NCBI GenBank assembly: GCA_026014735.1
Contig: JAOZHT010000002.1
Location: 62,001-126,000, forward strand
Length of the DNA stretch: 64,000 nt
Direction: 5' to 3'
Source: Candidatus Bathyarchaeota archaeon
Lineage (GTDB): Archaea > Thermoproteota > Bathyarchaeia > Bathyarchaeales > Bathycorpusculaceae
The notes below the pieces were generated by a model. That model had not been told where the DNA came from, searched no databases, and saw only the letters and a list, made by a program, of their open reading frames with translations. This document shows, in pieces, positions 1 through 64,000 of this stretch (positions are counted from its first letter, which is position 1; each line of letters begins with the position of its first letter). The position numbers and the translations under genes are program-made.

Positions 1-1224
1 AGGGTTAGGGTTAACCGCCAAGGAGATGTCGGGTCGAACAACACTTAGGTCTCCGCCCGACCCAAAGGATACAGTGAATGTGAAGTACTTTAGGTCTTTT
101 TCGATATAATCATGGTATGCGACATGGAGGGCTTTACCGTCTGCGTCGACCCTCAGCGAAGTAAACGCCAGAGGTCCATTCGTATATTCCGCAAGGGAAC
201 CAGCTAAAAGAAAACTCATCCCCCTAAGCCACGTGGAGTTCGCATACTGAATAGAATATCGAAGCGTATGAGCGGTACTGTTATCGGTGTAGGTGAAGTG
301 AACGTTGCCTAAGTTATCGACTGCCACCGAGCAGTCCGCGCCCACGTTGCCTGAATCAACAACTTGGATATTCCAGCCTGTAGGGGTAGATTTTGCATAT
401 TTCAGCTGGCGGTTTGTAGCGTCGTAGTAGGCGATGTAGGCGGTGCCGTTTTTATCCATTGCTAAAGAGGAATACTGCCCCACGTTGGCGGAGGAGTTAT
501 CTACGGTTTGTATCCGCAGGCCGCCGGTGCGGTTCTGAGATGCAAACTTGAGGTTGCCGTTGGTCACGTCATAGTAGCTTATGTAGGCAGTGCCGTTCGC
601 AGCTACTTTTAGCGAGGTGAATTGGCCAACGTCCCCCAGTGAATCGATGGTTGTCAGATTCCACTCGCTGCCTGTCCAGCGGGCAAGTTTGAGGTCACAG
701 GTCTGGGCGCTGTAGTAACTTATGCAGGGGTTACCGTTGGAATCAAGCGCTAAAGAGGAAAAGTTGCCGCTGACATCCACCACCTCAATGTCCCAAGGAT
801 TCCAAAGGTTGCCGGTCCATTTTGCATACTTCAAAGCATTTTGCCCGTAGAAGCTGATTTGGGGATTATCGTTTGAGTCGAACACCAAGGAGGTGAAAAG
901 CCCTGTGAAGCCAGGGGAATCTACTGTTTGTATATCCCAGCTTTGGTTGTTCCAGTGGGCGTATTTAACATCCTGATTGACGGCGTCGTAGTAGCTTATA
1001 GCGGGGTTTCCCTGCGAATCCATCGCCAGCGAAGCATAGTAGCCAACGCCATATGTGCTATCCACGGTCTGGTAGCCGGAGGGGCCGGCGGCTTGAGCCC
1101 TAAATAACCACACTGGAGAAGCAAGAACTAAACAGGCCGATAAAACAACGATTGTCTTTATAAGGAACCTTGTATTTTTTGATAAGAAAATTCCACCTGA
1201 GCTTTTCGTCCCCAACGATTTCAT
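1..1224 (-). CDS. Secreted beta-propeller-like repeat protein, C-terminus outside window
   Basis: An open frame runs from an ATG at 1224 to the left edge without a stop, so at least 408 residues are present and the C-terminus is missing. The first 50 residues are a basic stretch followed by a hydrophobic segment ending near FRAQAA, a signal peptide or anchor. The rest is at least seven repeats of about 45 residues with a core like SLAMDSQGNPAISYYD followed by LKYAxW, a pattern of secreted propeller folds. No catalytic motif is visible. A palindromic element at 1276-1324 lies upstream and is partly shared with the secreted-protein gene starting at 31903. A surface or extracellular role is inferred. 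Confidence 0.75.
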   Translation of the reverse strand, partial: MKSLGTKSSGGIFLSKNTRFLIKTIVVLSACLVLASPVWLFRAQAAGPSGYQTVDSTYGVGYYASLAMDSQGNPAISYYDAVNQDVKYAHWNNQSWDIQTVDSPGFTGLFTSLVFDSNDNPQISFYGQNALKYAKWTGNLWNPWDIEVVDVSGNFSSLALDSNGNPCISYYSAQTCDLKLARWTGSEWNLTTIDSLGDVGQFTSLKVAANGTAYISYYDVTNGNLKFASQNRTGGLRIQTVDNSSANVGQYSSLAMDKNGTAYIAYYDATNRQLKYAKSTPTGWNIQVVDSGNVGADCSVAVDNLGNVHFTYTDNSTAHTLRYSIQYANSTWLRGMSFLLAGSLAEYTNGPLAFTSLRVDADGKALHVAYHDYIEKDLKYFTFTVSFGSGGDLSVVRPDISLAVNPNP

Positions 1225-1275
1225 GCTTTAAAGCCCAAAAGGCTATGAGCGCTGAGGTGCGTAAAAAGCTTTATT

Positions 1276-1324
1276 GTCAAAGTTTCTGAACTAAACAGCG
1301 GCGGTTTAGTCAAGTTTTCTTGAC
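1276..1324. promoter_or_regulatory. Putative operator with GTCAA/TTGAC inverted repeats
   Basis: Positions 1309-1324 read GTCAAG-TTTT-CTTGAC, a perfect 6-bp inverted repeat. Positions 1276-1296 read GTCAAAGTTTCT followed by GAACTAAAC and match 31941-31961 with two differences. Both sites lie just upstream of minus-strand secreted-protein genes. A shared regulator binding site is inferred. Confidence 0.45.
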
Positions 1325-1435
1325 AAACCCCAAATCAAGCTTTGTGACTGTGAAGTCGCTATCACATACCGTTAAAAGCAATCTCGGTTTTCTCTGTAAA
1401 AGAAGAGCTAAAACGTCCAAGTCGAGGTTATAAAC

Positions 1436-1708
1436 ATGAGTAAAAATAAAGCCAAAAAAGCCCCCCCATACCTCTATGATGGTCCACCCCTAAGCCAGCA
1501 GGAGAGAGAAGAACAAACAGACGACATCTACGACACGGGCACCCGAGAGGAAATGCTAGATGACGATGAGATAACGGCGGCGGAAGAGGGCTTCATGATT
1601 GGGCACGAACAGGAGCCTCCGGCTAAGAAGGCCACCCGCAGAAACGCCATTAGCCATGACGACAGTATAGCCGACGAGTTAGCGAAAGAGGACGCGGAAG
1701 AAGACTAA
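1436..1708 (+). CDS. Small highly acidic hypothetical protein
   Basis: This 90-residue protein has a lysine-rich start (SKNKAKKAPPYLYDG) and then is dominated by Asp and Glu, ending in EDAEED. There is no membrane segment or Cys motif. ATG at 1436 follows a weak ribosome site (GAGGT near 1425). Composition suggests a mostly disordered cytoplasmic protein. I do not recognise the family. It is transcribed divergently from the secreted repeat protein, and nothing in context suggests a role. Confidence 0.55.
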   Translation: MSKNKAKKAPPYLYDGPPLSQQEREEQTDDIYDTGTREEMLDDDEITAAEEGFMIGHEQEPPAKKATRRNAISHDDSIADELAKEDAEED

Positions 1709-1891
1709 ATCAGCCATAGCTAAGTCCTCTTAGAAAGCTCGTGTAGGATACCCTGAAGCAGCGACAAAATAGACGTAATTCAACCGTTTTTCAGGAAAAT
1801 AACCGATTTCTTCAGGGCTGTTACAGAAAAAGCTACCACTAACCATAAAAGGCAGAAAAGAGAATGATGCATTGAGGCAGCACAAAAAATA

Positions 1892-2038
1892 ATGTCAATG
1901 AGAGATCCTGTATGCGGAGCAGTTCTAGACGAGAACACCGCAAAATTTAAAATTTCTTACGAGGGCGAAACCTACCATTTCTGCAGTTTAGTCTGCAAGA
2001 AACGCTTCAAGCGGCAACCCACCAAATTTATTAAATAA
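1892..2038 (+). CDS. YHS-domain mini-protein
   Basis: The 48-residue frame reads MSMRDPVCGAVLDENTAKF and continues with YEGETYHFCSLVCKKRF. This is essentially one whole YHS domain: DPVCG at residues 5-9, the Y-x-G-x-x-Y-x-F-C segment at 23-31, and C35. YHS modules use such cysteines to bind metal and occur in metal-trafficking proteins and P-type ATPases. A purine-rich GAGGC lies about 15 nt upstream of the ATG. It stands alone between the acidic protein and the convergent aquaporin gene. Metal handling is a family-level inference. Confidence 0.75.
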   Translation: MSMRDPVCGAVLDENTAKFKISYEGETYHFCSLVCKKRFKRQPTKFIK

Positions 2039-2066
2039 AGAAAAAAATTGGTAAAGTGGTGTGGAG

Positions 2067-2795
2067 TTACTTGAAGGCTCTCCATACCAGTGCCGCTAAA
2101 ATGCCGCCGATTATCGGAGCCACCCAGAACAGCCATAGTTGCTCGATTGCTAATCCGCCCACGAAAACCGCTGGACCTAAACTTCGGGCAGGATTCACCG
2201 ATGTCCCCGTTATTGCTATGCCGACGATGTGAACCATTACCAGTGCTAAGCCGATGGATAGTCCCGCGAAGCCTTTTGGAACACGTTGGTGCGTTGAGCC
2301 ATGAACCACCAGCACAAAGATGAAGGTCAAGACGATTTCAGCGATTAATGCGGAGGTCAAGTCGTATCCGCCGTTATAGGTTGGGCCCCACCCGTTTTGG
2401 CCTAGCCCCGAAATAGCGATGTTGAAGCGGGCAGTGCCGACAGCGATTCCGTATAGGATGCCTGCACCGATTACTGCACCGACGCATTGAGCCACAATGT
2501 AGAATGCAGCGTCTTTAGCACTAATTTTTTTGGCGATCAGCATGGAAATGGTGATTGCGGGGTTTATGTGGCAACCTGAGATTCCGCCGAGGGCGTAAAC
2601 CATCGCTAACACGGCAATACCGAAGGCAAAAGCGATACTTAGGTAAGCGAATTGTGTTCCTATGAAGCCGCCTGCTGCCACTGCGCTGCCACAGCCGATA
2701 AACACCAGAATCATGGTTCCGATGAGTTCTGCAACATATCGAGAGGTAGGTTTAATCTGTTCAGGTACAGAAGCTGGTTTTTCTACTTCAGTCAT
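2067..2795 (-). CDS. Aquaporin (MIP family), water-channel type filter
   Basis: This 242-residue membrane protein has six hydrophobic segments and both half-helix motifs, NPA at residues 78-80 and NPAR at 201-204. Aligning by eye to AqpZ, the selectivity-filter positions are F58, H189, T198 and R204, the orthodox water-channel set; archaeal AqpM has Ile at the His position. ATG at 2795 follows an AAGGAG site. It is a single gene facing the YHS gene. Water permeation, possibly with small uncharged solutes, is inferred from these residues. Confidence 0.92.
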   Translation of the reverse strand: MTEVEKPASVPEQIKPTSRYVAELIGTMILVFIGCGSAVAAGGFIGTQFAYLSIAFAFGIAVLAMVYALGGISGCHINPAITISMLIAKKISAKDAAFYIVAQCVGAVIGAGILYGIAVGTARFNIAISGLGQNGWGPTYNGGYDLTSALIAEIVLTFIFVLVVHGSTHQRVPKGFAGLSIGLALVMVHIVGIAITGTSVNPARSLGPAVFVGGLAIEQLWLFWVAPIIGGILAALVWRAFK

Positions 2796-2880
2796 TATGG
2801 GGTATTCTCCTTCTTTATGGTTTTACTATTCAACGGTTGAACTAAATAACAGTTTGCATCAAAGCCCTAACACGGCAGCT

Positions 2881-4158
2881 CTACAATTTTTCGTGCACAG
2901 AAACATCCATCAGAACCAGCCCCGACACCAGCTTAGGATAGAAATCCGTGGATTTCTCAGGCAACATCTCATGCTGCACCGCGATTTCAGCTATGGTTTT
3001 AGCGGGCACCGGATTCACCATGAAGGCGATGCTGGCTTCTCCGCGGTTCACCTTCTCCATCGCCGCCTTGGTCCAGCGGATGTACATGATGTTTTCGTCG
3101 ATGCATAACTCGCCGGTTTTAAGAATGAAGCGGAAAACGATATCGCGCAGAATAACTACGTCGAAGATTTTGGTTTCCTTCCTTACGTTGGCGTTCACGA
3201 AGTCGTAGACTGCCGTGTCATGCTTAAGCTGGAGCCCATAGGCTTTTGCGCCGTCGTAGACGCAGAAGACATGCTCGCGTTGGTGGCTGGCCAAAAACTC
3301 CTCGATGCCCTCGACTGTGGGGGCTACTGGGTAGAGGTCAAAGAAGAACAGAAACGCATGCAGCAACTCAGGGGTTAGTTTGTAGTTTTTTAGCAGTCGA
3401 TGGGTAGGCAGCACGATTAAGCCTTCCTCCTGCACGGGCACCATGTAGCACATGTAGAAGTTGAAGGCGCAGTCGCCTGTGCAGCCGGTTTTGGCGCGCA
3501 TCTCGTCGCGGTAGGCAAGTGCGCTTTCGTAGCGGTGGTGGCCGTCGGTGATAACCATGGGTTTAGGCTTCAAAATAGCCTGCAACGCACCGATTTTCTG
3601 GGGGTCAGATACCCGCCATACCGTATGATGCACGCCTAACGCGTCAGTTACCTGTATCATCGGCTCCGACTCCGCAACCGCCTCCATCCAGCGGACAGAT
3701 TCCTCTTTTTGGTCCTGATACATCAAAAACACAGGCTCCAAATCCTTCTGCACCGTCCGCAGCATGTTAAGTCGGTCAGCTTTAGGTGCCTTGTAGGTGG
3801 CTTCATGGGGGAACACCATGTTCTCGCTGTAGGGGTAGAGCCGCAGCGCCGCAATGATGCCTGTGCGCTGATAAGCTTTGCCGTTAAGGATGAATTCTTG
3901 GCGGGACACAAAAACCGCCGGCTGAGTTTGCTTGGTCATCGCGCCCTCCTTTAGCCACTGCTCGATGCGCTGGTTCGCCACCGCGTATTTGTCATCTTCC
4001 AGCGGCAGAATAAGGCGGCAGAAATTGTAATTTGAAAGCGCATAGTACTCTTTTTGTTCTGCAACATCGATTTTGTCGTAGGGCTGCGTAATGAGGTCTT
4101 TGGGGTCGCCGGCTTTTGGCGTGTAAGTTATGGCTTTAAAGGGTCGAATATCCACCAA
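2881..4158 (-). CDS. DUF1015 family protein, in serine-synthesis-like operon
   Basis: The 425-residue protein has the DUF1015 opening VDIRPFKAITYTPKAGD, then LITQPYDKID and the internal ITDGHHRYESALAYR signature. The activity of this family is not established to my knowledge. The start is TTG at 4158 (or the adjacent GTG), 12 nt after the serA stop, so it is third in an aminotransferase-serA-DUF1015 unit. No phosphoserine phosphatase is in the unit; a role completing or controlling serine synthesis is a context inference only. The protein is soluble and full length. Confidence 0.85.
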   Translation of the reverse strand: MVDIRPFKAITYTPKAGDPKDLITQPYDKIDVAEQKEYYALSNYNFCRLILPLEDDKYAVANQRIEQWLKEGAMTKQTQPAVFVSRQEFILNGKAYQRTGIIAALRLYPYSENMVFPHEATYKAPKADRLNMLRTVQKDLEPVFLMYQDQKEESVRWMEAVAESEPMIQVTDALGVHHTVWRVSDPQKIGALQAILKPKPMVITDGHHRYESALAYRDEMRAKTGCTGDCAFNFYMCYMVPVQEEGLIVLPTHRLLKNYKLTPELLHAFLFFFDLYPVAPTVEGIEEFLASHQREHVFCVYDGAKAYGLQLKHDTAVYDFVNANVRKETKIFDVVILRDIVFRFILKTGELCIDENIMYIRWTKAAMEKVNRGEASIAFMVNPVPAKTIAEIAVQHEMLPEKSTDFYPKLVSGLVLMDVSVHEKL

Positions 4159-4170
4159 GCATGCGTCAAC

Positions 4171-5073
4171 TCATAGATTCAGTTTCTCAAGGGCGCCTAT
4201 AACGTTGTTGGCTATCTGCAGGCTTGCCCGATGCTGCGCCTCAAAGGTTTGCGCCCCCATATGCGGCGTCGCGATCACGTTGGGTAATGTGAGGAGCCTG
4301 CTGTTTTTGGGGGGCTCCTCCTCAAAGACATCAAGCGCGGCGCCTGCGACTTTACCCGAGACCAGCGCCTCGTAGAGGGATGCTTGGTCGATGACTCCGC
4401 CGCGGCTGCAGTCCACAATGCATACGCCCGTCTTCATGAGGGCGAATTCTGCGGGTCCAATCAGATGCTTGGTTTTAGGTGTAAGAGGAACATGCAATGT
4501 GATGAAGTCCGCCTGAGGCAGCATCTCCGCCAGCGGCACAAAGCGGTCATGCACGCATTCCTCGACAACGATGACTTTCATGCCGAAAGCCAACGCCAGC
4601 CGCTCCACGTCTTTGCCGATGTAGCCGCAGCCGATTACCCCCAGGGTTTTGCCGTTGATTTCTCTGCCCATAAGCTTCTCTTTTTCCCATTTGCCCTCTC
4701 TTAGGGTAAGGGTTCCCTGTACGATGTTGCGGGCAAGGGCAATCATGTGACCCATGGTGAGTTCCGCTACGCTCTCGTAGGAAACATGGGGGGTGTTAAC
4801 TAGGCTTATGCCCAGCTGCTTTGCCCGCTCATAATCCACGTTGTCTAAGCCTTCGCCTGCCCTGCCGATGACACGTAGCTTCTTGGCGTTCTCCAAAAGT
4901 TCACCTTTAACTTTGGTGGCGCTGCGCACGATGAGAACATCGTAGTCGCCGATGACTTTGGAGAGGTCAGGTTTGGGTATGTCCCATCCCCGCGTGACAG
5001 CGTAGCCTTCTTTTTCAAGCAGTTTTATGCCTTCGTCAGCGATTTTGTCGCTTACGAGGATTTTTATGGTCAC
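4171..5073 (-). CDS. serA: D-3-phosphoglycerate dehydrogenase-like 2-hydroxyacid dehydrogenase, short form
   Basis: This enzyme belongs to the D-isomer-specific 2-hydroxyacid dehydrogenases; the expected reaction is 3-phosphoglycerate to 3-phosphohydroxypyruvate with NAD. The sequence shows the nucleotide-binding GVIGCGYIGKDV, the VDCSRGGVID and ALDVFEEEPP segments and the catalytic H in ATPHMGAQT. At about 300 residues it lacks the C-terminal ACT domain of long SerA proteins. I chose GTG at 5073 because it overlaps the upstream stop as GTGA; an upstream TTG at 5085 also exists. It is the second gene of the aminotransferase-serA-DUF1015 unit. Substrate rests on family and context. Confidence 0.87.
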   Translation of the reverse strand: MTIKILVSDKIADEGIKLLEKEGYAVTRGWDIPKPDLSKVIGDYDVLIVRSATKVKGELLENAKKLRVIGRAGEGLDNVDYERAKQLGISLVNTPHVSYESVAELTMGHMIALARNIVQGTLTLREGKWEKEKLMGREINGKTLGVIGCGYIGKDVERLALAFGMKVIVVEECVHDRFVPLAEMLPQADFITLHVPLTPKTKHLIGPAEFALMKTGVCIVDCSRGGVIDQASLYEALVSGKVAGAALDVFEEEPPKNSRLLTLPNVIATPHMGAQTFEAQHRASLQIANNVIGALEKLNL

Positions 5074-6143
5074 TGCAATCCCCAAATGTCGTCGATGTTC
5101 GCGATTACGTCCTTAATGCCTGCTAGGGTCCATTCGCCCATGTGGCCGATGCGGAAGGTCTTGTCCTTTAGGTTGCCGTAGCCAGCGGAAATCAGGTAGC
5201 CGCGTTCACCCAGCTTATTGTTTAGGGCTTTGACGTCTTTGCCGTTTGCGTTGATGCAGCTTACCGTTATGGATTCGTAGCCTGCCTCGGGGAACATGCT
5301 GAAGTGCTTCTTAGCCCAGGCTTGGGTGTAGTTTGCCATGTCAAGGTGGCGCTGATAGACTTTATCGTATGTTTCTTCAAGCAGCAAATCCATGCGTTTG
5401 TTGAGGGCGTAGAGTAGCGAGACGTTGGGGGTGAAGGGGGTTTGGTGTTTCTTTTCGAACTCAAAGATGTCCACCAGGTCAGTATATGCGCCGCGGTTTG
5501 GTACCTGTGTTGCCCGCTGGATGGCGCGGTCGCTTACAAGAGCCACGGCTAAGCCGGGGGGAAGCGCGAAGCATTTCTGGGTGCTGCCAAAGACGATGTC
5601 GCAGTTGAATTCGGAGGGCAAGGTCTTATCGCCCGCCATCGAGGAAACCGCGTCGACCGCGAAGATGACGTCTGGGAATTCCTTTTTAACCATCTTGCCG
5701 ATTTCGGCAACTGGGCTTCTGACGCCTGTGCTGGTTTCGTTGTGGCATACCGTTAGGGTGTCGTATTTGCCCGCGGCAAGCTTCTCCGCGACCATGTCGG
5801 GTTTTATGGCTTTGCCCATCTCGACTTCAAGGACATCGGTTGCTTTGCCACATGCGCTGAGGGTTTGCGCGCAGCGTTTGGAGAATGCGCCGTTGACGCA
5901 TGCAAGCGCCTTCTCTTTAACGATGCTTCTGCCGATTATGTCAAACCAAAGCGTGCCTGAGCCTGTGGTTACGGTGGGTTTGCAGTCGGCTGTTAACTGG
6001 AAGAATTTTGTGATTTTATCTGTGATTCCTCCGTATAGGTCGGAGAATTCTTTTTCTCTGTGACCAATCAGATGGTGGGTTTGCTCTTGGAGCATCTCTT
6101 TGCTTACTTCGGTGGGACCCGGAATCAAGAGTTTTTTGTGCAA
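5070..6143 (-). CDS. Class V PLP aminotransferase (serine-pyruvate / alanine-glyoxylate type)
   Basis: The 357-residue fold-type I PLP enzyme begins HKKLLIPGPTEVS, typical of the alanine-glyoxylate/serine-pyruvate group. The PLP lysine is K190 in GSTQKCFALPPG, the pyridine-binding aspartate is D164 in VDAVSS, and HNETSTG at 134-140 is the substrate region. Start is TTG at 6143, seven nt after a GAAGGT ribosome site. The stop overlaps the serA start by four nt. It could act as the phosphohydroxypyruvate aminotransferase of serine synthesis or as a glyoxylate-linked enzyme; the operon favours the former. Confidence 0.88.
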   Translation of the reverse strand: MHKKLLIPGPTEVSKEMLQEQTHHLIGHREKEFSDLYGGITDKITKFFQLTADCKPTVTTGSGTLWFDIIGRSIVKEKALACVNGAFSKRCAQTLSACGKATDVLEVEMGKAIKPDMVAEKLAAGKYDTLTVCHNETSTGVRSPVAEIGKMVKKEFPDVIFAVDAVSSMAGDKTLPSEFNCDIVFGSTQKCFALPPGLAVALVSDRAIQRATQVPNRGAYTDLVDIFEFEKKHQTPFTPNVSLLYALNKRMDLLLEETYDKVYQRHLDMANYTQAWAKKHFSMFPEAGYESITVSCINANGKDVKALNNKLGERGYLISAGYGNLKDKTFRIGHMGEWTLAGIKDVIANIDDIWGLQ

Positions 6144-6267
6144 ATGGGTAACCTTCAGTCAAAGAGGTTTATTTTTGAAAATATAAGGCTTATGTGCAGA
6201 ATCCATGCAGTTTTATCAGAAAGTCGGCAAGCAACCGCCATAAAGCAGAGGGCACGTGGATGGCTGC

Positions 6268-7497
6268 TTAGAGGAGGAAGGGCAAAATAATGCCCAGCGC
6301 CACAATCGCCACGCAAGTGAATGAGACGCCGACGGTGATTAGACGGATTGTTTTCTCGCTTAGTCGTTTGCCTGCGAACCGTTTGAGGGTGATGTCGAAG
6401 ATTCTGCCGCCGTCCAAGGGGTAGAGGGGCAACGCGTTGAATATGGCGACGTTGAAGTTGACAAACCAAATCCAGAACAGCGCATTAGCCAGTATCTGCC
6501 AGCCAGGTATTGGGCTGGTGTAGAAGGGCGCCATCGAGTCAGAGTAGGGCACAACCGCGGAAGCCAACGTCGGCGGCACAATGTAGAGTGCCAGCTTGTC
6601 TAGGGAGAATGACCTATAGGTCTGTAGGCGCTCATGCGTCATTAAGTCCCCAGCCATCACGCCGAGTACAGTGCGGTTATCCGATACGGTGAGGTTTAAG
6701 GTTGTGGTGTAGCGAATCTGCCATTGGTCGCCTCTAGCCACAATCACCTCCACGAGGTCCCCAGCTGTTTTAGCGTCAAGATACTCCCGTAGCCCCGCAG
6801 AGTCAGTGATGGTTACGTTGTCAATGGAAACCAGGATGTCCTCGGCCTTTAGCCCCGCAGCTTGAGCGGGCATTCCATCGGTTGCCTGGCTTATGTAGAC
6901 GCCATCAACGATTGGGGCTAAGCTGCCCACGACTAATAAGAGACCAATCAGGCAAACCACGCCTACAAGCACGTTTCCGCCGACGCCTCCCGCCATTACT
7001 TTAAGTGAGCGTCGGGCCCGCGCGGTCTTGATTTGCTCTTCATCGACGTCTACGAAGGCACCTATGGGGATAATTAGGAAGAACAGCAGCCCGCTTGATT
7101 TGACGCGTAAATCTACGTTTCTGGCGATGACGCCGTGGGCGCCTTCATGAATCACGATGGCGACGACTATGGCGAGCCAGCCATAAACGATTGGTAGCAT
7201 CGGGTTTAAGCCGGGTAACAGCAGAACAGCGCCGGGCCCTAATTCTCTGGCTACCTGCCCAACCAGCGGGTTAGTGATGGTGGCGACGAGGCTGTTTAGC
7301 AGCAGATACAGGGCTATGCCGGCTACGAAGGGAACAAAGATGAGGAAAAGCCAGGATACATATTTTACGCCGCGCATCCTGCCCAGGGTTTCGAAGACGC
7401 GGGCGAACCGCTTTGTTCTTAGAATCAGCAGTGGAAACTTGAAATCGACTCTTTTTTCTTCTGTTTCTTGCTGCGGCGGGGGAGTTTGGGGTTCCAC
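6268..7497 (-). CDS. Site-2-type membrane metalloprotease (M50) with PDZ domain
   Basis: This intramembrane protease has the zinc motif HEGAH and the second motif NALPLYPLDGG near the C-terminus, separated by a PDZ domain (VYISQATDGMPAQAAGLKAEDIL). Several hydrophobic segments surround both motifs. Members cut membrane-bound proteins such as regulators. I chose GTG at 7497 because GGAGAG lies seven nt upstream; an in-frame TTG at 7548 would add 17 residues without a good ribosome site. The length of about 409 residues is normal. No obvious substrate gene is adjacent. Confidence 0.88.
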   Translation of the reverse strand: MEPQTPPPQQETEEKRVDFKFPLLILRTKRFARVFETLGRMRGVKYVSWLFLIFVPFVAGIALYLLLNSLVATITNPLVGQVARELGPGAVLLLPGLNPMLPIVYGWLAIVVAIVIHEGAHGVIARNVDLRVKSSGLLFFLIIPIGAFVDVDEEQIKTARARRSLKVMAGGVGGNVLVGVVCLIGLLLVVGSLAPIVDGVYISQATDGMPAQAAGLKAEDILVSIDNVTITDSAGLREYLDAKTAGDLVEVIVARGDQWQIRYTTTLNLTVSDNRTVLGVMAGDLMTHERLQTYRSFSLDKLALYIVPPTLASAVVPYSDSMAPFYTSPIPGWQILANALFWIWFVNFNVAIFNALPLYPLDGGRIFDITLKRFAGKRLSEKTIRLITVGVSFTCVAIVALGIILPFLL

Positions 7498-7706
7498 TGA
7501 GAATCTCTCCAAGCTAAACAGGCATTCTGAAAGATAAGCATAACGCAAATCGTCGGTTCTATCAGGCAGCCTAAACCGTTTACGGGCAAACTATTTGTTG
7601 TATAGCTGGGCAGGCGGCGGATTTGTTTTATATAGGCATATATCGATTCCTGTAATAGCAGTTCTTAAGCGTTGAAGCCACATTAGAGTTGAAAAAGGAG
7701 AAGGCT

Positions 7707-8054
7707 ATGTTTCACCCTAAGACAGCAGCGCTGCCAATTCTGGTGCTTCTAGTGATGGGCACCTTGGACTGTGTAACTACCGTTATCGGCACCGTATATT
7801 TCGGCGCCTACGAGCTCAATCCCTTCCTGGTAGGCATCGTGGGCAATGTACCTGTCTTTATGGTGGTGAAGCTTGGCGCAACCGTCGGCATCGCCGGTTC
7901 CTATCTGCTCGCTCGCAAAATCATCAGTCAAACACAGGATAAAACCACCCGCAGTTTCCGTTACTCAAGCTTGGGGATAAAAGCGGTTTACGCGGGGCTG
8001 CTTGGATTTCTGATTGTGGTGGTCGTTAACAACCTCATAGTCCTGTTCACCTAA
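7707..8054 (+). CDS. DUF5658-type small membrane protein
   Basis: The 115-residue protein has three to four hydrophobic segments. Its first half carries LDCVTTVIGTVYFGAYELNP, the pattern I associate with DUF5658, a family of unknown function. ATG at 7707 follows an AAGGAGAAGG site; an in-frame TTG at 7689 is upstream of that site and unlikely. A paralogue at 22796 shares the D-C-x-T-T and E-L-N-P motifs, so the genome keeps at least two copies. It lies divergent from the M50 protease, with a TATA-like stretch near 7628. Confidence 0.7.
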   Translation: MFHPKTAALPILVLLVMGTLDCVTTVIGTVYFGAYELNPFLVGIVGNVPVFMVVKLGATVGIAGSYLLARKIISQTQDKTTRSFRYSSLGIKAVYAGLLGFLIVVVVNNLIVLFT

Positions 8055-8335
8055 ATAGCCTATGAATCAGCTCCAGTTTCGATTTTATCCTACAAAACTC
8101 ACTAGGTCAATCTGCAAACCAAAACAAACGCAGGAAACCAAAAGCAACTTGCCCCGTTAAGCCCCCAGAAGATAAACAAGCAGGTTCATGGCTCTTTTTG
8201 TTTACCGGAAAAAAAGCTATCAAGCAAAAATCAAATATTGTGGTGGCAACAATCTAGCCTCGTAATCGCAGGGCATAAAAGTAAGAAAGGCTTAACTGCA
8301 CATGCCACTAAATAGATGATTGCGAGGAGAATAAT

Positions 8336-8932
8336 TTGCCGTTCAACCTATTCCACAAAAAAAAGGAACCCGAACCAGAGACGCCAGCAGTGGCTCCTCA
8401 AACAGAAACTCAGCCTGAAGCGCCAGCAGAACCCATCATAGAAGCCGCACCTGAAGCCGCCGCGGACCCCCAGCAAACCCCCGAAGCAGAGCCCCAAATG
8501 GAGCCTCAGGTCCCTGTGGAAACAGAAGCAGCCCCCCAAGCGCCATCAGAAACTGTTCAGCCAGCAGCCCAAGAACCACAGCCCCAAGCAGCAGCTGTCG
8601 AGCCAGAGGCAGAGCAGCCTAAACCTGAAGTGGCAAACAAAACTTACCTTAAAGCCATGCCCCTCAAGGACCTCTCCGATGTGGAAAGCGTCAAAGAAGA
8701 AGTGGGCAACGGCAACATCATCATTCTACGTGTCACGCCCCTTGCAGGTAAAAGCATCGAGGACGTGAAAACCGCCGTGAATGATCTTTTCCAGTTCGCG
8801 GAAGCCAGCGGCGGCGACATCGCAAGGCTAGGCGAGGAACGCGTGGTTATTTGTCCTAAAACAGTGAGGATTTGGCGGGAGAAAACTCCAGCGCCAGTCG
8901 CTAGCACCAAGCCGCTGCCTACAGCAGCCTAA
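8336..8932 (+). CDS. sepF: Archaeal SepF-like cell-division protein
   Basis: The C-terminal 100 residues match the SepF fold: YLKAMPLKDLSDVESVKEEV, then NIIILRVTPLAGKS and a GGDIARLGEERVVICP strand pair. SepF anchors FtsZ to the membrane. The N-terminus (PFNLFHKKK) is short and basic and may hold the membrane tip. It is followed by an unusually long linker of about 90 residues rich in Pro, Glu, Ala and Gln. The start is TTG at 8336 with GAGGAG at 8324-8329. The last 14 nt overlap the convergent aCPSF1 gene. No ftsZ is in the window. Confidence 0.82.
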   Translation: MPFNLFHKKKEPEPETPAVAPQTETQPEAPAEPIIEAAPEAAADPQQTPEAEPQMEPQVPVETEAAPQAPSETVQPAAQEPQPQAAAVEPEAEQPKPEVANKTYLKAMPLKDLSDVESVKEEVGNGNIIILRVTPLAGKSIEDVKTAVNDLFQFAEASGGDIARLGEERVVICPKTVRIWREKTPAPVASTKPLPTAA

Positions 8933-10844
8933 AGGTTTCTAATGTGTTTGGTACCACGGTGGTTATGCCGACTTTGTTGTCTAGGAAGCTGCCGAAGTTG
9001 AGTGTCTTCTGTTTTTCGCCGTGTACCACAAAGATGCGTTCAGGCTTAGGATTCAGATGCGTCAGGTAATTGACTAGTTGGCGTCGGTCACTGTGGCCGC
9101 TGAAGCCCTCAATGGTGTTTACGCCCAACTTGACGCTGAGCGCAACCATCTTGCCCTCGTTATCCATCATGGTGACTTCGCCTATGCCCTTCTGCACGCG
9201 CCGGCCCATGGTGCCTTCGATTTGGTAGCTGACAAAGATGATTTGGTTACGTTCATCAGAAGCCCAGTTCTTGAAGTACTCGATGACGGGTCCGCCCTCA
9301 AGCATGCCGCTGGTAGCCAGCACGATGCAGGGTTCGCCCTCCATGATGCTGCCGCGTTGGCTGGGGTGATCGACGATGGTGAAGTAGTCGCTTTGGAAGG
9401 GGTTAACTTCTTCGTGGAGGATGCTGTGGCGTACTTCTCGGCCTAGATATTCGGGGTAGGCGGTGTGGATGGCTGTGGCTTCGCTGATCATGCCTTCCAG
9501 AAACACTGGGGCTTCCTTCATCATGCCCCGCTTCATGTAGCCGTCGATGACAAGCATGATTTCCTGGGCGCGGCCCACGGCGGGCACTGGAATGAGAACT
9601 TTGCCTTTACGCTCCAAGGTCTGGTTGATGACTCGGGAAAGCGCCTCTTCGGCTTCAACGCGGCTGGGCACGATGTCGTCGGGTCCACTGTAGGTGGATT
9701 CAGTGATGACGGTTTCGATTCTGGGAAACTCTGTTGCCGCCGCCTCCAAAAGCATCGTGCGCCCAAACTTGTAGTCGCTGGTGTAAACGATGTTGTGGAG
9801 TCCCTCGCCGATGTGCAGATGCACCATGGCGCCGCCTAAGATGTGTCCGCTGTTATGGAGAGTGAGGCGGATGTCGGGGGCGATGTCGGTGACTACGCCG
9901 TAGCGCAGTGGAATCGTGTGGAGCACGCATTCGCGGACGTCTTTTTGGTCGTAGTGGGGGGTGACGCCCTGCTTGTTGGCGACGTCGAGGTAGTCGAGTT
10001 GCAGCATAGTCATAAGGTTAGAGGTTGGCGCGGAGCAGTAGACGGGTCCGTCGTAACCGTACTTGTAGAGGAACGGCACCAATCCGCAGTGGTCAAGGTG
10101 TGCATGGCTAATCACCACGGCGTCAAGCGAGTCAATTTCGAATTCGGGGCAGTCAAAACGGGGGAAAGACTCAAAGGGCCTGTTAGAGCCAGGGTGGATA
10201 CCGCAGTCCAGAAGCACGCTGCTTTCGCGGGTCTTCACCAGAAAAGCCGATCGACCCACCTCTTGTGCGCCGCCAAGCACCGTCATGCGGATGTCGCCGA
10301 CGTCGTAGGTTTTGGGGCGGAATATGCGTTCGCCCACGGTGCGAAGGATACGTTCGCGTTCCTTGCTTTCCGAGTGGAGATAATGACGCATGTGAGTGAC
10401 AATTTTGGATTTGATAGGTGGGCTGCGCAATACATGGGGTCGCCACTTGGTTTTCCGCATGATTTCCTGAAGTACCGCGCCGTTTCTGCCGATGACCAAG
10501 CCGGGTTTTTTGGTTTCTATGATGATTTCGCCTAGGCTGGGATCGAAGTTTATGTCGGTGATTTCAGCCTCGGGCGTGATGAGTTCCCGCGTGATTTTCT
10601 CTGCCTCCACTTCGGGGATGCGGACGGAGGGGTCGGGGCGGATGACGATGCGTTTTCGGATAACACCCACTATCTCCGCTACGACGCTGGATTGATCCAC
10701 CAAGATTTCGGGGCGTTTGGTGTAGACGGCAAGCATGGGTCCCTCGTATTCGATGCGGGTGACTTCTGCTTCGCGGGGAACCTTCTGTAGAATATATTGG
10801 CTAATCTCGATTTTATCTTTGTCTTTCTCTTGAGTTCGAGCCAC
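8919..10844 (-). CDS. KH-domain beta-CASP ribonuclease aCPSF1 (archaeal CPSF-like, transcription termination)
   Basis: This 641-residue protein is the archaeal CPSF73-like nuclease that trims and terminates transcripts. N-terminal KH domains occupy about 1-145, with the VIGRNG loop at 117-122. The metallo-beta-lactamase core has HAHLDH at 247-252 and further ligands in NSGHILGGA and TSDYKFG. The beta-CASP part ends with FSGHSDRRQL and VVHGE. Length and motifs are complete. GTG at 10844 lies five nt after the proteasome beta stop, so the two are probably cotranscribed, linking RNA and protein turnover. Confidence 0.96.
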   Translation of the reverse strand: MARTQEKDKDKIEISQYILQKVPREAEVTRIEYEGPMLAVYTKRPEILVDQSSVVAEIVGVIRKRIVIRPDPSVRIPEVEAEKITRELITPEAEITDINFDPSLGEIIIETKKPGLVIGRNGAVLQEIMRKTKWRPHVLRSPPIKSKIVTHMRHYLHSESKERERILRTVGERIFRPKTYDVGDIRMTVLGGAQEVGRSAFLVKTRESSVLLDCGIHPGSNRPFESFPRFDCPEFEIDSLDAVVISHAHLDHCGLVPFLYKYGYDGPVYCSAPTSNLMTMLQLDYLDVANKQGVTPHYDQKDVRECVLHTIPLRYGVVTDIAPDIRLTLHNSGHILGGAMVHLHIGEGLHNIVYTSDYKFGRTMLLEAAATEFPRIETVITESTYSGPDDIVPSRVEAEEALSRVINQTLERKGKVLIPVPAVGRAQEIMLVIDGYMKRGMMKEAPVFLEGMISEATAIHTAYPEYLGREVRHSILHEEVNPFQSDYFTIVDHPSQRGSIMEGEPCIVLATSGMLEGGPVIEYFKNWASDERNQIIFVSYQIEGTMGRRVQKGIGEVTMMDNEGKMVALSVKLGVNTIEGFSGHSDRRQLVNYLTHLNPKPERIFVVHGEKQKTLNFGSFLDNKVGITTVVPNTLETFRLL

Positions 10845-10849
10845 AGGCT

Positions 10850-11494
10850 TTAACTTCCTGTATTAAGCAGCTGGGATTTCTCTTCCTGGCTTAACTCTTT
10901 GTAGCCGTTACCATCGATAACGATGATGTTGTAGCTGTTGCCGCTTGCCACATCCCGCTTCATAGCTGCGTTAACGGCTTTAGCGATGGTGGGCAATGTT
11001 TCAGCGATGGTTAATCCTTCACGGTACTTATCCTCCAAGACACCGTATGCGACGGGGGAGCCGCTGCCTGTGGAAACCATCTTTTCCTCAGTTAAGCTGC
11101 CATAGGGGTCAAGGTTGTAAACGTGGGGTCCAGTCTCGTCTACGCCGCCGACAAGAACCTGCGTTGCCAACGGAATATAGCGGGCAGAGAACAAGAGATT
11201 CGCAACTAGCCGCGCTGCTGCGCTGATGGGGATGGGGCGGTTGAGGTTGACTTTGTAGAGCTGCGCGTTGGCAATCAGGATGTCCACAACACGTTGCGCG
11301 TCGGCGACGGTGCCGGCGATGGTCATGCCGATGTGTTCGTCGATTTTGTAGACTTTTTTGCCGAATTTATGCGCAACATAGAAGCCCATTGTAACGCGGG
11401 TGTCTGATGCGAGAATTACGCCGTCTTTGCAGACAACGCCTATAGTTGTGGTTCCTTTAAGGACTAGTTGGCTAGCTACATTATTTTGTGACAT
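10850..11494 (-). CDS. psmB: Proteasome beta subunit (N-terminal threonine hydrolase)
   Basis: A 14-residue propeptide ending LVLKG precedes catalytic T15 of TTTIGVV. The other active-site positions, D31 (mature Asp17) and K47 (mature Lys33), are in place, as are the ASDTRVT and SGSP segments. The subunit assembles into the 20S core with alpha subunits, none of which is in the window. ATG at 11494 follows GGGAGT. It leads the unit with aCPSF1 downstream. The 214-residue length is typical of archaeal beta subunits. Confidence 0.97.
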   Translation of the reverse strand: MSQNNVASQLVLKGTTTIGVVCKDGVILASDTRVTMGFYVAHKFGKKVYKIDEHIGMTIAGTVADAQRVVDILIANAQLYKVNLNRPIPISAAARLVANLLFSARYIPLATQVLVGGVDETGPHVYNLDPYGSLTEEKMVSTGSGSPVAYGVLEDKYREGLTIAETLPTIAKAVNAAMKRDVASGNSYNIIVIDGNGYKELSQEEKSQLLNTGS

Positions 11495-11632
11495 ATTTGA
11501 TACTCCCTAAAACTCCGTTCTGCGGATGCCATCCACTAGGAAGAGTGCAACATGTTATCTTTATGAGGCATTAATTAAAGATTTCGCCGCATCTCCCAAA
11601 ACAGCGTCACCCCCTGTTTTTTTTGCTAAACG

Positions 11633-11638
11633 TTTTTA
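11633..11638 (+). promoter_or_regulatory. TATA-like box for the queT-queC transcript
   Basis: The T-rich TTTTTA lies about 25 nt upstream of the candidate structured leader that begins near 11661. Spacing is what an archaeal TATA box would need to start transcription just before the first stem. It is a pattern match only. Confidence 0.35.
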
Positions 11639-11664
11639 GGCGAGAATTATGCTTATTGCCCCTC

Positions 11665-11725
11665 GGCGCGTGAGAGGGTGCTTCCCACCCGTTGCGCCAA
11701 AAAAATAAAACCCGGAGTTGGGAGG
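11665..11725 (+). ncRNA. Candidate riboswitch-like leader of queT
   Basis: An outer helix pairs GGCGCG at 11665-11670 with TGCGCC at 11693-11698. An inner helix pairs GGGTG at 11676-11680 with CACCC at 11686-11690, leaving loop CTTCC at 11681-11685. That loop can pair with GGAGG at 11721-11725 (one G-U), which is the ribosome site of queT, whose ATG is at 11735. Two stems plus a loop-to-SD pseudoknot and an A-rich linker resemble preQ1 switch logic, although the sequence does not match a preQ1 class I recognise. Sensing a 7-deazaguanine is inference. Confidence 0.5.
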
Positions 11726-11734
11726 CAAAAAAAT

Positions 11735-12256
11735 ATGCGTATACAAACCAAAGAGTTAGCCATAATGGCCCTATATGCTGCCCTGTATGCAGCGCTAGTG
11801 AATGTGTTACCCCAGTTATCTTTTGGACCGCTTAACCTGCGTGTAGCCGACGCCCTTTTAGGCGCTGTGCCTTTACTGGGCATGGCGGGGGTTTTAGGAC
11901 ATACCCTTGGAGTCTTCATCGGAAACCTAACCTCGCCCCTTGGAGTAATCGATTTACTCAACACAATACCGTCCTTTGCCATGGCCTTTGTCGTCTACTA
12001 CGTGTATAGGCGCACCCAAAACGACTACACCGTAATCGCCACCAGCATCGCCTACTCCGCCGTGCTAGGAGCCACCGTGGGCTGGATGCTCTCGGCGCCC
12101 TTCAACATACCGCTGCCGCTCAGCATACTCTACGTGTTCCTCGGAAACCTCGTGGTAACGGTGGTGGGCGGGTTTGCGTTGTTTAAGGCACTTAAGAAAC
12201 TGGGTATCCAGCGGCTAATCGGGACAGGACCAAACCAAAGAGGAGAAAAGACATGA
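11735..12256 (+). CDS. QueT-family membrane transporter (7-deazaguanine precursor uptake)
   Basis: The 173-residue protein has about five hydrophobic segments and the family pattern LAIMALYAALYAALVNVLP and LRVADALLGAVPLLG. QueT-type proteins are ECF-transporter S components linked to queuosine or archaeosine precursors. ATG at 11735 follows GGGAGG. The stop overlaps the queC start as ATGA, so the two are translationally coupled. No ECF energising subunits are nearby, so they would have to be shared. A structured leader precedes it. Confidence 0.82.
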   Translation: MRIQTKELAIMALYAALYAALVNVLPQLSFGPLNLRVADALLGAVPLLGMAGVLGHTLGVFIGNLTSPLGVIDLLNTIPSFAMAFVVYYVYRRTQNDYTVIATSIAYSAVLGATVGWMLSAPFNIPLPLSILYVFLGNLVVTVVGGFALFKALKKLGIQRLIGTGPNQRGEKT

Positions 12257-12909
12257 CAAAAAATAAGAAATGCGTGGTTGTTCTAAGCGGCGGCCCAGAC
12301 TCAGCCACCGTCGCGTACTGGGCACGCCAGCAGGGATACCAAATCTACCCCATAACCTTCAACTACGGGCAAATCGCAGTGAAAGAAACCGCCTGCGCCC
12401 AGAAAATCGCGGAGAAACTCGGCGTAGCCACCAAAACCATCAACCTCTCCGCCCTCAAAGACATCTTCAGCGACGCCACCAGCCTAGTCAACCCCGACAT
12501 CCCCCTCACCAGCGAATTCAGCAGCCCCATCATCGTGCCCTTCCGCAACGCCATCTTCCTCTCCGCCGCCGTCGCCTACGCCGTCACCGTGGAGGCAACC
12601 AAAATCTTCTATGGCGCACAGGGCAGCGACGAACCCTTCTACCCGGATTGCCGCAGAGAATTCTACCGGGCCTTTGAGAAAGCTGCGCAGCTGGGGACCT
12701 GCAGGGAAATCACGATAGAGGCGCCGTTTAGCGGCGGCAAAAAATCAGATTTGATACGCGAGGGCGCTAAGCTGGGCGTGCCTTTTGAGTTGACGTGGTC
12801 ATGCTACCGCGGTGGCATGCTGCATTGTGGACGATGCGAGTCCTGCGTGAACCGCAAAAAAGCCTTCCGGGAAGCGGGCATAGAGGACCCGACAAGGTAT
12901 GAATCCTAA
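12253..12909 (+). CDS. queC: 7-cyano-7-deazaguanine (preQ0) synthase QueC
   Basis: QueC converts 7-carboxy-7-deazaguanine to preQ0 using ATP and ammonia; in archaea preQ0 feeds archaeosine in tRNA. The PP-loop SGGPDS is at residues 12-17, with TFNYGQ and YGAQGSDEPFYPDCR following. The C-terminal zinc site has WSCYRGG, HCGRCESC. The 218-residue length is complete. It is coupled to queT by an ATGA overlap, pairing synthesis with uptake. No queD, queE or arcTGT gene is in the window. Confidence 0.95.
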   Translation: MTKNKKCVVVLSGGPDSATVAYWARQQGYQIYPITFNYGQIAVKETACAQKIAEKLGVATKTINLSALKDIFSDATSLVNPDIPLTSEFSSPIIVPFRNAIFLSAAVAYAVTVEATKIFYGAQGSDEPFYPDCRREFYRAFEKAAQLGTCREITIEAPFSGGKKSDLIREGAKLGVPFELTWSCYRGGMLHCGRCESCVNRKKAFREAGIEDPTRYES

Positions 12910-12999
12910 GTGATTGGACGCGGTCATGGAAATTTATAACTAATTGTTGTCGCTTCACTGTAACAACATACTTTTTTATAAAAAAAGCGCAGTAGAAGG

Positions 13000-13152
13000 G
13001 TGAAAGGTGTCTATTGTTTGGCTATTTGCCCCAAATGCAAAACAACACTGCAAAACCCGGTAAGAAAACTTGAAAACCCAGTTTTCTGCATCGAAGCATA
13101 CGTATGCACTAAATGCGGAACCAAATTCAAAACAGCAAATACAGGCGCATAA
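13000..13152 (+). CDS. Small zinc-ribbon protein
   Basis: The 50-residue frame has the two Cys pairs CPKC and CTKC, with the strand-rich spacer NPVRKLENPVFCIEAYV, a compact zinc ribbon with no other domain. GTG at 13000 is the likely start; TTG at 13018 is possible. A strong TATA-like CTTTTTTATAAAAAA at 12971-12985 would place transcription start almost at the GTG, so the mRNA may be leaderless. A nucleic-acid or protein adaptor role is guesswork. Confidence 0.6.
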   Translation: MKGVYCLAICPKCKTTLQNPVRKLENPVFCIEAYVCTKCGTKFKTANTGA

Positions 13153-13230
13153 TAGGCCTCTAACCTCACGCCTCATGGTGCTTAAGAAGGTGTTTGGCGG
13201 GTTTTTCTGGGAAGTTTTAAATCCGACTTG

Positions 13231-13249
13231 TCCCACTGCATATGTGGGA
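13231..13249. promoter_or_regulatory. Inverted repeat, putative VapBC autoregulatory operator
   Basis: TCCCAC at 13231-13236 and GTGGGA at 13244-13249 form a perfect inverted repeat with a 7-nt spacer. It ends five nt before the antitoxin ATG at 13255. Toxin-antitoxin operons commonly repress themselves through such sites; that use here is inferred from position. Confidence 0.45.
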
Positions 13250-13254
13250 TAAAG

Positions 13255-13509
13255 ATGGAGTTAGCCGAGCAAGTCACCATAAAAGTAGATTCAAAAGGCA
13301 GAATCTGCATTCCAGCAGAAATCCGCGGCGAAATCGGCGACACCGCAACCATAAAACGGGTCCCCGAAGGCTTTCTCATCATTCCAGGCAAAAAAGAGGA
13401 TGCCGTTGAAAAACTACGAAAAATCATCAATTCAAAACATGAACGAACTGGCAAACCTGAGAATTGGTCGCCTGAAAAAATGAAATCAATTTGGGGCAAA
13501 AGTGAATGA
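13255..13509 (+). CDS. vapB: AbrB/MazE-fold antitoxin (VapB-like)
   Basis: The 84-residue protein begins with an AbrB/SpoVT swapped-hairpin domain: QVTIKVDSKGRICIPAEIRGEIGD. The C-terminal 35 residues are charged and end in WSPEKMKSIWGK, as in toxin-binding tails. ATG at 13255 is preferred over the in-frame TTG at 13228, which would run through the palindrome at 13231-13249. Its stop overlaps the toxin start as ATGA. It should bind its own promoter and neutralise the PIN toxin. Confidence 0.8.
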   Translation: MELAEQVTIKVDSKGRICIPAEIRGEIGDTATIKRVPEGFLIIPGKKEDAVEKLRKIINSKHERTGKPENWSPEKMKSIWGKSE

Positions 13510-13940
13510 TTGTGGGCTTGGATGCCAACATCCTCTGCTATGTTCTAGACGATGCTTACCCTGAACATGAAGTTTTAAAGAATCTGCTGCTGGAATTAAC
13601 CCCTGAAAATAAGGTTGCTCTTAACCCGACAACAATCCATGAATCATACCATGCACTGGTGCGTTCCCAGAAGTGGCTGCCTGAAAAAGCCGCAGACGCA
13701 TTGATAACAATCATAAATATGCTCAACACGGAATTTTACAGCCAAACCAAAAAAACCAGCACAATAGCCCTCAACCTCTCCGCCCGACATAACCTCGGCG
13801 GCAGAGACGCACTCATAGTAGCGAATTACATTGCAAACCAAACCCCAACCATATACACGCATGACAAAGGACTTCTAAAACACCAAAAAATAACCTACAA
13901 AAACACCACCCTAACAATAAAAGACCCCCTACAAAAATAA
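13506..13940 (+). CDS. vapC: PIN-domain ribonuclease toxin (VapC-like)
   Basis: The 144-residue PIN domain shows the acidic set D6 (IVGLDANIL), the E in HESYHAL, D of GGRDALIV and D of IYTHDKGLL. These coordinate metal for RNA cleavage. The start overlaps the antitoxin stop by four nt. Length and motif order are typical of VapC. The target RNA cannot be inferred. It sits in a short accessory stretch with another toxin-antitoxin pair 170 nt downstream. Confidence 0.85.
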   Translation: MIVGLDANILCYVLDDAYPEHEVLKNLLLELTPENKVALNPTTIHESYHALVRSQKWLPEKAADALITIINMLNTEFYSQTKKTSTIALNLSARHNLGGRDALIVANYIANQTPTIYTHDKGLLKHQKITYKNTTLTIKDPLQK

Positions 13941-14111
13941 CCCGCTTGGTTTTTCAGTCGCCACCCAACCGACGCAGACACCTGCCTGCATGCAACAATA
14001 CATCACCTGACATAACCTAAAACATTTTTCAGGGTTAAATCCGGTTATTTGGCGACATATTAAATAATTCCGTGTAACATGCTATTACGTGGCAAAAGGA
14101 GGGGCTATTGA

Positions 14112-14348
14112 TTGGTAAAAAACGTCATAGAACTAGATGAGCGGGATAGCCGCGTAATCAACATAGTCAAAGCCAAATTCGGCCTCAAAGATAAAAGCCA
14201 AGCCTTAAGCGTAATCATCAAGCGCTATGAAGAATGTGAACTTGAACCCCAACTTAGACCCGAATTTGTAGAGGAACTACAAGCTACAGCTAAGAACGGT
14301 AAATTCGTTAAAGTTAAGGATTTCGCGGAAGAGTACGGGCTAAAGTGA
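14112..14348 (+). CDS. DUF2683-like antitoxin
   Basis: The 78-residue protein begins VKNVIELDERDSRVINIVK and continues with GLKDKSQALSVIIKRYEE, a ribbon-helix-helix-like archaeal antitoxin pattern I associate with DUF2683. LRPEFVEEL follows. Start is TTG at 14112 after a GGAGGGG site. It precedes a RelE-type toxin by four nt. Upstream, a TATA-like CATATTAAATA near 14055 and the short inverted repeat GTAA(N7)TTAC may be its promoter and autoregulatory site. Confidence 0.72.
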   Translation: MVKNVIELDERDSRVINIVKAKFGLKDKSQALSVIIKRYEECELEPQLRPEFVEELQATAKNGKFVKVKDFAEEYGLK

Positions 14349-14352
14349 CTTC

Positions 14353-14613
14353 TTGTACAGCCTTGAAATCGAAGAAGAGGTCTCAAAAACCTTCCACAAG
14401 CTCCTCAAAAAGGACCGGCCGCAACTAGAGGCCATACACAAGAAAATCAGCCAAATCCTAACCGACCCCTACCAATTCAAACCCCTAAAACATCCCCTAG
14501 AAGGCCTCCGCCGAGTCCACATCGGCTCATTTGTACTCATATACCAAGTGACAGAAAACCCGCCAACAATTCAGATAATAAAATACACCCACCACGACAA
14601 AGCCTACCTCTAA
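14353..14613 (+). CDS. RelE/ParE-superfamily toxin
   Basis: The 86-residue protein has the RelE fold order: KTFHKLLKKDRPQLEAIHKKI helices, DPYQFKPLKHPLEG, then the strand RRVHIGSFVLIYQV and a C-terminal IQIIKYTHHDKAYL. Basic residues and the terminal H/Y match mRNA-cleaving or gyrase-inhibiting relatives. Start is TTG at 14353, just after the antitoxin stop. With the upstream gene it forms a type II toxin-antitoxin pair. Confidence 0.8.
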   Translation: MYSLEIEEEVSKTFHKLLKKDRPQLEAIHKKISQILTDPYQFKPLKHPLEGLRRVHIGSFVLIYQVTENPPTIQIIKYTHHDKAYL

Positions 14614-14723
14614 CAAAAAAAGAATCGGCATTTTTCTGCTGTGTACACGGTTAATACATTTTAATCATAAATTAACTATTGGAAGACCATCAGAGATAGG
14701 ACCGCGACTTAAACCCAGAGTCA

Positions 14724-15395
14724 TTAAAGAGCAGCTTTAAGGAAAGAAGCTAAATCCATTGCTTGAATCTCATTATTACAATGTTGGCATACACTTAGCC
14801 TTTCAATGGTGGAATTCTTCTCGACTTTGAGCTTCCCTCCACAATGAGGGCATGCATAAACTGAAACAATTCCACCTTCTTTTACTTGATCCAACAAGTG
14901 ATTTAAATCAACTGAGACAGTTTTTGTAACAATAGTTCTACCAGCTGATCTTACCCTTCCAGCTTCCTCGAACATCTGAAGTAATTCATACTCAATCGCT
15001 GCCTCCTCAAAGCGACCAGCCTTTACCAATGTGTTTTCAATTTTAGCAATTTGTTCTCGTAAGTAATTCTCTCTACTATCCCTGTGTTGTTGGGATTGTT
15101 TTTTATCTAATGTTTTTGAGATAAATTCCAACCGATAAAAATTTCCATCATTTCCTTCACCCAATATATGCCAGTGGCCATCGCCAGTGAATGGTGAGGT
15201 GGAACGATTGTAATCTGACTTTTCCAAATTCAATACCTTATCAATATCTATAGTCTGAAGAGCACTAAAAAAAACCGTTATCTCTTTGTCCGTTAGGATA
15301 CCTTTGCTTTTCGCTGTCATTTCAACCCCTGTCGCATTAGTCGAAAACGATTTTTTGGTAACTGAATACGGGGCACTCCACGATAGCTTCGTCAT
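14724..15395 (-). CDS. Hypothetical protein with C-terminal zinc ribbon
   Basis: The protein of about 223 residues has an N-terminal region rich in short helices and strands, a charged helical middle (SRENYLREQIAKIENTL; EEAAIEYELLQMFEEAGR) and a C-terminal zinc ribbon with CPHCGGKL and CQHCNNEI. The zinc ribbon suggests nucleic-acid or protein binding. ATG at 15395 is chosen; TTG at 15407 adds four residues. I do not recognise the N-terminal family. It lies opposite to two toxin-antitoxin pairs, in an A+T-richer stretch. Confidence 0.6.
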   Translation of the reverse strand: MTKLSWSAPYSVTKKSFSTNATGVEMTAKSKGILTDKEITVFFSALQTIDIDKVLNLEKSDYNRSTSPFTGDGHWHILGEGNDGNFYRLEFISKTLDKKQSQQHRDSRENYLREQIAKIENTLVKAGRFEEAAIEYELLQMFEEAGRVRSAGRTIVTKTVSVDLNHLLDQVKEGGIVSVYACPHCGGKLKVEKNSTIERLSVCQHCNNEIQAMDLASFLKAAL

Positions 15396-15523
15396 TAAAG
15401 CAAGCAACCATTTTCTATCTATTATTTACCTATCTACTCTTAAATTTTATTGATTATACACAGTCGTGATAGCGCATAGTTTCTAATAGAGCGTAAGAGC
15501 CTATGCATATCCCGATTGGGATA

Positions 15524-15555
15524 TTATCCTGTTTAGGCTCTCAAGCCATTAATCT
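15524..15555 (+). repeat. 32-bp direct repeat, copy 1
   Basis: This copy runs TTATCCTGTTTAGGCTCTCA and ends AGCCATTAATCT. It is identical to 17343-17374 and in the same orientation, with weaker similarity for about 13 nt beyond. The core GGCT-CTCA-AGCC can fold as a small hairpin. The pair brackets one gene. Confidence 0.85.
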
Positions 15556-15688
15556 GTAGTTATAGGTTTGCTCGCAAGCTAAAGATGGAAACACCCAACG
15601 TAACACGTGCCAGAAAGAATGCTATAAGAAACTTGAATGTGATTTAGCAGATGTGGAGTTCATCGACAAATTGAAAGAAAATGACAGT

Positions 15689-17212
15689 CTATGTTGTTTG
15701 GTTCCAGTAGTAAATCTGCGAGTACTTCCCTGTAATTGGGAAAGCGGGGTCCTCATAGACTACATCTAGTTTTGAACCATATTGGGTAAGCCTACTTTGA
15801 ACTCGGTTCCAAATTCGCTGCGAAGTCTCGTTTGCATTCCACATACCCCAAATCGTGTCTTGCGGGTGACGCATACCCCAACCATAGTTTATAGGTAAAA
15901 CAAGGGCTGCCTCAGCCTTAATGCCGCCATGCACAACGCTAGTATTCTGCACTACATCGTTCCAGAAACGCTCAAGAGCTTGGAAATGTTCCTCTCGCAG
16001 GGTTCCGTATGGTCCTGACATGTTTTCTGCATAGTTGAATAGTATGACGTATTGGGCTCCGTTTTCATAGGAGGTTTTCATTTGGTTAAAAATTTCGTCG
16101 CGATCAGCAAGGTATGGGGCTTGTGTGTACTTCCATGTTAATATTGTTCCCCAGTCTTTGCCCTGCAAACTGGCTGCCCCCCGCACTAAAGCGATTTCTT
16201 GAGCAACAGAATTGTTCCAACCTAATTCTGCAAGCACCATGTCGTATCCGCTCTTGTAATCCCACCAGTACAATCCATAATCAGCCGTAAAAACAGGAAA
16301 ATCGCCTTTGCTGAGGTTCCATTGATCCTTTAAATCGGCTACTGGAAGGCTTGTTTTGTTTACAAAGAGGTTTGCGGCGCCGTCACAGTTAGTTAGGGGG
16401 TTTTTGCTCGCCACTTGCTGATAAGTTTCTTCTTGGGCAATACGGTTGGAGCCATTTTCCATTGTATAGAAATCAGCTTTTAATATTTCATGTGAATACC
16501 CTGCATCATGGTGGCCATAGAGAAGACCGCCCGTGTATACTTTACTTGTTGAGTTTGCGATTGTTTCTCTTACTGTTATTGTACCGTTTGGTTTGTATGT
16601 AGTCGTCTTGGTGTTGCTTAACATGCTCGATATTGTCAACGATGAATTAGTGGGGTCTACACTGGAAGTTGAGGTTTCATTCTTTCTTTGAACTGAGATT
16701 GTGCCGTCAGGATAAAAATTTGCAGAATAGTCGTTTCCGTCGCGATACTCCACTTCGCCATTTTCATATCTGTTCACGATTACTCCAGGCGCAATTGTGT
16801 AATAAATGAATCCATCAAGAAATTTGCCTCCGGGTTCATCACCCAAATAGACACCTGCAAACATGTCTCCCCATCGTTGCTTTGCTGTGCCTACCCATTC
16901 AGCTTTATCAGCAGAGGTTAAAACGTCAAAGTAAGCGGCAAAATGCAGTCCTTTAGCAACCGCATAATCGCCTACCTCGTTTACTGCAGTGGCGTTATTT
17001 TTTAATACGCCTGACTGGAGCACAAACAGGTTAGTGTAATTTGCGACCTTTTCGATTAGGGTTTTGGCGTCTTGTACGTTGTTTCCGCCGTAGGTTACGC
17101 CAACATAGAAGGGGTCAGTCTCTGGTGGCTTATTGTTGACAATAACCAGAGTTGCTGATACGGTTATTATTAGGAGAACCGCAATAGTGGCAAATATCAC
17201 CGTTCGCTTCAT
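15689..17212 (-). CDS. Membrane-anchored extracellular protein, glycosidase-like in places
   Basis: The protein of about 507 residues starts with a single hydrophobic anchor (MKRTVIFATIAVLLIITVSA) and is otherwise extracytoplasmic with many N-glycosylation-type NxT/S sites. GVYLGDEPGGKFLDGF and the later repeated W/Y-rich segments (YGLYWWDYKSGYDMVLAELG, WGTILTWKYTQAPYL) recall TIM-barrel carbohydrate-active enzymes, but I cannot name a family or assign catalytic acids. ATG at 17212 puts the anchor at the N-terminus; GTG at 17254 adds 14 residues. The gene is bracketed by an exact 32-bp direct repeat, suggesting local duplication or insertion. Confidence 0.6.
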   Translation of the reverse strand: MKRTVIFATIAVLLIITVSATLVIVNNKPPETDPFYVGVTYGGNNVQDAKTLIEKVANYTNLFVLQSGVLKNNATAVNEVGDYAVAKGLHFAAYFDVLTSADKAEWVGTAKQRWGDMFAGVYLGDEPGGKFLDGFIYYTIAPGVIVNRYENGEVEYRDGNDYSANFYPDGTISVQRKNETSTSSVDPTNSSLTISSMLSNTKTTTYKPNGTITVRETIANSTSKVYTGGLLYGHHDAGYSHEILKADFYTMENGSNRIAQEETYQQVASKNPLTNCDGAANLFVNKTSLPVADLKDQWNLSKGDFPVFTADYGLYWWDYKSGYDMVLAELGWNNSVAQEIALVRGAASLQGKDWGTILTWKYTQAPYLADRDEIFNQMKTSYENGAQYVILFNYAENMSGPYGTLREEHFQALERFWNDVVQNTSVVHGGIKAEAALVLPINYGWGMRHPQDTIWGMWNANETSQRIWNRVQSRLTQYGSKLDVVYEDPAFPITGKYSQIYYWNQTT

Positions 17213-17342
17213 TCCATGGCCGCCGTTAAGTTTTAGATGTCGGTTTTGTGTCACTTAGGTCGTTATGTAGTTTACGCATTTCCAATGGATTCTCCCAGAA
17301 GCTTCTAAAAACTTATGCGTTTGTTAGAACCCTGTATGTCGT

Positions 17343-17374
17343 TTATCCTGTTTAGGCTCTCAAGCCATTAATCT
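17343..17374 (+). repeat. 32-bp direct repeat, copy 2
   Basis: This copy is identical to 15524-15555 and in the same orientation, 1,819 bp away. It lies upstream of the start of the minus-strand membrane-anchored gene, so the two copies flank that gene. Confidence 0.85.
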
Positions 17375-17604
17375 CTTGTTAGAGCTTGTTTTTGCGGTTT
17401 AGAATACGCCAAACCGGTTGGCCCTTTATGTAAGGGGAGGGAGGCTACATGCAAGCAACAGCGCTACCCCACTGCAGACCCTTGAAGTCTTCGGCGGCAA
17501 ACACACAGCACACCCCGTGTGGCAGTCAACAAACTCATAGACAAAACAGCCAAGCCCCCACAGGCGCCTACCTAATAGCCGCTATGCGCCACAGTTGTTG
17601 AGCC

Positions 17605-17620
17605 TATAAATAGAGGGGGG
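17605..17620 (+). promoter_or_regulatory. TATA-like promoter motif with G-run, copy A
   Basis: The sequence TATAAATAGAGGGGGG is repeated at 28987-29003 on the plus strand and at 32742-32727 on the minus strand. Here it could drive the THUMP gene, whose ATG is at 17694. Transcription would be expected near 17632. Confidence 0.55.
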
Positions 17621-17693
17621 TAGAGTAGAATTTGCACGTGACAGATGGGGAAAGCAAAAAATAACCGCTGACCCACAGTCTATCTTGATCGGC

Positions 17694-18221
17694 ATGATTG
17701 AGAACTTTAACCTTATCGCGACTACTGCACGCGGCAACGAACGCGCCATGATAAACGAAATCCTGTTTCTGCTCAAAGACGAACTCGGCGATGCAGATGC
17801 CAAGGCAGCTAAAACCAAAATCCGCGGATTAATCGTCGCCAAAACCAGCCAAGACCCCCTCGAAGTCATGGAGAAACTCCGCAAAATCCTCTCGGAACGC
17901 TCCTACATGTTCCGCTATGCCCTACGCATCGTGCCCATCCAGCAGGTTGTGCAGACGAATTTAGCGGAGATCAAGAAGGCAGCTTTGGAGTTGGCGCAGA
18001 AAATCGGGGAAGACCAGAGTTTCCGCGTCACCGTCGAGAAACGCTTCACGGAGCTGCATAGCAGAGACATCATTGAAGCAGCTGCTGGCGAGATTAAACG
18101 CAGGGTTGACCTGAAAGCGCCGGATTGGGTGCTGCAGATTGAAGTGGTAGGTGCATTAACGGGTGTTTCGCTGCTAAAACCCAGCGATGTCATGGCTGTT
18201 GTTAAGGAAAAGATGCTTTAA
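17694..18221 (+). CDS. THUMP-domain RNA-binding protein
   Basis: The 175-residue protein reads as a THUMP domain: MIENFNLIATTARGNERAMI, then KTKIRGLIVAKTSQDPLEV, FRYALRIVPIQQVV and FRVTVEKRFTELHSRDII, ending VVGALTGVSLLKPSDV. It resembles the TAN1 group that helps acetylate or otherwise modify tRNA, with no catalytic domain attached. ATG at 17694 is chosen; TTG at 17685 would add three residues. It converges with Cgi121, overlapping by four nt. A tRNA-modification cofactor role is a family inference. Confidence 0.85.
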   Translation: MIENFNLIATTARGNERAMINEILFLLKDELGDADAKAAKTKIRGLIVAKTSQDPLEVMEKLRKILSERSYMFRYALRIVPIQQVVQTNLAEIKKAALELAQKIGEDQSFRVTVEKRFTELHSRDIIEAAAGEIKRRVDLKAPDWVLQIEVVGALTGVSLLKPSDVMAVVKEKML

Positions 18222-18781
18222 AGCTGCGTTGAAAGCAGCGCCACACGCTCCACAACCAAAGCCACCAGCGCCTCAGATTCGGTGCCTCTTTGTGCGGCAT
18301 CCAGCATGTTTTGGGAGATACCGAAGACCTCGCGGATTTTAGCACTTTTCTGCGGCGTTAACTCCAGCACGGAATCGTCGGGTTCAGCCCCCACCGCCAA
18401 GGAAACCGCATCACGCATCCGCTCCAGCGCCCCAGCGTCCTTGCCAACCAGAGCCACGGCAACCTCGCTGGTTTGAGGGTTTATGCCGATTTTAGCTATG
18501 GACTGGCGGATTTGCCGCTGCGCAGCCGCATAGAGCATCATCTCCACCGCCACAGATTTAGACAGGTTAGTTTTGCCCGAAAAAGCCGCCAGCGCGTTGA
18601 CTGCTGCAAAATAGAGGTGCTCAGATGTGGCGATTAAGCCTGCGTCAAAGAACTGTACCTCAACCTCGCCGATGGCTGAACCGCGGTTGGCCTTCAAAAA
18701 CGCCTCTGCAGATTCGAACTTCACGCCGTGGTACCCTGTGGTTTCGATGTATTTTCCGTACTCTTCGATGCAGAGCAGCAT
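18218..18781 (-). CDS. KEOPS complex subunit Cgi121
   Basis: The 187-residue protein has the Cgi121 signature QFFDAGLIATSEHLYFAAVN and, further on, KSVAVEMMLYAAAQRQIRQS. In KEOPS, Cgi121 binds the tRNA 3' end and activates the Bud32 kinase during t6A synthesis. ATG at 18781 lies eight nt after the phosphoribosyltransferase stop, so these two genes are probably cotranscribed. Other KEOPS genes (kae1-bud32, pcc1) are not in the window. Confidence 0.88.
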   Translation of the reverse strand: MLLCIEEYGKYIETTGYHGVKFESAEAFLKANRGSAIGEVEVQFFDAGLIATSEHLYFAAVNALAAFSGKTNLSKSVAVEMMLYAAAQRQIRQSIAKIGINPQTSEVAVALVGKDAGALERMRDAVSLAVGAEPDDSVLELTPQKSAKIREVFGISQNMLDAAQRGTESEALVALVVERVALLSTQL

Positions 18782-18789
18782 AACCTGTC

Positions 18790-19359
18790 CTACCTGAGAT
18801 CCTTTAAGAGTTTATCCGCTAAATCCCTGGATAAACCGGCTTTTACGAGTTTCTCCACTTCACCCTCAAGCTCCATTCCCGCCTTTCCAGCGGAGATTTC
18901 ACGCAGGGCTTCTTTGAGGTCCCAAGGAAAAACCACCCAGCGCTCCGTCTGCTTGGCAAAGAAATCAGGCTGGACTGCGGATTTTGGTTTATAGTAGAGT
19001 GTGGCAGCTTTAACGGATGATGCACCTAATGAGGCAACGTGTGAGAGGGCAAGCTGGAGGGTTTGGCCGCTGTCGGCGATGTCATCGACCAGCAGCACCG
19101 CTTTGCCGGCAACCTCGCCTACCAAGCCACGCTTGAGAGTAGGCTCAGATTTGGTTTGACCGATGCCCACGTAGAACTCCACCTGCAACGTCAAAAACTC
19201 AGCATCCAACAAATCCGCCAAAAACCGCGCAGGCACCACGCCGCCCCGCATCACCCCAACCACCACATCAGGCCTAAAGCCGCCCAACCGGATTTTTTGG
19301 GCTAGGCAAAAAAGCATCTGGCAGATTTCATCACATGAAGGAACATCATACTCGACCAC
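18790..19359 (-). CDS. Phosphoribosyltransferase (type I PRTase)
   Basis: The PRPP-binding loop is VLLVDDIADSGQTLQ, and MRGGVVPARFLADLLD is the second substrate loop. These are type I PRTase motifs, used in purine or pyrimidine salvage. The C-terminal KEALREISAG segment and the length of about 190 residues match archaeal hypoxanthine/guanine or xanthine-like enzymes, but the base is not determinable. GTG at 19359 starts just before EYDVPSCDEI; TTG at 19380 or 19368 are alternatives. It precedes Cgi121. Confidence 0.85.
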   Translation of the reverse strand: MVEYDVPSCDEICQMLFCLAQKIRLGGFRPDVVVGVMRGGVVPARFLADLLDAEFLTLQVEFYVGIGQTKSEPTLKRGLVGEVAGKAVLLVDDIADSGQTLQLALSHVASLGASSVKAATLYYKPKSAVQPDFFAKQTERWVVFPWDLKEALREISAGKAGMELEGEVEKLVKAGLSRDLADKLLKDLR

Positions 19360-19620
19360 GCCAACCAAGGAGAACCCCAAAAAAAGGAGGACCCAGCACG
19401 GTTAAGCCTTTCGCCCCAAACCGACCTGCCCTCTGAAGAGGCAACATTAACCTGGAGCTAAGCCTGCAGAATTAGCATTGTAAGCTTATTAGGGAGAAAA
19501 GACGTATTGATTAAATCGTAGGACTATATACACCAAACACAAGATATGTTTCGCAATTCGTAATATAGTTTAAAAGCAGAGAAGTCCTACCAGTAATCAA
19601 AACAGAAAGGAGACACGCAT

Positions 19621-19956
19621 ATGGTGAAAAATGTGAACGAAGAGAAGATTAAGCGTTTGCTCACGGATCCCAAGATGGCCGCCATTAAGGCTATGCTGGA
19701 GAAGGACCATGCTATCGATTGTTTACTGCTGCTCTATATCGGGCGCGGCAAATGGAAGGATGCAAAGGACTTCATGCGGGATAACAGCCTCACACTCAGC
19801 GACGGAACCTTCCGTGCGCGGATGATAGAGATCGAATCTCTAGGTTTGGCAAAGAGCGAACGCATCGACCCACTTAAAAAGTTCTACATGAAAACTGAGT
19901 TGGGCGAAAAAGTCGCAAAGCTACTTCTCGGGTTTTTCGACGAGCTAGAAGCATAA
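19621..19956 (+). CDS. Winged-helix DNA-binding regulator
   Basis: The 111-residue protein is predicted all-helical with a final wing. LLLYIGRGKWKDAKDFMRDNSLTLSDGTFRARMIEIESLGL has the helix-turn-helix layout, and KKFYMKTELGEKVAKLL is typical of archaeal wHTH C-termini. ATG at 19621 follows AAAGGAG. It precedes the pilin cluster by 550 nt, separated by a gene-free stretch, so regulation of that cluster is possible but unproven. Confidence 0.7.
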   Translation: MVKNVNEEKIKRLLTDPKMAAIKAMLEKDHAIDCLLLLYIGRGKWKDAKDFMRDNSLTLSDGTFRARMIEIESLGLAKSERIDPLKKFYMKTELGEKVAKLLLGFFDELEA

Positions 19957-20504
19957 GTATTTCTTCCAATAAATTTTCTTGTTTCTCGTTTTCTTAGTTT
20001 TTAAAGGGAACTGTATTTCTGTCCAACACTTCCCAGCAGAACTCCTGCAACACAGGGAAACCACGACTCAACAGTTCTCCCCCACCCTTTTTCCCCCACA
20101 CCAGGCACACAGATCCAGCCCCAACTCAATTCAGCAAAGCCCCTGTACTCAGGAACAAAAAACACTAACCAAACAACACCACAAGACCCCCCAGAAGCCG
20201 ACGACCACACCGCAGCCACCAACAACCACCCAACCAAAAACCAACAGTCCCAAACCTAACAGACATCACAGCACCCAACCACATAATTAACGGCAGATAA
20301 ACGCCTTGGAATCTGTACTGGTTTGCACCGGCAGTTCTATTCCCACATAGTCTGCAACATAGAATCCCTAATAGGCGCCAATAGGTTAGATCGGCGGTGT
20401 TGTAGATGCGTTGTACATAAATATAATATGTAATCGTAAGTCATAATATTTAAATTGTAGTTGTCGAAATCCCTAGTTGTATTAAACACTAAAGGGAAAC
20501 CAAA
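19957..20504. other. Gene-free stretch with A/C-rich low-complexity segment
   Basis: From about 20030 to 20290 the plus strand is strongly A+C-rich and G-poor, giving apparent Pro/Thr/Gln runs on translation without any domain. AT-rich 20410-20460 (CATAAATATAATATG) is the likely promoter region of the pilin gene. Confidence 0.55.
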
Positions 20505-20945
20505 ATGAACAACCTACAAAGAAAAATAAGAAAGAATTCAAAAGCCCTTAGCCCCGTCGTGGCATCAATCATACTCATCGCAGTAACAGTCGCAGTCAGC
20601 GTCGTCGTTGCAGCATGGATGGGCGGCATGACCATTAACCTGATGGGCACCGCCGAACAAGGAGTCATCACCAACCTCCAATTCACCGACGGAGGCACAG
20701 GAGATGACACAATCACGGCTACAGTACAGAATACTGGTGATATAGCGATAACTATCACTGGCGGCTTCGTAAACGGTGATGCAGCAACAGCATATGCTGG
20801 AGATACAACCATTGCCAAAGGCGCAACAGGTGACATAACTCTTACACTTCCAACAGGCACACTCGTTGACGCTACTCAATTCCAAATTAAACTGACGACT
20901 TCCAAGGGCAACGCAATCGCGTACACCTCAACCTACACAGCATAA
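20505..20945 (+). CDS. Archaeal type IV pilin-like secreted protein
   Basis: The N-terminus is a class III signal: basic MNNLQRKIRKNSK, then ALSPVVASIILIAVTVAVSV, the hydrophobic segment that forms the pilus core after prepilin-peptidase cleavage near the K-A-L junction. The remaining 100 residues are a Thr/Ala/Gly-rich beta domain. The 146-residue length fits pilins or adhesion filaments. It leads a cluster with a coiled-coil protein and two Roadblock proteins. ATG at 20505 follows AAAGGGA. No assembly ATPase or prepilin peptidase is nearby. Confidence 0.85.
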   Translation: MNNLQRKIRKNSKALSPVVASIILIAVTVAVSVVVAAWMGGMTINLMGTAEQGVITNLQFTDGGTGDDTITATVQNTGDIAITITGGFVNGDAATAYAGDTTIAKGATGDITLTLPTGTLVDATQFQIKLTTSKGNAIAYTSTYTA

Positions 20946-21041
20946 TTTCGTGAAAATTAGTTCCACCTACGGTGAAAAAACCAATTTTCACCTCCTTTTC
21001 CCTTTCTCTCTTATTAACAACCCCCAAGGAGCACATCATTC

Positions 21042-21467
21042 ATGGTAACACAAATCAAGGAATACACCTCCGCCCAAGCCATCGCGGAGAACCTAGACAA
21101 ACAACTCGCCGAAACCAAAAGCGTCCTAGGCGAGTACCTACGCAAACTAGACGATGTCCGCACCCTAGCTGAGAAATCCAAAAAAATCCGAGAGGTCGTC
21201 CTCAAATTGGCAGGCAAAAAAGCCCCAACCGACAACCCCGGAGAAATAACCGTGGGCACCCTTAACATCGTGTTAGACGCCACCCCCTTCCATGAACTCG
21301 CCGCCATAGAAGCAGTGGTTCGCAGCCATCAAGAGAGGCTTCTGGTTTTGCAGAAGGTTCGGGAGGCACTCAAGTGGCTGGATCAACTCGGCGACACTGA
21401 AGGCCTCAGATACATGGTTTTAGAGGACGAAGGCATCCCTGAACGCATACTTTTCAAAATAGCGTAG
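21042..21467 (+). CDS. Coiled-coil protein of the pilin-Roadblock cluster
   Basis: This 141-residue protein is mainly helical, with coiled-coil-like residues 12-55 (QAIAENLDKQLAETKSVLGE) and a C-terminal helical half (QERLLVLQKVREALKWLDQL). It has no signal peptide, membrane segment or known catalytic motif. ATG at 21042 follows AAGGAG. It lies between the pilin and the Roadblock genes, all on one strand with short gaps. It may bridge filament subunits or Roadblock proteins; family unknown. Confidence 0.65.
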   Translation: MVTQIKEYTSAQAIAENLDKQLAETKSVLGEYLRKLDDVRTLAEKSKKIREVVLKLAGKKAPTDNPGEITVGTLNIVLDATPFHELAAIEAVVRSHQERLLVLQKVREALKWLDQLGDTEGLRYMVLEDEGIPERILFKIA

Positions 21468-21483
21468 GCGGCAAGATGCAGAA

Positions 21484-22266
21484 GTGACCTCGACCAGCAG
21501 CATCCAGATAGTAATCGATGAAATTAAGAATTTAGCTCCTGACATCCACACCGCCCTTGTCTTTAGAGGCAACGGCGACGTTTTAGCTAACACCGAAAAC
21601 GCCACTGCCGAGCAAACCCAAGCTCTCATCAGCAGCTTAGGCAGCATAGACGCTCAAGCCATCGGCGGCATCGAATCCTTCACCATCCAAGACATCAACA
21701 GCCAACTTGCTATAACCGCGGTAGGCGACACCTTTCTGGCAACGGAGTCTTCACGTACAGGCAACCAGAAAGCTGCGGCTTCGCTGATACAGGTGGTGAT
21801 TCCAGCGGTTATTCGCCTATCCACAGAAAACACCTTACCAGAAGCAGAGGCGTTGGAAGAGGTGGAGCAGTCGCTAACCGCAACAACAAATCTGCCTGTT
21901 GAAGTCCCCGAAAACCCACTCATCCCTGAACCCACCTTGCCCGCTCAACCGTTTCTGCCAAACGCGCCCACTTCGCAGTTTATGGTAGAACGTGTCGGGG
22001 GGCTGCTGGTTGCCCAGGATGCCGTGCGGATTGACTGTGAGGTGGTTGAGAGTTGGCGTAGTCTTTACGGCGACAGGGAACTTCTCTATGTGGAAGTGGT
22101 AACCTTAGAGGGGAAATCCGTCACCTGCAAGTTCAAACTCCAAAAAGAAGGTAAATCAAACATTAAAGGAGTCATCCAAATCCCCGATAAGATCCTTCAA
22201 ACCCTCCAATGTGATAAGGGCAAACTCGTCATGGTTAAACCGAAAATAAGCGAGGAGAACCAATGA
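21484..22266 (+). CDS. Roadblock/LC7-domain protein with a C-terminal beta domain
   Basis: Residues 1-110 form a Roadblock/LC7 module: IQIVIDEIKNLAPDIHTALV, FRGNGDVLANT and GGIESFTIQDINSQLAITAVGDTF. A Pro-rich linker follows (ENPLIPEPTLPAQPF), then about 90 C-terminal residues rich in strands, ending IQIPDKILQTLQCDKGKLV. Roadblock proteins such as MglB regulate small GTPases. Start is GTG at 21484, since the upstream ATG hits a stop. The stop overlaps the next gene as ATGA. No GTPase gene is present locally. Confidence 0.75.
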   Translation: MTSTSSIQIVIDEIKNLAPDIHTALVFRGNGDVLANTENATAEQTQALISSLGSIDAQAIGGIESFTIQDINSQLAITAVGDTFLATESSRTGNQKAAASLIQVVIPAVIRLSTENTLPEAEALEEVEQSLTATTNLPVEVPENPLIPEPTLPAQPFLPNAPTSQFMVERVGGLLVAQDAVRIDCEVVESWRSLYGDRELLYVEVVTLEGKSVTCKFKLQKEGKSNIKGVIQIPDKILQTLQCDKGKLVMVKPKISEENQ

Positions 22267-22661
22267 AGAAACAGGCTATCGAGCAGACATTGCAGCTTGC
22301 CGACGTAGCTCCAGTTATAACGGTGGGTGAAGATAACTCAGTTTTCGCTAACCTCGCCGCAAGTTTAGCTGAAATACGAAAACTAAAAGGCGTCACTGGC
22401 TACATACTTCGCGGCGAAAACTCAGCGGTTGTGGATTTAACGGAGCAAAACATAATCAGCGAGTATGCATTGCTGTCGCTGCAGATTAATCTTGCCAGCC
22501 ACGAGATGACTAAGCACTTTAACTTAGCCGACGTGGAAAGTGTGCTTGTAGCGGGCAAAAACGTTAAGGTGCTTTGCATGAGCCTTGGCGGAAACAAAAT
22601 CAGCGTTTTTATGGAGAAAACTGCGGTGCATGCCTGGATAATAAAACGAATCCTCCTTTAG
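22263..22661 (+). CDS. Second Roadblock/LC7-domain protein
   Basis: The 132-residue protein is one Roadblock-like domain: NLAASLAEIRKLKGVTGYIL, RGENSAVVDLTEQNIISEYA, and a final KVLCMSLGGNKISVFMEKT. It is shorter and lacks the linker and extra domain of the gene before it. ATG at 22263 overlaps the upstream stop, so the pair is coupled and may form a heterodimer. Function by family: GTPase-associated scaffold. Confidence 0.7.
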   Translation: MKKQAIEQTLQLADVAPVITVGEDNSVFANLAASLAEIRKLKGVTGYILRGENSAVVDLTEQNIISEYALLSLQINLASHEMTKHFNLADVESVLVAGKNVKVLCMSLGGNKISVFMEKTAVHAWIIKRILL

Positions 22662-22795
22662 AGCATCTATCTCTGTGGTACATTCAGCCTAGTTAACATA
22701 TAAAAATGAAGGCTCCTTTATTTTTCTGATTGACCTGTCAAAAGTGACGTTGGCTCTTTTTCCTTATTTTCTGGGTCAATCAAAGAGGCCTTATT

Positions 22796-23146
22796 TTGCT
22801 GCTTCGATATCTGCCCTGTGTTCTTCTGGTTGTGCTGGGTTCGATGGATTGCTTAACTACGGTAGTAGGCACAGTTTTCTTCGGAACCAAAGAACTAAAC
22901 CCCTTAATCGCGGGCCTGGTGGAATCAAATATAACGTTGTTTGTCGTAGTTAAGTTAACAGCTACTGTTGCCGTGGGCATCATTTTTGCTTTAGCCGAAA
23001 GAATGCTGATGCAGAGTCATGAGCAAAAAGAGGACCCTTCATTTCGGATGGCGAACAATATTCTTCGGGGAGCCTACGTGGTGATTAGTGGCTTTTTAGG
23101 GTTTGTTGTAATTAACAATGTTTTGGTGCTGCTGCAGGCGACATAA
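22796..23146 (+). CDS. DUF5658-type small membrane protein, paralogue
   Basis: The 116-residue membrane protein has three hydrophobic segments and the motifs SMDCLTTVVGTVFFGTKELN and FRMANNILRGAYVV, closely parallel to the gene at 7707. Start is TTG at 22796 with AGAGG about ten nt upstream. It lies at the end of the pilin-Roadblock cluster but 134 nt away, so cotranscription is uncertain. Family function is unknown. Confidence 0.7.
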   Translation: MLLRYLPCVLLVVLGSMDCLTTVVGTVFFGTKELNPLIAGLVESNITLFVVVKLTATVAVGIIFALAERMLMQSHEQKEDPSFRMANNILRGAYVVISGFLGFVVINNVLVLLQAT

Positions 23147-23623
23147 CTATTTTTTGCGGAGATTACATTGGAGCACTTTGGGGCAAACTAAGCATTCGTC
23201 GGTAAGTGTATTTTCCGGTGAGGTATTTAGCAATCCGCTGAAGTGAGCGCATTTGGCTGGCGAATCTAAAACTAGGGGGTACTCTGCAGGTTTAACGCTG
23301 ACTATTTTTGTTTTTTCTGTCAGTATCTCGAGACGTGACATGCAGTAGGGGCAGGCGTAATGGGTCTGCCTAGGAATCACTGAGGTGTCGGTGATTACTG
23401 TGGGCTTGTCGAATTTTTTTTCGCAGCCCTTGTAGGGACACCGAAGTTTGTCATGTGATTGTCCATGGAAAAACTGCAATATTCCACATCCGAATAAGTA
23501 ATCGGTGGTCTTAAGATTTAATAAAGCTTGCTTCGTGGGAATTTTGAGGCGTTTCTGTAGGACGCAGATACAGTGCACTTGGGGCAGGGTTTTGAACACT
23601 TGTAATGCTAATTGTTTTTTCAC
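23147..23623 (-). CDS. Cysteine-rich zinc-ribbon hypothetical protein
   Basis: The central part has CPYKGCEKKFDKPTVITDTS followed by YACPYCMSRL, a paired zinc-ribbon of two Cys pairs. Further Cys occur at CAHFSG, CLVCPK and the end. The start is probably GTG at 23623, about 25 nt after a TATA-like TATATTTTAA on the minus strand at 23641-23654, so the mRNA may be leaderless; TTG at 23635 is an alternative. The N-terminal 40 residues are less convincing. Convergent with the DUF5658 gene. Confidence 0.6.
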   Translation of the reverse strand: MKKQLALQVFKTLPQVHCICVLQKRLKIPTKQALLNLKTTDYLFGCGILQFFHGQSHDKLRCPYKGCEKKFDKPTVITDTSVIPRQTHYACPYCMSRLEILTEKTKIVSVKPAEYPLVLDSPAKCAHFSGLLNTSPENTLTDECLVCPKVLQCNLRKK

Positions 23624-23821
23624 CCCTACGTTCAATCACATAAATTAAAATATACCTTGCATACACACATATTTTCGTAATTTTTATGAACAAATCGCAA
23701 CTAGACTTATATCCTTCCAAGCCCAAGTAAATTCGAGGAAACGGTGAAACAAATGGAAACCCTCACCAAGAAAGCAACCCCCAAAGAAACCCTCTACATT
23801 CCCCACGTGTAGTGAAAAAAC

Positions 23822-23935
23822 ATGACTGAAACATTCATTTCAATAATCCTCGGGGCAAGTTCGCTGGCAGCAGCATTCGCCTATTACCAAATCAAATACA
23901 GGAAATTCCTCAAAGAAACCCCAGTCCCAAACTAG
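23822..23935 (+). CDS. Putative 37-residue membrane peptide
   Basis: The frame MTETFISIILGASSLAAAFA continues YYQIKYRKFLKETPVPN and has one hydrophobic segment followed by basic residues, consistent with a small membrane protein. A second short frame (GTG 23744 to TAG 23812) ends ten nt before it after a GAGGA site. Both are too short for strong support. The rest of 23636-24174 holds no other gene. Confidence 0.35.
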   Translation: MTETFISIILGASSLAAAFAYYQIKYRKFLKETPVPN

Positions 23936-24174
23936 CCTGACATAAACACCGCAAAGGAGATGATGCCACTAAAAAAAACTAAGCAAACCAAACCAAATCA
24001 AAACAACCCCTTTTTTTGTTATGCTCCACCACCCAACCTCGATTTTATAGGGTATACGGGAAATATGTTTGCCCTTCTTTGCGTGGATAGCCCCTAAAAC
24101 AAATATGGCTTACACCATACAGGCTAGGCATTTCTGCAAAAACTTATTATCGATGCCAAAGGTAAGCCAACTCC

Positions 24175-24825
24175 ATGCGAAGAATAATCATAGAGGCACC
24201 CAAGAAAGAAATTGACAAAATCGAAAAAAACACTCCACTCCAAGACGTCACCTCCTCCGAAATTCTTCATCTGCTAAAATTTGACCGTGAAGAATTCGCT
24301 TTTGTTGCCAAAGTGAAATTCAAAGAGCCAACCTTTAAAATCGAAGACTATGTTGCCCTGTTCGGCAAGAAAGACATCAAAGTGACCCTTCTAGACCAGA
24401 ATAAAGATGGCGCTTACACTTATTTTGTAACCGGTAAAACCCCGCCTACAGAAAGACAGCTATTATCGTTTGGCGGTTACCCCTTTGCTCCATTTCAAAT
24501 AAAAAACGATAAAGCGAAAATGGCTTTTCTTGGGGAAGCGAGACAGATAAAGAATCTTTTATCATGCCTTGGCAAGTTGGGGGTTAATTACCGAATAGTT
24601 TCGCTTTCTGACGCGAAATTCACGGGGGAATCACCGCTGAGTAGATTAACTGAGAAACAAAGAAATGTTCTGGTTTCAGCCTTCGAACATGGATACTATG
24701 AAACTCCCCGAAGAATCGATAACGAAGCGCTAGCCGGGAAACTACATCTTAAAACCTCCACGGTAGTTGAGCACCGCAGAAAAGCAGAGCAGCGCCTTCT
24801 ATCGGAAATAATTAAAAAATCGTAG
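24175..24825 (+). CDS. HTH_10 (bacterio-opsin-activator type) transcription regulator
   Basis: The 216-residue protein ends with an HTH_10 domain: RLTEKQRNVLVSAFEHGYYE, TPRRIDNEALAGKL and STVVEHRRKAEQRLL. The N-terminal 150 residues form an unlabelled sensor-like region. Bat-type regulators act as activators in archaea. ATG at 24175 is preceded by a TATA-like TTATTAT near 24143, so the mRNA may be leaderless. It converges with the radical SAM operon. A 32-nt element at 24102-24133 recurs upstream of that operon and may be its binding site. Confidence 0.85.
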   Translation: MRRIIIEAPKKEIDKIEKNTPLQDVTSSEILHLLKFDREEFAFVAKVKFKEPTFKIEDYVALFGKKDIKVTLLDQNKDGAYTYFVTGKTPPTERQLLSFGGYPFAPFQIKNDKAKMAFLGEARQIKNLLSCLGKLGVNYRIVSLSDAKFTGESPLSRLTEKQRNVLVSAFEHGYYETPRRIDNEALAGKLHLKTSTVVEHRRKAEQRLLSEIIKKS

Positions 24826-24849
24826 CCTGCGACTTACATCCATGATTTC

Positions 24850-25941
24850 TCAGTTGCTGCCCCCACGGAGCAGAATCCCCGCGTCCCCTAAAAGGTTAAC
24901 AAAGTTAAGGGGCAACAGGTCGTAAGCATACGAGTAACCCCGCACACAGGTCCTTACGCAGATGTTGCATTTTTCAGCCCGTGCAACATGATCCAGGTAC
25001 AGTTTGCTTTTGAAATAATCATTGAAAGATCCCTGTTTTAGGTCATATGTGTGGTCGTAGGTGCAGTTGAAGATTTTTTTGTCCGCGGAAACATAAACAA
25101 ACATCTTGGGAAACCTACATGTCCAAGCTCTGCCTTCAACAAAATGTTTCAGCACATACCTAGTCTCCATCAGTGGAAACCCCTCTCTTTTTAGTTTTAA
25201 CAACGTAAGGTAAAATTCTTCAAGTTGCTCATCGCTTAGTCCCCAATCCAAAACAGGTGATTCTGTACGTCCATCTTCAAAGCCTGATTTCACCGTTGGC
25301 TCAACCGCGTTATAGGAGATACCGACGTTTAAGGCGCGTGCGAACCTAGCCATCGGCTCTATCGCCTCGAAATTTAATCTGCTGATGGTGGTGACCAGGG
25401 TTACTCTTGTATTTCCCACCTCTCGGATCCGTTTGATTCCATCTACAACTTCCCTAAACGAACCGCGTCTGCCCCGGATGAAGTCATGGTAATTATTGAA
25501 GTAATCCAGCGAGACGAAAACAAAATCTAGATTCCGCAGGGACTCCGCTTTCTCCTTCAGCAAAGAAGCGTTTGTATTCATCGTGGTTAAGAATCCCTTC
25601 TGCTTTGCGTAATCCACGATTTTGCCGATGTCACTTCTAACCGTTGGTTCTCCACCGAAAAGGTAGTAGCCGCGCATACCAAAATCGTATGCTTCATCTA
25701 GCAGGTCAAAAACTTCCTCAGTGGACAAGTCAGCGTTTGTTCTGTTTGACATCTGCCAGTAAGTGCAGGTTTTGCATCTGGAATTACAGCTGTAAGTTAT
25801 TGCGTGAGCCAAAAAGAAGGGTTTGCCTGTGTATAGCCTTGATTTTACCAGTGAAAGGCCAGCTTTCAGGTATCTTTCTTTTGCAGTTTTCTTTTTTTGT
25901 TCAAGAGATTTTTCTAATATGATGTATTCCTCCATGTTCAC
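24850..25941 (-). CDS. Radical SAM enzyme with C-terminal cysteine cluster
   Basis: The 363-residue protein carries the canonical CNSRCKTC (CX3CX2C) at C52, C56, C59, and YLFGGEPT for SAM binding. The C-terminal half has CRFP, FNCTYDH and EKCNICVRTC, the kind of cysteine set that binds an auxiliary iron-sulfur cluster. The substrate is unknown. It overlaps the upstream radical SAM gene by 41 nt, so both are one unit. GTG at 25941 and ATG at 25935 are alternative starts. Confidence 0.87.
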   Translation of the reverse strand: MNMEEYIILEKSLEQKKKTAKERYLKAGLSLVKSRLYTGKPFFLAHAITYSCNSRCKTCTYWQMSNRTNADLSTEEVFDLLDEAYDFGMRGYYLFGGEPTVRSDIGKIVDYAKQKGFLTTMNTNASLLKEKAESLRNLDFVFVSLDYFNNYHDFIRGRRGSFREVVDGIKRIREVGNTRVTLVTTISRLNFEAIEPMARFARALNVGISYNAVEPTVKSGFEDGRTESPVLDWGLSDEQLEEFYLTLLKLKREGFPLMETRYVLKHFVEGRAWTCRFPKMFVYVSADKKIFNCTYDHTYDLKQGSFNDYFKSKLYLDHVARAEKCNICVRTCVRGYSYAYDLLPLNFVNLLGDAGILLRGGSN

Positions 25942-26983
25942 CGGTTTGCTTTCGCAGTAGCCGCAGGTAGAACTTGGGGTTGGAAACGAGTTCTTCCTTG
26001 GCTACTTGCAGAAACGTTTTCCTCGAGGCAAGAGAGGCCTCTTTAAAACAGTTGATTAAACAAAATTTTGTGTCACATAACGGAATATCCGTTAAATTCA
26101 GGTTCCAAATTCTCGATTGGTCTTTAAGATTGCAGATTTTTTCCCGTTTGTAGCATGGGTAAACGTTTAGGTTGCAGTCGATTGAGATTATGCTTTTGCC
26201 GGCGTTACAAGGGTACTTCATCGGAAAGCCGTTATGGGCTCTCACTACGTCTCTTAGATAACAGGAAGCGGTGATTACATCTGCGCCATCCATCTTCATC
26301 TGCAGGATCTTCATCACCATTTTGCAGAGTTTCTGTTGAGTTTGACATTCTGCCTCAGACAATTCTCCGCCGACGTTGAAGGTGCTTTTGTTAGAAGAAA
26401 TAAATGGGTAAGATAAAGCAAAGGAGAGCTCTAACTCATCGTTGACATACTGGATAACCTGTTCTACATTTTCCACTGTCCAGGAGGGGTTGAGAAAAGT
26501 GATGGCGTATAGTTTAATTCCATAAGCTTTAGCGGCTATGATTACTTCCCTTGCTTGCTTTGATATCCCGCTAACATGCTTTGCTGCATCCCAAAGGCCC
26601 TCATTGTAGTGGTCGACAGAAATCGAGAGGATATCTAAGTGTTGGCGCAGCTTCTCCAAGTCCAATTTGGAAATCGTGCCATTGGTTGTTAACGATGTAA
26701 TCATGCCTTTTTTCTTGGCGTATTCAACCACTTCCACCAAGTGAGGGTAGAGGCTTGTTTCGCCTCCTGTAAAATAGATGACTGAGAAACCGTTTTTTGC
26801 CAGGACATCTATGGCGTATCTTGCATCGTCCAATTTCATGTCGACTGGTTTGGAAGCCCAAATATTGCATCGGTCGGTGCATTTTGCGTTGCATCTGGTT
26901 GTAACTTGGAAGAGGGCAAATTTCAGTTCGCCTTTTGTCTTCACCAACCGAGAGACTGTGTATACTAGTGTTTGAAGATTCAT
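25901..26983 (-). CDS. Radical SAM protein with CX3CX3C motif
   Basis: The 360-residue protein follows the radical SAM pattern, with TTRCNAKCTDRCNIW near the N-terminus, FTGGETSLYP and SLTTNGT. The cysteines are C31, C35 and C39, spaced CX3CX3C instead of the usual CX3CX2C; the frame there is clean. Later Cys at PCNAGKS, YPCYK and CLINC suggest a second cluster. ATG at 26983. It is first in the two-gene unit next to the HTH_10 regulator. Maturase or lipid/cofactor roles cannot be separated. Confidence 0.82.
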   Translation of the reverse strand: MNLQTLVYTVSRLVKTKGELKFALFQVTTRCNAKCTDRCNIWASKPVDMKLDDARYAIDVLAKNGFSVIYFTGGETSLYPHLVEVVEYAKKKGMITSLTTNGTISKLDLEKLRQHLDILSISVDHYNEGLWDAAKHVSGISKQAREVIIAAKAYGIKLYAITFLNPSWTVENVEQVIQYVNDELELSFALSYPFISSNKSTFNVGGELSEAECQTQQKLCKMVMKILQMKMDGADVITASCYLRDVVRAHNGFPMKYPCNAGKSIISIDCNLNVYPCYKREKICNLKDQSRIWNLNLTDIPLCDTKFCLINCFKEASLASRKTFLQVAKEELVSNPKFYLRLLRKQTGEHGGIHHIRKIS

Positions 26984-27103
26984 TGGCTTTCATTTTTCCA
27001 AATTAGCCAATATGTTTTCTACCGCATAGGCTAGGCATTTTAGGGGGTAAAGTACAAACCAGTAACCGCGTTTTGCTGTGCCTTAATGGATGAAAGATAA
27101 GGA

Positions 27104-27180
27104 TGGAGCCTCGAGCGGGCTTTGATCCCGCGGCCTGCTGCTTACGAGGCAGCCGCTCTACCAGGCTGAGCCATCGGGGC
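27104..27180 (-). tRNA. tRNA-Thr (CGT anticodon), with encoded CCA and unusual T-loop
   Basis: On the minus strand the acceptor GCCCCGA pairs with TCGAGGC except for C4-A69. The anticodon arm is GCTGC-CTCGTAA-GCAGC, giving CGT (Thr). Discriminator T73 and CCA are encoded. The T-arm is GCGGG-ATCAAAG-CCCGC, so position 54 is A and 60 is G, where T54 is almost universal. The rest folds normally. It may be a working variant or a decaying copy. Confidence 0.85.
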
Positions 27181-27253
27181 GCCAATGGCTAAACAATGAA
27201 ACACCAATTCTTAAATCTTCCATACTCCTAGGATTAAAACGGAGCGGGTTAAC

Positions 27254-28267
27254 ATGGATAAGCGTGAATCCAACGAATCGGTTTCTGAGTTAGGTGAGCA
27301 TCGAATCATCGAAATTATGGAGAAGCGCCTTGTCGCCATGCCCGACATCGCGGTGCCGTTTGGCGACGATGTTTCAGCGGTGGATATCGGCGGTGGACGC
27401 GTGGCTGTTTTGAAAACCGATATGTTGGTGGCTAAAACCGATGTGCCCAAAGACATGAGTCTCTATCAAGCTGCACGTAAAGCCATCGTTATGAATGTAA
27501 GCGACTTCGCGTCCAAGGGGGTAGTGCCCACCATGGCTCTTGTGGCTTTGGGGTTGCCGGAGCACTTCACTGAGGCGCAGGTTGAATCAATCGCCGATGG
27601 ACTTAACGATGGCGCAAGAGAATATGGCGCCTACATAGTGGGCGGCGACACCAACGAAACCCAGGATCTAATCATCTCTATTTCGCTTTTTGGAACTGCA
27701 GAAAAAAACCATCTGATGCTACGCAGCGGAGCCAAACCAGGAGACCTTTTGGCGGTCACGGGTTTGTTCGGCAAAACCTCGGCTGGGCTGCGGCTTCTGC
27801 TGGCAGGCGGTGTTACTTCGCAGGATTTGGATCGCCGCTTAAGCGAGGCGGTTTTTGTTCCTAAGGCGCGGTTAGCTGAGGGACTGGCGCTTGCGGGTTC
27901 TGGGGCTGCTTCGGCATCGATGGATTCCAGCGATGGACTCGCATGGAGTCTGCATGAGCTTGCGCATCAGAGCAACGTTGGGTTTGTGGTGGATAGGGTG
28001 CCGCTTGCGGGGGAAGCAGCGGAGTTTGCGATGTATAATGATTTGGAAGCTGCGGATTTGGCGCTTTACGGCGGCGAAGAATACGAGTTAGTGGTTACCT
28101 TGAAGCCGGACATGTGGGCTGCGGCGGAGGCTGCGGTGAAGGCGGCTGGGGGAAATCTTGAGCGGATTGGATACGTAACCGCAGAGAAGCATGTGCTGCT
28201 AAAAGTGGGCGGCGACACACAGATAATTGAGCCACGAGGCTGGGAGCACTTCAAGAGCGGAGAGTAA
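27254..28267 (+). CDS. thiL: Thiamine-monophosphate kinase ThiL
   Basis: ThiL phosphorylates thiamine monophosphate to the diphosphate with ATP. The 337-residue protein shows PFGDDVSAVD, the DMLVAKTDVPKDMS substrate region, KAIVMNVSDFASKGVVP, GGDTNET and the late SMDSSDGLAWSLHELA and LYGGEEYELV motifs. ATG at 27254 follows GGAG. It is transcribed away from tRNA-Thr and overlaps the convergent trmY by 17 nt. No other thiamine gene is adjacent. Confidence 0.94.
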   Translation: MDKRESNESVSELGEHRIIEIMEKRLVAMPDIAVPFGDDVSAVDIGGGRVAVLKTDMLVAKTDVPKDMSLYQAARKAIVMNVSDFASKGVVPTMALVALGLPEHFTEAQVESIADGLNDGAREYGAYIVGGDTNETQDLIISISLFGTAEKNHLMLRSGAKPGDLLAVTGLFGKTSAGLRLLLAGGVTSQDLDRRLSEAVFVPKARLAEGLALAGSGAASASMDSSDGLAWSLHELAHQSNVGFVVDRVPLAGEAAEFAMYNDLEAADLALYGGEEYELVVTLKPDMWAAAEAAVKAAGGNLERIGYVTAEKHVLLKVGGDTQIIEPRGWEHFKSGE

Positions 28268-28829
28268 ATTGCTGATCCAGCGTATAGTTAATGATAGTTA
28301 TGCATGAAGCTGCCAAATACGGCGTTTTTCCAAGACTGATTTTTTCGCCGAACCGCAACGCAAAATCCTCTGCCTTCTTAGGCAACCCAACATGGTCGCC
28401 CAGCACAAAGAGGCAGTTCGGGGGGAAAGCAACTTCGGCGACGTTTTTGCCGTCTTCTTCAAGCACGTAGATTTGATGGGTCTGCGCTTTGGCTTTAAGC
28501 AGTGCCTCGAAGGGGGTTTTGTCTTTGCTGATGCCGGGGTGGGGTTTGCCAGCGAGGGTTTTTTTGAGGATTTGCTGCCAGGTTTCCATGTCGGTGCGTA
28601 CGTCGTAGAGGGTTGAGCCGTCGATTTGGATGTGCTGGGGCGGGTTGGGTGAGCCGTTGAGGACTGCGTGGAAGGTGACGTCTCTGCGTAGGCCATGGCT
28701 GAGGAAGAGGCTGGCGACGATGCATTCGTGGGCTATGTCGAGTCTGCCTGCATCGTGGAGGCAGCCAAAGTTGGGGTCGGTTTTTCCCATGCGGGAGAAG
28801 AGCACGAATTCGCGGCTCAAAGTATTCAT
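28251..28829 (-). CDS. trmY: tRNA (pseudouridine54-N1)-methyltransferase TrmY
   Basis: The 192-residue SPOUT-type protein begins REFVLFSRMGKTDPNF and has the SAM-knot motifs LFVLGDHVGLPKKAEDFA and SLGKTPYLAASCITIINYT. TrmY makes N1-methylpseudouridine at tRNA position 54 in many archaea. ATG at 28829. The gene overlaps thiL convergently. The tRNA-Thr 1.1 kb away has A54, which this enzyme could not modify. Confidence 0.9.
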   Translation of the reverse strand: MNTLSREFVLFSRMGKTDPNFGCLHDAGRLDIAHECIVASLFLSHGLRRDVTFHAVLNGSPNPPQHIQIDGSTLYDVRTDMETWQQILKKTLAGKPHPGISKDKTPFEALLKAKAQTHQIYVLEEDGKNVAEVAFPPNCLFVLGDHVGLPKKAEDFALRFGEKISLGKTPYLAASCITIINYTLDQQFTLRS

Positions 28830-28986
28830 GCTTAACGGTATGGCGGGCTGCTTAAAGTGCTTTCTCAGAACCCGTCGCCGGCATCTGCACAGATGAACAA
28901 ACCAAAACTCAGCAGGCGCCTAACTATCAGGCGCACCAGTCAACGGATGCCCAGGGACTCTGGGATTCACGCTGCATTTGCCTTAG

Positions 28987-29003
28987 TATAAATAGAGGGG
29001 GGG
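28987..29003 (+). promoter_or_regulatory. TATA-like promoter motif with G-run, copy B
   Basis: TATAAATAGAGGGGGGG is the same motif as 17605-17620 and the minus strand at 32742-32727. No sense-strand gene follows; transcription from it would run antisense into the 3' end of infB. Its downstream GATAGCGTGGCAGAGCAACA resembles that of the 32.7 kb copy. Confidence 0.5.
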
Positions 29004-29030
29004 ATAGCGTGGCAGAGCAACAGACCCCTA

Positions 29031-30818
29031 CTACATGACGCCGCCCCAGAAGGGGACTTTCTTGCGCATCAGGTTCACGTATTCCTTAAGCACATCCACC
29101 TCTTCCGAGGTCAAGTCATCCACATGTGCCGACAGCAGCGCTTTGGCATCGTTTTCGGGGACCTTCACGAAGAGCACGTCGCGTTCGAATATGTGTCTGC
29201 CCGCGATGGGTTTATCCATAGAAATCGCAACCTGCGAGCCCACCTTTGCTTCGCCGATGGCTTTTCCTTTGTCCTGAATCTGCTCGACTTCGCCCAAGTC
29301 AGCGCTGTCCTCGGCGCGGATAAGCGACACCTTAGGCTTGATTCTGCCGCCCACAACCTCCACGCCCGCCACCAAGGGTTTAGCTCGGCGGAAGATGCAG
29401 TTTGGCAGCACCATGACTTTGCCGGGTTTAATCAGCGCCTCGAATTCTGCTTCGCTCTTAGCTGCCTTCTTGGTTCTGACCCATTCTAGGTAGTTGTCGA
29501 TGAGGTTATAGACGATGGGTTCCTTGAAGATGGGGATGCCGTTTGCTGCAGCTTCGACCTCCGCGTCGGGGAGGGTTTTGACGCCGAACGCCAAAATCGC
29601 GCCGACCAGCGGCTCACGGGTTTTAACAACCGACGCCTCGATTACGTCGCGTTTGCTGATGTCGCCTACATCGGCCATGCGGACCAGCACGTTGTTGGCT
29701 TTGAGGATTTCAGCCATTGCCTCCAGCGAACCCAGCGTGTCGGCTTTAACGATGACGCCGTCGGTTTCGGTTGCTATGCGGATTCTGCCGATTTCCTCAG
29801 TGATAAGTTTACAGTACTTTGATGCTTCTTCTCCGGGGGGAACAGCAAGCAGCGGCGCCCCCGCCAACGCAGACTCCAAGCCAGGCGCAACCACCTTGAT
29901 GCCCGCGGAGGCGTAGACGGCTTCGACGCTTGTGAATTTGTCCCGTGGATCCCGCATCTCATCTAGGGGCTTTGGCACAAGGATGGTGCGTACCCGCGCG
30001 GAGATGGGGCCATCTTTGCCGCCGACCACCACCAAATCATCCCTATGCAAAGTGCCATCGTAGACAATCGTGTTAAGCGTCATGCCCAAACCCGGTTCCT
30101 CCTTGACTTCGAGCACCGAGCCCTTGGCGGGTCCATCGGTGGTCTGCAGCCGCTTCTTGAGGAACTGCTGAGTCAACCCAACAAGCACCATAACGAGTTC
30201 TGCTAGGCCCTCGCCGGTTTTGGCGCTGGTAGGCACCAACGCGATGTTCTGGGTGAAGTCGCGGATGTGGTCGAAGCGGTCGGTTTTGAAGCCCAACCGA
30301 GAGAACTCGCCCATAACCTGATAGAGGCGATTGTTAAAGTCCTCCTGCACAAAGCTGCCCTGCAAAGCGTAGGATTTAAGGAAGGGCGTGGACTGCTGGG
30401 CTTTCCATCCGGGGATGCGGTCGATTTTGTTGACGGCGACGATGAATGGGGTTTTGCGGGCCTTTAGAATCTCGATGCATTCAAGGGTCTGCGCCTCAAA
30501 GCCCTTAAGGATATCCACCACCAAAATCGCGATGTCCGCGACGCTTCCGCCCCGCCGCCGAAGGTTAGTGAAGGCTTCATGCCCAGGCGTATCCACGATG
30601 AGTAAACCGGGGATTTCAATGCCTGTTTTAAAGGTGCCCATGTAGGGTCCGATGAGTTGCTTGAGGGTTTCCACGGGGAAGAAGCTGGCGCCGATATGCT
30701 GGGTCATGCCTCCTGCTTCGCGGGCTTGCACGCTGGTTTTTCGCAGCTCGTCTAGCAGCGAGGTTTTGCCTGTGTCCACATGGCCTAGAACACATACGAT
30801 GGGTTGGCGCGTCGGCAT
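29031..30818 (-). CDS. infB: Translation initiation factor IF-2 (aIF5B)
   Basis: The 595-residue GTPase has G1 GHVDTGKT at 12-19, G3 VDTPGHEAF and G4 AVNKIDRIPG. It lacks the long N-terminal extension of bacterial IF2 and has the domain order of archaeal aIF5B. It stimulates initiator tRNA placement and subunit joining. ATG at 30818 follows AGGAGA. It is transcribed alone. A copy of a 26-nt piece of this gene (30476-30501) lies at 33024-33049. Confidence 0.96.
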   Translation of the reverse strand: MPTRQPIVCVLGHVDTGKTSLLDELRKTSVQAREAGGMTQHIGASFFPVETLKQLIGPYMGTFKTGIEIPGLLIVDTPGHEAFTNLRRRGGSVADIAILVVDILKGFEAQTLECIEILKARKTPFIVAVNKIDRIPGWKAQQSTPFLKSYALQGSFVQEDFNNRLYQVMGEFSRLGFKTDRFDHIRDFTQNIALVPTSAKTGEGLAELVMVLVGLTQQFLKKRLQTTDGPAKGSVLEVKEEPGLGMTLNTIVYDGTLHRDDLVVVGGKDGPISARVRTILVPKPLDEMRDPRDKFTSVEAVYASAGIKVVAPGLESALAGAPLLAVPPGEEASKYCKLITEEIGRIRIATETDGVIVKADTLGSLEAMAEILKANNVLVRMADVGDISKRDVIEASVVKTREPLVGAILAFGVKTLPDAEVEAAANGIPIFKEPIVYNLIDNYLEWVRTKKAAKSEAEFEALIKPGKVMVLPNCIFRRAKPLVAGVEVVGGRIKPKVSLIRAEDSADLGEVEQIQDKGKAIGEAKVGSQVAISMDKPIAGRHIFERDVLFVKVPENDAKALLSAHVDDLTSEEVDVLKEYVNLMRKKVPFWGGVM

Positions 30819-31018
30819 TTTGGGGTCTCCTAAATTTGTTGGGTGGAAATGTATTGGATGTTGCTTAATAAATCCGCTGATTTTATTTGTGTTGCGGCGC
30901 TCTTTTGTAGTTTTGCTTGGTCGGCAAAGATACTATGCCCTAACAAGCCCCCTGTGATTGCGTCCGTGAAATATGTCGCCTTCACAAGGTAGCTTAAGTT
31001 AAAAATAGGAAGGCGATT

Positions 31019-31903
31019 TTAACGGGAACTACTAATTGGTATCATAATAGTTTCTTGGTCTAGGATTGTGTCATAATTGGATTTTAAGGTGGCTGTAAGC
31101 CAAAACGGCTCAACATAATTGTATGCCCCGACCATAAAATACGTCTTCTCGACAGTGCGTTCTTCCCCTGCCTTTAGCTTTTCTAATTGATAGATTTTTC
31201 CATTAAGATATTCATCAAGGGAAACATCGGGATTATAACTGGATTTTCGAGTGGGGTCTGTTTCTATTTCATTGGTTTTACTGGTGTTTAGTGTAACAAT
31301 CAAGTACTCAACGTCGGTATTTCCAAGGTTAGCATAGCTTAGAGAGAACACATCAAATGCGCCGCCAAGTCTAGTGCCATGCCATGTGCCTAAGCAGATA
31401 AAGTTGGTTATCTTAACGTTGGGGGTGGGGTGTATGGGCGGAATCGATAATGTCGCTTGGTCCAAGGTTACGCCGTTGGATTTTATGCTAGCAGTTAAAA
31501 GAGATGCATCAGAATCAACGCTAACAACCCAGTAGAACATGAAGTCCTTTGTTTCCCCTACCGTAAGGTCGCCTAGTAGGCACGGTTCACCTATCTTAAA
31601 TTCAGCAAAGTGATCGTATGGCGGTGTAGAGTTAGCGTATATGAGCCGTTGGCTGTTTTCTGCGGTGGAATTGGCGCTAAAAGTGACGGCCAGGTCCTTG
31701 GCTTCACCTGCTCCGGTATTATTTAGGTTTAGCGTAAACCATACATTTACAAAGCCATCACTGGAACCAGCTAAGGATCCCGTTGAGGAGAAATTGGTTA
31801 TCTCAACGCTGGGTTGAAAATTAAGGGTGCAAGTTACCGATAACAACACTCCAGCAATCAAAATCGCAACAATAGCAATCGTGGCTACAACCTTTATTTT
31901 CAT
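31019..31903 (-). CDS. Membrane-anchored protein with two CARDB-like beta domains
   Basis: A hydrophobic segment (IKVVATIAIVAILIAGVLLS) follows the start. Two similar extracytoplasmic modules then appear, each opening VEITNFSSTGSL or VKITNFICLGTW and closing with TASIKSNGVTLDQATLSIP or TATLKSNYDTILDQETIMIP. That duplication and Asn-rich strands are typical of CARDB-like Ig folds. ATG at 31903 sits 25 nt from a TATA-like TTATAT at 31924-31931 on the minus strand, so it may be leaderless; ATG at 31927 is an alternative. A palindrome at 31941-31956 is shared with the 1,224 gene. Confidence 0.7.
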   Translation of the reverse strand: MKIKVVATIAIVAILIAGVLLSVTCTLNFQPSVEITNFSSTGSLAGSSDGFVNVWFTLNLNNTGAGEAKDLAVTFSANSTAENSQRLIYANSTPPYDHFAEFKIGEPCLLGDLTVGETKDFMFYWVVSVDSDASLLTASIKSNGVTLDQATLSIPPIHPTPNVKITNFICLGTWHGTRLGGAFDVFSLSYANLGNTDVEYLIVTLNTSKTNEIETDPTRKSSYNPDVSLDEYLNGKIYQLEKLKAGEERTVEKTYFMVGAYNYVEPFWLTATLKSNYDTILDQETIMIPISSSR

Positions 31904-31940
31904 AAATTCAGCTCTAAATTTCAGCATATAAGAGCTTTTT

Positions 31941-31956
31941 CGTCAAAGTTTCTTGA
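31941..31956. promoter_or_regulatory. Putative operator GTCAA(N6)TTGAC
   Basis: GTCAA at 31941-31945 and TTGAC at 31952-31956 form a 5-bp inverted repeat between the divergent genes starting at 31903 and 32014. The 21-nt stretch from 31941 matches 1276-1296 with two differences. Confidence 0.45.
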
Positions 31957-32013
31957 CTAAACCCTCTGCGAAAGCTTTTATTGCATAGCATGCTTTGGAG
32001 AAATGGTGACTGT

Positions 32014-32331
32014 ATGCCTTTCTGCGTGAAATGTGGTGCCCCAACAAAACCAGATGACAAATTCTGCGCGGCCTGCGGAGCCGCCGTCCCCAAGTATAGC
32101 CGTGAAGAATACAGGGTTGCAGGCAAAGACCTCATTGACCGCGTCGGAGAGCTGCTGCATGAAGGCAACGTGACGCGCCTGATTGTGAAGGATGAAGCCG
32201 GCAAAACGTTGCTGGAGATTCCTGCCACCATCGGGGTGCTGGGTGTGGTGTTGGCGCCGTGGCTTGCGGCGTTGGGTGTGATTGCCGCGTTGGTGGCTAA
32301 CTGTACGTTGGTGGTTGAAAGAAGAGAATAG
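32014..32331 (+). CDS. DUF4342 protein with N-terminal zinc ribbon
   Basis: The 105-residue protein has a double Cys-pair ribbon, CVKCGAPTKPDDKFCAACG, and then a DUF4342 domain, recognised by GKDLIDRVGELLHEGNVTRL and EIPATIGVLGVVLAPWLAAL. The C-terminal part is hydrophobic. ATG at 32014 is chosen over the upstream in-frame ATG at 31981; GGAG lies at 31997-32000. Ribbon plus DUF4342 is a plausible membrane-associated adaptor; the role is not known. Confidence 0.78.
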   Translation: MPFCVKCGAPTKPDDKFCAACGAAVPKYSREEYRVAGKDLIDRVGELLHEGNVTRLIVKDEAGKTLLEIPATIGVLGVVLAPWLAALGVIAALVANCTLVVERRE

Positions 32332-32334
32332 GGC

Positions 32335-32532
32335 CTACTCGGGCGGTTTAACTATGAGTAGGAAGATGCCTAAAATCAAGAGGAACACGCTTAGGACGCC
32401 GAAGAAGGCGCCGAATCCGCCTAGGGCAGATGTGAAGGTGAAGTAAATCATTACTGCACCGATTATGATTAGTGCTAACCCGAAGACTCTTTCAAGTAAC
32501 GAAACCCAGAATGTATCGCCTTCATGACTCAT
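32335..32532 (-). CDS. Small two-TM membrane protein
   Basis: This 65-residue protein has two hydrophobic segments, VFGLALIIIGAVMIYFTFTS and FFGVLSVFLLILGIFLLIV, and a polar N-terminus. ATG at 32532 follows GGGAAG. It converges with the DUF4342 gene three nt away. I do not recognise the family. Confidence 0.62.
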   Translation of the reverse strand: MSHEGDTFWVSLLERVFGLALIIIGAVMIYFTFTSALGGFGAFFGVLSVFLLILGIFLLIVKPPE

Positions 32533-32726
32533 GCTGTTTTCTTCCCTTGCCTGATTTCTTTGTGTTTCTTTGATATAAACAAGAGGGGTTATTTTAAATT
32601 ATTCCATAATCCAGCGCCCAGCCCCACGGCAAAGCAAGGAGATAATGCAGCACTGAGGCGCCCTCGCACCCAAAAAACTTGTGGCGGAAGCTGAGGCGGG
32701 TGCCGGTTGCTGCTCTGAGCGTCTAT

Positions 32727-32742
32727 CCCCCCTCTATTTATA
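32727..32742 (-). promoter_or_regulatory. TATA-like promoter motif with G-run, copy C
   Basis: On the minus strand this reads TATAAATAGAGGGGGG, followed by ATAGACGCTCAGAGCAGCAA. It could start a transcript near 32715 running toward the small membrane gene at 32532, with a long leader, or a separate RNA. Confidence 0.5.
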
Positions 32743-32830
32743 GCCACATAGTGCAGGACGCTGCTGCCACCGCGCCCTCCCCTCCGTGTTTTCAGACAGA
32801 TCAAAGTTCTGAGTCAACTGCTTTTCTTTA

Positions 32831-32950
32831 GTTGTTGTGGGTGACCCCTCTTTACACAACAACCCAAGGTTTGCCTAAAACAACCCGATTTGGCTTCAGG
32901 CGCGGGGGCGCATTGAGGGCTGGTTGTGGAGTATGCCACAAGCAGAACAA
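32831..32950 (+). repeat. Dispersed repeat, copy 1
   Basis: This copy shares with 50031-50145 the strings ACAACAACCCAAGGTTTGC, GTGGAGTA and CCACAAGCAGAACA in the same order and orientation, with a looser middle. The 5' part can pair as TTGTTGTG/CACAACAA and the 3' part as TTGTGG/CCACAA, so it could be a structured RNA or a degraded mobile sequence. Confidence 0.75.
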
Positions 32951-33023
32951 AGGAAAACTATATTTCTAAATGTAGAACTCAGCCGACTCAGGTTTTGCAG
33001 GGGGTTTGCGCTAAAAATCCCGC

Positions 33024-33049
33024 TGCATTCAAGGGTCTGCGCCTCAAAG
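33024..33049 (+). repeat. 26-nt exact copy of an internal infB segment
   Basis: The string TGCATTCAAGGGTCTGCGCC followed by TCAAAG is identical to 30476-30501 inside infB. Looser similarity extends about 30 nt to the left with a 4-nt gap. It lies in a gene-free gap and cannot be translated as an IF2 segment in context. Confidence 0.8.
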
Positions 33050-33234
33050 GCCGGGGCGGGGTAAGAGGGAAGGTTTGCTGAGGCCGGGCACTATAGGAGA
33101 AAAGAAAATGCAAAACTATTGCTTCAACTTAATCAATATTACCCAGCCTATTCAGCCCATATCCGCTCTTATCTCGATTTTCCGTTTTTCCTGTTAAACA
33201 AAAAAGGGGGGAAGGATAGTTTTATGGCATATTT

Positions 33235-36141
33235 TTATGGACGTCTTTTGAGCATCAGCAATGTCATTACTGCGCCGACAGCGATGATTGCGACGAATAG
33301 ACCTGCAATTGCCGGAATGAAGTACTGGTCAGCAATAGATTCAACTGGAGCGGCGGTTGGCTGTGGAGTAGCTGCTGCGGGGTCAACTGCGAAGGCGGTT
33401 ACCGCGTGTGATGGCCAATACGATTCAGAGCCGCCGAAAGATGCGTAGACTGTGAATTTGCCTTCAATGTCAGGCATCCAGTTATAGCTAAAGAAGCCGT
33501 CTGCATCGCTGATTGCTGTGCCGATTGGGCGGTAGTTGCCGTTGCCGTCAACCACGGACAAATCGATTGAAACGCCAGTTGCGTTGGTTGGGCGTGGCTT
33601 TTGCATGTAGACGTATGCCATCCAGTCGCTTTGGCTCGCGTCAGAGACCGCTGGGACTCCATTGGGGAATCTTGCCGCTTGCTCTTTTTGCTTTGTGCCT
33701 GCAGAAATGTCGACGATGTTGCCTTTGATCATGACGCTGCTTCCAAATGGAACTACGTCGTTTGATATGTATGCGTTCATTGCGCTTGGTCCTTTGCCGA
33801 CTGCGTAGACTTGTCCATCGTAGTTGTTCCAGTAGGTTAAGACGCCGTCTGCAACCTGAGTCGTGTAGGGGTTAGCCCAGCCCGCCATCTCCCAGATTGG
33901 TTCGCCAGTGGTAACGTTTAGACAGCGTGTTTTAGCGCCCTTGAATAAGGGTGTGTCTGCTGAGTGCTCGTGTGTGCCGATGTAGATTTTGCCGTCGCAG
34001 ATAGCATTGATCATCAAAGTGTAATACTCGAATTTCTCCATGCCGGTTGGAGCTTCATAGCCCCACATTAAGTCACCGTTTGTGGTGTTGTATGCGAATA
34101 CCATGCCGAGGTAACCAGTTGAGAAGAGTGTGCCGTAAGCAACTGAGCGGCCTTCAGGATTGTAGCCTGTGCTGCTGATGTAGTAAGCATATGGGTTGTA
34201 GTCGCCTTCAGAGATGGATGTCCAAGCTTTCTGTCCATTAGTCATGCTGTAAGCAACCCAGGACATATCGGGGGATTGCGAGAACATGAACACTTTCGAG
34301 ACAGGATCATGAATTTCATATTGCAGCTGTTGACCGGTTGTTTTGTCTACTAGCGGAACGTCAATGGGTCCCCACAGAAGTGTTCCTAAGGACTCTGGTT
34401 TGAGGCTAATAGCCCAGAATGTGGCTGAGTCGGCGATAGTGTAGGTCGGTGCTGATGGAATAGTACCGTTGCTGACAAGCATCATGTCGTCAGCGATAAC
34501 TGCACGGATAGTTGGGGAAGTCGAGAATTTCGGTGCTATGGTTACGTTCCAGTCGTAGCATGGAGCAGTGTTAGTTCCTAAGCCTGCTGCAGTCATTGAT
34601 GCTGATTGAGTGTAGATCCAGCCACTAGGGGTGCCGCTGGGTTTAAAGTACCAGCCACGTCCCGAAGAGGAGGTGGTGTTGCTGGAAGTCCACTGTCCAG
34701 AGGTTGAATTGTATGTCCAGGTGGTTAATGGGCTAGTTGCGCTTGCAGAGGTTGTTGGTCTTTCGGGGGTTATCGGTACGTTTGCAGTCAAGATTCCTGA
34801 GACCTGAGATATGAAGACGCGTGATGAGTTCCATTGGTTGATGTAGTAGCCACTGGATGCGCTTCCGCCGATGCTGTATCTTAAGTCCTCGCCTTTGGGA
34901 CCGTAGAGTTGACTGTGTGAGTGTTCAGCTGTATCTGAGGGAACGTTAACTAAACTCAAGCCGTCACCGTTAGTTATGCCTGTTCGTGGATGGATGCCTA
35001 AGCCATAGTCATCTGAGAATAGCCAGCTTGGTTCAACGACGCCGTGTTGGTTCATGTCATCCCAGTCGTAATAGTAACCGAATGTGGGAAAAGCAGCCAT
35101 TGTTGCGTTTCGCCAGATTTCTTCGCCCGTTTGCAAGTCAACACAGACATAGTCACCTGGAGTAGCAGAGTACCAGTTCGATTCGCGATAGTAGAGGCGC
35201 CCGTGCATTATGATTTGGTTTTGTGGAAGTCTTGTTTGATATTGGTGTCCTGCATTGAAAACTTCGCCTTCAACGGAAAAGCTTGTGCCGCCTACGACAC
35301 CGCCGTCCTCAGTGGGTTTTGTCCAAAGGATGTGGCCACTGCCTGGTGCAATGCCGTCAGGTTGGTATTTATTGTTGTAGCCGCCGTTGCTTTTATCATG
35401 TGCATTGTTGAGCCAGTTGGAGGAAATTTGGAACCAGCCAGTGTTTTGTCCTTCGATTGGGCGTGACCAATACTCAGTTGGCAATGGAACGTCAGTCCAG
35501 CCTGTTGGATACTGAGGCTCTTCTAGGACTTCAAAAGTTGTGGTGTATGTGCTTTCCTTTAGCGTAACACCATACCAGTCTCTGTCGCCACTAGAACTGT
35601 AGCCGGTGTGCGGTACAGCAGTGCCCCAGAATTTCACAGTTGCTGAGTAGTTGCCGGTTGCGGCAGGGGTCCATGTTGCCCAGGCAGCGCCTGTTGAGTC
35701 AGAGACGTATTTGCCGTCTTGTATGGGTTGGTTGTAGATTCCTTGTGCACCAGCGGGTGGTAGTGTCTCGTTGGTTCCGTCGGGCTTTGTGATAGTTATG
35801 GTGAAGAGGTAGCGGTCAGTGGATGGTGTTGGAACTTGTGGGTTGAAGAAGATGAAAGTCATTGTTTGACCAACGCCAACAGGTTTAGGTGTTACTGAGA
35901 TGAACACGTATGTTGGCACTTCATCTTCCCAGCGGGTCCACATAAGTAACCTAGTGGAAGATGCACTTACATCTTCGGCACCGGGGAAGTCCCATTTCAT
36001 GCCCTCACTGACTGCGGTAGCAGTTGCTTGGTTGTAGGTTGCTGCGTTTGCGGTCGGTATTGAAACGAAGGTTAGAAATGTTGATGCTGTTAGAACGACA
36101 ACGATTAAAATAGCCATTGTCTTGTTTTTTATAGTTTTCAT
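33235..36141 (-). CDS. Large surface-anchored PQQ-like beta-propeller protein
   Basis: The 968-residue protein has a clear signal peptide ending ANA, and a C-terminal TM (FIPAIAGLFVAIIAVGAVMT) with a basic tail. In between, Ig-like N-terminal modules (SVTPKPVGVGQTMTFIFFNP) lead into PQQ-type propeller blades such as YVCVDLQTGEEIWRN, AYNTTNGDLMWGYEAP and CLNVTTGEPIWEM. A late Ig-like repeat (NDVVPFGSSVMIKGNIVDIS) precedes the anchor. Many NxT/S sites suggest N-glycosylation. No catalytic residues are evident. ATG at 36141, divergent from a TrmB-type regulator. It is likely an S-layer-associated protein. Confidence 0.85.
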   Translation of the reverse strand: MKTIKNKTMAILIVVVLTASTFLTFVSIPTANAATYNQATATAVSEGMKWDFPGAEDVSASSTRLLMWTRWEDEVPTYVFISVTPKPVGVGQTMTFIFFNPQVPTPSTDRYLFTITITKPDGTNETLPPAGAQGIYNQPIQDGKYVSDSTGAAWATWTPAATGNYSATVKFWGTAVPHTGYSSSGDRDWYGVTLKESTYTTTFEVLEEPQYPTGWTDVPLPTEYWSRPIEGQNTGWFQISSNWLNNAHDKSNGGYNNKYQPDGIAPGSGHILWTKPTEDGGVVGGTSFSVEGEVFNAGHQYQTRLPQNQIIMHGRLYYRESNWYSATPGDYVCVDLQTGEEIWRNATMAAFPTFGYYYDWDDMNQHGVVEPSWLFSDDYGLGIHPRTGITNGDGLSLVNVPSDTAEHSHSQLYGPKGEDLRYSIGGSASSGYYINQWNSSRVFISQVSGILTANVPITPERPTTSASATSPLTTWTYNSTSGQWTSSNTTSSSGRGWYFKPSGTPSGWIYTQSASMTAAGLGTNTAPCYDWNVTIAPKFSTSPTIRAVIADDMMLVSNGTIPSAPTYTIADSATFWAISLKPESLGTLLWGPIDVPLVDKTTGQQLQYEIHDPVSKVFMFSQSPDMSWVAYSMTNGQKAWTSISEGDYNPYAYYISSTGYNPEGRSVAYGTLFSTGYLGMVFAYNTTNGDLMWGYEAPTGMEKFEYYTLMINAICDGKIYIGTHEHSADTPLFKGAKTRCLNVTTGEPIWEMAGWANPYTTQVADGVLTYWNNYDGQVYAVGKGPSAMNAYISNDVVPFGSSVMIKGNIVDISAGTKQKEQAARFPNGVPAVSDASQSDWMAYVYMQKPRPTNATGVSIDLSVVDGNGNYRPIGTAISDADGFFSYNWMPDIEGKFTVYASFGGSESYWPSHAVTAFAVDPAAATPQPTAAPVESIADQYFIPAIAGLFVAIIAVGAVMTLLMLKRRP

Positions 36142-36314
36142 TCGTTTTTTCTCCGATTTTTTGGGTAGGCCGTTTGCCAGCCATACCCTCGACCGAATGA
36201 ATCCCCTTCAGAATTTTATAAAGCAATGTTGGTGGACGATACAACAAATCAAATAGATGAACCTGATGTTCGTTTAATTTATATTAAAACTAAAAAAGAT
36301 AATACCGAAGTCGA

Positions 36315-37157
36315 ATGCGAGATATAGAAAAAAACATAAAAACACTCGCCGGTTTAGGCGTTAGTACTACGCAATCAAAAGTATATCTCTCATTAGTTGA
36401 AAGGGGAACCTCGACAATAAGGGTTATTTCTAATTGCTCAGGAGTAGGTCGCCCAGACACTTACCGTGCGATGCTTGAGCTCAAACAGATGGGCCTCATA
36501 GAAACTGTCTTAGCTACACCAACCATGTACAAACCAGTCCCCTTAACCGAAGCAGTGTCAATCCTACTAGAGAATAAACAAAAAGAAATCAAGCACATAA
36601 GGGAAAACGCCCAAAAGATGCTGGATGCTTATAAAAAAAATCCCAGAAACATGGAAAATATATGCGACAGCGAATTCATCCTGACCCCTAAAGGTGCAAC
36701 TGCAGCCAGAAACAGACAAAAAGCCATTGCTGAATCACAGCAAAGTATAGATTGCATCATGTCCTTCAAAAAATTTAATCAAATGCTCCTACGCATAGGC
36801 GGAGAAATAGCTAAAGCGGCAAACAGGGGAGTTAAGGTTAGGTTAATTTTAGAAAAAACCCATGAAGCATATATTTCAAAGAACTTCTTAGAATTCTCCA
36901 AAAAAGCAGTTTGCCAGATTCGGTTCACCCAGCGGGAGCCGCCCTGCTTTATCATAATTTTCGACGCAAAAGAAATTCAGATAATGACTTCGCCAGGCGA
37001 CGATTTAATTCAATCATCGATATTGCGGTCGAATAATATGGCGCTTGTCGGAACACTCCAAGATCACTTTGAAAACCTCTGGTCCAGATACTCCGAACCG
37101 TGGGCTATAGTTGAGCAACAAACCAAAGAAAGCCCCAGAACCGTTGACATTGGATAG
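36315..37157 (+). CDS. TrmB-family transcription regulator
   Basis: The 280-residue protein starts with a wHTH, EKNIKTLAGLGVSTTQSKVY and GVGRPDTYRAMLELKQMGLI, typical of TrmB. A coiled segment near 85-110 and a C-terminal domain (QSIDCIMSFKKFNQMLLRIG; GVKVRLILEKT) follow, as in sugar- or metabolite-sensing TrmB relatives. The ATG at 36315 follows a T/A-rich promoter shared with the propeller gene that runs the other way, so regulation of that gene is plausible but not shown. Confidence 0.85.
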   Translation: MRDIEKNIKTLAGLGVSTTQSKVYLSLVERGTSTIRVISNCSGVGRPDTYRAMLELKQMGLIETVLATPTMYKPVPLTEAVSILLENKQKEIKHIRENAQKMLDAYKKNPRNMENICDSEFILTPKGATAARNRQKAIAESQQSIDCIMSFKKFNQMLLRIGGEIAKAANRGVKVRLILEKTHEAYISKNFLEFSKKAVCQIRFTQREPPCFIIIFDAKEIQIMTSPGDDLIQSSILRSNNMALVGTLQDHFENLWSRYSEPWAIVEQQTKESPRTVDIG

Positions 37158-37162
37158 CCTAG

Positions 37163-37444
37163 TTATGGATAAAGCCCCATGCGCCGTAAAAAATCGTTTG
37201 CTTTTCGAATTTCATTGAGACAATTAATCCCTTTTTCTGTTACCGAGAGGCCATCGTCTGTCCGATTAACCATACCTGCCTTAATTAATTTCTCCAATTG
37301 CTTTTGAAATCTATTGTATGGAAGATTTGCGAGGTGGGCAATACGGGTCGGTGAGGCTTTTCCTGTTTTGCATTGTTCAAGCAGTAAGGAATCAAGAATA
37401 GCGGAGTAAATGTCGACTTTACTACGCTTATTCGCCGTCACCAA
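37163..37444 (-). CDS. Small winged-helix DNA-binding protein
   Basis: This 93-residue protein has the archaeal single wHTH pattern: DIYSAILDSLLLEQCKTGKA, SPTRIAHLANLPYNRFQKQL, then EKLIKAGMVNRTDDGLSVTE and KGINCL. No other domain is attached. Start is TTG at 37444 or GTG at 37441. Its first codons overlap the 3' end of the upstream membrane-protein gene by 17 nt, so they are probably expressed together; the pair may be a membrane-linked regulator set. Confidence 0.8.
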   Translation of the reverse strand: MVTANKRSKVDIYSAILDSLLLEQCKTGKASPTRIAHLANLPYNRFQKQLEKLIKAGMVNRTDDGLSVTEKGINCLNEIRKANDFLRRMGLYP

Positions 37445-38108
37445 TCGCTGGCTCCTTGCTTTTCATAAAGTAGAGTTGGAAAAACAACAGTAAACCGATG
37501 ATTTTGGCAACATAAGAGGTTACCAGCGCCATGTCCCCCCTATCGAGATTCCAAATTAGAAAAGAAAATTGCCCTAACCAGAGTAAAGCAAAGGCTATGG
37601 GAGCTCGTATCAGTTCGGAAATATTGTTTTTTGCCATTTTTAATCGGTTAATTTGGAACGAGATGACACAAGTTAACAAAATCAGATTAACGACGGTGAA
37701 GTAATCGTTGGCGGAGTAAACGGACGATAAGCTAACAGGGTAGACAACGGCTAGAAGCCCCAAGACACATAGCGATAAGACAAGTGACCAAGAAAAAACT
37801 GAGAGAATATAGTATATAGCTGTTTTATGGGGCCTATTTGATAAAAAGAAAGATAATGTGATTAAAGCAAACCCCCAAGTTTGGAAAATTACTCTAAGCC
37901 ACATATAATCTGAAAAAGCAGCCTGGTCTGGAGCGTAGAATGCCACTAAAAACAGAAAATATGAGACAGCCAAAAGTATGAACCCGAGGGGGAGACCCAG
38001 CAATGAATGCATTCGTTTTAGCCAGTAAATTTTTAAGAAAAGGTAAACAAGAGCTAACGCTAGAACCGCAGAAACAACTTCAGCTATCATTAGCGCTTGT
38101 GTAAGCAC
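37428..38108 (-). CDS. Multi-TM membrane protein paired with a wHTH gene
   Basis: The 226-residue protein has about seven hydrophobic segments and ends in a short polar tail. There is no HxxxE, Cys or nucleotide-binding motif. GTG at 38108 is used; an in-frame ATG at 38090 is an alternative. It overlaps the downstream wHTH gene. I do not recognise the family; a sensor paired with the wHTH is the simplest context guess. Confidence 0.65.
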   Translation of the reverse strand: MLTQALMIAEVVSAVLALALVYLFLKIYWLKRMHSLLGLPLGFILLAVSYFLFLVAFYAPDQAAFSDYMWLRVIFQTWGFALITLSFFLSNRPHKTAIYYILSVFSWSLVLSLCVLGLLAVVYPVSLSSVYSANDYFTVVNLILLTCVISFQINRLKMAKNNISELIRAPIAFALLWLGQFSFLIWNLDRGDMALVTSYVAKIIGLLLFFQLYFMKSKEPAIGDGE

Positions 38109-38503
38109 CAGATTCCCACTTCCACATGATTCCGTGTTAAGTAATAAAAAAACTTTATTCCACTAAAAAAGGCGCAACGTAGGTAATTTGATAATGAAGC
38201 ACCATCTACACCATTGCAGGTTAGCCTTACCCCTTTTTTGGAACTGCAGATAACAGAATCACCACAAACAGCCAACAATCAACCAACCTCGATAGAGAGC
38301 AGACCGGCAGAGCCGGTTCTCAGGCGAGCTTCGGTGGTGCTTAGGTTAGCCTGTATTTAGCGGTTGTTTCTGCCCTGAATCTGTCGGGGATTTTTTGGGT
38401 TTGGTAAAATTTTGGGAAAAGACTAATATCGCCCTGAGTCAGGATGATATAATATACGGTTTAACCTACAGTTAGTTAGTAATGTTAGAGGGAGTTGGGG
38501 ATA
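38109..38503. other. Gene-free stretch with a small hairpin
   Basis: No gene is evident. ACCGGC-AGA-GCCGGT at 38303-38317 is a perfect hairpin, with GAGA at 38295-38298 and TCTC at 38318-38321 able to extend it. A TATA-like GATATAATATAC near 38446 precedes the next gene. Confidence 0.5.
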
Positions 38504-38845
38504 ATGAACCTGAAATTATATGCCGTTAAAAACGGCGGTCAATACACCGAAAGCGTCCAATTAGTAGTCGTGGACCTTGACAAAAGCAAACGTTACCCCT
38601 TAAACTTTGTCTGCATCCTACCACGGTACTTCCGCATCCTAGAAAAACGCAGCAGCAAATTCGCCAAGCTCTTCGGAGAAAAAAGCCTCTGCACCGCAAA
38701 AAAACTCTTAGTGGACGCATCAAGCCAAGAGGAAGACCCGGAAATCAAAAAAGTAATAAACAAACGCATAAAAGACATCGACGCCAAACATGACTGCGAC
38801 TGCTCAACTCAGGCTCCGGAGCTAAGCAGCAGCGAAATCAAATAG
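38504..38845 (+). CDS. Hypothetical small protein
   Basis: The 113-residue protein begins MNLKLYAVKNGGQYTESVQL and has a basic middle (YFRILEKRSSKFAKLFGEKS) and a Cys/Asp/Ser-rich tail (DAKHDCDCSTQAPE). No signal or membrane segment. ATG at 38504 follows GGGAG; TTG at 38495 would precede it by three codons. It overlaps the convergent apgM by 37 nt. Family unknown. Confidence 0.6.
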   Translation: MNLKLYAVKNGGQYTESVQLVVVDLDKSKRYPLNFVCILPRYFRILEKRSSKFAKLFGEKSLCTAKKLLVDASSQEEDPEIKKVINKRIKDIDAKHDCDCSTQAPELSSSEIK

Positions 38846-40029
38846 TCATTCTCCACCAAGCCATATCCGCCTTGCTTTGCGGATTCCTCATCGAATTTTC
38901 TGACGGCATCAGGATTTACCTTTGGCGATGCGATGGCGAATGGCACGGGGTCGCGGCTATGCGTTCTGGTTTTTATGGGTGTGGGGTGGTCAGGCAAAAC
39001 CGCGATTGCACAGGGTTCTTTGAGGCCCGCCATGATTCTGCCGATGCAGCGCTTATCTAAATCCTCGATGGTTTTCACTTTCAGCTTATAATCGCCCACG
39101 TGCCCGGCTTCATCGGGAGCCTCCACATGGACAAAAACCAAGTCGTTGGTCTCAAGAGCCTTCAGCGCCGCGTCAGCTTTACCCTCATAATTGGTATCAT
39201 ACAGCCCCGTTGCGCCCTCCACAGAGATGATTTCCATGCCAGCATAGGCGCCGATGCCCTTGACGAGGTCCACGGCGGAAATCACCGCGGATTTTATGCC
39301 GTATTTTGCTTTTAGTGTGGGCATGGAGGGTTTTTTGCCTCCGCCCCAAAACCAAATCATGTTCCCCCTGCGCTTCCCCGCAGCTGCACGTGCGGCGTTG
39401 ACGGGGTGATTTTGCAGAAAATCTTTGGAATTTAGAATCATGTTGCGGAGCATCTGCGCGTCGGGCTCTGCCTCTGCCAAGCTGGCTTTAGGCAGCACCT
39501 CCGAGACCGCAACGCCCATGACGTCGTGGGGTGGAGTGCAGAGGATTTGTTCGGGGTGGGGGAAGCTGCGAAGGATCAGAAAATGCCTGTAGTCTAGGCC
39601 AGAGTAGAACTCGATTTTGCCGGGCAGGTCATATTTGGCTTTGACGGCACCGATTAGCTGCTGCGCCTCGGGGGTGGTTATGTGCCCCGCGGAGTAGTCG
39701 GCGATGGCGCCGTCTGCTTCGGTGATGAGGTTGCATCTGAAAGCCGCGTCGTTTGGACCCAGCTTTATGCCCCGTGAGGGCGCTTCAAGGGGGCCGCGTC
39801 CCGTATCGTATATTCGGGGGTCGTAGCCTAGAAGCGAGCAGATGGCGGTGTCGGAGCCCGGAGTGCATTGGTCGGGGACAGTTTTAAGTAAACCGCTTCT
39901 GCCTTTGGCGGCGATGCTGTCCATGTTGGGTTTAACTGCGGCTTGAAGCGGCGTTTTATTACCCAATTCGGCAAGGGGATAATCGGCCATGCCGTCTCCG
40001 ACGATGAGTATGTACTTCACTGGTTTCAC
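38809..40029 (-). CDS. apgM: Cofactor-independent phosphoglycerate mutase (ApgM)
   Basis: ApgM interconverts 3- and 2-phosphoglycerate in glycolysis and gluconeogenesis. The 406-residue alkaline-phosphatase-superfamily protein opens KYILIVGDGMADYPLAELGN and includes CTPGSDTAICSLLGYDPR with the metal-binding Ser, HVEAPDEAGHVGDYKLK and VLPDHPTPIKTRTHSRDPVP. Length and motifs are complete. Start is GTG at 40029 (or GTG at 40020). It converges with a small hypothetical gene. Confidence 0.94.
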   Translation of the reverse strand: MKPVKYILIVGDGMADYPLAELGNKTPLQAAVKPNMDSIAAKGRSGLLKTVPDQCTPGSDTAICSLLGYDPRIYDTGRGPLEAPSRGIKLGPNDAAFRCNLITEADGAIADYSAGHITTPEAQQLIGAVKAKYDLPGKIEFYSGLDYRHFLILRSFPHPEQILCTPPHDVMGVAVSEVLPKASLAEAEPDAQMLRNMILNSKDFLQNHPVNAARAAAGKRRGNMIWFWGGGKKPSMPTLKAKYGIKSAVISAVDLVKGIGAYAGMEIISVEGATGLYDTNYEGKADAALKALETNDLVFVHVEAPDEAGHVGDYKLKVKTIEDLDKRCIGRIMAGLKEPCAIAVLPDHPTPIKTRTHSRDPVPFAIASPKVNPDAVRKFDEESAKQGGYGLVENDYLISLLLSSGA

Positions 40030-40271
40030 CGTTATGTTGAGAAGGACTTATGCGAACGCGTATTTATCTGCTTACTGGGCTGGAAGTGGGTGCTTAATCA
40101 GCATTCACTGTTCATATCGTTTATTAGGTCGCCGAAATAACGGTATGTTGCATATTAATATACGCTATAATCTTAGCGTGAGGGAAAAAACTGAGCCAAC
40201 ACCAAGAATACTACAACGACGCCATCCTAATAGACACCTCCACAGAGGAGCCACTCGACAAAAAAGCCCTC

Positions 40272-42155
40272 ATGCAACTACTCAAAACCCACAAAGTAAA
40301 CACGGCCCCCATCGAAAAAAACACCAACATAGAAGACATCATACCCTCCCTGCAGAAAGCCAAAATCCAGCTACCCGAAGCCTTCTACGAGGAGCTAGCA
40401 TCAAAACTCAACATGCCCTACATCAGCTACGCCGAAGTTAAAGAAATCTACCTACAAGAACAAAAAAGCAAGCTAGTAGCCATCTTACCCTACCCAGTCA
40501 TAAGCAAATACAAGATTATCCCCATAGAAATCAAGGGGTCAACGGTGGATTTGGCAGTTGATAACCCCCTCGACGAACGCGTGCTCGTTACAATCCAGTA
40601 CCTTTTTTCCGCCTGGAAAATTAACCTCCGGGTAGTCTCGTCTGAATCGATAGATTGGGCAATTAACAGCATCTACAAAGAAATCCACAGAGATAACGCG
40701 ATGCTTGACCTCTACAACCGTACCCCCGACCAATCCGCGCACCGCGTGCTCTACCCAAACCAGAAAGTCTTCATAATTGGCACAGTTGTCGCCGTTGCAG
40801 TTGCAGCTATCCTGAACTCTGTAGTCACCTTTATGGCGTTATTTGCCTTAATCAGCATCGGCTACTTCATCGTAAACCCCATTAAAATCTATGTTTCGCT
40901 GCGTGGATTTAAGGGAGGCCGAGCCCCCACCCGTATCACTCAGGGCGAAATGCTCTGGACACATGACGAAGACTTTCCAGTTTACACGGTGTTGATTCCA
41001 GTGTTTCGGGAAGCGGGAGTGCTTGAGCAGAACATGCGCAACATGTATCACCTCAATTACCCTAAAGAAAAATTAGACATCAAAATCCTAATGGAGGAAC
41101 GCGACGAAGAAACCATCAACGAAGCCAAAGCGCTGGGGCTCTTCGGGTCACCTACAAGGATGGCGGAAGGCATCCCACCCGATGAATACTACGAGTTCCT
41201 CAAACTCTTCGACCCCGTGGTGGTTCCCTCAGCAAAAGTCACAACTAAACCCCGCGCCTGCAACTATGGCCTCCTGCGGGCAAAAGGCGAATTATGCGTC
41301 ATCTACGATGCAGAGGACAATCCCGACCCTGACCAGCTTCGCAAAGCCGCCATCGTATTCATGCGGCTCCCCGAAGACGTGGTTTGTCTGCAGTCAAAGC
41401 TTAATTTCTACAATGCAGACGAGAACACCCTCACCAAATGGTTCAGCATAGAATACGCTAACTGGTACGAGTTTTACCTGCAGGGGCTTGACTGGATTGA
41501 CGCGCCGATTCCTCTGGGCGGCACAAGCAACCACTTCCGCAAGAATGGACTTGACGAGTTGGGCCGCTGGGACCCCTACAACGTCACCGAAGACGCGGAC
41601 TTAGGCATAAGGCTGGCGCGGCAGAAGCTTAGGACCGAGATGATAGATACCTACACCTATGAAGAAGCCACCTTAACCGCTAAATCATGGATAGTGCAGC
41701 GGTCCCGCTGGTACAAAGGACACCTACAGACGTACCTAGTGCATATGCGTAGCCCACGCAAACTCTTCAAGGATTTGGGAGCAGCCAAATTCATGAAGTT
41801 CCAGCTTACCTTCGGAACAGGCGTGTTTATACCACTGATTAACCCGGTGCTCTGGGTTATCCTTGGCCTCTCTTTAGTGATGCCATCTGCATTGGGCTGG
41901 TTAATTCCAAGCTATCTGCAACCGATTTGCCTCTTCAACCTGGCAGTAGGCAATCTTTCCTACCTGTCAATCTACGTGGCTTCCTGTGTGAAACTCAAAA
42001 AACGCCGCTACATTCCCTATGCATTGGCGATGCCGCTGTACTGGGCGCTTTTGAGTTTTGCAAGCTGGCGAGGCTTTTTCCAATTGATCAGAAATCCCTA
42101 TCATTGGGACAAAACCAGCCACGGCGTCTCCAAAGTCGCAAAGCAGGCAGCGTAA
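40272..42155 (+). CDS. Membrane GT2 glycosyltransferase with N-terminal MshEN domain
   Basis: The N-terminal part matches the GspE/MshEN fold (LPEAFYEELASKLNMPYI; SKYKIIPIEIKGSTVDLAVD), followed by two TM segments and a GT2 catalytic domain: VYTVLIPVFREAGVLEQNMR, YDAEDNPDPDQL, PLGGTSNHFRK, TEDADLGIRL and the RSRWYKG motif, then more TM helices. This architecture recalls NfrB-type synthases. The first canonical codon is ATG at 40272, but the frame stays open to a CTG at 40191 six nt after GTGAGGG, giving 27 more residues. Polymer and regulator are unknown. It converges with a membrane protein gene. Confidence 0.87.
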   Translation: MQLLKTHKVNTAPIEKNTNIEDIIPSLQKAKIQLPEAFYEELASKLNMPYISYAEVKEIYLQEQKSKLVAILPYPVISKYKIIPIEIKGSTVDLAVDNPLDERVLVTIQYLFSAWKINLRVVSSESIDWAINSIYKEIHRDNAMLDLYNRTPDQSAHRVLYPNQKVFIIGTVVAVAVAAILNSVVTFMALFALISIGYFIVNPIKIYVSLRGFKGGRAPTRITQGEMLWTHDEDFPVYTVLIPVFREAGVLEQNMRNMYHLNYPKEKLDIKILMEERDEETINEAKALGLFGSPTRMAEGIPPDEYYEFLKLFDPVVVPSAKVTTKPRACNYGLLRAKGELCVIYDAEDNPDPDQLRKAAIVFMRLPEDVVCLQSKLNFYNADENTLTKWFSIEYANWYEFYLQGLDWIDAPIPLGGTSNHFRKNGLDELGRWDPYNVTEDADLGIRLARQKLRTEMIDTYTYEEATLTAKSWIVQRSRWYKGHLQTYLVHMRSPRKLFKDLGAAKFMKFQLTFGTGVFIPLINPVLWVILGLSLVMPSALGWLIPSYLQPICLFNLAVGNLSYLSIYVASCVKLKKRRYIPYALAMPLYWALLSFASWRGFFQLIRNPYHWDKTSHGVSKVAKQAA

Positions 42156-42157
42156 AC

Positions 42158-42838
42158 TTAGCATTCCGCTGCTGCTTTATGCCACACTTTTTGTTTAACA
42201 AAGATAAAAGAGGTTATACCCGTCACGAAGACAGTGCCGATTAAGAGGCAATTAGCCACCGTGAACTCCGCTGGAAACGCGATCCCCGCTAAAAGAACGG
42301 CGACGCACAGGTAAAGTGAAACCGCGCCGGATATGAGTTGAGCGGCAACTATGGTTTTTTCTGCCCGCAGCACTTTAGCTTTAAGCCAATTTAGCCCCGC
42401 TTCCAAACGCTTGTTGGCATCTGGCAAATCGTCAAGCAGCAGGGCAAGGCCTGCCAGCAGAAAGAAACGACCAACATTCACCGCTACATCTGTGCTGTTC
42501 ACCAAGAAAATGGTCAACAGAGACTCCGATGTGAAGAAAACCACAAAGGCAACCGCGCAGGCCATCACGAGGATACCGTAGAAGTAGTGGTGGAAGAGGA
42601 ACCTGCCCGTATGCAGCTTTCGCCCAACCAGCGCACTGGGAAAAACGTTTATGGCGGCAGCAATTATGGCGACCCAAATTAGGTTACCGTTTGCCAGGAA
42701 GGGCGCGTAGGGTTGCCAGCCGCGGTAGAAATAGTAGTAGCCTGCCAAGACGCCGATGCAGCAGGCGATGGTGACTAACGCGTTGAAGACTAGCGTTATA
42801 CTGAAGAGTTTTTTGCAGAGAATCCAAGCGCGTCCCAT
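42158..42838 (-). CDS. Multi-TM membrane protein
   Basis: The 226-residue protein has about six hydrophobic segments, with a more polar connection in the middle (DLPDANKRLEAGLNWLKAKV). FHHYFYGILVMACAVAFVVF and ANCLLIGTVFVTGITSFIFV are typical of archaeal integral membrane proteins without assigned function. ATG at 42838. It converges with the MshEN-GT2 gene, with two nt between stops. No catalytic motif is visible. Confidence 0.65.
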   Translation of the reverse strand: MGRAWILCKKLFSITLVFNALVTIACCIGVLAGYYYFYRGWQPYAPFLANGNLIWVAIIAAAINVFPSALVGRKLHTGRFLFHHYFYGILVMACAVAFVVFFTSESLLTIFLVNSTDVAVNVGRFFLLAGLALLLDDLPDANKRLEAGLNWLKAKVLRAEKTIVAAQLISGAVSLYLCVAVLLAGIAFPAEFTVANCLLIGTVFVTGITSFIFVKQKVWHKAAAEC

Positions 42839-42968
42839 AGGCGTCCTCTTTTAAGCATGAAAAATAGGAAAACACACTGAGCAAATAAGAATGTTTTGCA
42901 ACTACCTCCCAGTTACTAAACAAGAAAATAAAAAAGGGGTTACTTAGGCTATACAAGCCCATTGTATT

Positions 42969-43703
42969 CTAGCTGGCTGGCGGAGTATAGGTTGTTGTGC
43001 CGTCGGTGATTATGGTTCCAACCGTCTCAACTGGAGCGGTTCCAAGCCACATGGGTATCTGCACGCGGACCCAGGCTGGAACATCGGTATGCGTCATGTT
43101 TATCGTCCATCCTGAATAGGTTGGCTTTGCAAGCGTCAAAGACTCGTTATGCGCAAATCCTGTAGCTATCGGCCGCAACATCATGGTCATCGGGGGAATT
43201 GTAAAGTTGCCTCCTAAAGCACTTGGAAGAGTCACATTAACAGATGTAGTTAAGTTAACCATCAATACGCCGTCGTCATCCATCCAGACCTGAAGTTGGC
43301 TGGCGTTGGGAGTAAAGTAGTTAGGCATGGTGGGCGGTGTCCAGATGGGAGTGCCGTTTACCACCTGCTTTATCCAATCGATAGCTGAAGCATTAGTGTT
43401 TGTTGAAAGAATCGCCACCGGAACATAAGAGTTCATATTGGGCACCCAGACATAAATCTCCATCACGTCGGGTCCGCCGTAATCAGATTCATTGCTTACG
43501 TCAACAACAGAAATCCTCAAGTTAACGGGATGACTGCTACTGGGCGGCAGCGCAAGAGTGACTATTCCACCATTTCCGTGGGTGACAACTGCACCAGTTG
43601 AGGCTGCAGGCGTAGGATTCGCCGAAGCCAAAATGACAGCGGCAGTAAGCATCGCTGCCACCAACACGGCCAAAGTAGATGAAACCGCAAAACGTCTTCT
43701 CAC
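42969..43703 (-). CDS. Secreted beta-rich protein
   Basis: The 244-residue protein has a signal peptide (STLAVLVAAMLTAAVILASA) and a Thr/Pro/Asn-rich extracellular part with several NxT/S sites. There is no C-terminal anchor. GTG at 43703 follows GGAGGTGAT, a full match to the archaeal anti-SD sequence, so expression should be high. It may be a surface or matrix protein; family not recognised. Confidence 0.72.
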   Translation of the reverse strand: MRRRFAVSSTLAVLVAAMLTAAVILASANPTPAASTGAVVTHGNGGIVTLALPPSSSHPVNLRISVVDVSNESDYGGPDVMEIYVWVPNMNSYVPVAILSTNTNASAIDWIKQVVNGTPIWTPPTMPNYFTPNASQLQVWMDDDGVLMVNLTTSVNVTLPSALGGNFTIPPMTMMLRPIATGFAHNESLTLAKPTYSGWTINMTHTDVPAWVRVQIPMWLGTAPVETVGTIITDGTTTYTPPAS

Positions 43704-44065
43704 TATCTATCACCTCCAAATATGTATGAACTATTATCTTGAAAAGAAACTCTGGAAAAGTCGGATTTGCAAACGCAAATTCCACCTTAGCCTACGAAGC
43801 GGCACTATTAAAAATTATTTTCAACCGTTAAAGCTGCAACGGGCACCCCCAACAGCCATAAACTGCCCTTTGGAGGGGCAAATCATAAATGCAGACGCGT
43901 TTCTTTGTTGGTTGGACAATGAGGATATCGAGGTACGATGAGGCCAAAGGCGGGGAAAAATATGCTGGAGGCTTGTGAAGTCTTTTTCCGCTACCGAGTC
44001 CAACAATAGGATTTTTTTATGATGCCGAGTAACCGAGGTTTTTAGCCCAGCCTAAGATCAGGCAA
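43704..44065. other. Gene-free stretch
   Basis: No gene is evident between the two minus-strand genes. TGCCC(TTTGGAG)GGGCA near 43863-43879 can form a small hairpin and may be part of a 3' end or leader. I see nothing else distinctive. Confidence 0.5.
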
Positions 44066-45988
44066 TTATTCGGTCCATTCAAGCACACCCTTAACGCGGT
44101 GATGAGAAAGCTTAATTTTGCCTTTAACAGGTTTCATTTTTATTTCTTCAGCATTAAACATAATTCTCATGTGTGCACTGAATTTCTGTGGAAAAACGAA
44201 TTGCTCTTGATCGTTGTTATTAAGTTGCGTTGCCTGCTGAAGCTTCTTTAAAGCCGCTTGCTCTTTTAACGCAGTGAACTGTTGTCGCGTCAGTTTATAG
44301 TTGATTGCTTTAGTTTTTGTTGCGTCTCTAATAACAAAGTATCTGTCCTCAGGTCTAAACTCGAAGTTTGGACTATCCAGCCATTTACTTAACAGGGGAT
44401 CAAGGTCCGCATCGTAGGTTGCTTCTCCAATAGGCTCCTTCATTTCAAAAGTCACTTGTTGAAAGCTACTTGATTTCTGGTTGATACTAACAGTCTCCAA
44501 GCCATTAAAACGGAGAAGGATACCCATGGTTGCTTTTCGAGTGTACTTTGCAGCGCTCTCATCACAAGGATGAATCTGTACATCAAGCTGTTTCACCCAG
44601 AACTTCTTCTTATCCGACGTAATTCGGAAAATGGTCCCGGGTGGTTCGCCTGTCGTTGGTTTCGTGTAAAACTGCCACCCGAGCGGTAAAACTCCGGATA
44701 AGGGGTTTTGTTTCTTTTTACGTTTCCACCAAATCACTGCACCTACCGGCGTTATAATGATGATTGCTGAGGGAACTGCAACCTCAATCAAGAGCCAAGG
44801 GATTACAAAAAAATCTATTTCTACGGACTGAAAAAATAAATTGGAAGACAGGTAGTTGCTGTCTTTGACTGTAAGTGTAACATTAAAGCTGCCTCCCTTC
44901 TGGAAAGTGTGTTCAATAGTTGCTTCGGTAGTTTCAATTCGTTGTCCATCTCCAAAATCCCATTCATATTTTATGATACTCCCATCAAAACATTGACTGG
45001 CTTGAGCGTTAAAAGTTACTTTTCCATCTTCTACCTGTGCTACCATAAAATGTGCGGTAGGTGCATTTACATGCCAATGCCATAATTCTCCCGCAGCGCC
45101 CCCAATCCAGAAGTCACTGGTGCTTAACATAAACAAAGCATCAAGATACTGCCCCGTTGGGCTTTGAGTAATACTCCAGCTTTGCCCCATCCAGTGCATC
45201 AAAATACCAGAGGCTCCCACTATCCACCCGTCTTTATTATTCACCATGTGTACTTCATTTAAATCATATTCAGTTCCGCTAGTTTTGTTCACCCAATTTA
45301 ATCCATCAAAAAAAATTATGGTACCATGTTCTCCAACAGCCCACACTTGCGTGGGGCTACCCTTAGATACCGACTGAAGAGTGCAGGTAGTGGGGCTAGA
45401 AAATTTAAGCCAGCTTTGACCGTTATAGCGTAAAATATTTCCGTATTTTCCTACAGCCCACCCTTCAGACGGGGAAATCATGCAAACAGAAGTCAACCCA
45501 TAGAAGCTTTCGCCTTGATCCTCAACCCATTGGTGTTGAGACCACTTCAGTATTCTGCCGTTGTTTCCCGTAGCCCATCCATTGTTGCCATCAACCATTG
45601 AGATGGAAGTCAAGCCATTGGTATTTGGAACCGAGCTATCTTCTGTCCATTTTTCACCATCGAAGTACATAATAACAGAAGAGGTTTGGTTTAACACTGT
45701 TCTGCTTCCCACTGCCCAACCCACTTGGGAGTTGAGCATAAAAATGTCTAAGAGATAACAATCTGTTTGCTTGTTAAGGGTCCATTGGCTTCCATCCCAA
45801 TGAAGAATAATTGTTGGATTGCCAGCTAAAGCCCACCCATTATTACCATCAATCATAAAAATCGACAGAATTCCATTTGCCGTTGGCCCACCGCTTTGAA
45901 CCCACGTGGCTTCTGCTTTGCCAACTGAACCAACAAAAAGCAATGCTACAATTATTACTAAGAATATTTTACCCTGAGGAGAGGGCAT
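44066..45988 (-). CDS. Transmembrane protein: seven-blade propeller, PKD domain, TM, cytoplasmic domain
   Basis: The 640-residue protein has a signal peptide ending AEA (residues 1-27). Seven repeats about 39-46 residues apart carry GWALAG at 51, GWAVGS at 90, GWATGN at 137, GWAVGK at 176, VWAVGE at 215, GWIVGA at 254 and FWIGGA at 293, fitting a seven-blade propeller. A PKD domain (YEWDFGDGQRIETTEATIEH) follows at about 311-390. One TM spans about 393-421 with a KRKKK stop. The last 215 residues are cytoplasmic and unlike families I know. Signal transfer across the membrane is an inference. Confidence 0.8.
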   Translation of the reverse strand: MPSPQGKIFLVIIVALLFVGSVGKAEATWVQSGGPTANGILSIFMIDGNNGWALAGNPTIILHWDGSQWTLNKQTDCYLLDIFMLNSQVGWAVGSRTVLNQTSSVIMYFDGEKWTEDSSVPNTNGLTSISMVDGNNGWATGNNGRILKWSQHQWVEDQGESFYGLTSVCMISPSEGWAVGKYGNILRYNGQSWLKFSSPTTCTLQSVSKGSPTQVWAVGEHGTIIFFDGLNWVNKTSGTEYDLNEVHMVNNKDGWIVGASGILMHWMGQSWSITQSPTGQYLDALFMLSTSDFWIGGAAGELWHWHVNAPTAHFMVAQVEDGKVTFNAQASQCFDGSIIKYEWDFGDGQRIETTEATIEHTFQKGGSFNVTLTVKDSNYLSSNLFFQSVEIDFFVIPWLLIEVAVPSAIIIITPVGAVIWWKRKKKQNPLSGVLPLGWQFYTKPTTGEPPGTIFRITSDKKKFWVKQLDVQIHPCDESAAKYTRKATMGILLRFNGLETVSINQKSSSFQQVTFEMKEPIGEATYDADLDPLLSKWLDSPNFEFRPEDRYFVIRDATKTKAINYKLTRQQFTALKEQAALKKLQQATQLNNNDQEQFVFPQKFSAHMRIMFNAEEIKMKPVKGKIKLSHHRVKGVLEWTE

Positions 45989-46201
45989 TATTATTCTTGC
46001 TCCACAATCAACTACTTAGTATTCTGTTTCGATTTGCTTATATGATTTTCCAAGCAACCCTTTCTCAAATACATATTCAGACAAGCTAAACGTATTCACC
46101 GAATAAGGTCACCAATCGACTGGAGTGTTCCAGCTTTGGAACAGCTTGTTCCCCGAGTAGAACTAAATAGCCAAATGGGAATAAGCAAATCGTGAACTCA
46201 C

Positions 46202-47203
46202 ATGGCAAAAAACCTCGATAAATCCGCGGCGCTGCGCCTCACCATTTTCGCTGCCACCTGCGTCTACCTTGCCTACGGCGTCTACTTTATGGTTTATGGC
46301 TTAAACTTTAGCCTGGACTTAATCACTAACAACTACGTCTACAACCTGGTAACCAAGGATCCATGGTGGTGGATTGCGCTCTATTATGGAAGCGAAGGCG
46401 TCGCGGGTTCGGTAGCGATTGTGCTGCGGGCCGCCGCGGGGGTTTTTGGGGTTTATGCGGCCTATCGATTCTGGAGAAGCGGCTCCGCCACGCCAGCGGT
46501 GCAGAAAAACGTCAGCCGCGCCTTGCTGTTTGAGGCAGGCTTCTTTTTGGCGCTCATCCCCTCCATCATCGCCGCCTTCGCCTACAACCTCACCGACAAA
46601 TACCTATTCTATTTTGACCACACCCCCGAACTCATACTGCTCTACGGCACCGCCATACCCTGCCTCGCCATCGTCCTCACCGCGCCGCCGCTGCTACTTA
46701 AGCTCCGAGCCAAAATCAACGCCCACGCAGCAAAAGAGGAGATTCTGCGGTGGAGCAGCCTTGCGGGCTTGGGTTATCTGTTTGTGGTTTTCTGGTTTAA
46801 CTACACGATGCTTTGGGCAGCATGCATGGTGCCGTATCCCAGGGCGTTCCAGGTCTACGGTTTAGAGTTCCTGCTGCAGCCAACCAACCTGGCAAGCTTC
46901 GCCGTCACGGTTTTCGGTTTACTCGCAGTGGCCCTTGCGGCGCTGTTTACGCTGCGCCCAGCCCTAAAACTTATGCCCCAAAAAGTCAACCTTACCGCGT
47001 TGGGTGCAGTGATGGTTGGCTTCAGCGGCTACTTCATTTTCACCACACTCTACTATTACCTAACCGGCGGCTACGCGGCTCATCCGAGCGTGTGGTACGA
47101 AGTGATTGGTCCGCTGCATAACCCTAACCTGTGGGCTTTGGCCTTGGTCTTGGTGGGGGCGGCGCTGATGGTTTATAGCAGAGCGCAGAGGCGGCAAATT
47201 TGA
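46202..47203 (+). CDS. Polytopic membrane protein
   Basis: The 333-residue protein has about eight hydrophobic segments (LTIFAATCVYLAYGVYFMVY; NKY and WW-rich loops between) and no obvious transporter signature. ATG at 46202 has no clear Shine-Dalgarno. A second short membrane gene follows at 47289. The family is unknown to me. Confidence 0.65.
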   Translation: MAKNLDKSAALRLTIFAATCVYLAYGVYFMVYGLNFSLDLITNNYVYNLVTKDPWWWIALYYGSEGVAGSVAIVLRAAAGVFGVYAAYRFWRSGSATPAVQKNVSRALLFEAGFFLALIPSIIAAFAYNLTDKYLFYFDHTPELILLYGTAIPCLAIVLTAPPLLLKLRAKINAHAAKEEILRWSSLAGLGYLFVVFWFNYTMLWAACMVPYPRAFQVYGLEFLLQPTNLASFAVTVFGLLAVALAALFTLRPALKLMPQKVNLTALGAVMVGFSGYFIFTTLYYYLTGGYAAHPSVWYEVIGPLHNPNLWALALVLVGAALMVYSRAQRRQI

Positions 47204-47288
47204 CGTTGCATGGGAATATGGATTTGGGCTCTGTATTGAAACTAGTAAAAGCTTATCTTTAAAGCCGACAACCTATACCTGAGCAACC

Positions 47289-47510
47289 TTGGTAACAAAA
47301 AAAAGCAAATACCTCAAAGTCCTAAGAATCCTGCTGTTGCCCGTGGTGCTGGTCGCAGGTTTAATCGGCTGGTGCCTAATCGTTATAGGAGACAGATGGG
47401 AGAACCGCAGCAGCAAGAAAGCTAAAGCCGAAGAGACCGAGGTGAAAGACGACGGCGTAACCTTTATGGTTGCTCCCCCTGAGGAAGAGGAATTAGAAAC
47501 CAGAGGCTAA
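47289..47510 (+). CDS. Small single-TM protein with acidic tail
   Basis: This 73-residue protein has a basic N-terminus (VTKKSKYLKVLRI), one hydrophobic segment (LLLPVVLVAGLIGWCLIVIG) and a charged acidic tail (PPEEEELETRG). Start is TTG at 47289. It follows the polytopic membrane gene by 85 nt. No known family. Confidence 0.5.
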   Translation: MVTKKSKYLKVLRILLLPVVLVAGLIGWCLIVIGDRWENRSSKKAKAEETEVKDDGVTFMVAPPEEEELETRG

Positions 47511-47576
47511 ACCGAAAAAACCCGGTTTCACCAGCCGATTCGCCCCCGTGTTGTCAATCACATACAGTCACAACGC

Positions 47577-47710
47577 CATTTATACCGCGAAGATAGTTGT
47601 TAATTCGCGAGAAATAGCCATCCAAGAGGTACACCCATGCTTGGCGGGTCGGCAGTTTAACTGGACGCGGGTTGCAAGGCCCTAAAGGAAGGATTAGGGA
47701 ACACATTTTT
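47577..47710 (+). other. Candidate structured RNA region
   Basis: Within a 357-nt gene-free gap, CGCGAA/TTCGCG pairs 47586-47591 with 47604-47609, CCAAG/CTTGG pairs 47622-47626 with 47640-47644, and CCCTAA/TTAGGG pairs 47680-47685 with 47694-47699. A TATA-like TTTATA at 47579-47584 lies at the 5' end. The dense pairing is suggestive, but no RNA family is recognised. Confidence 0.35.
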
Positions 47711-47867
47711 GATTCGCGCCTATGTTAACAGGAGCGATCCGCTAAGCCTACTTTTATTTACTTTCAGTCACCCCTCCCCTGCCTGTTAATGTCGGTTGAA
47801 TGCAGCACTTATATGCGTTTAGAACCCATGCTAAACTCCGTGAAACCCATTGAGCTACAAGCAGCAC

Positions 47868-48209
47868 ATGCACCCAACAGTCAGCCGAGCAGAACTCCAA
47901 CTCTTCCAAGCCCTATCCAACACTGGATTAACAGGCGGAATGGTCACCCAGAAACCCATCATCCTGCGATCCACCATCCCCGACTTCTGCTGGGTCGAAA
48001 AACGCAAAGTCGTCTACCTCGACGGCATCCCCGTCCACAGAAAAGACAGACAAATAGAAAACGACAAAGAAATCACCGAGTTACTGGAGCTTCAGGGCTG
48101 GGAGGTACTACGCGTCCCATATGACCCCCCGCTTACCAACAAGGCGCTCGCTGAAATCATGCAGACCATAAAACGATTCCTCGGCGTCGACGAAGAAGAC
48201 ACCCTCTAA
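47868..48209 (+). CDS. DUF559-like PD-(D/E)XK nuclease-fold protein
   Basis: The 113-residue protein resembles very-short-patch-repair-type or DUF559 endonucleases: IPDFCWVEKRKVVYLDGIPV, KDRQIENDKEITELLELQGW and EVLRVPYDPPL. The D of IPDF, the E-x-K of VEKRK and the YLDG strand fit a PD-(D/E)XK active site. ATG at 47868; TTG at 47850 would add six residues. Whether it repairs, restricts or regulates is not inferable. Confidence 0.75.
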   Translation: MHPTVSRAELQLFQALSNTGLTGGMVTQKPIILRSTIPDFCWVEKRKVVYLDGIPVHRKDRQIENDKEITELLELQGWEVLRVPYDPPLTNKALAEIMQTIKRFLGVDEEDTL

Positions 48210-48250
48210 GCCTCCCCAAAACGTTTTATTGCCCCCCAACCTTAATTTTT

Positions 48251-49207
48251 ATGGTTTCCGAGGCGACTTTTATGAGCGGCAACACCGAAAAATACGATGT
48301 TATTATCATAGGCGCTGGTCCCGCTGGGTTAACCGCAGCCATCTACTCGGCTTGGCTGGGGCTTAAAACGGTTGTTTTAGAATCAGCTGCATCCGGCGGC
48401 AGAGCCTTTTTGGCTCCTAAAATCGAGAATTTCCCAGGGTTTCCCGAGGGCATCACGGGCAGCGAACTTGTGGATAAAATGACCCAGCAGGCCCAGCGGT
48501 TTAAAGCTGAAATCCGCCTAAACGAGGAAGTCGTGGCGTTGGAGGCGGAGGGCAAGGTTAAATCGGTGATTTCCAGAAACGGCACCTATCAGGCGCCAGC
48601 CGTAATAATAACCACGGGTACCCAGAGGCGCAAGCTGCGGGTGCCGGGGGAAAACGACTTTTTAGGGCGGGGCGTCAGCTACTGCGCGGTCTGTGATGGA
48701 CCTCTTTTCCGAGGCCGATCCGTTGCGGTGGTGGGAAACAGCGTCGAAGCAGCCGTGGATGCTGAAGCGTTAGCTAATCTTGCAGCTAAAGTTTTCGTTG
48801 TAAGTCAAGAGCCGCAGCTGGAGATAAATGGAGAACAGCTAAACAGGCTAAAAATCAACCCGAACGTCCAAATTTTGATGGGGAAACTTACCCAAATCAG
48901 TGGGGAACACTCGGTTTCGGCAGTAACACTTCTGCAGTACCCAAACATGCAGGAAGCCCAGTTGACTGTACAGGGCGTATTCATAGCGTTAGGCAGCGTA
49001 CCCCTAACCGCCATCGTGGCGAAAGCAGGCATAACCACCGACCGCAACGGCTGCTTAATGGTGGATCGCACTCAGCAAACCAACGTGGAAGGCGTCTTTG
49101 CTGCGGGGGACTGCACATGCGGCGGCATGCAGGTGGTTACGGCGGCGGGGGAGGGCGCGATGGCGGCTATGAAGACGGCAGGGTACATCAGACGGAAAGC
49201 GGAGTAG
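48251..49207 (+). CDS. Thioredoxin-reductase-like flavoprotein, atypical NAD(P)H site
   Basis: The 318-residue FAD protein has GAGPAG at 21-26, the redox pair CAVC at 145-148 and the FAD motif FAAGDCTCGG near the end. The NADPH half is atypical: VAVVGNSVEAAVDAEAL replaces the usual GGGDSA, and VFVVSQEP lacks the HRR that binds the 2'-phosphate. It may use another donor such as ferredoxin or NADH. ATG at 48251 is 24 nt from a TATA-like TTTTATT, suggesting a leaderless mRNA; ATG at 48272 is possible. Confidence 0.82.
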   Translation: MVSEATFMSGNTEKYDVIIIGAGPAGLTAAIYSAWLGLKTVVLESAASGGRAFLAPKIENFPGFPEGITGSELVDKMTQQAQRFKAEIRLNEEVVALEAEGKVKSVISRNGTYQAPAVIITTGTQRRKLRVPGENDFLGRGVSYCAVCDGPLFRGRSVAVVGNSVEAAVDAEALANLAAKVFVVSQEPQLEINGEQLNRLKINPNVQILMGKLTQISGEHSVSAVTLLQYPNMQEAQLTVQGVFIALGSVPLTAIVAKAGITTDRNGCLMVDRTQQTNVEGVFAAGDCTCGGMQVVTAAGEGAMAAMKTAGYIRRKAE

Positions 49208-49300
49208 CGATTCCGCCGCAACCTCGGGGTTAACCAGCCAAAAATGATGCCGGTATAGGGAAAAACCTTTAGATGTAATGACCCTAAATAGGTAGGCAAG

Positions 49301-49990
49301 GTGTTGATTGCAATAGAGGATTATCCGCCTGTAGCCTTCAAGCTTGGAACCAGCCAAACCAAAACTGACCGTGAATGGCTAAAAAAGAAGAAAGAGTACT
49401 ATGAGAAGGTCTGGAGCAAAAGCGGCCAGAGGATTCTGGGAAAAATCGAAGATGCCTGCGGCGAAGCCTTCACATCCACCGCTAAGCAAAGCGGCATCAC
49501 CGTGCTTCTTAGCAAAAAAACCCAGAAAAGCCGCAGCGGACTCCTCAAGCAGGAAAACCCATTAGAAATCAGTCTTTTCTTAACAAAAAACGACACCTCC
49601 AACACACTCAAGGAGTTGCTTGTGCGTATGCTGGTGCACTCGTTTATTTGGCAGCAGTACGAGTTCCACTTCCGGGTTAGAGAGCAAACCCTCTTTGAGG
49701 ACATCCTCGCCGACGAATTCTCCACCGCCATGATTAGCCTAGTGGTGCTGGGCAGAAAACCCACCAAAGCCAACTGCGCCGAGGCCCTCGACCGCGCCGT
49801 AGAGGAAACCGTGGATCGGCTCTCGCAGAAGACGCCGCGCAGCAGACTGGTTGATGCACTCTTCAAGTCCTTTCAGGATTACCCCGATAAAATCAGGAAA
49901 GGCAACGCAGATATTTTGGTGTGCCGCGAGGAACTCATAGAGGAACTGCTGCAGTTTCTGCCCAAAACCGAAGAAGCCGCCGGAACCTAA
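49301..49990 (+). CDS. Conserved hypothetical protein
   Basis: The 229-residue protein opens LIAIEDYPPVAFKLGTSQTK and is mostly helical and charged, with KELLVRMLVHSFIWQQYEFH and EDILADEFSTAMISLVVLGR in the middle. A His-rich pair and Glu/Asp resemble a degenerate zincin layout, but no HExxH is present. GTG at 49301. It follows the flavoprotein gene; no operon evidence. Family not recognised. Confidence 0.6.
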   Translation: MLIAIEDYPPVAFKLGTSQTKTDREWLKKKKEYYEKVWSKSGQRILGKIEDACGEAFTSTAKQSGITVLLSKKTQKSRSGLLKQENPLEISLFLTKNDTSNTLKELLVRMLVHSFIWQQYEFHFRVREQTLFEDILADEFSTAMISLVVLGRKPTKANCAEALDRAVEETVDRLSQKTPRSRLVDALFKSFQDYPDKIRKGNADILVCREELIEELLQFLPKTEEAAGT

Positions 49991-50030
49991 GGACAACGGA
50001 CTAACGTACCTGTAGATTATGTTTTTCAAG

Positions 50031-50145
50031 GTTTTCTGTGGGGATTACTCTACAACAACCCAAGGTTTGCAGAAACAACACATTTCGGCGGCACACGTTA
50101 CGGAGCATTGCAGACTGGATGTGGAGTAAACCACAAGCAGAACAG
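50031..50145 (+). repeat. Dispersed repeat, copy 2
   Basis: Shares ACAACAACCCAAGGTTTGC, GTGGAGTA and CCACAAGCAGAACA with 32831-32950 in the same order and orientation, with about 20 variable positions in the middle. It lies between two convergent genes. Confidence 0.75.
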
Positions 50146-50158
50146 ACAAAATTTTGAT

Positions 50159-50992
50159 TTACTGATATAGGGGGCAGACAACGCCGGTTTGACCCGTTAC
50201 AGCAGCTAATTGTGCAGGGTCAATATCTAAAAGAGGCAGGAGTTGGCTAAGCTGATTTATCGCTAGATGCGGTCGGATAGCTGAGGCGGTTTGGTTTCTG
50301 CGTTTAATATGAACCGAGGTCAGACCTGCTCTCTTTGAACCCAGCACGTCGGTTTCCAAGTTGTCACCCACAAAAACCGCATCTGAAGCCTCAACGCCCA
50401 GATACCGCAGGGCCATATTGAAGATATGCGGGTGAGGTTTACGCAGGTTTATGTCGCCGCTCACCACGGTCAGGTCCAGAAACTCTATGAGGTGATGCTC
50501 TTCGAGGAGTTCCCATGCGCACTCCGAGAATGAGAGATTAGATATGACGCCTACTTTGTGGCTTCGGTGGATAAGCGAAAGAACCTCTAGGGCTTGAGGG
50601 TCCACTGTTATGTGTTTCTTGAATTCTTTGGAGAACTCGTTAGCTGCGTCTATGGCGAGGAAAGTTTGGTCTTTAAGTTTTCTGCCCAGTTCAGCGATTG
50701 TTCTCTCGATATAGCTGCTGAAATGGGGTTCCTCCAGCGAAACAGCGGTTTCATGCTCGATTCGGTCGGCTACTTTTAGGCAGGTTTGTTTGAAGGCGCT
50801 GAAGGTGCAGTTTAATCCGTTCGCAGAGAGGTACTGGTGGGCTTTGCGTAGGCTCTGCATGTATGCGTCATGTTCGTTGTTTATCAAAACCAAGGTGTCA
50901 AATAGGTCAAAGAGGACTGCGTCGAAAGGTGCTTTCTGGCGAAGGGGGATGTTGAAGGGGACGCCGGTGGGAAGGTGTTTTAGTTGCAGCAT
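50159..50992 (-). CDS. HAD-superfamily hydrolase
   Basis: The 277-residue protein shows HAD motif I VLFDLFDTLVL, motif II VGVISNLS, the motif III lysine in LRKPHPHIF and motif IV FVGDNLETDVLGSKRAG. The insert between motifs I and II makes it a C1-cap enzyme, typical of small phosphatases. The N-terminal 20 residues and C-terminal 30 residues are extra. ATG at 50992. Substrate unknown; it diverges from the VOC/RibD-like pair. Confidence 0.88.
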   Translation of the reverse strand: MLQLKHLPTGVPFNIPLRQKAPFDAVLFDLFDTLVLINNEHDAYMQSLRKAHQYLSANGLNCTFSAFKQTCLKVADRIEHETAVSLEEPHFSSYIERTIAELGRKLKDQTFLAIDAANEFSKEFKKHITVDPQALEVLSLIHRSHKVGVISNLSFSECAWELLEEHHLIEFLDLTVVSGDINLRKPHPHIFNMALRYLGVEASDAVFVGDNLETDVLGSKRAGLTSVHIKRRNQTASAIRPHLAINQLSQLLPLLDIDPAQLAAVTGQTGVVCPLYQ

Positions 50993-51159
50993 AAGGGTGT
51001 ATGGCTCGGCACTGGATATAGAGGTTTATTGCATAATATATAGAGAAGAGAGGTAACAATATAGAAGAAACAGGAGCGATACCGTGGCAGCCAATCCGCT
51101 CTGTAGCTATGTGCTGCAGCTACAACTCCTTAAATACCCAGAAACGCTAAGCCTCCTAG

Positions 51160-52056
51160 ATGATTTTTATGCAGCAAAAAATTACGCCTCACCTATGGTA
51201 CGATAGGGAAGCAAAAGAAGCAGCCCAATTCTACATATCAACCTTCAAAAACGGCAAAATCAAGAACACAACCATGCTTCGGGGAACCCCCTCAGGCGAC
51301 ACAGAAATTGTAACCATAGAATTGTATGGACAAGAATTCACCCTCATCAGCGCGGGACCATTCTTCAAGTTTAATCCCTCAGCCTCGTTTTTAGTCGCTT
51401 GCTCCACAAAAGAAGAAACAGATGCATTATACAATGCACTGTCACCTGGCGGCGGCGTTCTTATGCCGCTTGATAAATACCCATTCAGCGAGAGATACAC
51501 CTGGATCACTGACAAATACGGCCTTTCTTGGCAGCTGATGTCTTTTGGTAACCGACCGATTAACCAAAGAATCATACCCACCGTAATGTTTGTAGGTAAA
51601 ATGGCGGGTAAAGCAGAGCAAGCCGTAAACTTTTACGTTTCCGTATTCCGCGACGCAGCAGTTTTAGACATCATGCGTTACGGCGAAAACGAAGAACCTG
51701 ATGTAGCAGGCACCGCCAAGCATATTTCCTACAGGCTCGAGGGGGTAGAATTCGCAGCGATAGACAGCGCACAAAAGCACAATTTTGCCTTCAACGAAGC
51801 CACCTCATTTATGGTGCACTGCGAAACCCAAGAGGAAATCGATTACTACTGGAGCAGGCTCTCCGCAGACCCTAAAGCTGAGATATGCGGTTGGCTAAAA
51901 GACAAGTACGGCTTCTCCTGGCAGATAGTGCCAAACGCAATGGATAAGATGATGCAGAGCGGAGACGAGGAGGCTATTGCGCGGGTAACGGAGGCCTTTC
52001 TGAAGATGAAGAAACTGGACATAGCCGTATTGGAGCGGGCCTACAGGGGGATTTAA
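51160..52056 (+). CDS. Double VOC-domain protein (PhnB/3-DMU-9-methyltransferase-like)
   Basis: The 298-residue protein is two tandem VOC domains: ITPHLWYDREAKEAAQFYIS and the second PTVMFVGKMAGKAEQAVNFY, each followed by an SWQLM or SWQIV strand. PhnB-type VOC proteins are mostly bacterial and bind metals; activity is unclear. ATG at 51160 is 27 nt from a TATA-like CTTAAATA, suggesting a leaderless mRNA. Its stop abuts the next gene, suggesting transfer of a ready-made unit. Confidence 0.85.
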   Translation: MIFMQQKITPHLWYDREAKEAAQFYISTFKNGKIKNTTMLRGTPSGDTEIVTIELYGQEFTLISAGPFFKFNPSASFLVACSTKEETDALYNALSPGGGVLMPLDKYPFSERYTWITDKYGLSWQLMSFGNRPINQRIIPTVMFVGKMAGKAEQAVNFYVSVFRDAAVLDIMRYGENEEPDVAGTAKHISYRLEGVEFAAIDSAQKHNFAFNEATSFMVHCETQEEIDYYWSRLSADPKAEICGWLKDKYGFSWQIVPNAMDKMMQSGDEEAIARVTEAFLKMKKLDIAVLERAYRGI

Positions 52057-52656
52057 GTGAGGAAGCTATCGGTCTTAACGTTTGTTACTCTTGACGGCGT
52101 CATGCAGGCACCTGGAGGTCCACAGGAGGATACCAGCGGCGGCTTCAAATTCGGCGGCTGGACCGTTCCTCTCTGGGATGATTTTCTGGATAAAGTCATG
52201 GCTGTCCAGATGTCGCCACCGTTTGATCTGCTTCTCGGACGAAAAACCTACGAGATATTCACCTCTTACTGGCCTAACTCCAAAGACCCCCTGGGAGAAA
52301 TACTCAACAGCGCCAAAAAATACGTTGTCTCCACCACACTCAGCAGCGTGGATTGGCAGAACTCTGTCTTGGTCAGAGGCTACGTCGCCGGGGAAATTCG
52401 AAAACTAAAACAGCAAGATGGCCCCGAACTGCAGGTGCATGGCAGCTCCAAACTGATCCAGACGCTGCTGAAAAACGACCTCGTCGACGAGCTTTGTCTG
52501 AAGATATTCCCAATCACCCTGGGAGCCGGCAAACGCCTCTTCGCAGAAGGCACCATACCTGCAGCTTTCAAGCCGTTAGAATGCAAGGTATCCCCTAAAG
52601 GAGTAGTTGTGGTTACGTATGTTAGGGGCGGAGAAATCAAGACAGGATCGTTTTAG
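52057..52656 (+). CDS. RibD C-terminal / dihydrofolate-reductase-like protein
   Basis: The 199-residue protein begins RKLSVLTFVTLDGVMQAPGG, contains LLLGRKTYEIFTSYWP and ends KIFPITLGAGKRLFAEGTIP, the RibD_C signature. These proteins reduce pyrimidine-like or other substrates with NADPH. GTG at 52057 immediately follows the VOC stop, so both are one transcript. It is similar in style to bacterial stand-alone RibD_C proteins. Confidence 0.87.
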   Translation: MRKLSVLTFVTLDGVMQAPGGPQEDTSGGFKFGGWTVPLWDDFLDKVMAVQMSPPFDLLLGRKTYEIFTSYWPNSKDPLGEILNSAKKYVVSTTLSSVDWQNSVLVRGYVAGEIRKLKQQDGPELQVHGSSKLIQTLLKNDLVDELCLKIFPITLGAGKRLFAEGTIPAAFKPLECKVSPKGVVVVTYVRGGEIKTGSF

Positions 52657-52663
52657 CCCCGAT

Positions 52664-55432
52664 TTAGTTCTTAGGCGATGAGACGCCGCTAAGCCCGGGT
52701 TTGTTTCTACGCATTCGAGTTACTCTTTTCCTGATGAGCTTCTCCAATTCGATCACTAAGAAGCCAGGAAGCAGCGCAAGAAGTATCACTGGCCACCATT
52801 CTAGCGGAATACTCGCAGTCTTGAAGATCGCTTGAGCTGCGGGAACATAAACTAATGCCAGCCCAGTGAGGACAGTTCCAGCGATTCCCGCCAGTAGCCA
52901 CTTGTTAGAGAACGGTTTCAGCGTAAAGGCTGAATCATAGACTGAACGCGCAGTGATAACGTAGCCTAAATGCACGAATTGCACAGCGATGAAGGCTGCT
53001 GTTTGCGCCTGCGCCAAAAGCAAGACATCGTTGGCTGTGGCTGAGTCGCCGAAGAACCAGAAGATGACAAAGCCAGTTACCGCCATAGCTGCCGCCACTA
53101 AACTTATCCGTGAGAGGAAGACTCCGTTGACGATTTTGGTTTTAGGGTTACGCGGGGGTTCATTGAGTAAACCTTTTTCTTTGGGTTCAAAGAGCAACGG
53201 CATAGTTAAGAAAACCGAGTCAGCGAGGTTAATCCATAGTATCTGGATGGGTTCAAGGGGAAGACGCAAAGCAAACAGGGTAAGCAATGGCGCCAACAGT
53301 ATGGACCCAACTATCAAGGCCATCTGACCAAAGTTAGTCGGCAAAGTATAGAGGATAGCTTTTTCAAGGTTCTTCCAAGCGTGCCTACCCTCTTCTGCCG
53401 CTGAGACGATGCTGGCAAAGTTGTCATCGGTTAGAACTATACTGGCGACTTCCTTGCTGACCTCGGTTCCTGTTATGCCCATGGCTACACCGATATCAGC
53501 GGCCTTGAGGGCTGGAGCATCGTTCACTCCGTCGCCTGTCATAGTCACAATTTCGCCGCGCTTCTGCAACTGTTGAGCAATCCTTAGCTTATGTTCAGGC
53601 GCAACCCTAGCGTAAACTGAAACGTGCTTCACAACATCGTAAAGCTGCGCGTCGCTCATTTGGCATAACTGTTCCCCGCTTAATGCAGTGTCATCTTTAT
53701 GGTCTATTATTTTGAGTTTACGAGCAATCGCCACCGCCGTTCGCATGTGGTCACCCGTAATCATCACGGTGCGTATTCCCGCATGCTTGCATTTTTCTAC
53801 AGCTTCAATCGCTTCTGGCCGAGGCGGATCCATCATACCCTGCAAGCCCAGGAAAACCAAGTCTTTGAGGTCATCGTCTGTCAGGACGGTCTTATCTTTT
53901 GGCACTACCTTAAAAGCCATTCCTAACACACGCAGCGCATCCTCAGCCATTGAATTAGCCACTTTTATGATGCTTTGTTTATCGATCGCGGCATCTTTGC
54001 CATCGATCACCTGAGAGCTGCATAGCCCAATAATTTTTTCAGGAGAACCCTTAACATAAATAACGTTTCTGTCGCCCTCATCATGCATGGTAGCCATGTA
54101 CATCCGTTCAGAATCAAACGGAAGCTCATCGAGACGGGGGCTCCTCTCTGAAATGCCTATTTTAGCTGCAGAAACCACCAGTGCACCCTCAGTGGGGTCT
54201 CCGATAATGCGGTACCGGAGATCTTCAGCCATCAGCGAGGCATTATTACATAGGTAACCGGCCTTGATGGTTTCAATCAATTCAGAAGAATAACCTGCCG
54301 AAGTAATCTCTGCCCCTGCGTCGGTGAGGAGTTGACCTTTAGGTTCATAGCCAACGCCTGTTACTCGATAACTTACGCCTCCCGCGAATACTTTTGAAAC
54401 CGTCATCTCATTTTTGGTAAGGGTGCCGGTTTTATCAGAGCATATTACGGTGGTGCAACCTAAAGTTTCGGTGGCAGGTAACCTGCGTATTAAAGCATGC
54501 TTCTTGGCCATTTGTGTCGCCGCTAAAGAAAGCACCCCGGTAACTATCATCGGAAGCATCTCCGGTATCCCCGCTACAATCAGGGCAACTGAAGCCATGA
54601 ACAAGTATATCGCGCCCTGCCCAACAGAGATGCCGATAACGGCGTTAATCAGGGCTATACCTAAAATGCCAATTATAAGCGTCTTTGTAAAAGCGCCGAT
54701 CTGTTTTTGGAGGGGAGTTTGAATTGTTTGGGTTTCCCTTACCAGTGTAGCAATCTTTCCGAACTCTGTCTTCTCCGCGGTTCTTACAACTACGCCCTTT
54801 GCGGTGCCACGGACAATGAATGTGCCGCTGAAAGCCATACATTTCTGGTCAGCAGGCGGGAGGTCAGGGGAAGAAAACGGCACGGTGCTTTTTGTTACAG
54901 GCGTCGATTCCCCTGTAAGAGGAGCCTCGTCTGCATGGGCATCCTTTGTAAAGAATAACCGAAGGTCCGCAGGGACTTTGTCGCCGCCGTTAAGAACAAC
55001 TACGTCTCCGGGGACAAGTTCACGTGTCGGAATAACCTTTTCAGTTTTATCGCGGATAACTGTACAGGACGATACAGCCATCTTCTTTAGGGCTTCAAGG
55101 GCGCCTTCGGCTTTTCCTTCCTGATAGAACCCCAATATCACGTTTAGAACTACGACGCCGACAATTACCGCTGTGTCCATCCATAAGTCTTCAATATGCA
55201 GGAGCGACAAAAGAGACGTTATGGTTGCAGCCGCAACAAGAATCAACACCAAAGGGCTACGACACTGATCCAGCAAACGCATCAGAGAGCTTCTCTTTTT
55301 TAGTGTAAGCTCATTGTAACCGTATTTAACGAGTCTTTCTTTGGCTTGCGCTGAAGAGAGTCCTGTGCTAGTTGTTTCCAGAAGCTTGAATACCTGCTCG
55401 TATTCCTGTTGGTGCCACTTTAGTTCTGACAT
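52664..55432 (-). CDS. P-type cation-transporting ATPase (PII-like)
   Basis: The protein of about 922 residues has TGES at 173-176, phosphorylation site CSDKTGT with Asp at 333, and TGDGVNDAPALKAADIGVAM in the P domain. TM4 contains AGIPEMLPMIVT, TM6 LWINLADSVF, placing it among Ca2+/other-cation PII pumps. Substrate is not defined by these residues alone. ATG at 55432 is about 28 nt from an AT-rich TATA region; an upstream in-frame start at 55543 would add a low-quality stretch. It converges with the RibD-like gene. Confidence 0.9.
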   Translation of the reverse strand: MSELKWHQQEYEQVFKLLETTSTGLSSAQAKERLVKYGYNELTLKKRSSLMRLLDQCRSPLVLILVAAATITSLLSLLHIEDLWMDTAVIVGVVVLNVILGFYQEGKAEGALEALKKMAVSSCTVIRDKTEKVIPTRELVPGDVVVLNGGDKVPADLRLFFTKDAHADEAPLTGESTPVTKSTVPFSSPDLPPADQKCMAFSGTFIVRGTAKGVVVRTAEKTEFGKIATLVRETQTIQTPLQKQIGAFTKTLIIGILGIALINAVIGISVGQGAIYLFMASVALIVAGIPEMLPMIVTGVLSLAATQMAKKHALIRRLPATETLGCTTVICSDKTGTLTKNEMTVSKVFAGGVSYRVTGVGYEPKGQLLTDAGAEITSAGYSSELIETIKAGYLCNNASLMAEDLRYRIIGDPTEGALVVSAAKIGISERSPRLDELPFDSERMYMATMHDEGDRNVIYVKGSPEKIIGLCSSQVIDGKDAAIDKQSIIKVANSMAEDALRVLGMAFKVVPKDKTVLTDDDLKDLVFLGLQGMMDPPRPEAIEAVEKCKHAGIRTVMITGDHMRTAVAIARKLKIIDHKDDTALSGEQLCQMSDAQLYDVVKHVSVYARVAPEHKLRIAQQLQKRGEIVTMTGDGVNDAPALKAADIGVAMGITGTEVSKEVASIVLTDDNFASIVSAAEEGRHAWKNLEKAILYTLPTNFGQMALIVGSILLAPLLTLFALRLPLEPIQILWINLADSVFLTMPLLFEPKEKGLLNEPPRNPKTKIVNGVFLSRISLVAAAMAVTGFVIFWFFGDSATANDVLLLAQAQTAAFIAVQFVHLGYVITARSVYDSAFTLKPFSNKWLLAGIAGTVLTGLALVYVPAAQAIFKTASIPLEWWPVILLALLPGFLVIELEKLIRKRVTRMRRNKPGLSGVSSPKN

Positions 55433-55674
55433 CAGTTTGGAAAAATCATATATGAATATTAATATTCTGATAAGGTTCGATGAAAATGCTTGATTGAAGG
55501 CGTTTCTATTACCGCCCAAAGAGCAAGAAAAGGGATTCTTCATAACTCACAGGCGGGCGACTACAATCCTAGCAGATAGCCGGCTGAATCGAATCAACAA
55601 AGAAGCAGCCTATTGACCATATATTAATAACTGAATCGAAAAAAAGTGTAATAAAAAATTAAATGGTTCTGATG

Positions 55675-56055
55675 CTAGACCAAATAGTATTTTGCGTTAA
55701 AGTAGTAGATGCCAGTTGTTGGAGCATACCAGGTAGTTGTTGCTACTCCATTAGCATCTGTTGTGGAGTAAGCTATAGTTTCCCAAGTGGACGAGGTAGG
55801 ATTGTATAGAACAAAGGTAATTGTTTCCCCAGCCATCCCAACTCCATCATCCGTCAAAGTAGTCGTAAGAGTGAACTTGCAGTTTTCATCCGCGTCCTGA
55901 GCAACCTGAAGAGGCGAAAGAACATAATTCACTACCACTTGTTGACCAGTGTTTCCGTTGCTATATAACCAGAAAGCCGCTGCAGCGAAACTTGATACGC
56001 CAATCATCAAGATAACTATCAGAGCTACTACAATAACCGATTTCTTTTCATTCAC
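55675..56055 (-). CDS. Small anchored Ig-like secreted protein
   Basis: The 126-residue protein has an N-terminal anchor (VIVVALIVILMIGVSSFAAA) and one Ig-like domain (KFTLTTTLTDDGVGMAGETI; GVATTTWYAPTTGIYYFNAK) resembling Big/invasin-type modules. GTG at 56055 follows GGTGGTGAAAT. It is single and lies upstream of the ATP-grasp operon on the other strand. A surface role is inferred. Confidence 0.65.
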   Translation of the reverse strand: MNEKKSVIVVALIVILMIGVSSFAAAAFWLYSNGNTGQQVVVNYVLSPLQVAQDADENCKFTLTTTLTDDGVGMAGETITFVLYNPTSSTWETIAYSTTDANGVATTTWYAPTTGIYYFNAKYYLV

Positions 56056-56403
56056 TATTTCACCACCTTTCCATTTGTAAAAAATGGATGACTTCCATTG
56101 TCAAAGCCGCCAAAGAGGCACCTTTTGCATACACAGCAATTGCCTTTATAGGCACCGCTTGTCTGCCATCATAACACACTGGCAAGCCCCAAGTATTTAA
56201 GTTTTGCTAGCGCACCAAACACAGGCCGATTTTGCTCCAGTTTTTAAATTGCTCTAGCACCCAAGTTACCGAAATTTTACAATAAGATTTATATTGTAAT
56301 GGCAGACAAATAAACACCAATTGCACGCCAAATCATGGCAAGTGTCGGGCTATAGCGTCCGAAAAATTGTCCTTTGGCCGCAGGCAAGGGAAGGGGGCAT
56401 TCA
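56056..56403. other. Gene-free promoter region of the sugar operon
   Basis: No gene is evident. A TATA-like GATTTATATTG near 56288-56298 could start the operon about 90 nt before the ATP-grasp ATG. The remaining sequence between it and 56056 is A/T-rich without structure I can support. Confidence 0.5.
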
Positions 56404-57384
56404 ATGAAACGAATAATAATCACAGGTGTCGGTGGAGCAGCCGGTATCTCGATACTATTAAGCCTTAAACGAAGCAGCGACTACTACCTAATTGGTGTGG
56501 ACGCAGACCCGTACGCAAGTGGTCAAATCTTATCCAGTGCTTTTCATGTAATACCCAAAGCCAACGACCCTCTTTTTATCCCCGCGCTCCTGAACCTCTC
56601 CCAAGGATGTGATGCCCTATTCTGCACGGTTGACGAGGAAATCCCCGTAATCAGCCGCGTAAAAAAGGAGTTTAACTGCAAAGTCTTCGTTTCAGAATAT
56701 AACTCAGTTGAAGAATGCTTAAACAAACTTAAATCTGCCCAGTTGATGAAGGACAACTGCATCCCAATACCGAAAACTTGGCCTTACGAAAAAAGAGCAT
56801 TAGCTGCAAAAGAAGCAGGGTTCCCATTAATAGTCAAGCCAATAGTAGGGCGCGGCAGCGAAGATGTGTTTAAGGTTTCTAACTTAAAAGCCTTAAACGC
56901 TGTCGGAAGAATTGTGGAGAAAAAAATGCTTGTGCAGGAATACCTCTCTGAACCCGAATATACAGTGGATGTTCTTGCCGATGAGCAGTCGCAACTGAAA
57001 AAAATCGTTGCAAGAGAAAGAATTCGAGTGAAAAGCGGCGTTGCAACTGTAAGCAGGATTGTTGATTCTAAACCCTTCATTGAACCCATTAACCGAATCC
57101 TCACCACCTTTAATCTGAAGTACATTTTCATGGTTCAATTCAGGTCCGACCCAGTCAGAGTCATCGAGATTGGCCCAAGACCCGCAGGAACACTGATTCT
57201 GTCCACGGAATCAGATGCGAACATGCCATTAATGCTCGTCGAAAACACGTATGATGAAAACGTATGCATCCCAAATCAAACAGGCATATGGTATTACAGA
57301 TTAAACCAAGGAATAGTCTTCAAAGGACAACCTACAGCGGTCCTTCCGAAATCAGATTTAACGCCTAGGATGAATTTGATATGA
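56404..57384 (+). CDS. ATP-grasp ligase-like enzyme
   Basis: The 326-residue protein starts with a Rossmann-like pre-ATP-grasp domain (KRIIITGVGGAAGISILLSL) and carries an ATP-grasp fold with FPLIVKPIVGRGSEDVFKVS and the metal-site region FRSDPVRVIEIGPRPAG. ATP-grasp enzymes join an acid to an amine or thiol via acyl-phosphate. ATG at 56404 follows GGAAGGGGGC. The stop overlaps the PIG-L start as ATGA. Context suggests modification of a sugar-derived or amino-acid-linked substrate. Confidence 0.85.
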   Translation: MKRIIITGVGGAAGISILLSLKRSSDYYLIGVDADPYASGQILSSAFHVIPKANDPLFIPALLNLSQGCDALFCTVDEEIPVISRVKKEFNCKVFVSEYNSVEECLNKLKSAQLMKDNCIPIPKTWPYEKRALAAKEAGFPLIVKPIVGRGSEDVFKVSNLKALNAVGRIVEKKMLVQEYLSEPEYTVDVLADEQSQLKKIVARERIRVKSGVATVSRIVDSKPFIEPINRILTTFNLKYIFMVQFRSDPVRVIEIGPRPAGTLILSTESDANMPLMLVENTYDENVCIPNQTGIWYYRLNQGIVFKGQPTAVLPKSDLTPRMNLI

Positions 57385-57989
57385 ACGTGCTTGTGGTTGC
57401 TCCACACTCTGATGATGCCGAAGTAATGTGCGGCGGCACAGTAATCCGCCACATAAAAAACGGCGACAAAGTCACTTTCTTGATTCTCTGCAGTGACTAC
57501 CTTAATGCTCCAAGCGCATTAAGGCTTGCCGAAGCGAAAGAAAGCGTACGAAGGCTTGGCGTAAATGACCTTGTTTTTGGAGGTTTAAAAGACGGAAATG
57601 TCACGGATTGCTCAAACACGGTTTCTTTGATTGATGATTGTATAGAAAAATCGAAGGCAACCTTGATTTATACAACAAGCAACAAAGATAGGCATCAAGA
57701 CCACCGGAATACCTGCAAAGCAGTTGAATCTGCAGCCCGCCGCGACGTGGATGTTTTATCATGTGAACTGCCCTCGGTTAGCCAATTTTTTTTCCCCACT
57801 CTATTCGTCGACATCTCCATGTCTATAAAAGATAAGATGCATGCCATCGAAGCACATACATCTCAAAACAACGGGCATTCCTTGATATTACCAGTGATTG
57901 AAACTATGGCTAGATTTAGAGGCACACAAGTTTACACCGAATATGCAGAAGCCTTTGAACCTATACATTACTTAATTAGGCGATTGTAA
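57381..57989 (+). CDS. PIG-L-type N-acetyl-sugar deacetylase
   Basis: The 202-residue protein has the zinc-site opening VVAPHSDDAEVMCGGTVIRH (typically AHPDDE) and HQDHRNT for the second ligand. PIG-L enzymes remove acetyl from N-acetylglucosamine conjugates, as in GPI, mycothiol or bacillithiol synthesis. ATG at 57381 overlaps the ATP-grasp stop. Its stop overlaps the next gene's apparent ATT start. The S replacing P in the first motif is a mild deviation. Confidence 0.88.
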   Translation: MNVLVVAPHSDDAEVMCGGTVIRHIKNGDKVTFLILCSDYLNAPSALRLAEAKESVRRLGVNDLVFGGLKDGNVTDCSNTVSLIDDCIEKSKATLIYTTSNKDRHQDHRNTCKAVESAARRDVDVLSCELPSVSQFFFPTLFVDISMSIKDKMHAIEAHTSQNNGHSLILPVIETMARFRGTQVYTEYAEAFEPIHYLIRRL

Positions 57990-59164
57990 CGAAAATAGCC
58001 TGTGTTTTTGGAACAAGACCTGAAATTATAAAGTTCGCGCCCATAATCTGGGCAGCAAAAGAGCATCCAGAAATCGAGTTGCTGCTAATACACACTGGCC
58101 AACACTATGATTATACCCTCAGCAAAGCCTTCATGGATGATTTTCATCTCCCAAAGGCTAATTATAACCTTAAAGTAGGCTCAAAATCTTCCCTTAAACA
58201 GATAGCTCGATTAATAGATAAATTGGAAGGGGTGCTTTCAAACGAAAAACCAGACGTTCTGTTGATTCAAGGCGACACAAACACTGTTCCTGCAGCTGCA
58301 TTGGTGTCCAGAAATCTGGGAATCTGTTTATGCCATGTTGAGGCTGGCCTTAGATCATTTAACGAGAGAAGCTGGGAAGAGATTAATAGAAGAATAGCTG
58401 GTGCCTGCGCTTTCTATCATTTTGCCCCCACAGAAATTGCTCGTTCAATGCTGCGAAGTCAAGGAATCGATGACAAGAACATTTTTGTTACCGGCAACAC
58501 TATCGTGGATGCCATAGAAGAAATGGCTAAAAATCTCTATACCCCAAGTTTCCTAAAAAAATTACCTAAAGATAAATCGATTCTAATCACCATACACCGA
58601 GCGGAAAACACCGAAACCCAAAACTTAACTGAGATAATCGGCGCAGTAGAAAGGATAAGTGAAACCTGCAACGTCATATTTCCGCTCCATCCCAGAACGC
58701 GACTTAAACTTGAAGCCGCTAACCTCTATGGGAAACTTGAGAGAAACAGTGTTCTTATCACTGAACCGCTCGATTATGTTACTTTCCTTAGTGTTTTGGT
58801 TAATGTTGACTTGGTTCTAACTGATTCGGGGGGCGTACAGGAAGAAGCAGCGATTCTGGGAAAGCCTACAATTACCGCTAGACCCAGCACCCCACGGTGG
58901 GAGAGTGTTTTTGCAGGAAATAACCGCTTAGTGAAACCTGTGACTGCCTCGATTCTTGAGGCTTTCAACATGACCGTCAAAGAGGATAAGTGCCTTTTTC
59001 CGGCAAATCCTAATCTTTTCGGAAAACCTGGCGCTGGAAGAAGAATTCTGGAAATCCTGCTTGAATTGCACAGGGCTAAGAAGCTGGAGTATCCGGTGCC
59101 TGATTTCGCGGGTAAGTCGCCGGAGCAGATTGCTTATGAATTGAGGCGGTATATTGCATGTTAA
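57983..59164 (+). CDS. wecB: UDP-N-acetylglucosamine 2-epimerase, start codon unusual
   Basis: The protein matches non-hydrolysing UDP-GlcNAc 2-epimerases: CVFGTRPEIIKFAPII, LLIHTGQHYDYTLSKAFM, QGDTNTVPAAALVSRN, HVEAGLRSF, SWEEINRRIAG and LTDSGGVQEEAAILGKP. The conserved GTRPEIIK segment lies before the first ATG/GTG/TTG (TTG 58079). After an in-frame stop at 57977 the frame reads GCG ATT GTA ACG AAA ATA GCC, so ATT at 57983 is the simplest start, overlapping the PIG-L stop. Epimerisation to UDP-ManNAc is expected. A sequencing error is an alternative. Confidence 0.85.
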   Translation: MVTKIACVFGTRPEIIKFAPIIWAAKEHPEIELLLIHTGQHYDYTLSKAFMDDFHLPKANYNLKVGSKSSLKQIARLIDKLEGVLSNEKPDVLLIQGDTNTVPAAALVSRNLGICLCHVEAGLRSFNERSWEEINRRIAGACAFYHFAPTEIARSMLRSQGIDDKNIFVTGNTIVDAIEEMAKNLYTPSFLKKLPKDKSILITIHRAENTETQNLTEIIGAVERISETCNVIFPLHPRTRLKLEAANLYGKLERNSVLITEPLDYVTFLSVLVNVDLVLTDSGGVQEEAAILGKPTITARPSTPRWESVFAGNNRLVKPVTASILEAFNMTVKEDKCLFPANPNLFGKPGAGRRILEILLELHRAKKLEYPVPDFAGKSPEQIAYELRRYIAC

Positions 59165-60591
59165 AAGCGGTAGTTTTTGACCTTGACGATACACTATACG
59201 ATCAATATGATTATCTTAAGGGTGCCTTCCGAGAATCAGCCAGGTTTCTTAGTTACAGATTGAATCTTGACGAGGATTATCTTTTAAGATGTTTGCTGGA
59301 GATTTCTAAAGCCAAAGGAAGTGATCAGGGAAAAATTTTCGATTTACTTATTCATAACCTGCAAGTAACCTCACATGCAAAGGAGCTTATTGACGGTGCA
59401 GTCGATGCTTTCTTATCTTATCACCCTGCAGAATTAGAGGCGTACGCTGGAGTACATGATGTTCTTGAAAGCTTAAAAAACAGGAAAATCAAACTGGGCC
59501 TTTTAACTGACGGACGAAGTGAAATTCAGAATTCAAAGCTCAAAGCCCTATCTCTTTTTGGCTATTTCGATGCGATAGTGGTCTCGGATGATTATGGTAG
59601 AGAGAACCGTCGGCCTGCCCCATTCACGTATCAATTGGTCCTGCGTAAGCTTGAATCCCAACCCCATGAATGCGTCTTTGTAGCGGATAACCCCAAAAAA
59701 GATTTTGTTACAGCAAAAAAGATGGGCATACTGACGGTAAGAACGTTGACTGGCGAGTATCGAAACCTGTCTTTGGACGATGAATACGAAGCAGACTACA
59801 GTATCCCCCAGATAAAAGAATTACAATCAGCGATAGCAGCAATTAATAGGGTCCAGCTCAAAAAGTATTATGAAAAAGTAGGCTCTTCAGAAGAAAAAGC
59901 AAGCACCTATGAATCGGAATTGCCTTCGAAACGATTTTTTTTCAGCGAAAGAATGAAAGTTATTCTAAAAAAGGCCCAAGGGTTCCATTCTCCATTCCTA
60001 AATATCGGTTGCGGATTAGGCATCTACGAAGAGAACCTGAATTTGAATTCTGTCTCTGTGGATATATCCAAGGCTTTTCTCAATAAAGCCAAAAGAAGTA
60101 AACATGATTCAAAGGGAAGGGAATTCGCCAGCTTTGTTCAAGCAGACGCCGCGAAGTTGCCATTTAAAAAGGGGGTTTTCAAGTCAATTCTTTGTTCTGA
60201 AGTACTCGAGCATCTCCCGGAACCGTTAACCGCTATATGTGAAATCAGAAGGGTCGCTGACAGAAACTGCCGCTGTATAATTTCGGTGCCTTCACCATAT
60301 TCATTCGCAGAGAAAGAAAGGCAAAGCAGACTAAAAAAAACAGGCAAATTTAACGACCACATCTACTTATTCACCCCGCTTTACCTCCGAAACACCCTGA
60401 CGAGGTATGATCTAGAAATTGAATCTTTGACATCCACATTCTTTTTTCCCCCCGTTTCTATCGGCGTCTTCAATAGGAATCCTAGATTGCTGAGGCTCTT
60501 CTTGGTTCAAGATATCCTTGGAAGATTGCCTATTGTGAGGTATCTTGGTTGGTCTCTAATCTACACGTTGCAGACGTCAAAAAATAAATGA
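59158..60591 (+). CDS. Fused HAD hydrolase and SAM-dependent methyltransferase
   Basis: The 477-residue protein joins two enzymes. Residues 1-230 are a HAD phosphatase: VFDLDDTLYD with D8 and D10, LLTDGR, RRPAPF where the usual motif III Lys is Arg, and VFVADNPKKDF. Residues about 265-477 are a class I methyltransferase with LNIGCGLGIYEENLN and SEVLEHLPEP. ATG at 59158 overlaps the epimerase stop by seven nt. Phosphate removal and methylation of the same glycoside or lipid intermediate is an inference from the fusion and operon. Confidence 0.83.
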   Translation: MLKAVVFDLDDTLYDQYDYLKGAFRESARFLSYRLNLDEDYLLRCLLEISKAKGSDQGKIFDLLIHNLQVTSHAKELIDGAVDAFLSYHPAELEAYAGVHDVLESLKNRKIKLGLLTDGRSEIQNSKLKALSLFGYFDAIVVSDDYGRENRRPAPFTYQLVLRKLESQPHECVFVADNPKKDFVTAKKMGILTVRTLTGEYRNLSLDDEYEADYSIPQIKELQSAIAAINRVQLKKYYEKVGSSEEKASTYESELPSKRFFFSERMKVILKKAQGFHSPFLNIGCGLGIYEENLNLNSVSVDISKAFLNKAKRSKHDSKGREFASFVQADAAKLPFKKGVFKSILCSEVLEHLPEPLTAICEIRRVADRNCRCIISVPSPYSFAEKERQSRLKKTGKFNDHIYLFTPLYLRNTLTRYDLEIESLTSTFFFPPVSIGVFNRNPRLLRLFLVQDILGRLPIVRYLGWSLIYTLQTSKNK

Positions 60592-60640
60592 GGCGAGGGG
60601 GTAACGCGTCATTTTTGGTTTATCTTCATCTATTGCTTTT

Positions 60641-61912
60641 TTGATTGACCTGTTTTATACTTTTTCTTTAATTGCATTAGTTGTTTACGCTTCATTTTAT
60701 TACATAATATCCTTTGGAACTCTGCTGAAGAAAAAAGAAAAAACGCCACCGCTACTTCAACTTGCTAATTATCCTAAGGTCTCCATCATTGTACCGATGC
60801 ATAATGAAGCGATTGTGGTTCCAACAACCATGGCTGCCTTAGCAAGCATAAACTATCCGAATTTAAGAGCTGAAATCATAATAGTTGAGGATAACTCAAC
60901 TGATAACACATCTGAATTATTAGAGAAATACATCAACAATCTTCCGTTTAAGCTAAAGGTAATTCACGGCAAAGAAAACCAACGCAGAGGAAAACCATCC
61001 GCAATAAACAAGGGCATAAAAGCCTCGACAGGGGACATCATAGTTTTCTTCGATGCAGATCACAAACCTGACCCCGACTGCGTTAAAATATTGGTGTCGA
61101 AACTGATGGACTCCGATGCGGAAGTGGCTGCAGTGCAAGGATCAACCCACTACATCAACGAGAATGAGAATACCTGCACAAAAATTGTCACAATAAACAG
61201 GGATCCAGGCTTCGCGGTTTATCTTGAGGCTGGAAAAACCATGGGTTTACCATTATTTGTTGCTGGCAGCACATTAGCTATTAAAAAAAACATTTTTGAT
61301 AAGATTGGTCTCTTTAATGAAGACTCGATTACTGAAGACACTGATCTTAGCGTACGGATTTATCTGAATGGGTTTAAGGTGGTTTCTGAAAGCAAAGCTT
61401 TCTCCTTGGAGGAAGCAGTGAACAATTTTAGGGCTATGCAAACACGAACCTATCGTTGGTCACGGGGACACGACAGGGTTTTTCTTGATTACTGGAAAAA
61501 AGTGTTAAAAGCCGATTTGCCCAAGATGCGCAAACTCTACCTGGAGCTTTACTTAGCCTACTATATTATACCAGTGTTAACTTTCTTTGCTATTGTACTG
61601 TTTATTTTGAGCATTGCATTTATTTTTCCGATGAGAGCCTTTTTCATAAATTGGGCACCACTGCCATGGTTAATCCTTAGCAGCTCTTACTTTCTCTATT
61701 GTTTCCTTGCAATACCCACATTCTACATGGTAGGAATCAAGCTTACCGGCAGGCGTCTACGCGAAATCTCCGTTTTCCTCTTCGACATAGTTTTTGCGTT
61801 TGTGAACATATGGGTTTGCACGAAAGCTTTCTTTGACACTATTTTAAACAAGCAATACGTGTGGGTTAAAACCCCAAGGAGCAAAACCTTCTACAGGAAA
61901 AAACAGGACTAA
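60641..61912 (+). CDS. Processive GT2 glycosyltransferase (cellulose/chitin/hyaluronan synthase-like)
   Basis: The 423-residue protein has an N-terminal TM, then a GT2 domain: KVSIIVPMHNEAIVVPTTMA, VFFDADHKPDPDC, DDD-type TEDTDLSVRI and the acceptor motif QTRTYRWSRGHDR, followed by four or more TM helices. These are motifs of processive synthases such as BcsA, NodC and HasA. Start is TTG at 60641. It follows the HAD-methyltransferase gene by 49 nt, and the operon may make and export an amino-sugar polymer. Confidence 0.87.
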   Translation: MIDLFYTFSLIALVVYASFYYIISFGTLLKKKEKTPPLLQLANYPKVSIIVPMHNEAIVVPTTMAALASINYPNLRAEIIIVEDNSTDNTSELLEKYINNLPFKLKVIHGKENQRRGKPSAINKGIKASTGDIIVFFDADHKPDPDCVKILVSKLMDSDAEVAAVQGSTHYINENENTCTKIVTINRDPGFAVYLEAGKTMGLPLFVAGSTLAIKKNIFDKIGLFNEDSITEDTDLSVRIYLNGFKVVSESKAFSLEEAVNNFRAMQTRTYRWSRGHDRVFLDYWKKVLKADLPKMRKLYLELYLAYYIIPVLTFFAIVLFILSIAFIFPMRAFFINWAPLPWLILSSSYFLYCFLAIPTFYMVGIKLTGRRLREISVFLFDIVFAFVNIWVCTKAFFDTILNKQYVWVKTPRSKTFYRKKQD

Positions 61913-61968
61913 GCAGAACAATCGATCACTGTTAACTGCAGGCAAATTAGCATTAAGACCACGCATTC

Positions 61969-62084
61969 TGGCGCCGGGAGGGGGATTTGAACCCCCGCGG
62001 CCCCGAGAGGCCACAAGCTAACAGGTACCCTCCTGAAGATTGGTATCTCCAGGCTTGCTCCCTGCCGGGCTAGGAGACCCCGGC
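61969..62084 (-). tRNA. tRNA-Ser (GGA anticodon) with 27-nt intron and encoded CCA
   Basis: On the minus strand acceptor GCCGGGG pairs with TCCCGGC, discriminator G73 and CCA are encoded. The anticodon stem CAAGC/GCTTG encloses CTGGAG...A, giving anticodon GGA (Ser), with 27 extra nt (62020-62046) between positions 37 and 38. A long variable arm (GGCC/GGCC) and T-arm GGGGG-TTCAAAT-CCCCC complete the class II tRNA. Confidence 0.88.
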
Positions 62085-62278
62085 GCAAAGATGCGCAAAG
62101 GTTGATTTGCACCACTTCTCTAACCTACGCGGAATTTAAAGCTTTATTCCACAGCAGCCGCTGAAACGCAGAAACATGGAGTAGCCGAGTTGAGCATTGC
62201 CATGGGCAGTGGCCGGTTTAGCTGTGCAGTCAAGGGCACCCACAAACCCTTATTCCAATCAGCGACTAAAATTTGCAT

Positions 62279-62404
62279 ATGAGCAAACAAGAGATAGAAA
62301 TCGAGGAAACCCTCAAGAAGCGCAGCTTCAAACCAGCCATGAACACCGCTGAGAATCCACGCCACATCGGCGACGCTGAAAAGCTGCGCCGCAGGGAAAG
62401 ATAA
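62279..62404 (+). CDS. Small basic hypothetical protein
   Basis: The 41-residue frame reads MSKQEIEIEETLKKRSFKPA then MNTAENPRHIGDAEKLRRRE R, highly charged with a helical look. A TATA-like CTTATTCC near 62249 lies about 27 nt upstream. It precedes the isomerase gene by 27 nt and may be cotranscribed. The frame is short, so support is moderate. Confidence 0.42.
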   Translation: MSKQEIEIEETLKKRSFKPAMNTAENPRHIGDAEKLRRRER

Positions 62405-62431
62405 GGCTTTTTTCCAAGCAGCCACACATTC

Positions 62432-63208
62432 ATGTGGGGCTTTGGATTGAAGCTGAGTTTATCCAACGGAATCTTTAGCAAACTTCGAATAAACGAGAAC
62501 TTCGGGGCCGTTAAACAACTGGGCTTCCAAGATATCGAGTTCAACATGAAATCGATAAAAAAGGAACATGACACCGACGTGTACCGCGAGCAGAAGGCGC
62601 TGGAAGCCTCGGGACTTAACTGCCTCACCCTCCACTCGGCGGTGCTGCACGTGAAAGACCCCATTGAGGTGCATCAGGCAGTGTACTATGGCAAAATCTC
62701 GCTTGAATGCGCCCGCGCCCTACATGCCCCGCTAATGACGGTGCATTCGAACGTTTCCAAGAAGCTGCCGCGGGAGGTGAGGAAGCAGGTTTTGGAGGCG
62801 GTGTTTGGCGAGATTGTGCCGTTTGCCAAGAAGCTGGGTGTGAAGTTGTCGCTGGAGAATCTGTCGTTTAACTCCACGGGGTTTGGCAAAAACGTTGAGC
62901 AGCTAGATGAGGTTCTGGGCATCATAGACCCAAAAGGGGAGATGGGGGTAACCTTTGATTTTTGCCATGCACTGGAGACACATGTGGTCGATGAGTTGCT
63001 GGAGACATATGGCAAACGTGTATGCAATGTGCATATGGCCAACCGGTCCCATCAGCCCTTCACCGAGGCGACCTCTGAGTTGACGGATTTTCTTTCGGCA
63101 CTGCATAGCCACGGATATAGGGGGCCTATAACGCTGGAGCTACACCATAGCACATCTATGGGGCAGATAGCGGAAAGCAAAATGCTCTTTGAGGATCTAC
63201 TAAACTAA
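62432..63208 (+). CDS. Sugar phosphate isomerase/epimerase-like TIM barrel (AP endonuclease 2 fold)
   Basis: The 258-residue TIM barrel has FGLKLSLSNGIFSKLRINEN, metal-ligand-like E and H positions in LSLENLSFN, VTFDFCHAL and CNVHMANRS, and a final ITLELHHSTS. This is the xylose-isomerase-like or AP endonuclease 2-type pattern. The reaction is not determinable. ATG at 62432. It follows the tRNA and a small gene. Confidence 0.85.
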   Translation: MWGFGLKLSLSNGIFSKLRINENFGAVKQLGFQDIEFNMKSIKKEHDTDVYREQKALEASGLNCLTLHSAVLHVKDPIEVHQAVYYGKISLECARALHAPLMTVHSNVSKKLPREVRKQVLEAVFGEIVPFAKKLGVKLSLENLSFNSTGFGKNVEQLDEVLGIIDPKGEMGVTFDFCHALETHVVDELLETYGKRVCNVHMANRSHQPFTEATSELTDFLSALHSHGYRGPITLELHHSTSMGQIAESKMLFEDLLN

Positions 63209-63315
63209 CTTTACTTAGCAGTTCCTCTGGGCAAACCGTTTTTCTGGAGAGATTCTGTTAAAGCTAACATTTCGGGAAAAGAGACCAAAATTCGCCCTCA
63301 GTTTCCCAGAATAAA

Positions 63316-64000
63316 CTACTTCTTAAATGCCACCGAGGCGTAGCCGACGACTTCGGGTTCGCCTGTGACTTCGCCGCTGTTATGGTAGCTCAGCAGCTTG
63401 GCTTTGGCGTTGACGCCGACGGCGTAGGTTATAAGGCTAGTTATGGGTGCTGTGCCGCAGGCAGTGATGTTTTGGCGTTCGACGGTGTCATAGAAGCCTT
63501 TGGCGTCCAGCGCGGTGACTGCTTTGAGGGCAGCTTGGTCTTTTGCTGAGGCTGCCTCCGGGGATTCATAATGAGTCATGTCTGAGGAAGCGATGACGAT
63601 TGTGTTGGTTGCGTCAAGTGCCTCGGTTAAAGCGCGTCCCAACTCTACGGCGGAGGTGTAATCCTGCAGCAGATAACATATCGGGACAATTTTGAAGTTG
63701 TTGCCGTAGAGATACTGCAGAAACGGCAGTTGCACCTCAAGCGAGTGCTCGAAGCGATGAGCCAAATCATCCACGTCCAAAACGGTGGTTTCAGATAGAA
63801 TCGCGTCTGCCAACGCCGAGTCAACATCCACATTGCCCAGCGGGGTTTGCCAGGTGCCTTCGCGCATGATTGAGAGACCGCTGCCGTATCCCTTGTGGTT
63901 GGGTCCAAGCAGCACGACTGTGTCGGGTTTGCCATCTGCGGCTAACTCGTAGAATCCTGATGCCGCCACTGGACCCGAATAGGGGTAGCCTGCGTGTGGA
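63316..64000 (-). CDS. MEMO1-family protein (AmmeMemoRadiSam B), N-terminus outside window
   Basis: At least 228 residues of a MEMO family protein are present; the frame continues past the right edge without a start. PHAGYPYSGPVAASGFYELA holds the first conserved His, LGPNHKGYG, EHSLEVQLPFLQYLYG, SSDMTHYE and ITACGTAPI are the other family blocks. MEMO proteins are metal-dependent dioxygenase-like and often neighbour AMMECR1 and radical SAM genes. The partial status is due to the window boundary. Confidence 0.9.
   Translation of the reverse strand, partial: PHAGYPYSGPVAASGFYELAADGKPDTVVLLGPNHKGYGSGLSIMREGTWQTPLGNVDVDSALADAILSETTVLDVDDLAHRFEHSLEVQLPFLQYLYGNNFKIVPICYLLQDYTSAVELGRALTEALDATNTIVIASSDMTHYESPEAASAKDQAALKAVTALDAKGFYDTVERQNITACGTAPITSLITYAVGVNAKAKLLSYHNSGEVTGEPEVVGYASVAFKK

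Follow-up and report, generated by a model that had tools for sequence, protein, structure and literature searches.

A conserved pseudoknot in the leaders of archaeal queT and queC genes is a likely 7-deazaguanine riboswitch of a new class

We analyzed the queT leader (11665-11734) within a window of 64,000 nt. The window is the whole stretch of DNA studied; it comes from an archaeal genome of 2.9 Mb (G000:C2:62001-126000), the closest named relatives of which are Candidatus Bathyarchaeota genomes. The leader is a ~65-nt RNA with the form of an H-type pseudoknot of two helices, and it is almost certainly a conserved, structured cis-regulatory RNA. We consider it likely that this leader of the queT-queC mRNA is a riboswitch for some 7-deazaguanine and that it represents a new archaeal class. 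The most likely mode of action is that of a translational OFF switch, which would respond to preQ0 or a close 7-deazaguanine. The sequence basis of this reading consists of conservation, covariation of both helices, association with particular genes and the placement of the promoter. The element belongs to a widespread and apparently undescribed archaeal RNA family.

The leader extends up to the start codon of queT, and queC begins before queT ends (Table 1). A proteasome beta gene runs in the opposite direction from 11494; its own leader (11495-11588, minus strand) shows ~78-84% DNA identity in 15 relatives and contains CUUCCUA...UAGGGAG, complementary to its own ribosome site, with little variation. 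Further downstream, the translations of 13228-13509 and 13506-13940 resemble, by eye, an AbrB-like antidote and PIN-like toxin pair, with a RelE-like pair behind it at 14112-14613. The same genome has a second, divergent QueT-like gene (C1:732027-732494, L003) that carries neither the main element nor the second leader described below.

Table 1. Coordinates of the promoter, leader parts and genes in the window, and of related features at other loci
Feature	Position	Strand	Basis
BRE/TATA-like promoter element, archaeal (TAAACGTTTTTAG)	11627-11639	+	Information peak, 101 loci
P1 5′ strand GGCGC	11665-11669	+	Pairs with 11694-11698; compensatory changes
L1 loop (GUGAGAGGG; family GURRGUGG)	11670-11678	+	GUGAGUGG in 103/139 rows
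P2 5′ strand, anti-Shine-Dalgarno UGCUUCCCA	11679-11687	+	Pairs with 11719-11727; 9 consecutive pairs
P2 inner strand CCG	11689-11691	+	Pairs with CGG 11713-11715; nearly invariant
L2 loop (UU)	11692-11693	+	UU in 134/139 rows
P1 3′ strand GCGCC	11694-11698	+	As P1 5′ strand
L3, A-rich loop, conserved end AAA(A/C)CC	11699-11712	+	64% A
P2 inner strand CGG	11713-11715	+	Partner of CCG 11689-11691
P2 3′ strand UGGGAGGCA, with Shine-Dalgarno GGGAGG 11720-11725	11719-11727	+	
queT, ECF-type 7-deazaguanine transporter S component (putative)	11735-12256	+	Pfam QueT PF06177, E 4e-22
queC, 7-cyano-7-deazaguanine (preQ0) synthase	12253-12909	+	TIGR00364, E 6.6e-56; PF06508
Second leader	L253:248-303; L254:255-310; L255 (-); L256:253-308; L257 (-)		
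Membrane-protein family, ~234 aa	L197:2069-2770; L205:1066-1761; L187:2068-2784; also L206, L208, L211, L212, L217, L240		

When 101 loci were aligned on the first base of P1, a BRE/TATA information peak appeared at -39 to -28, followed by almost no information at -27 to -4 and near-invariance from P1 on. The TATA-like TTTTTA of the window lies at 11633-11638, and a first-pass annotation of this DNA had already placed such a box upstream of a leader that starts at its first helix. The distance from TATA box to transcription start is established in archaea. From this distance and the position of the peak, transcription should start a few bases upstream of P1, and the queT-queC mRNA thus probably begins with the leader RNA.

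Since the single-sequence folding energy of the window's leader is unexceptional (z -0.74), only comparison can decide on its structure. DNA searches of relatives in other families of the order gave alignments restricted to the 11665-11734 block (G098, G093). When 34 leaders were collected and aligned, RNAalifold proposed a longer P2, consisting of YCUCCc/GGGAGR plus (C/U)CCG/CGG(G/A), and not the hairpin of the first-pass annotation. All pieces of that earlier proposal are present in the window, and two of them were placed correctly. The outer helix (GGCGCG 11665-11670 with UGCGCC 11693-11698) corresponds to P1, whose compensatory changes go far beyond controls. The pairing of loop CUUCC (11681-11685) with GGAGG (11721-11725) covaries as well, but P2 is about twice the length given then and encloses the entire Shine-Dalgarno (SD) sequence of the window. 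The inner helix (GGGUG 11676-11680 with CACCC 11686-11690) did not hold up as a conserved feature, with all five pairs present in only 6 of 86 homologues; it uses CACCC and is therefore mutually exclusive with the extended P2. In the family alignment P1 reads GGCGG/CCGCC, and L3 is almost always 8-14 nt long, with nearly invariant AAA and CCCGG.

The compensating changes proposed earlier as a check on the leader were found in alignments of both 30 and 86 sequences. P1 was paired throughout 30 diverse rows (100%), with 14 two-sided changes, and its fifth pair is G-C in 118 and C-G in 21 of 139 rows, with no mismatch; since P2 was the sole structure built into our covariance model (R1), these P1 counts are not fitted. 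In a second phylum, P1 is extended with covarying pairs (GUGGCGG/CCGCCAC, UGCGCGG/CCGCGCA and UUGAGCGG/CCGCUCAA). Across P1 and P2 in 86 rows, 95.4% of cells are paired, as against 87.6% in shuffled and at most 62.6% in slid alignments, with two-sided changes at 9 of the 15 pairs, although in this test the P2 columns had been fitted to the model, and shifts of register, not substitutions, account for some of the changes. The pairing of the P2 5′ strand with the SD shows two-sided changes in five of six alignment pairs, with part of the complementarity to be expected from the constraint on the SD itself. In an alignment-free test that swapped P2 partners, the mean stem score was 16.7 for true partners vs. 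14.9 (sd 0.2, maximum 15.4) over 300 swaps, a score that relatedness inflates. The clearest cases of P2 covariation are loci at which the SD has changed and its partner has changed with it: CCACC/GGUGG (L104), CAUCUCC/GGAGAUG (L112), CCCUCU/AGAGGG (L215), UUUCCGA/UCGGAAA (L188), CCUCGCA/UGCGAGG (L247) and CCUCUCA/UGAGAGG (L248). At L234, the inner CCG and CGG have both changed but remain paired through wobbles. Alignment positions 27 and 57 pair in only ~40% of rows, and a U at position 27 always stands with an A at 57 (16/16).

In the order, R1 matched 126 of 163 genomes, which represent 59 of 69 genera, and in the class 186 of 257. It also matched 76 of 398 genomes drawn evenly across the phylum and 13 of 227 in the second phylum, which is the one that holds a Lokiarchaeota record. 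All 151 strong matches examined lie upstream of QueT, of QueC (then QueT) or of one unannotated membrane-protein family, counting one locus cut by a contig end (L202) and a few with broken QueT frames. Of the order's loci examined, only two weak matches (L122, L127) have no que gene nearby, and these were treated as chance. Within the window's family, the element occurs at 78 of 84 queT genes, 75 times directly upstream and three times before a queC-first operon. A scan of IMG/VR for the core pattern gave 36 matches, none of which passed the covariance model, and no element was found in the phage records scanned.

The first-pass annotation had named no matching archaeal class. Rfam 15, also at permissive thresholds, gave no relevant match in the window, nine relatives and five queT loci without the motif, and RF00522, RF01054 and RF02680 in particular had none in the window or the nine relatives. 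Although the element works like the preQ1 classes, it fails at least one defining feature of each. With preQ1-I (RF00522), a bacterial class that acts on queT and queCDEF genes through the SD or a terminator (PMC11625349), it shares the H-type pseudoknot of two helices and the A-rich third loop. The hallmark of preQ1-I is UC or AC before the P1 3′ strand, with the C that reads the ligand (PMC11625349). In contrast, the archaeal element has UU at this place (AUU or ACU in the five other rows), a P2 that in the window has 9+3 bp instead of only a few, other conserved loops and an archaeal host. Like preQ1-II (RF01054, formerly the COG4708 motif), it is a queT leader in which a loop-region anti-SD pairs with the whole SD. 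However, preQ1-II is an HLout pseudoknot of four helices limited to Bacillota (PMC11625349), whereas the A-rich, hairpin-less L3 of the element is too short for an extra hairpin. It shares the position before queT with preQ1-III (RF02680), but the latter has ~100 nt, five helices and a distal SD switch (PMC11625349), compared with ~65 nt and two helices here. The preQ1 family has been reviewed as bacterial, without mention of archaea (PMC11625349), and archaeal riboswitches are few, with TPP and the crcB motif named as classes that cross domains (Weinberg 2010, PMC2864571). In the literature searched, which lay outside subscription papers and preprints, we found no archaeal queT RNA or preQ0 riboswitch. 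Because of covariation, the tie to queT and queC, the placement of the promoter and the missing Rfam match, the best reading is that of a riboswitch-like, SD-hiding leader, possibly a new preQ0/preQ1 sensor, as first suggested.

Two features bear directly on this reading. The SD lies within a conserved, covarying helix, as in translational riboswitches that sequester it, and a conserved, aptamer-like unpaired core shared by genes of one pathway, a further trait of such switches, precedes queT, queC or the unannotated membrane-protein family at 151 of 151 loci. We infer ligand binding, the identity of the ligand, the direction of regulation and an alternative hairpin as parts of one mechanism. 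P1 would be the first helix to form, and the segment after L1 would then pair with the whole SD region as P2, with the A-rich L3 positioned across the groove of P1 and the two-base L2 connecting the helices. The ligand, most probably preQ0 but possibly preQ1 or another 7-deazaguanine, would be the end product of import and of the QueC reaction. When plentiful, it would be bound by a core of conserved loop bases (GURRG in L1, CCG-UU and AAA(A/C)CCCGG). Binding would stabilize P2, hide the ribosome site and lower the synthesis of QueT and QueC, while a competing hairpin in L1 and the anti-SD could release the site when no ligand is bound. With P1, the hairpin of the first-pass annotation has a predicted energy of -18.3 kcal/mol, compared with -9.1 when only P1 forms and -16.0 when P2 forms in the absence of P1; this hairpin may be the ligand-free state. 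Since its family version, GUGG/CCAC, is conserved but lacks covariation beyond shuffled alignments, we only hypothesize this role.

As for the ligand, the archaeosine tRNA-guanine transglycosylase (ArcTGT) occurs in 24 of 25 genomes and PTPS/QueD in three of 25, the window's genome being among those with the former and among the 22 that lack the latter. With ArcTGT present and QueD mostly missing, the cells probably depend on an imported precursor. The preQ1-I-like leader that stands before five queT genes without the element (see below) likewise speaks for a 7-deazaguanine. The product of QueC is preQ0, which is the substrate of the transglycosylase, and many carriers have queT without queC, which fits the import of preQ0 itself. 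Both points argue against a ligand other than preQ0 or preQ1, such as 7-carboxy-7-deazaguanine, queuine/queuosine, archaeosine base or guanine. Such a ligand, which we consider unlikely, would leave the mechanism unchanged and overlaps with the main explanation, which admits a close 7-deazaguanine. In its favor, most relatives, like the window's genome, retain queC beside queT although QueD is absent, so the imported compound could be the substrate of QueC, and substrates differ among transporters of the same ECF group (PMC11130926). QueT and QueC may import and convert 7-carboxy-7-deazaguanine, or other genes of the pathway may have gone unrecognized; a search for QueE gave generic weak matches below the cut-off, and the substrate of archaeal QueT is putative, by family assignment. 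One point against the main explanation is that L2 lacks the cytosine with which class I switches recognize preQ1. Overall, preQ0 specifically is the somewhat favored ligand.

It is also conceivable, if rather improbable, that a regulatory protein, whether an autogenous one or a dedicated repressor, binds the folded leader and so controls the translation of queT or queC, while the RNA itself binds no small molecule. A gene for such a regulator could exist and its product could bind the conserved loop core, and a nearly invariant unpaired core across two phyla would be expected of a protein site too. However, the element stands before single QueT genes, before operons that begin with QueC and before the unannotated membrane protein, and the downstream genes inspected include no shared candidate regulator. 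Moreover, a preQ1-I-like RNA replaces the element at queT in five genomes, suggesting selection for metabolite sensing. This second conserved leader precedes five queT genes of the window's family that lack the main element (L253-L257), has GGTAGTTTCCGTATATAACCTACCTTAAAAAACCCGG directly upstream of the start codon and follows the layout GGUAG-UUUCCG...AAC-CUACC-UUAAAAAACCCGG. Its preQ1-I hallmarks (PMC11625349) are an AC that precedes the 3′ strand of P1, a UU that follows the 5′ strand, an A-rich tail and a CCG/CGG pseudoknot, yet none of the five loci matched Rfam. The two leaders share an archaeal family, queT, an H-type pseudoknot (by eye in the second) and an A-rich tail ending in AAACC(C)GG, but the second differs in its short P1 (GGUAG/CUACC), its AC before the P1 3′ strand and its CCG/CGG P2. 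In one genome (G031) the two kinds occur together, each before a different queT gene. An exchange of leaders before queT would be expected of interchangeable sensors of one metabolite.

A ligand-free device is very improbable; here the pseudoknot would do no more than reduce the translation of queT, or would react to temperature or to the load of ribosomes. It would agree with an SD that lies fully within P2, but a passive SD-hiding helix needs no invariant unpaired GURRG, UU and AAA(A/C)CC across two phyla. Chance or conservation at the DNA level (a promoter or operator) with no RNA structure, with which the ordinary single-sequence fold would agree, can be practically dismissed, being contradicted by the covariation of both helices, changed SDs included, and by a sharp conserved block that begins at P1 after ~25 unconserved bases downstream of the TATA box.

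The riboswitch reading extends to the unannotated family of ~234-aa membrane proteins, which stands directly behind the same RNA in the place of QueT. Its members are 38-90% identical to the L197 protein and have no Pfam or NCBIfam match, and a profile comparison with hhalign relates the family remotely to QueT (probability 86%). We regard it as a candidate new 7-deazaguanine transporter. Taken as a whole, it is reasonably probable that the element is an ancient archaeal 7-deazaguanine (preQ0) riboswitch class of the Bathyarchaeota-type archaea, other lineages of their phylum and the Lokiarchaeota phylum, that it differs in structure from each of the three preQ1 classes of bacteria and that it points to an unrecognized family of 7-deazaguanine transporters. 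If so, a preQ0-type sensor conserved in two archaeal phyla would be a new structural solution for one of the best-studied ligands, a new transporter family would have been predicted from shared regulation, and the supply of archaeosine and its regulation would become directly testable.
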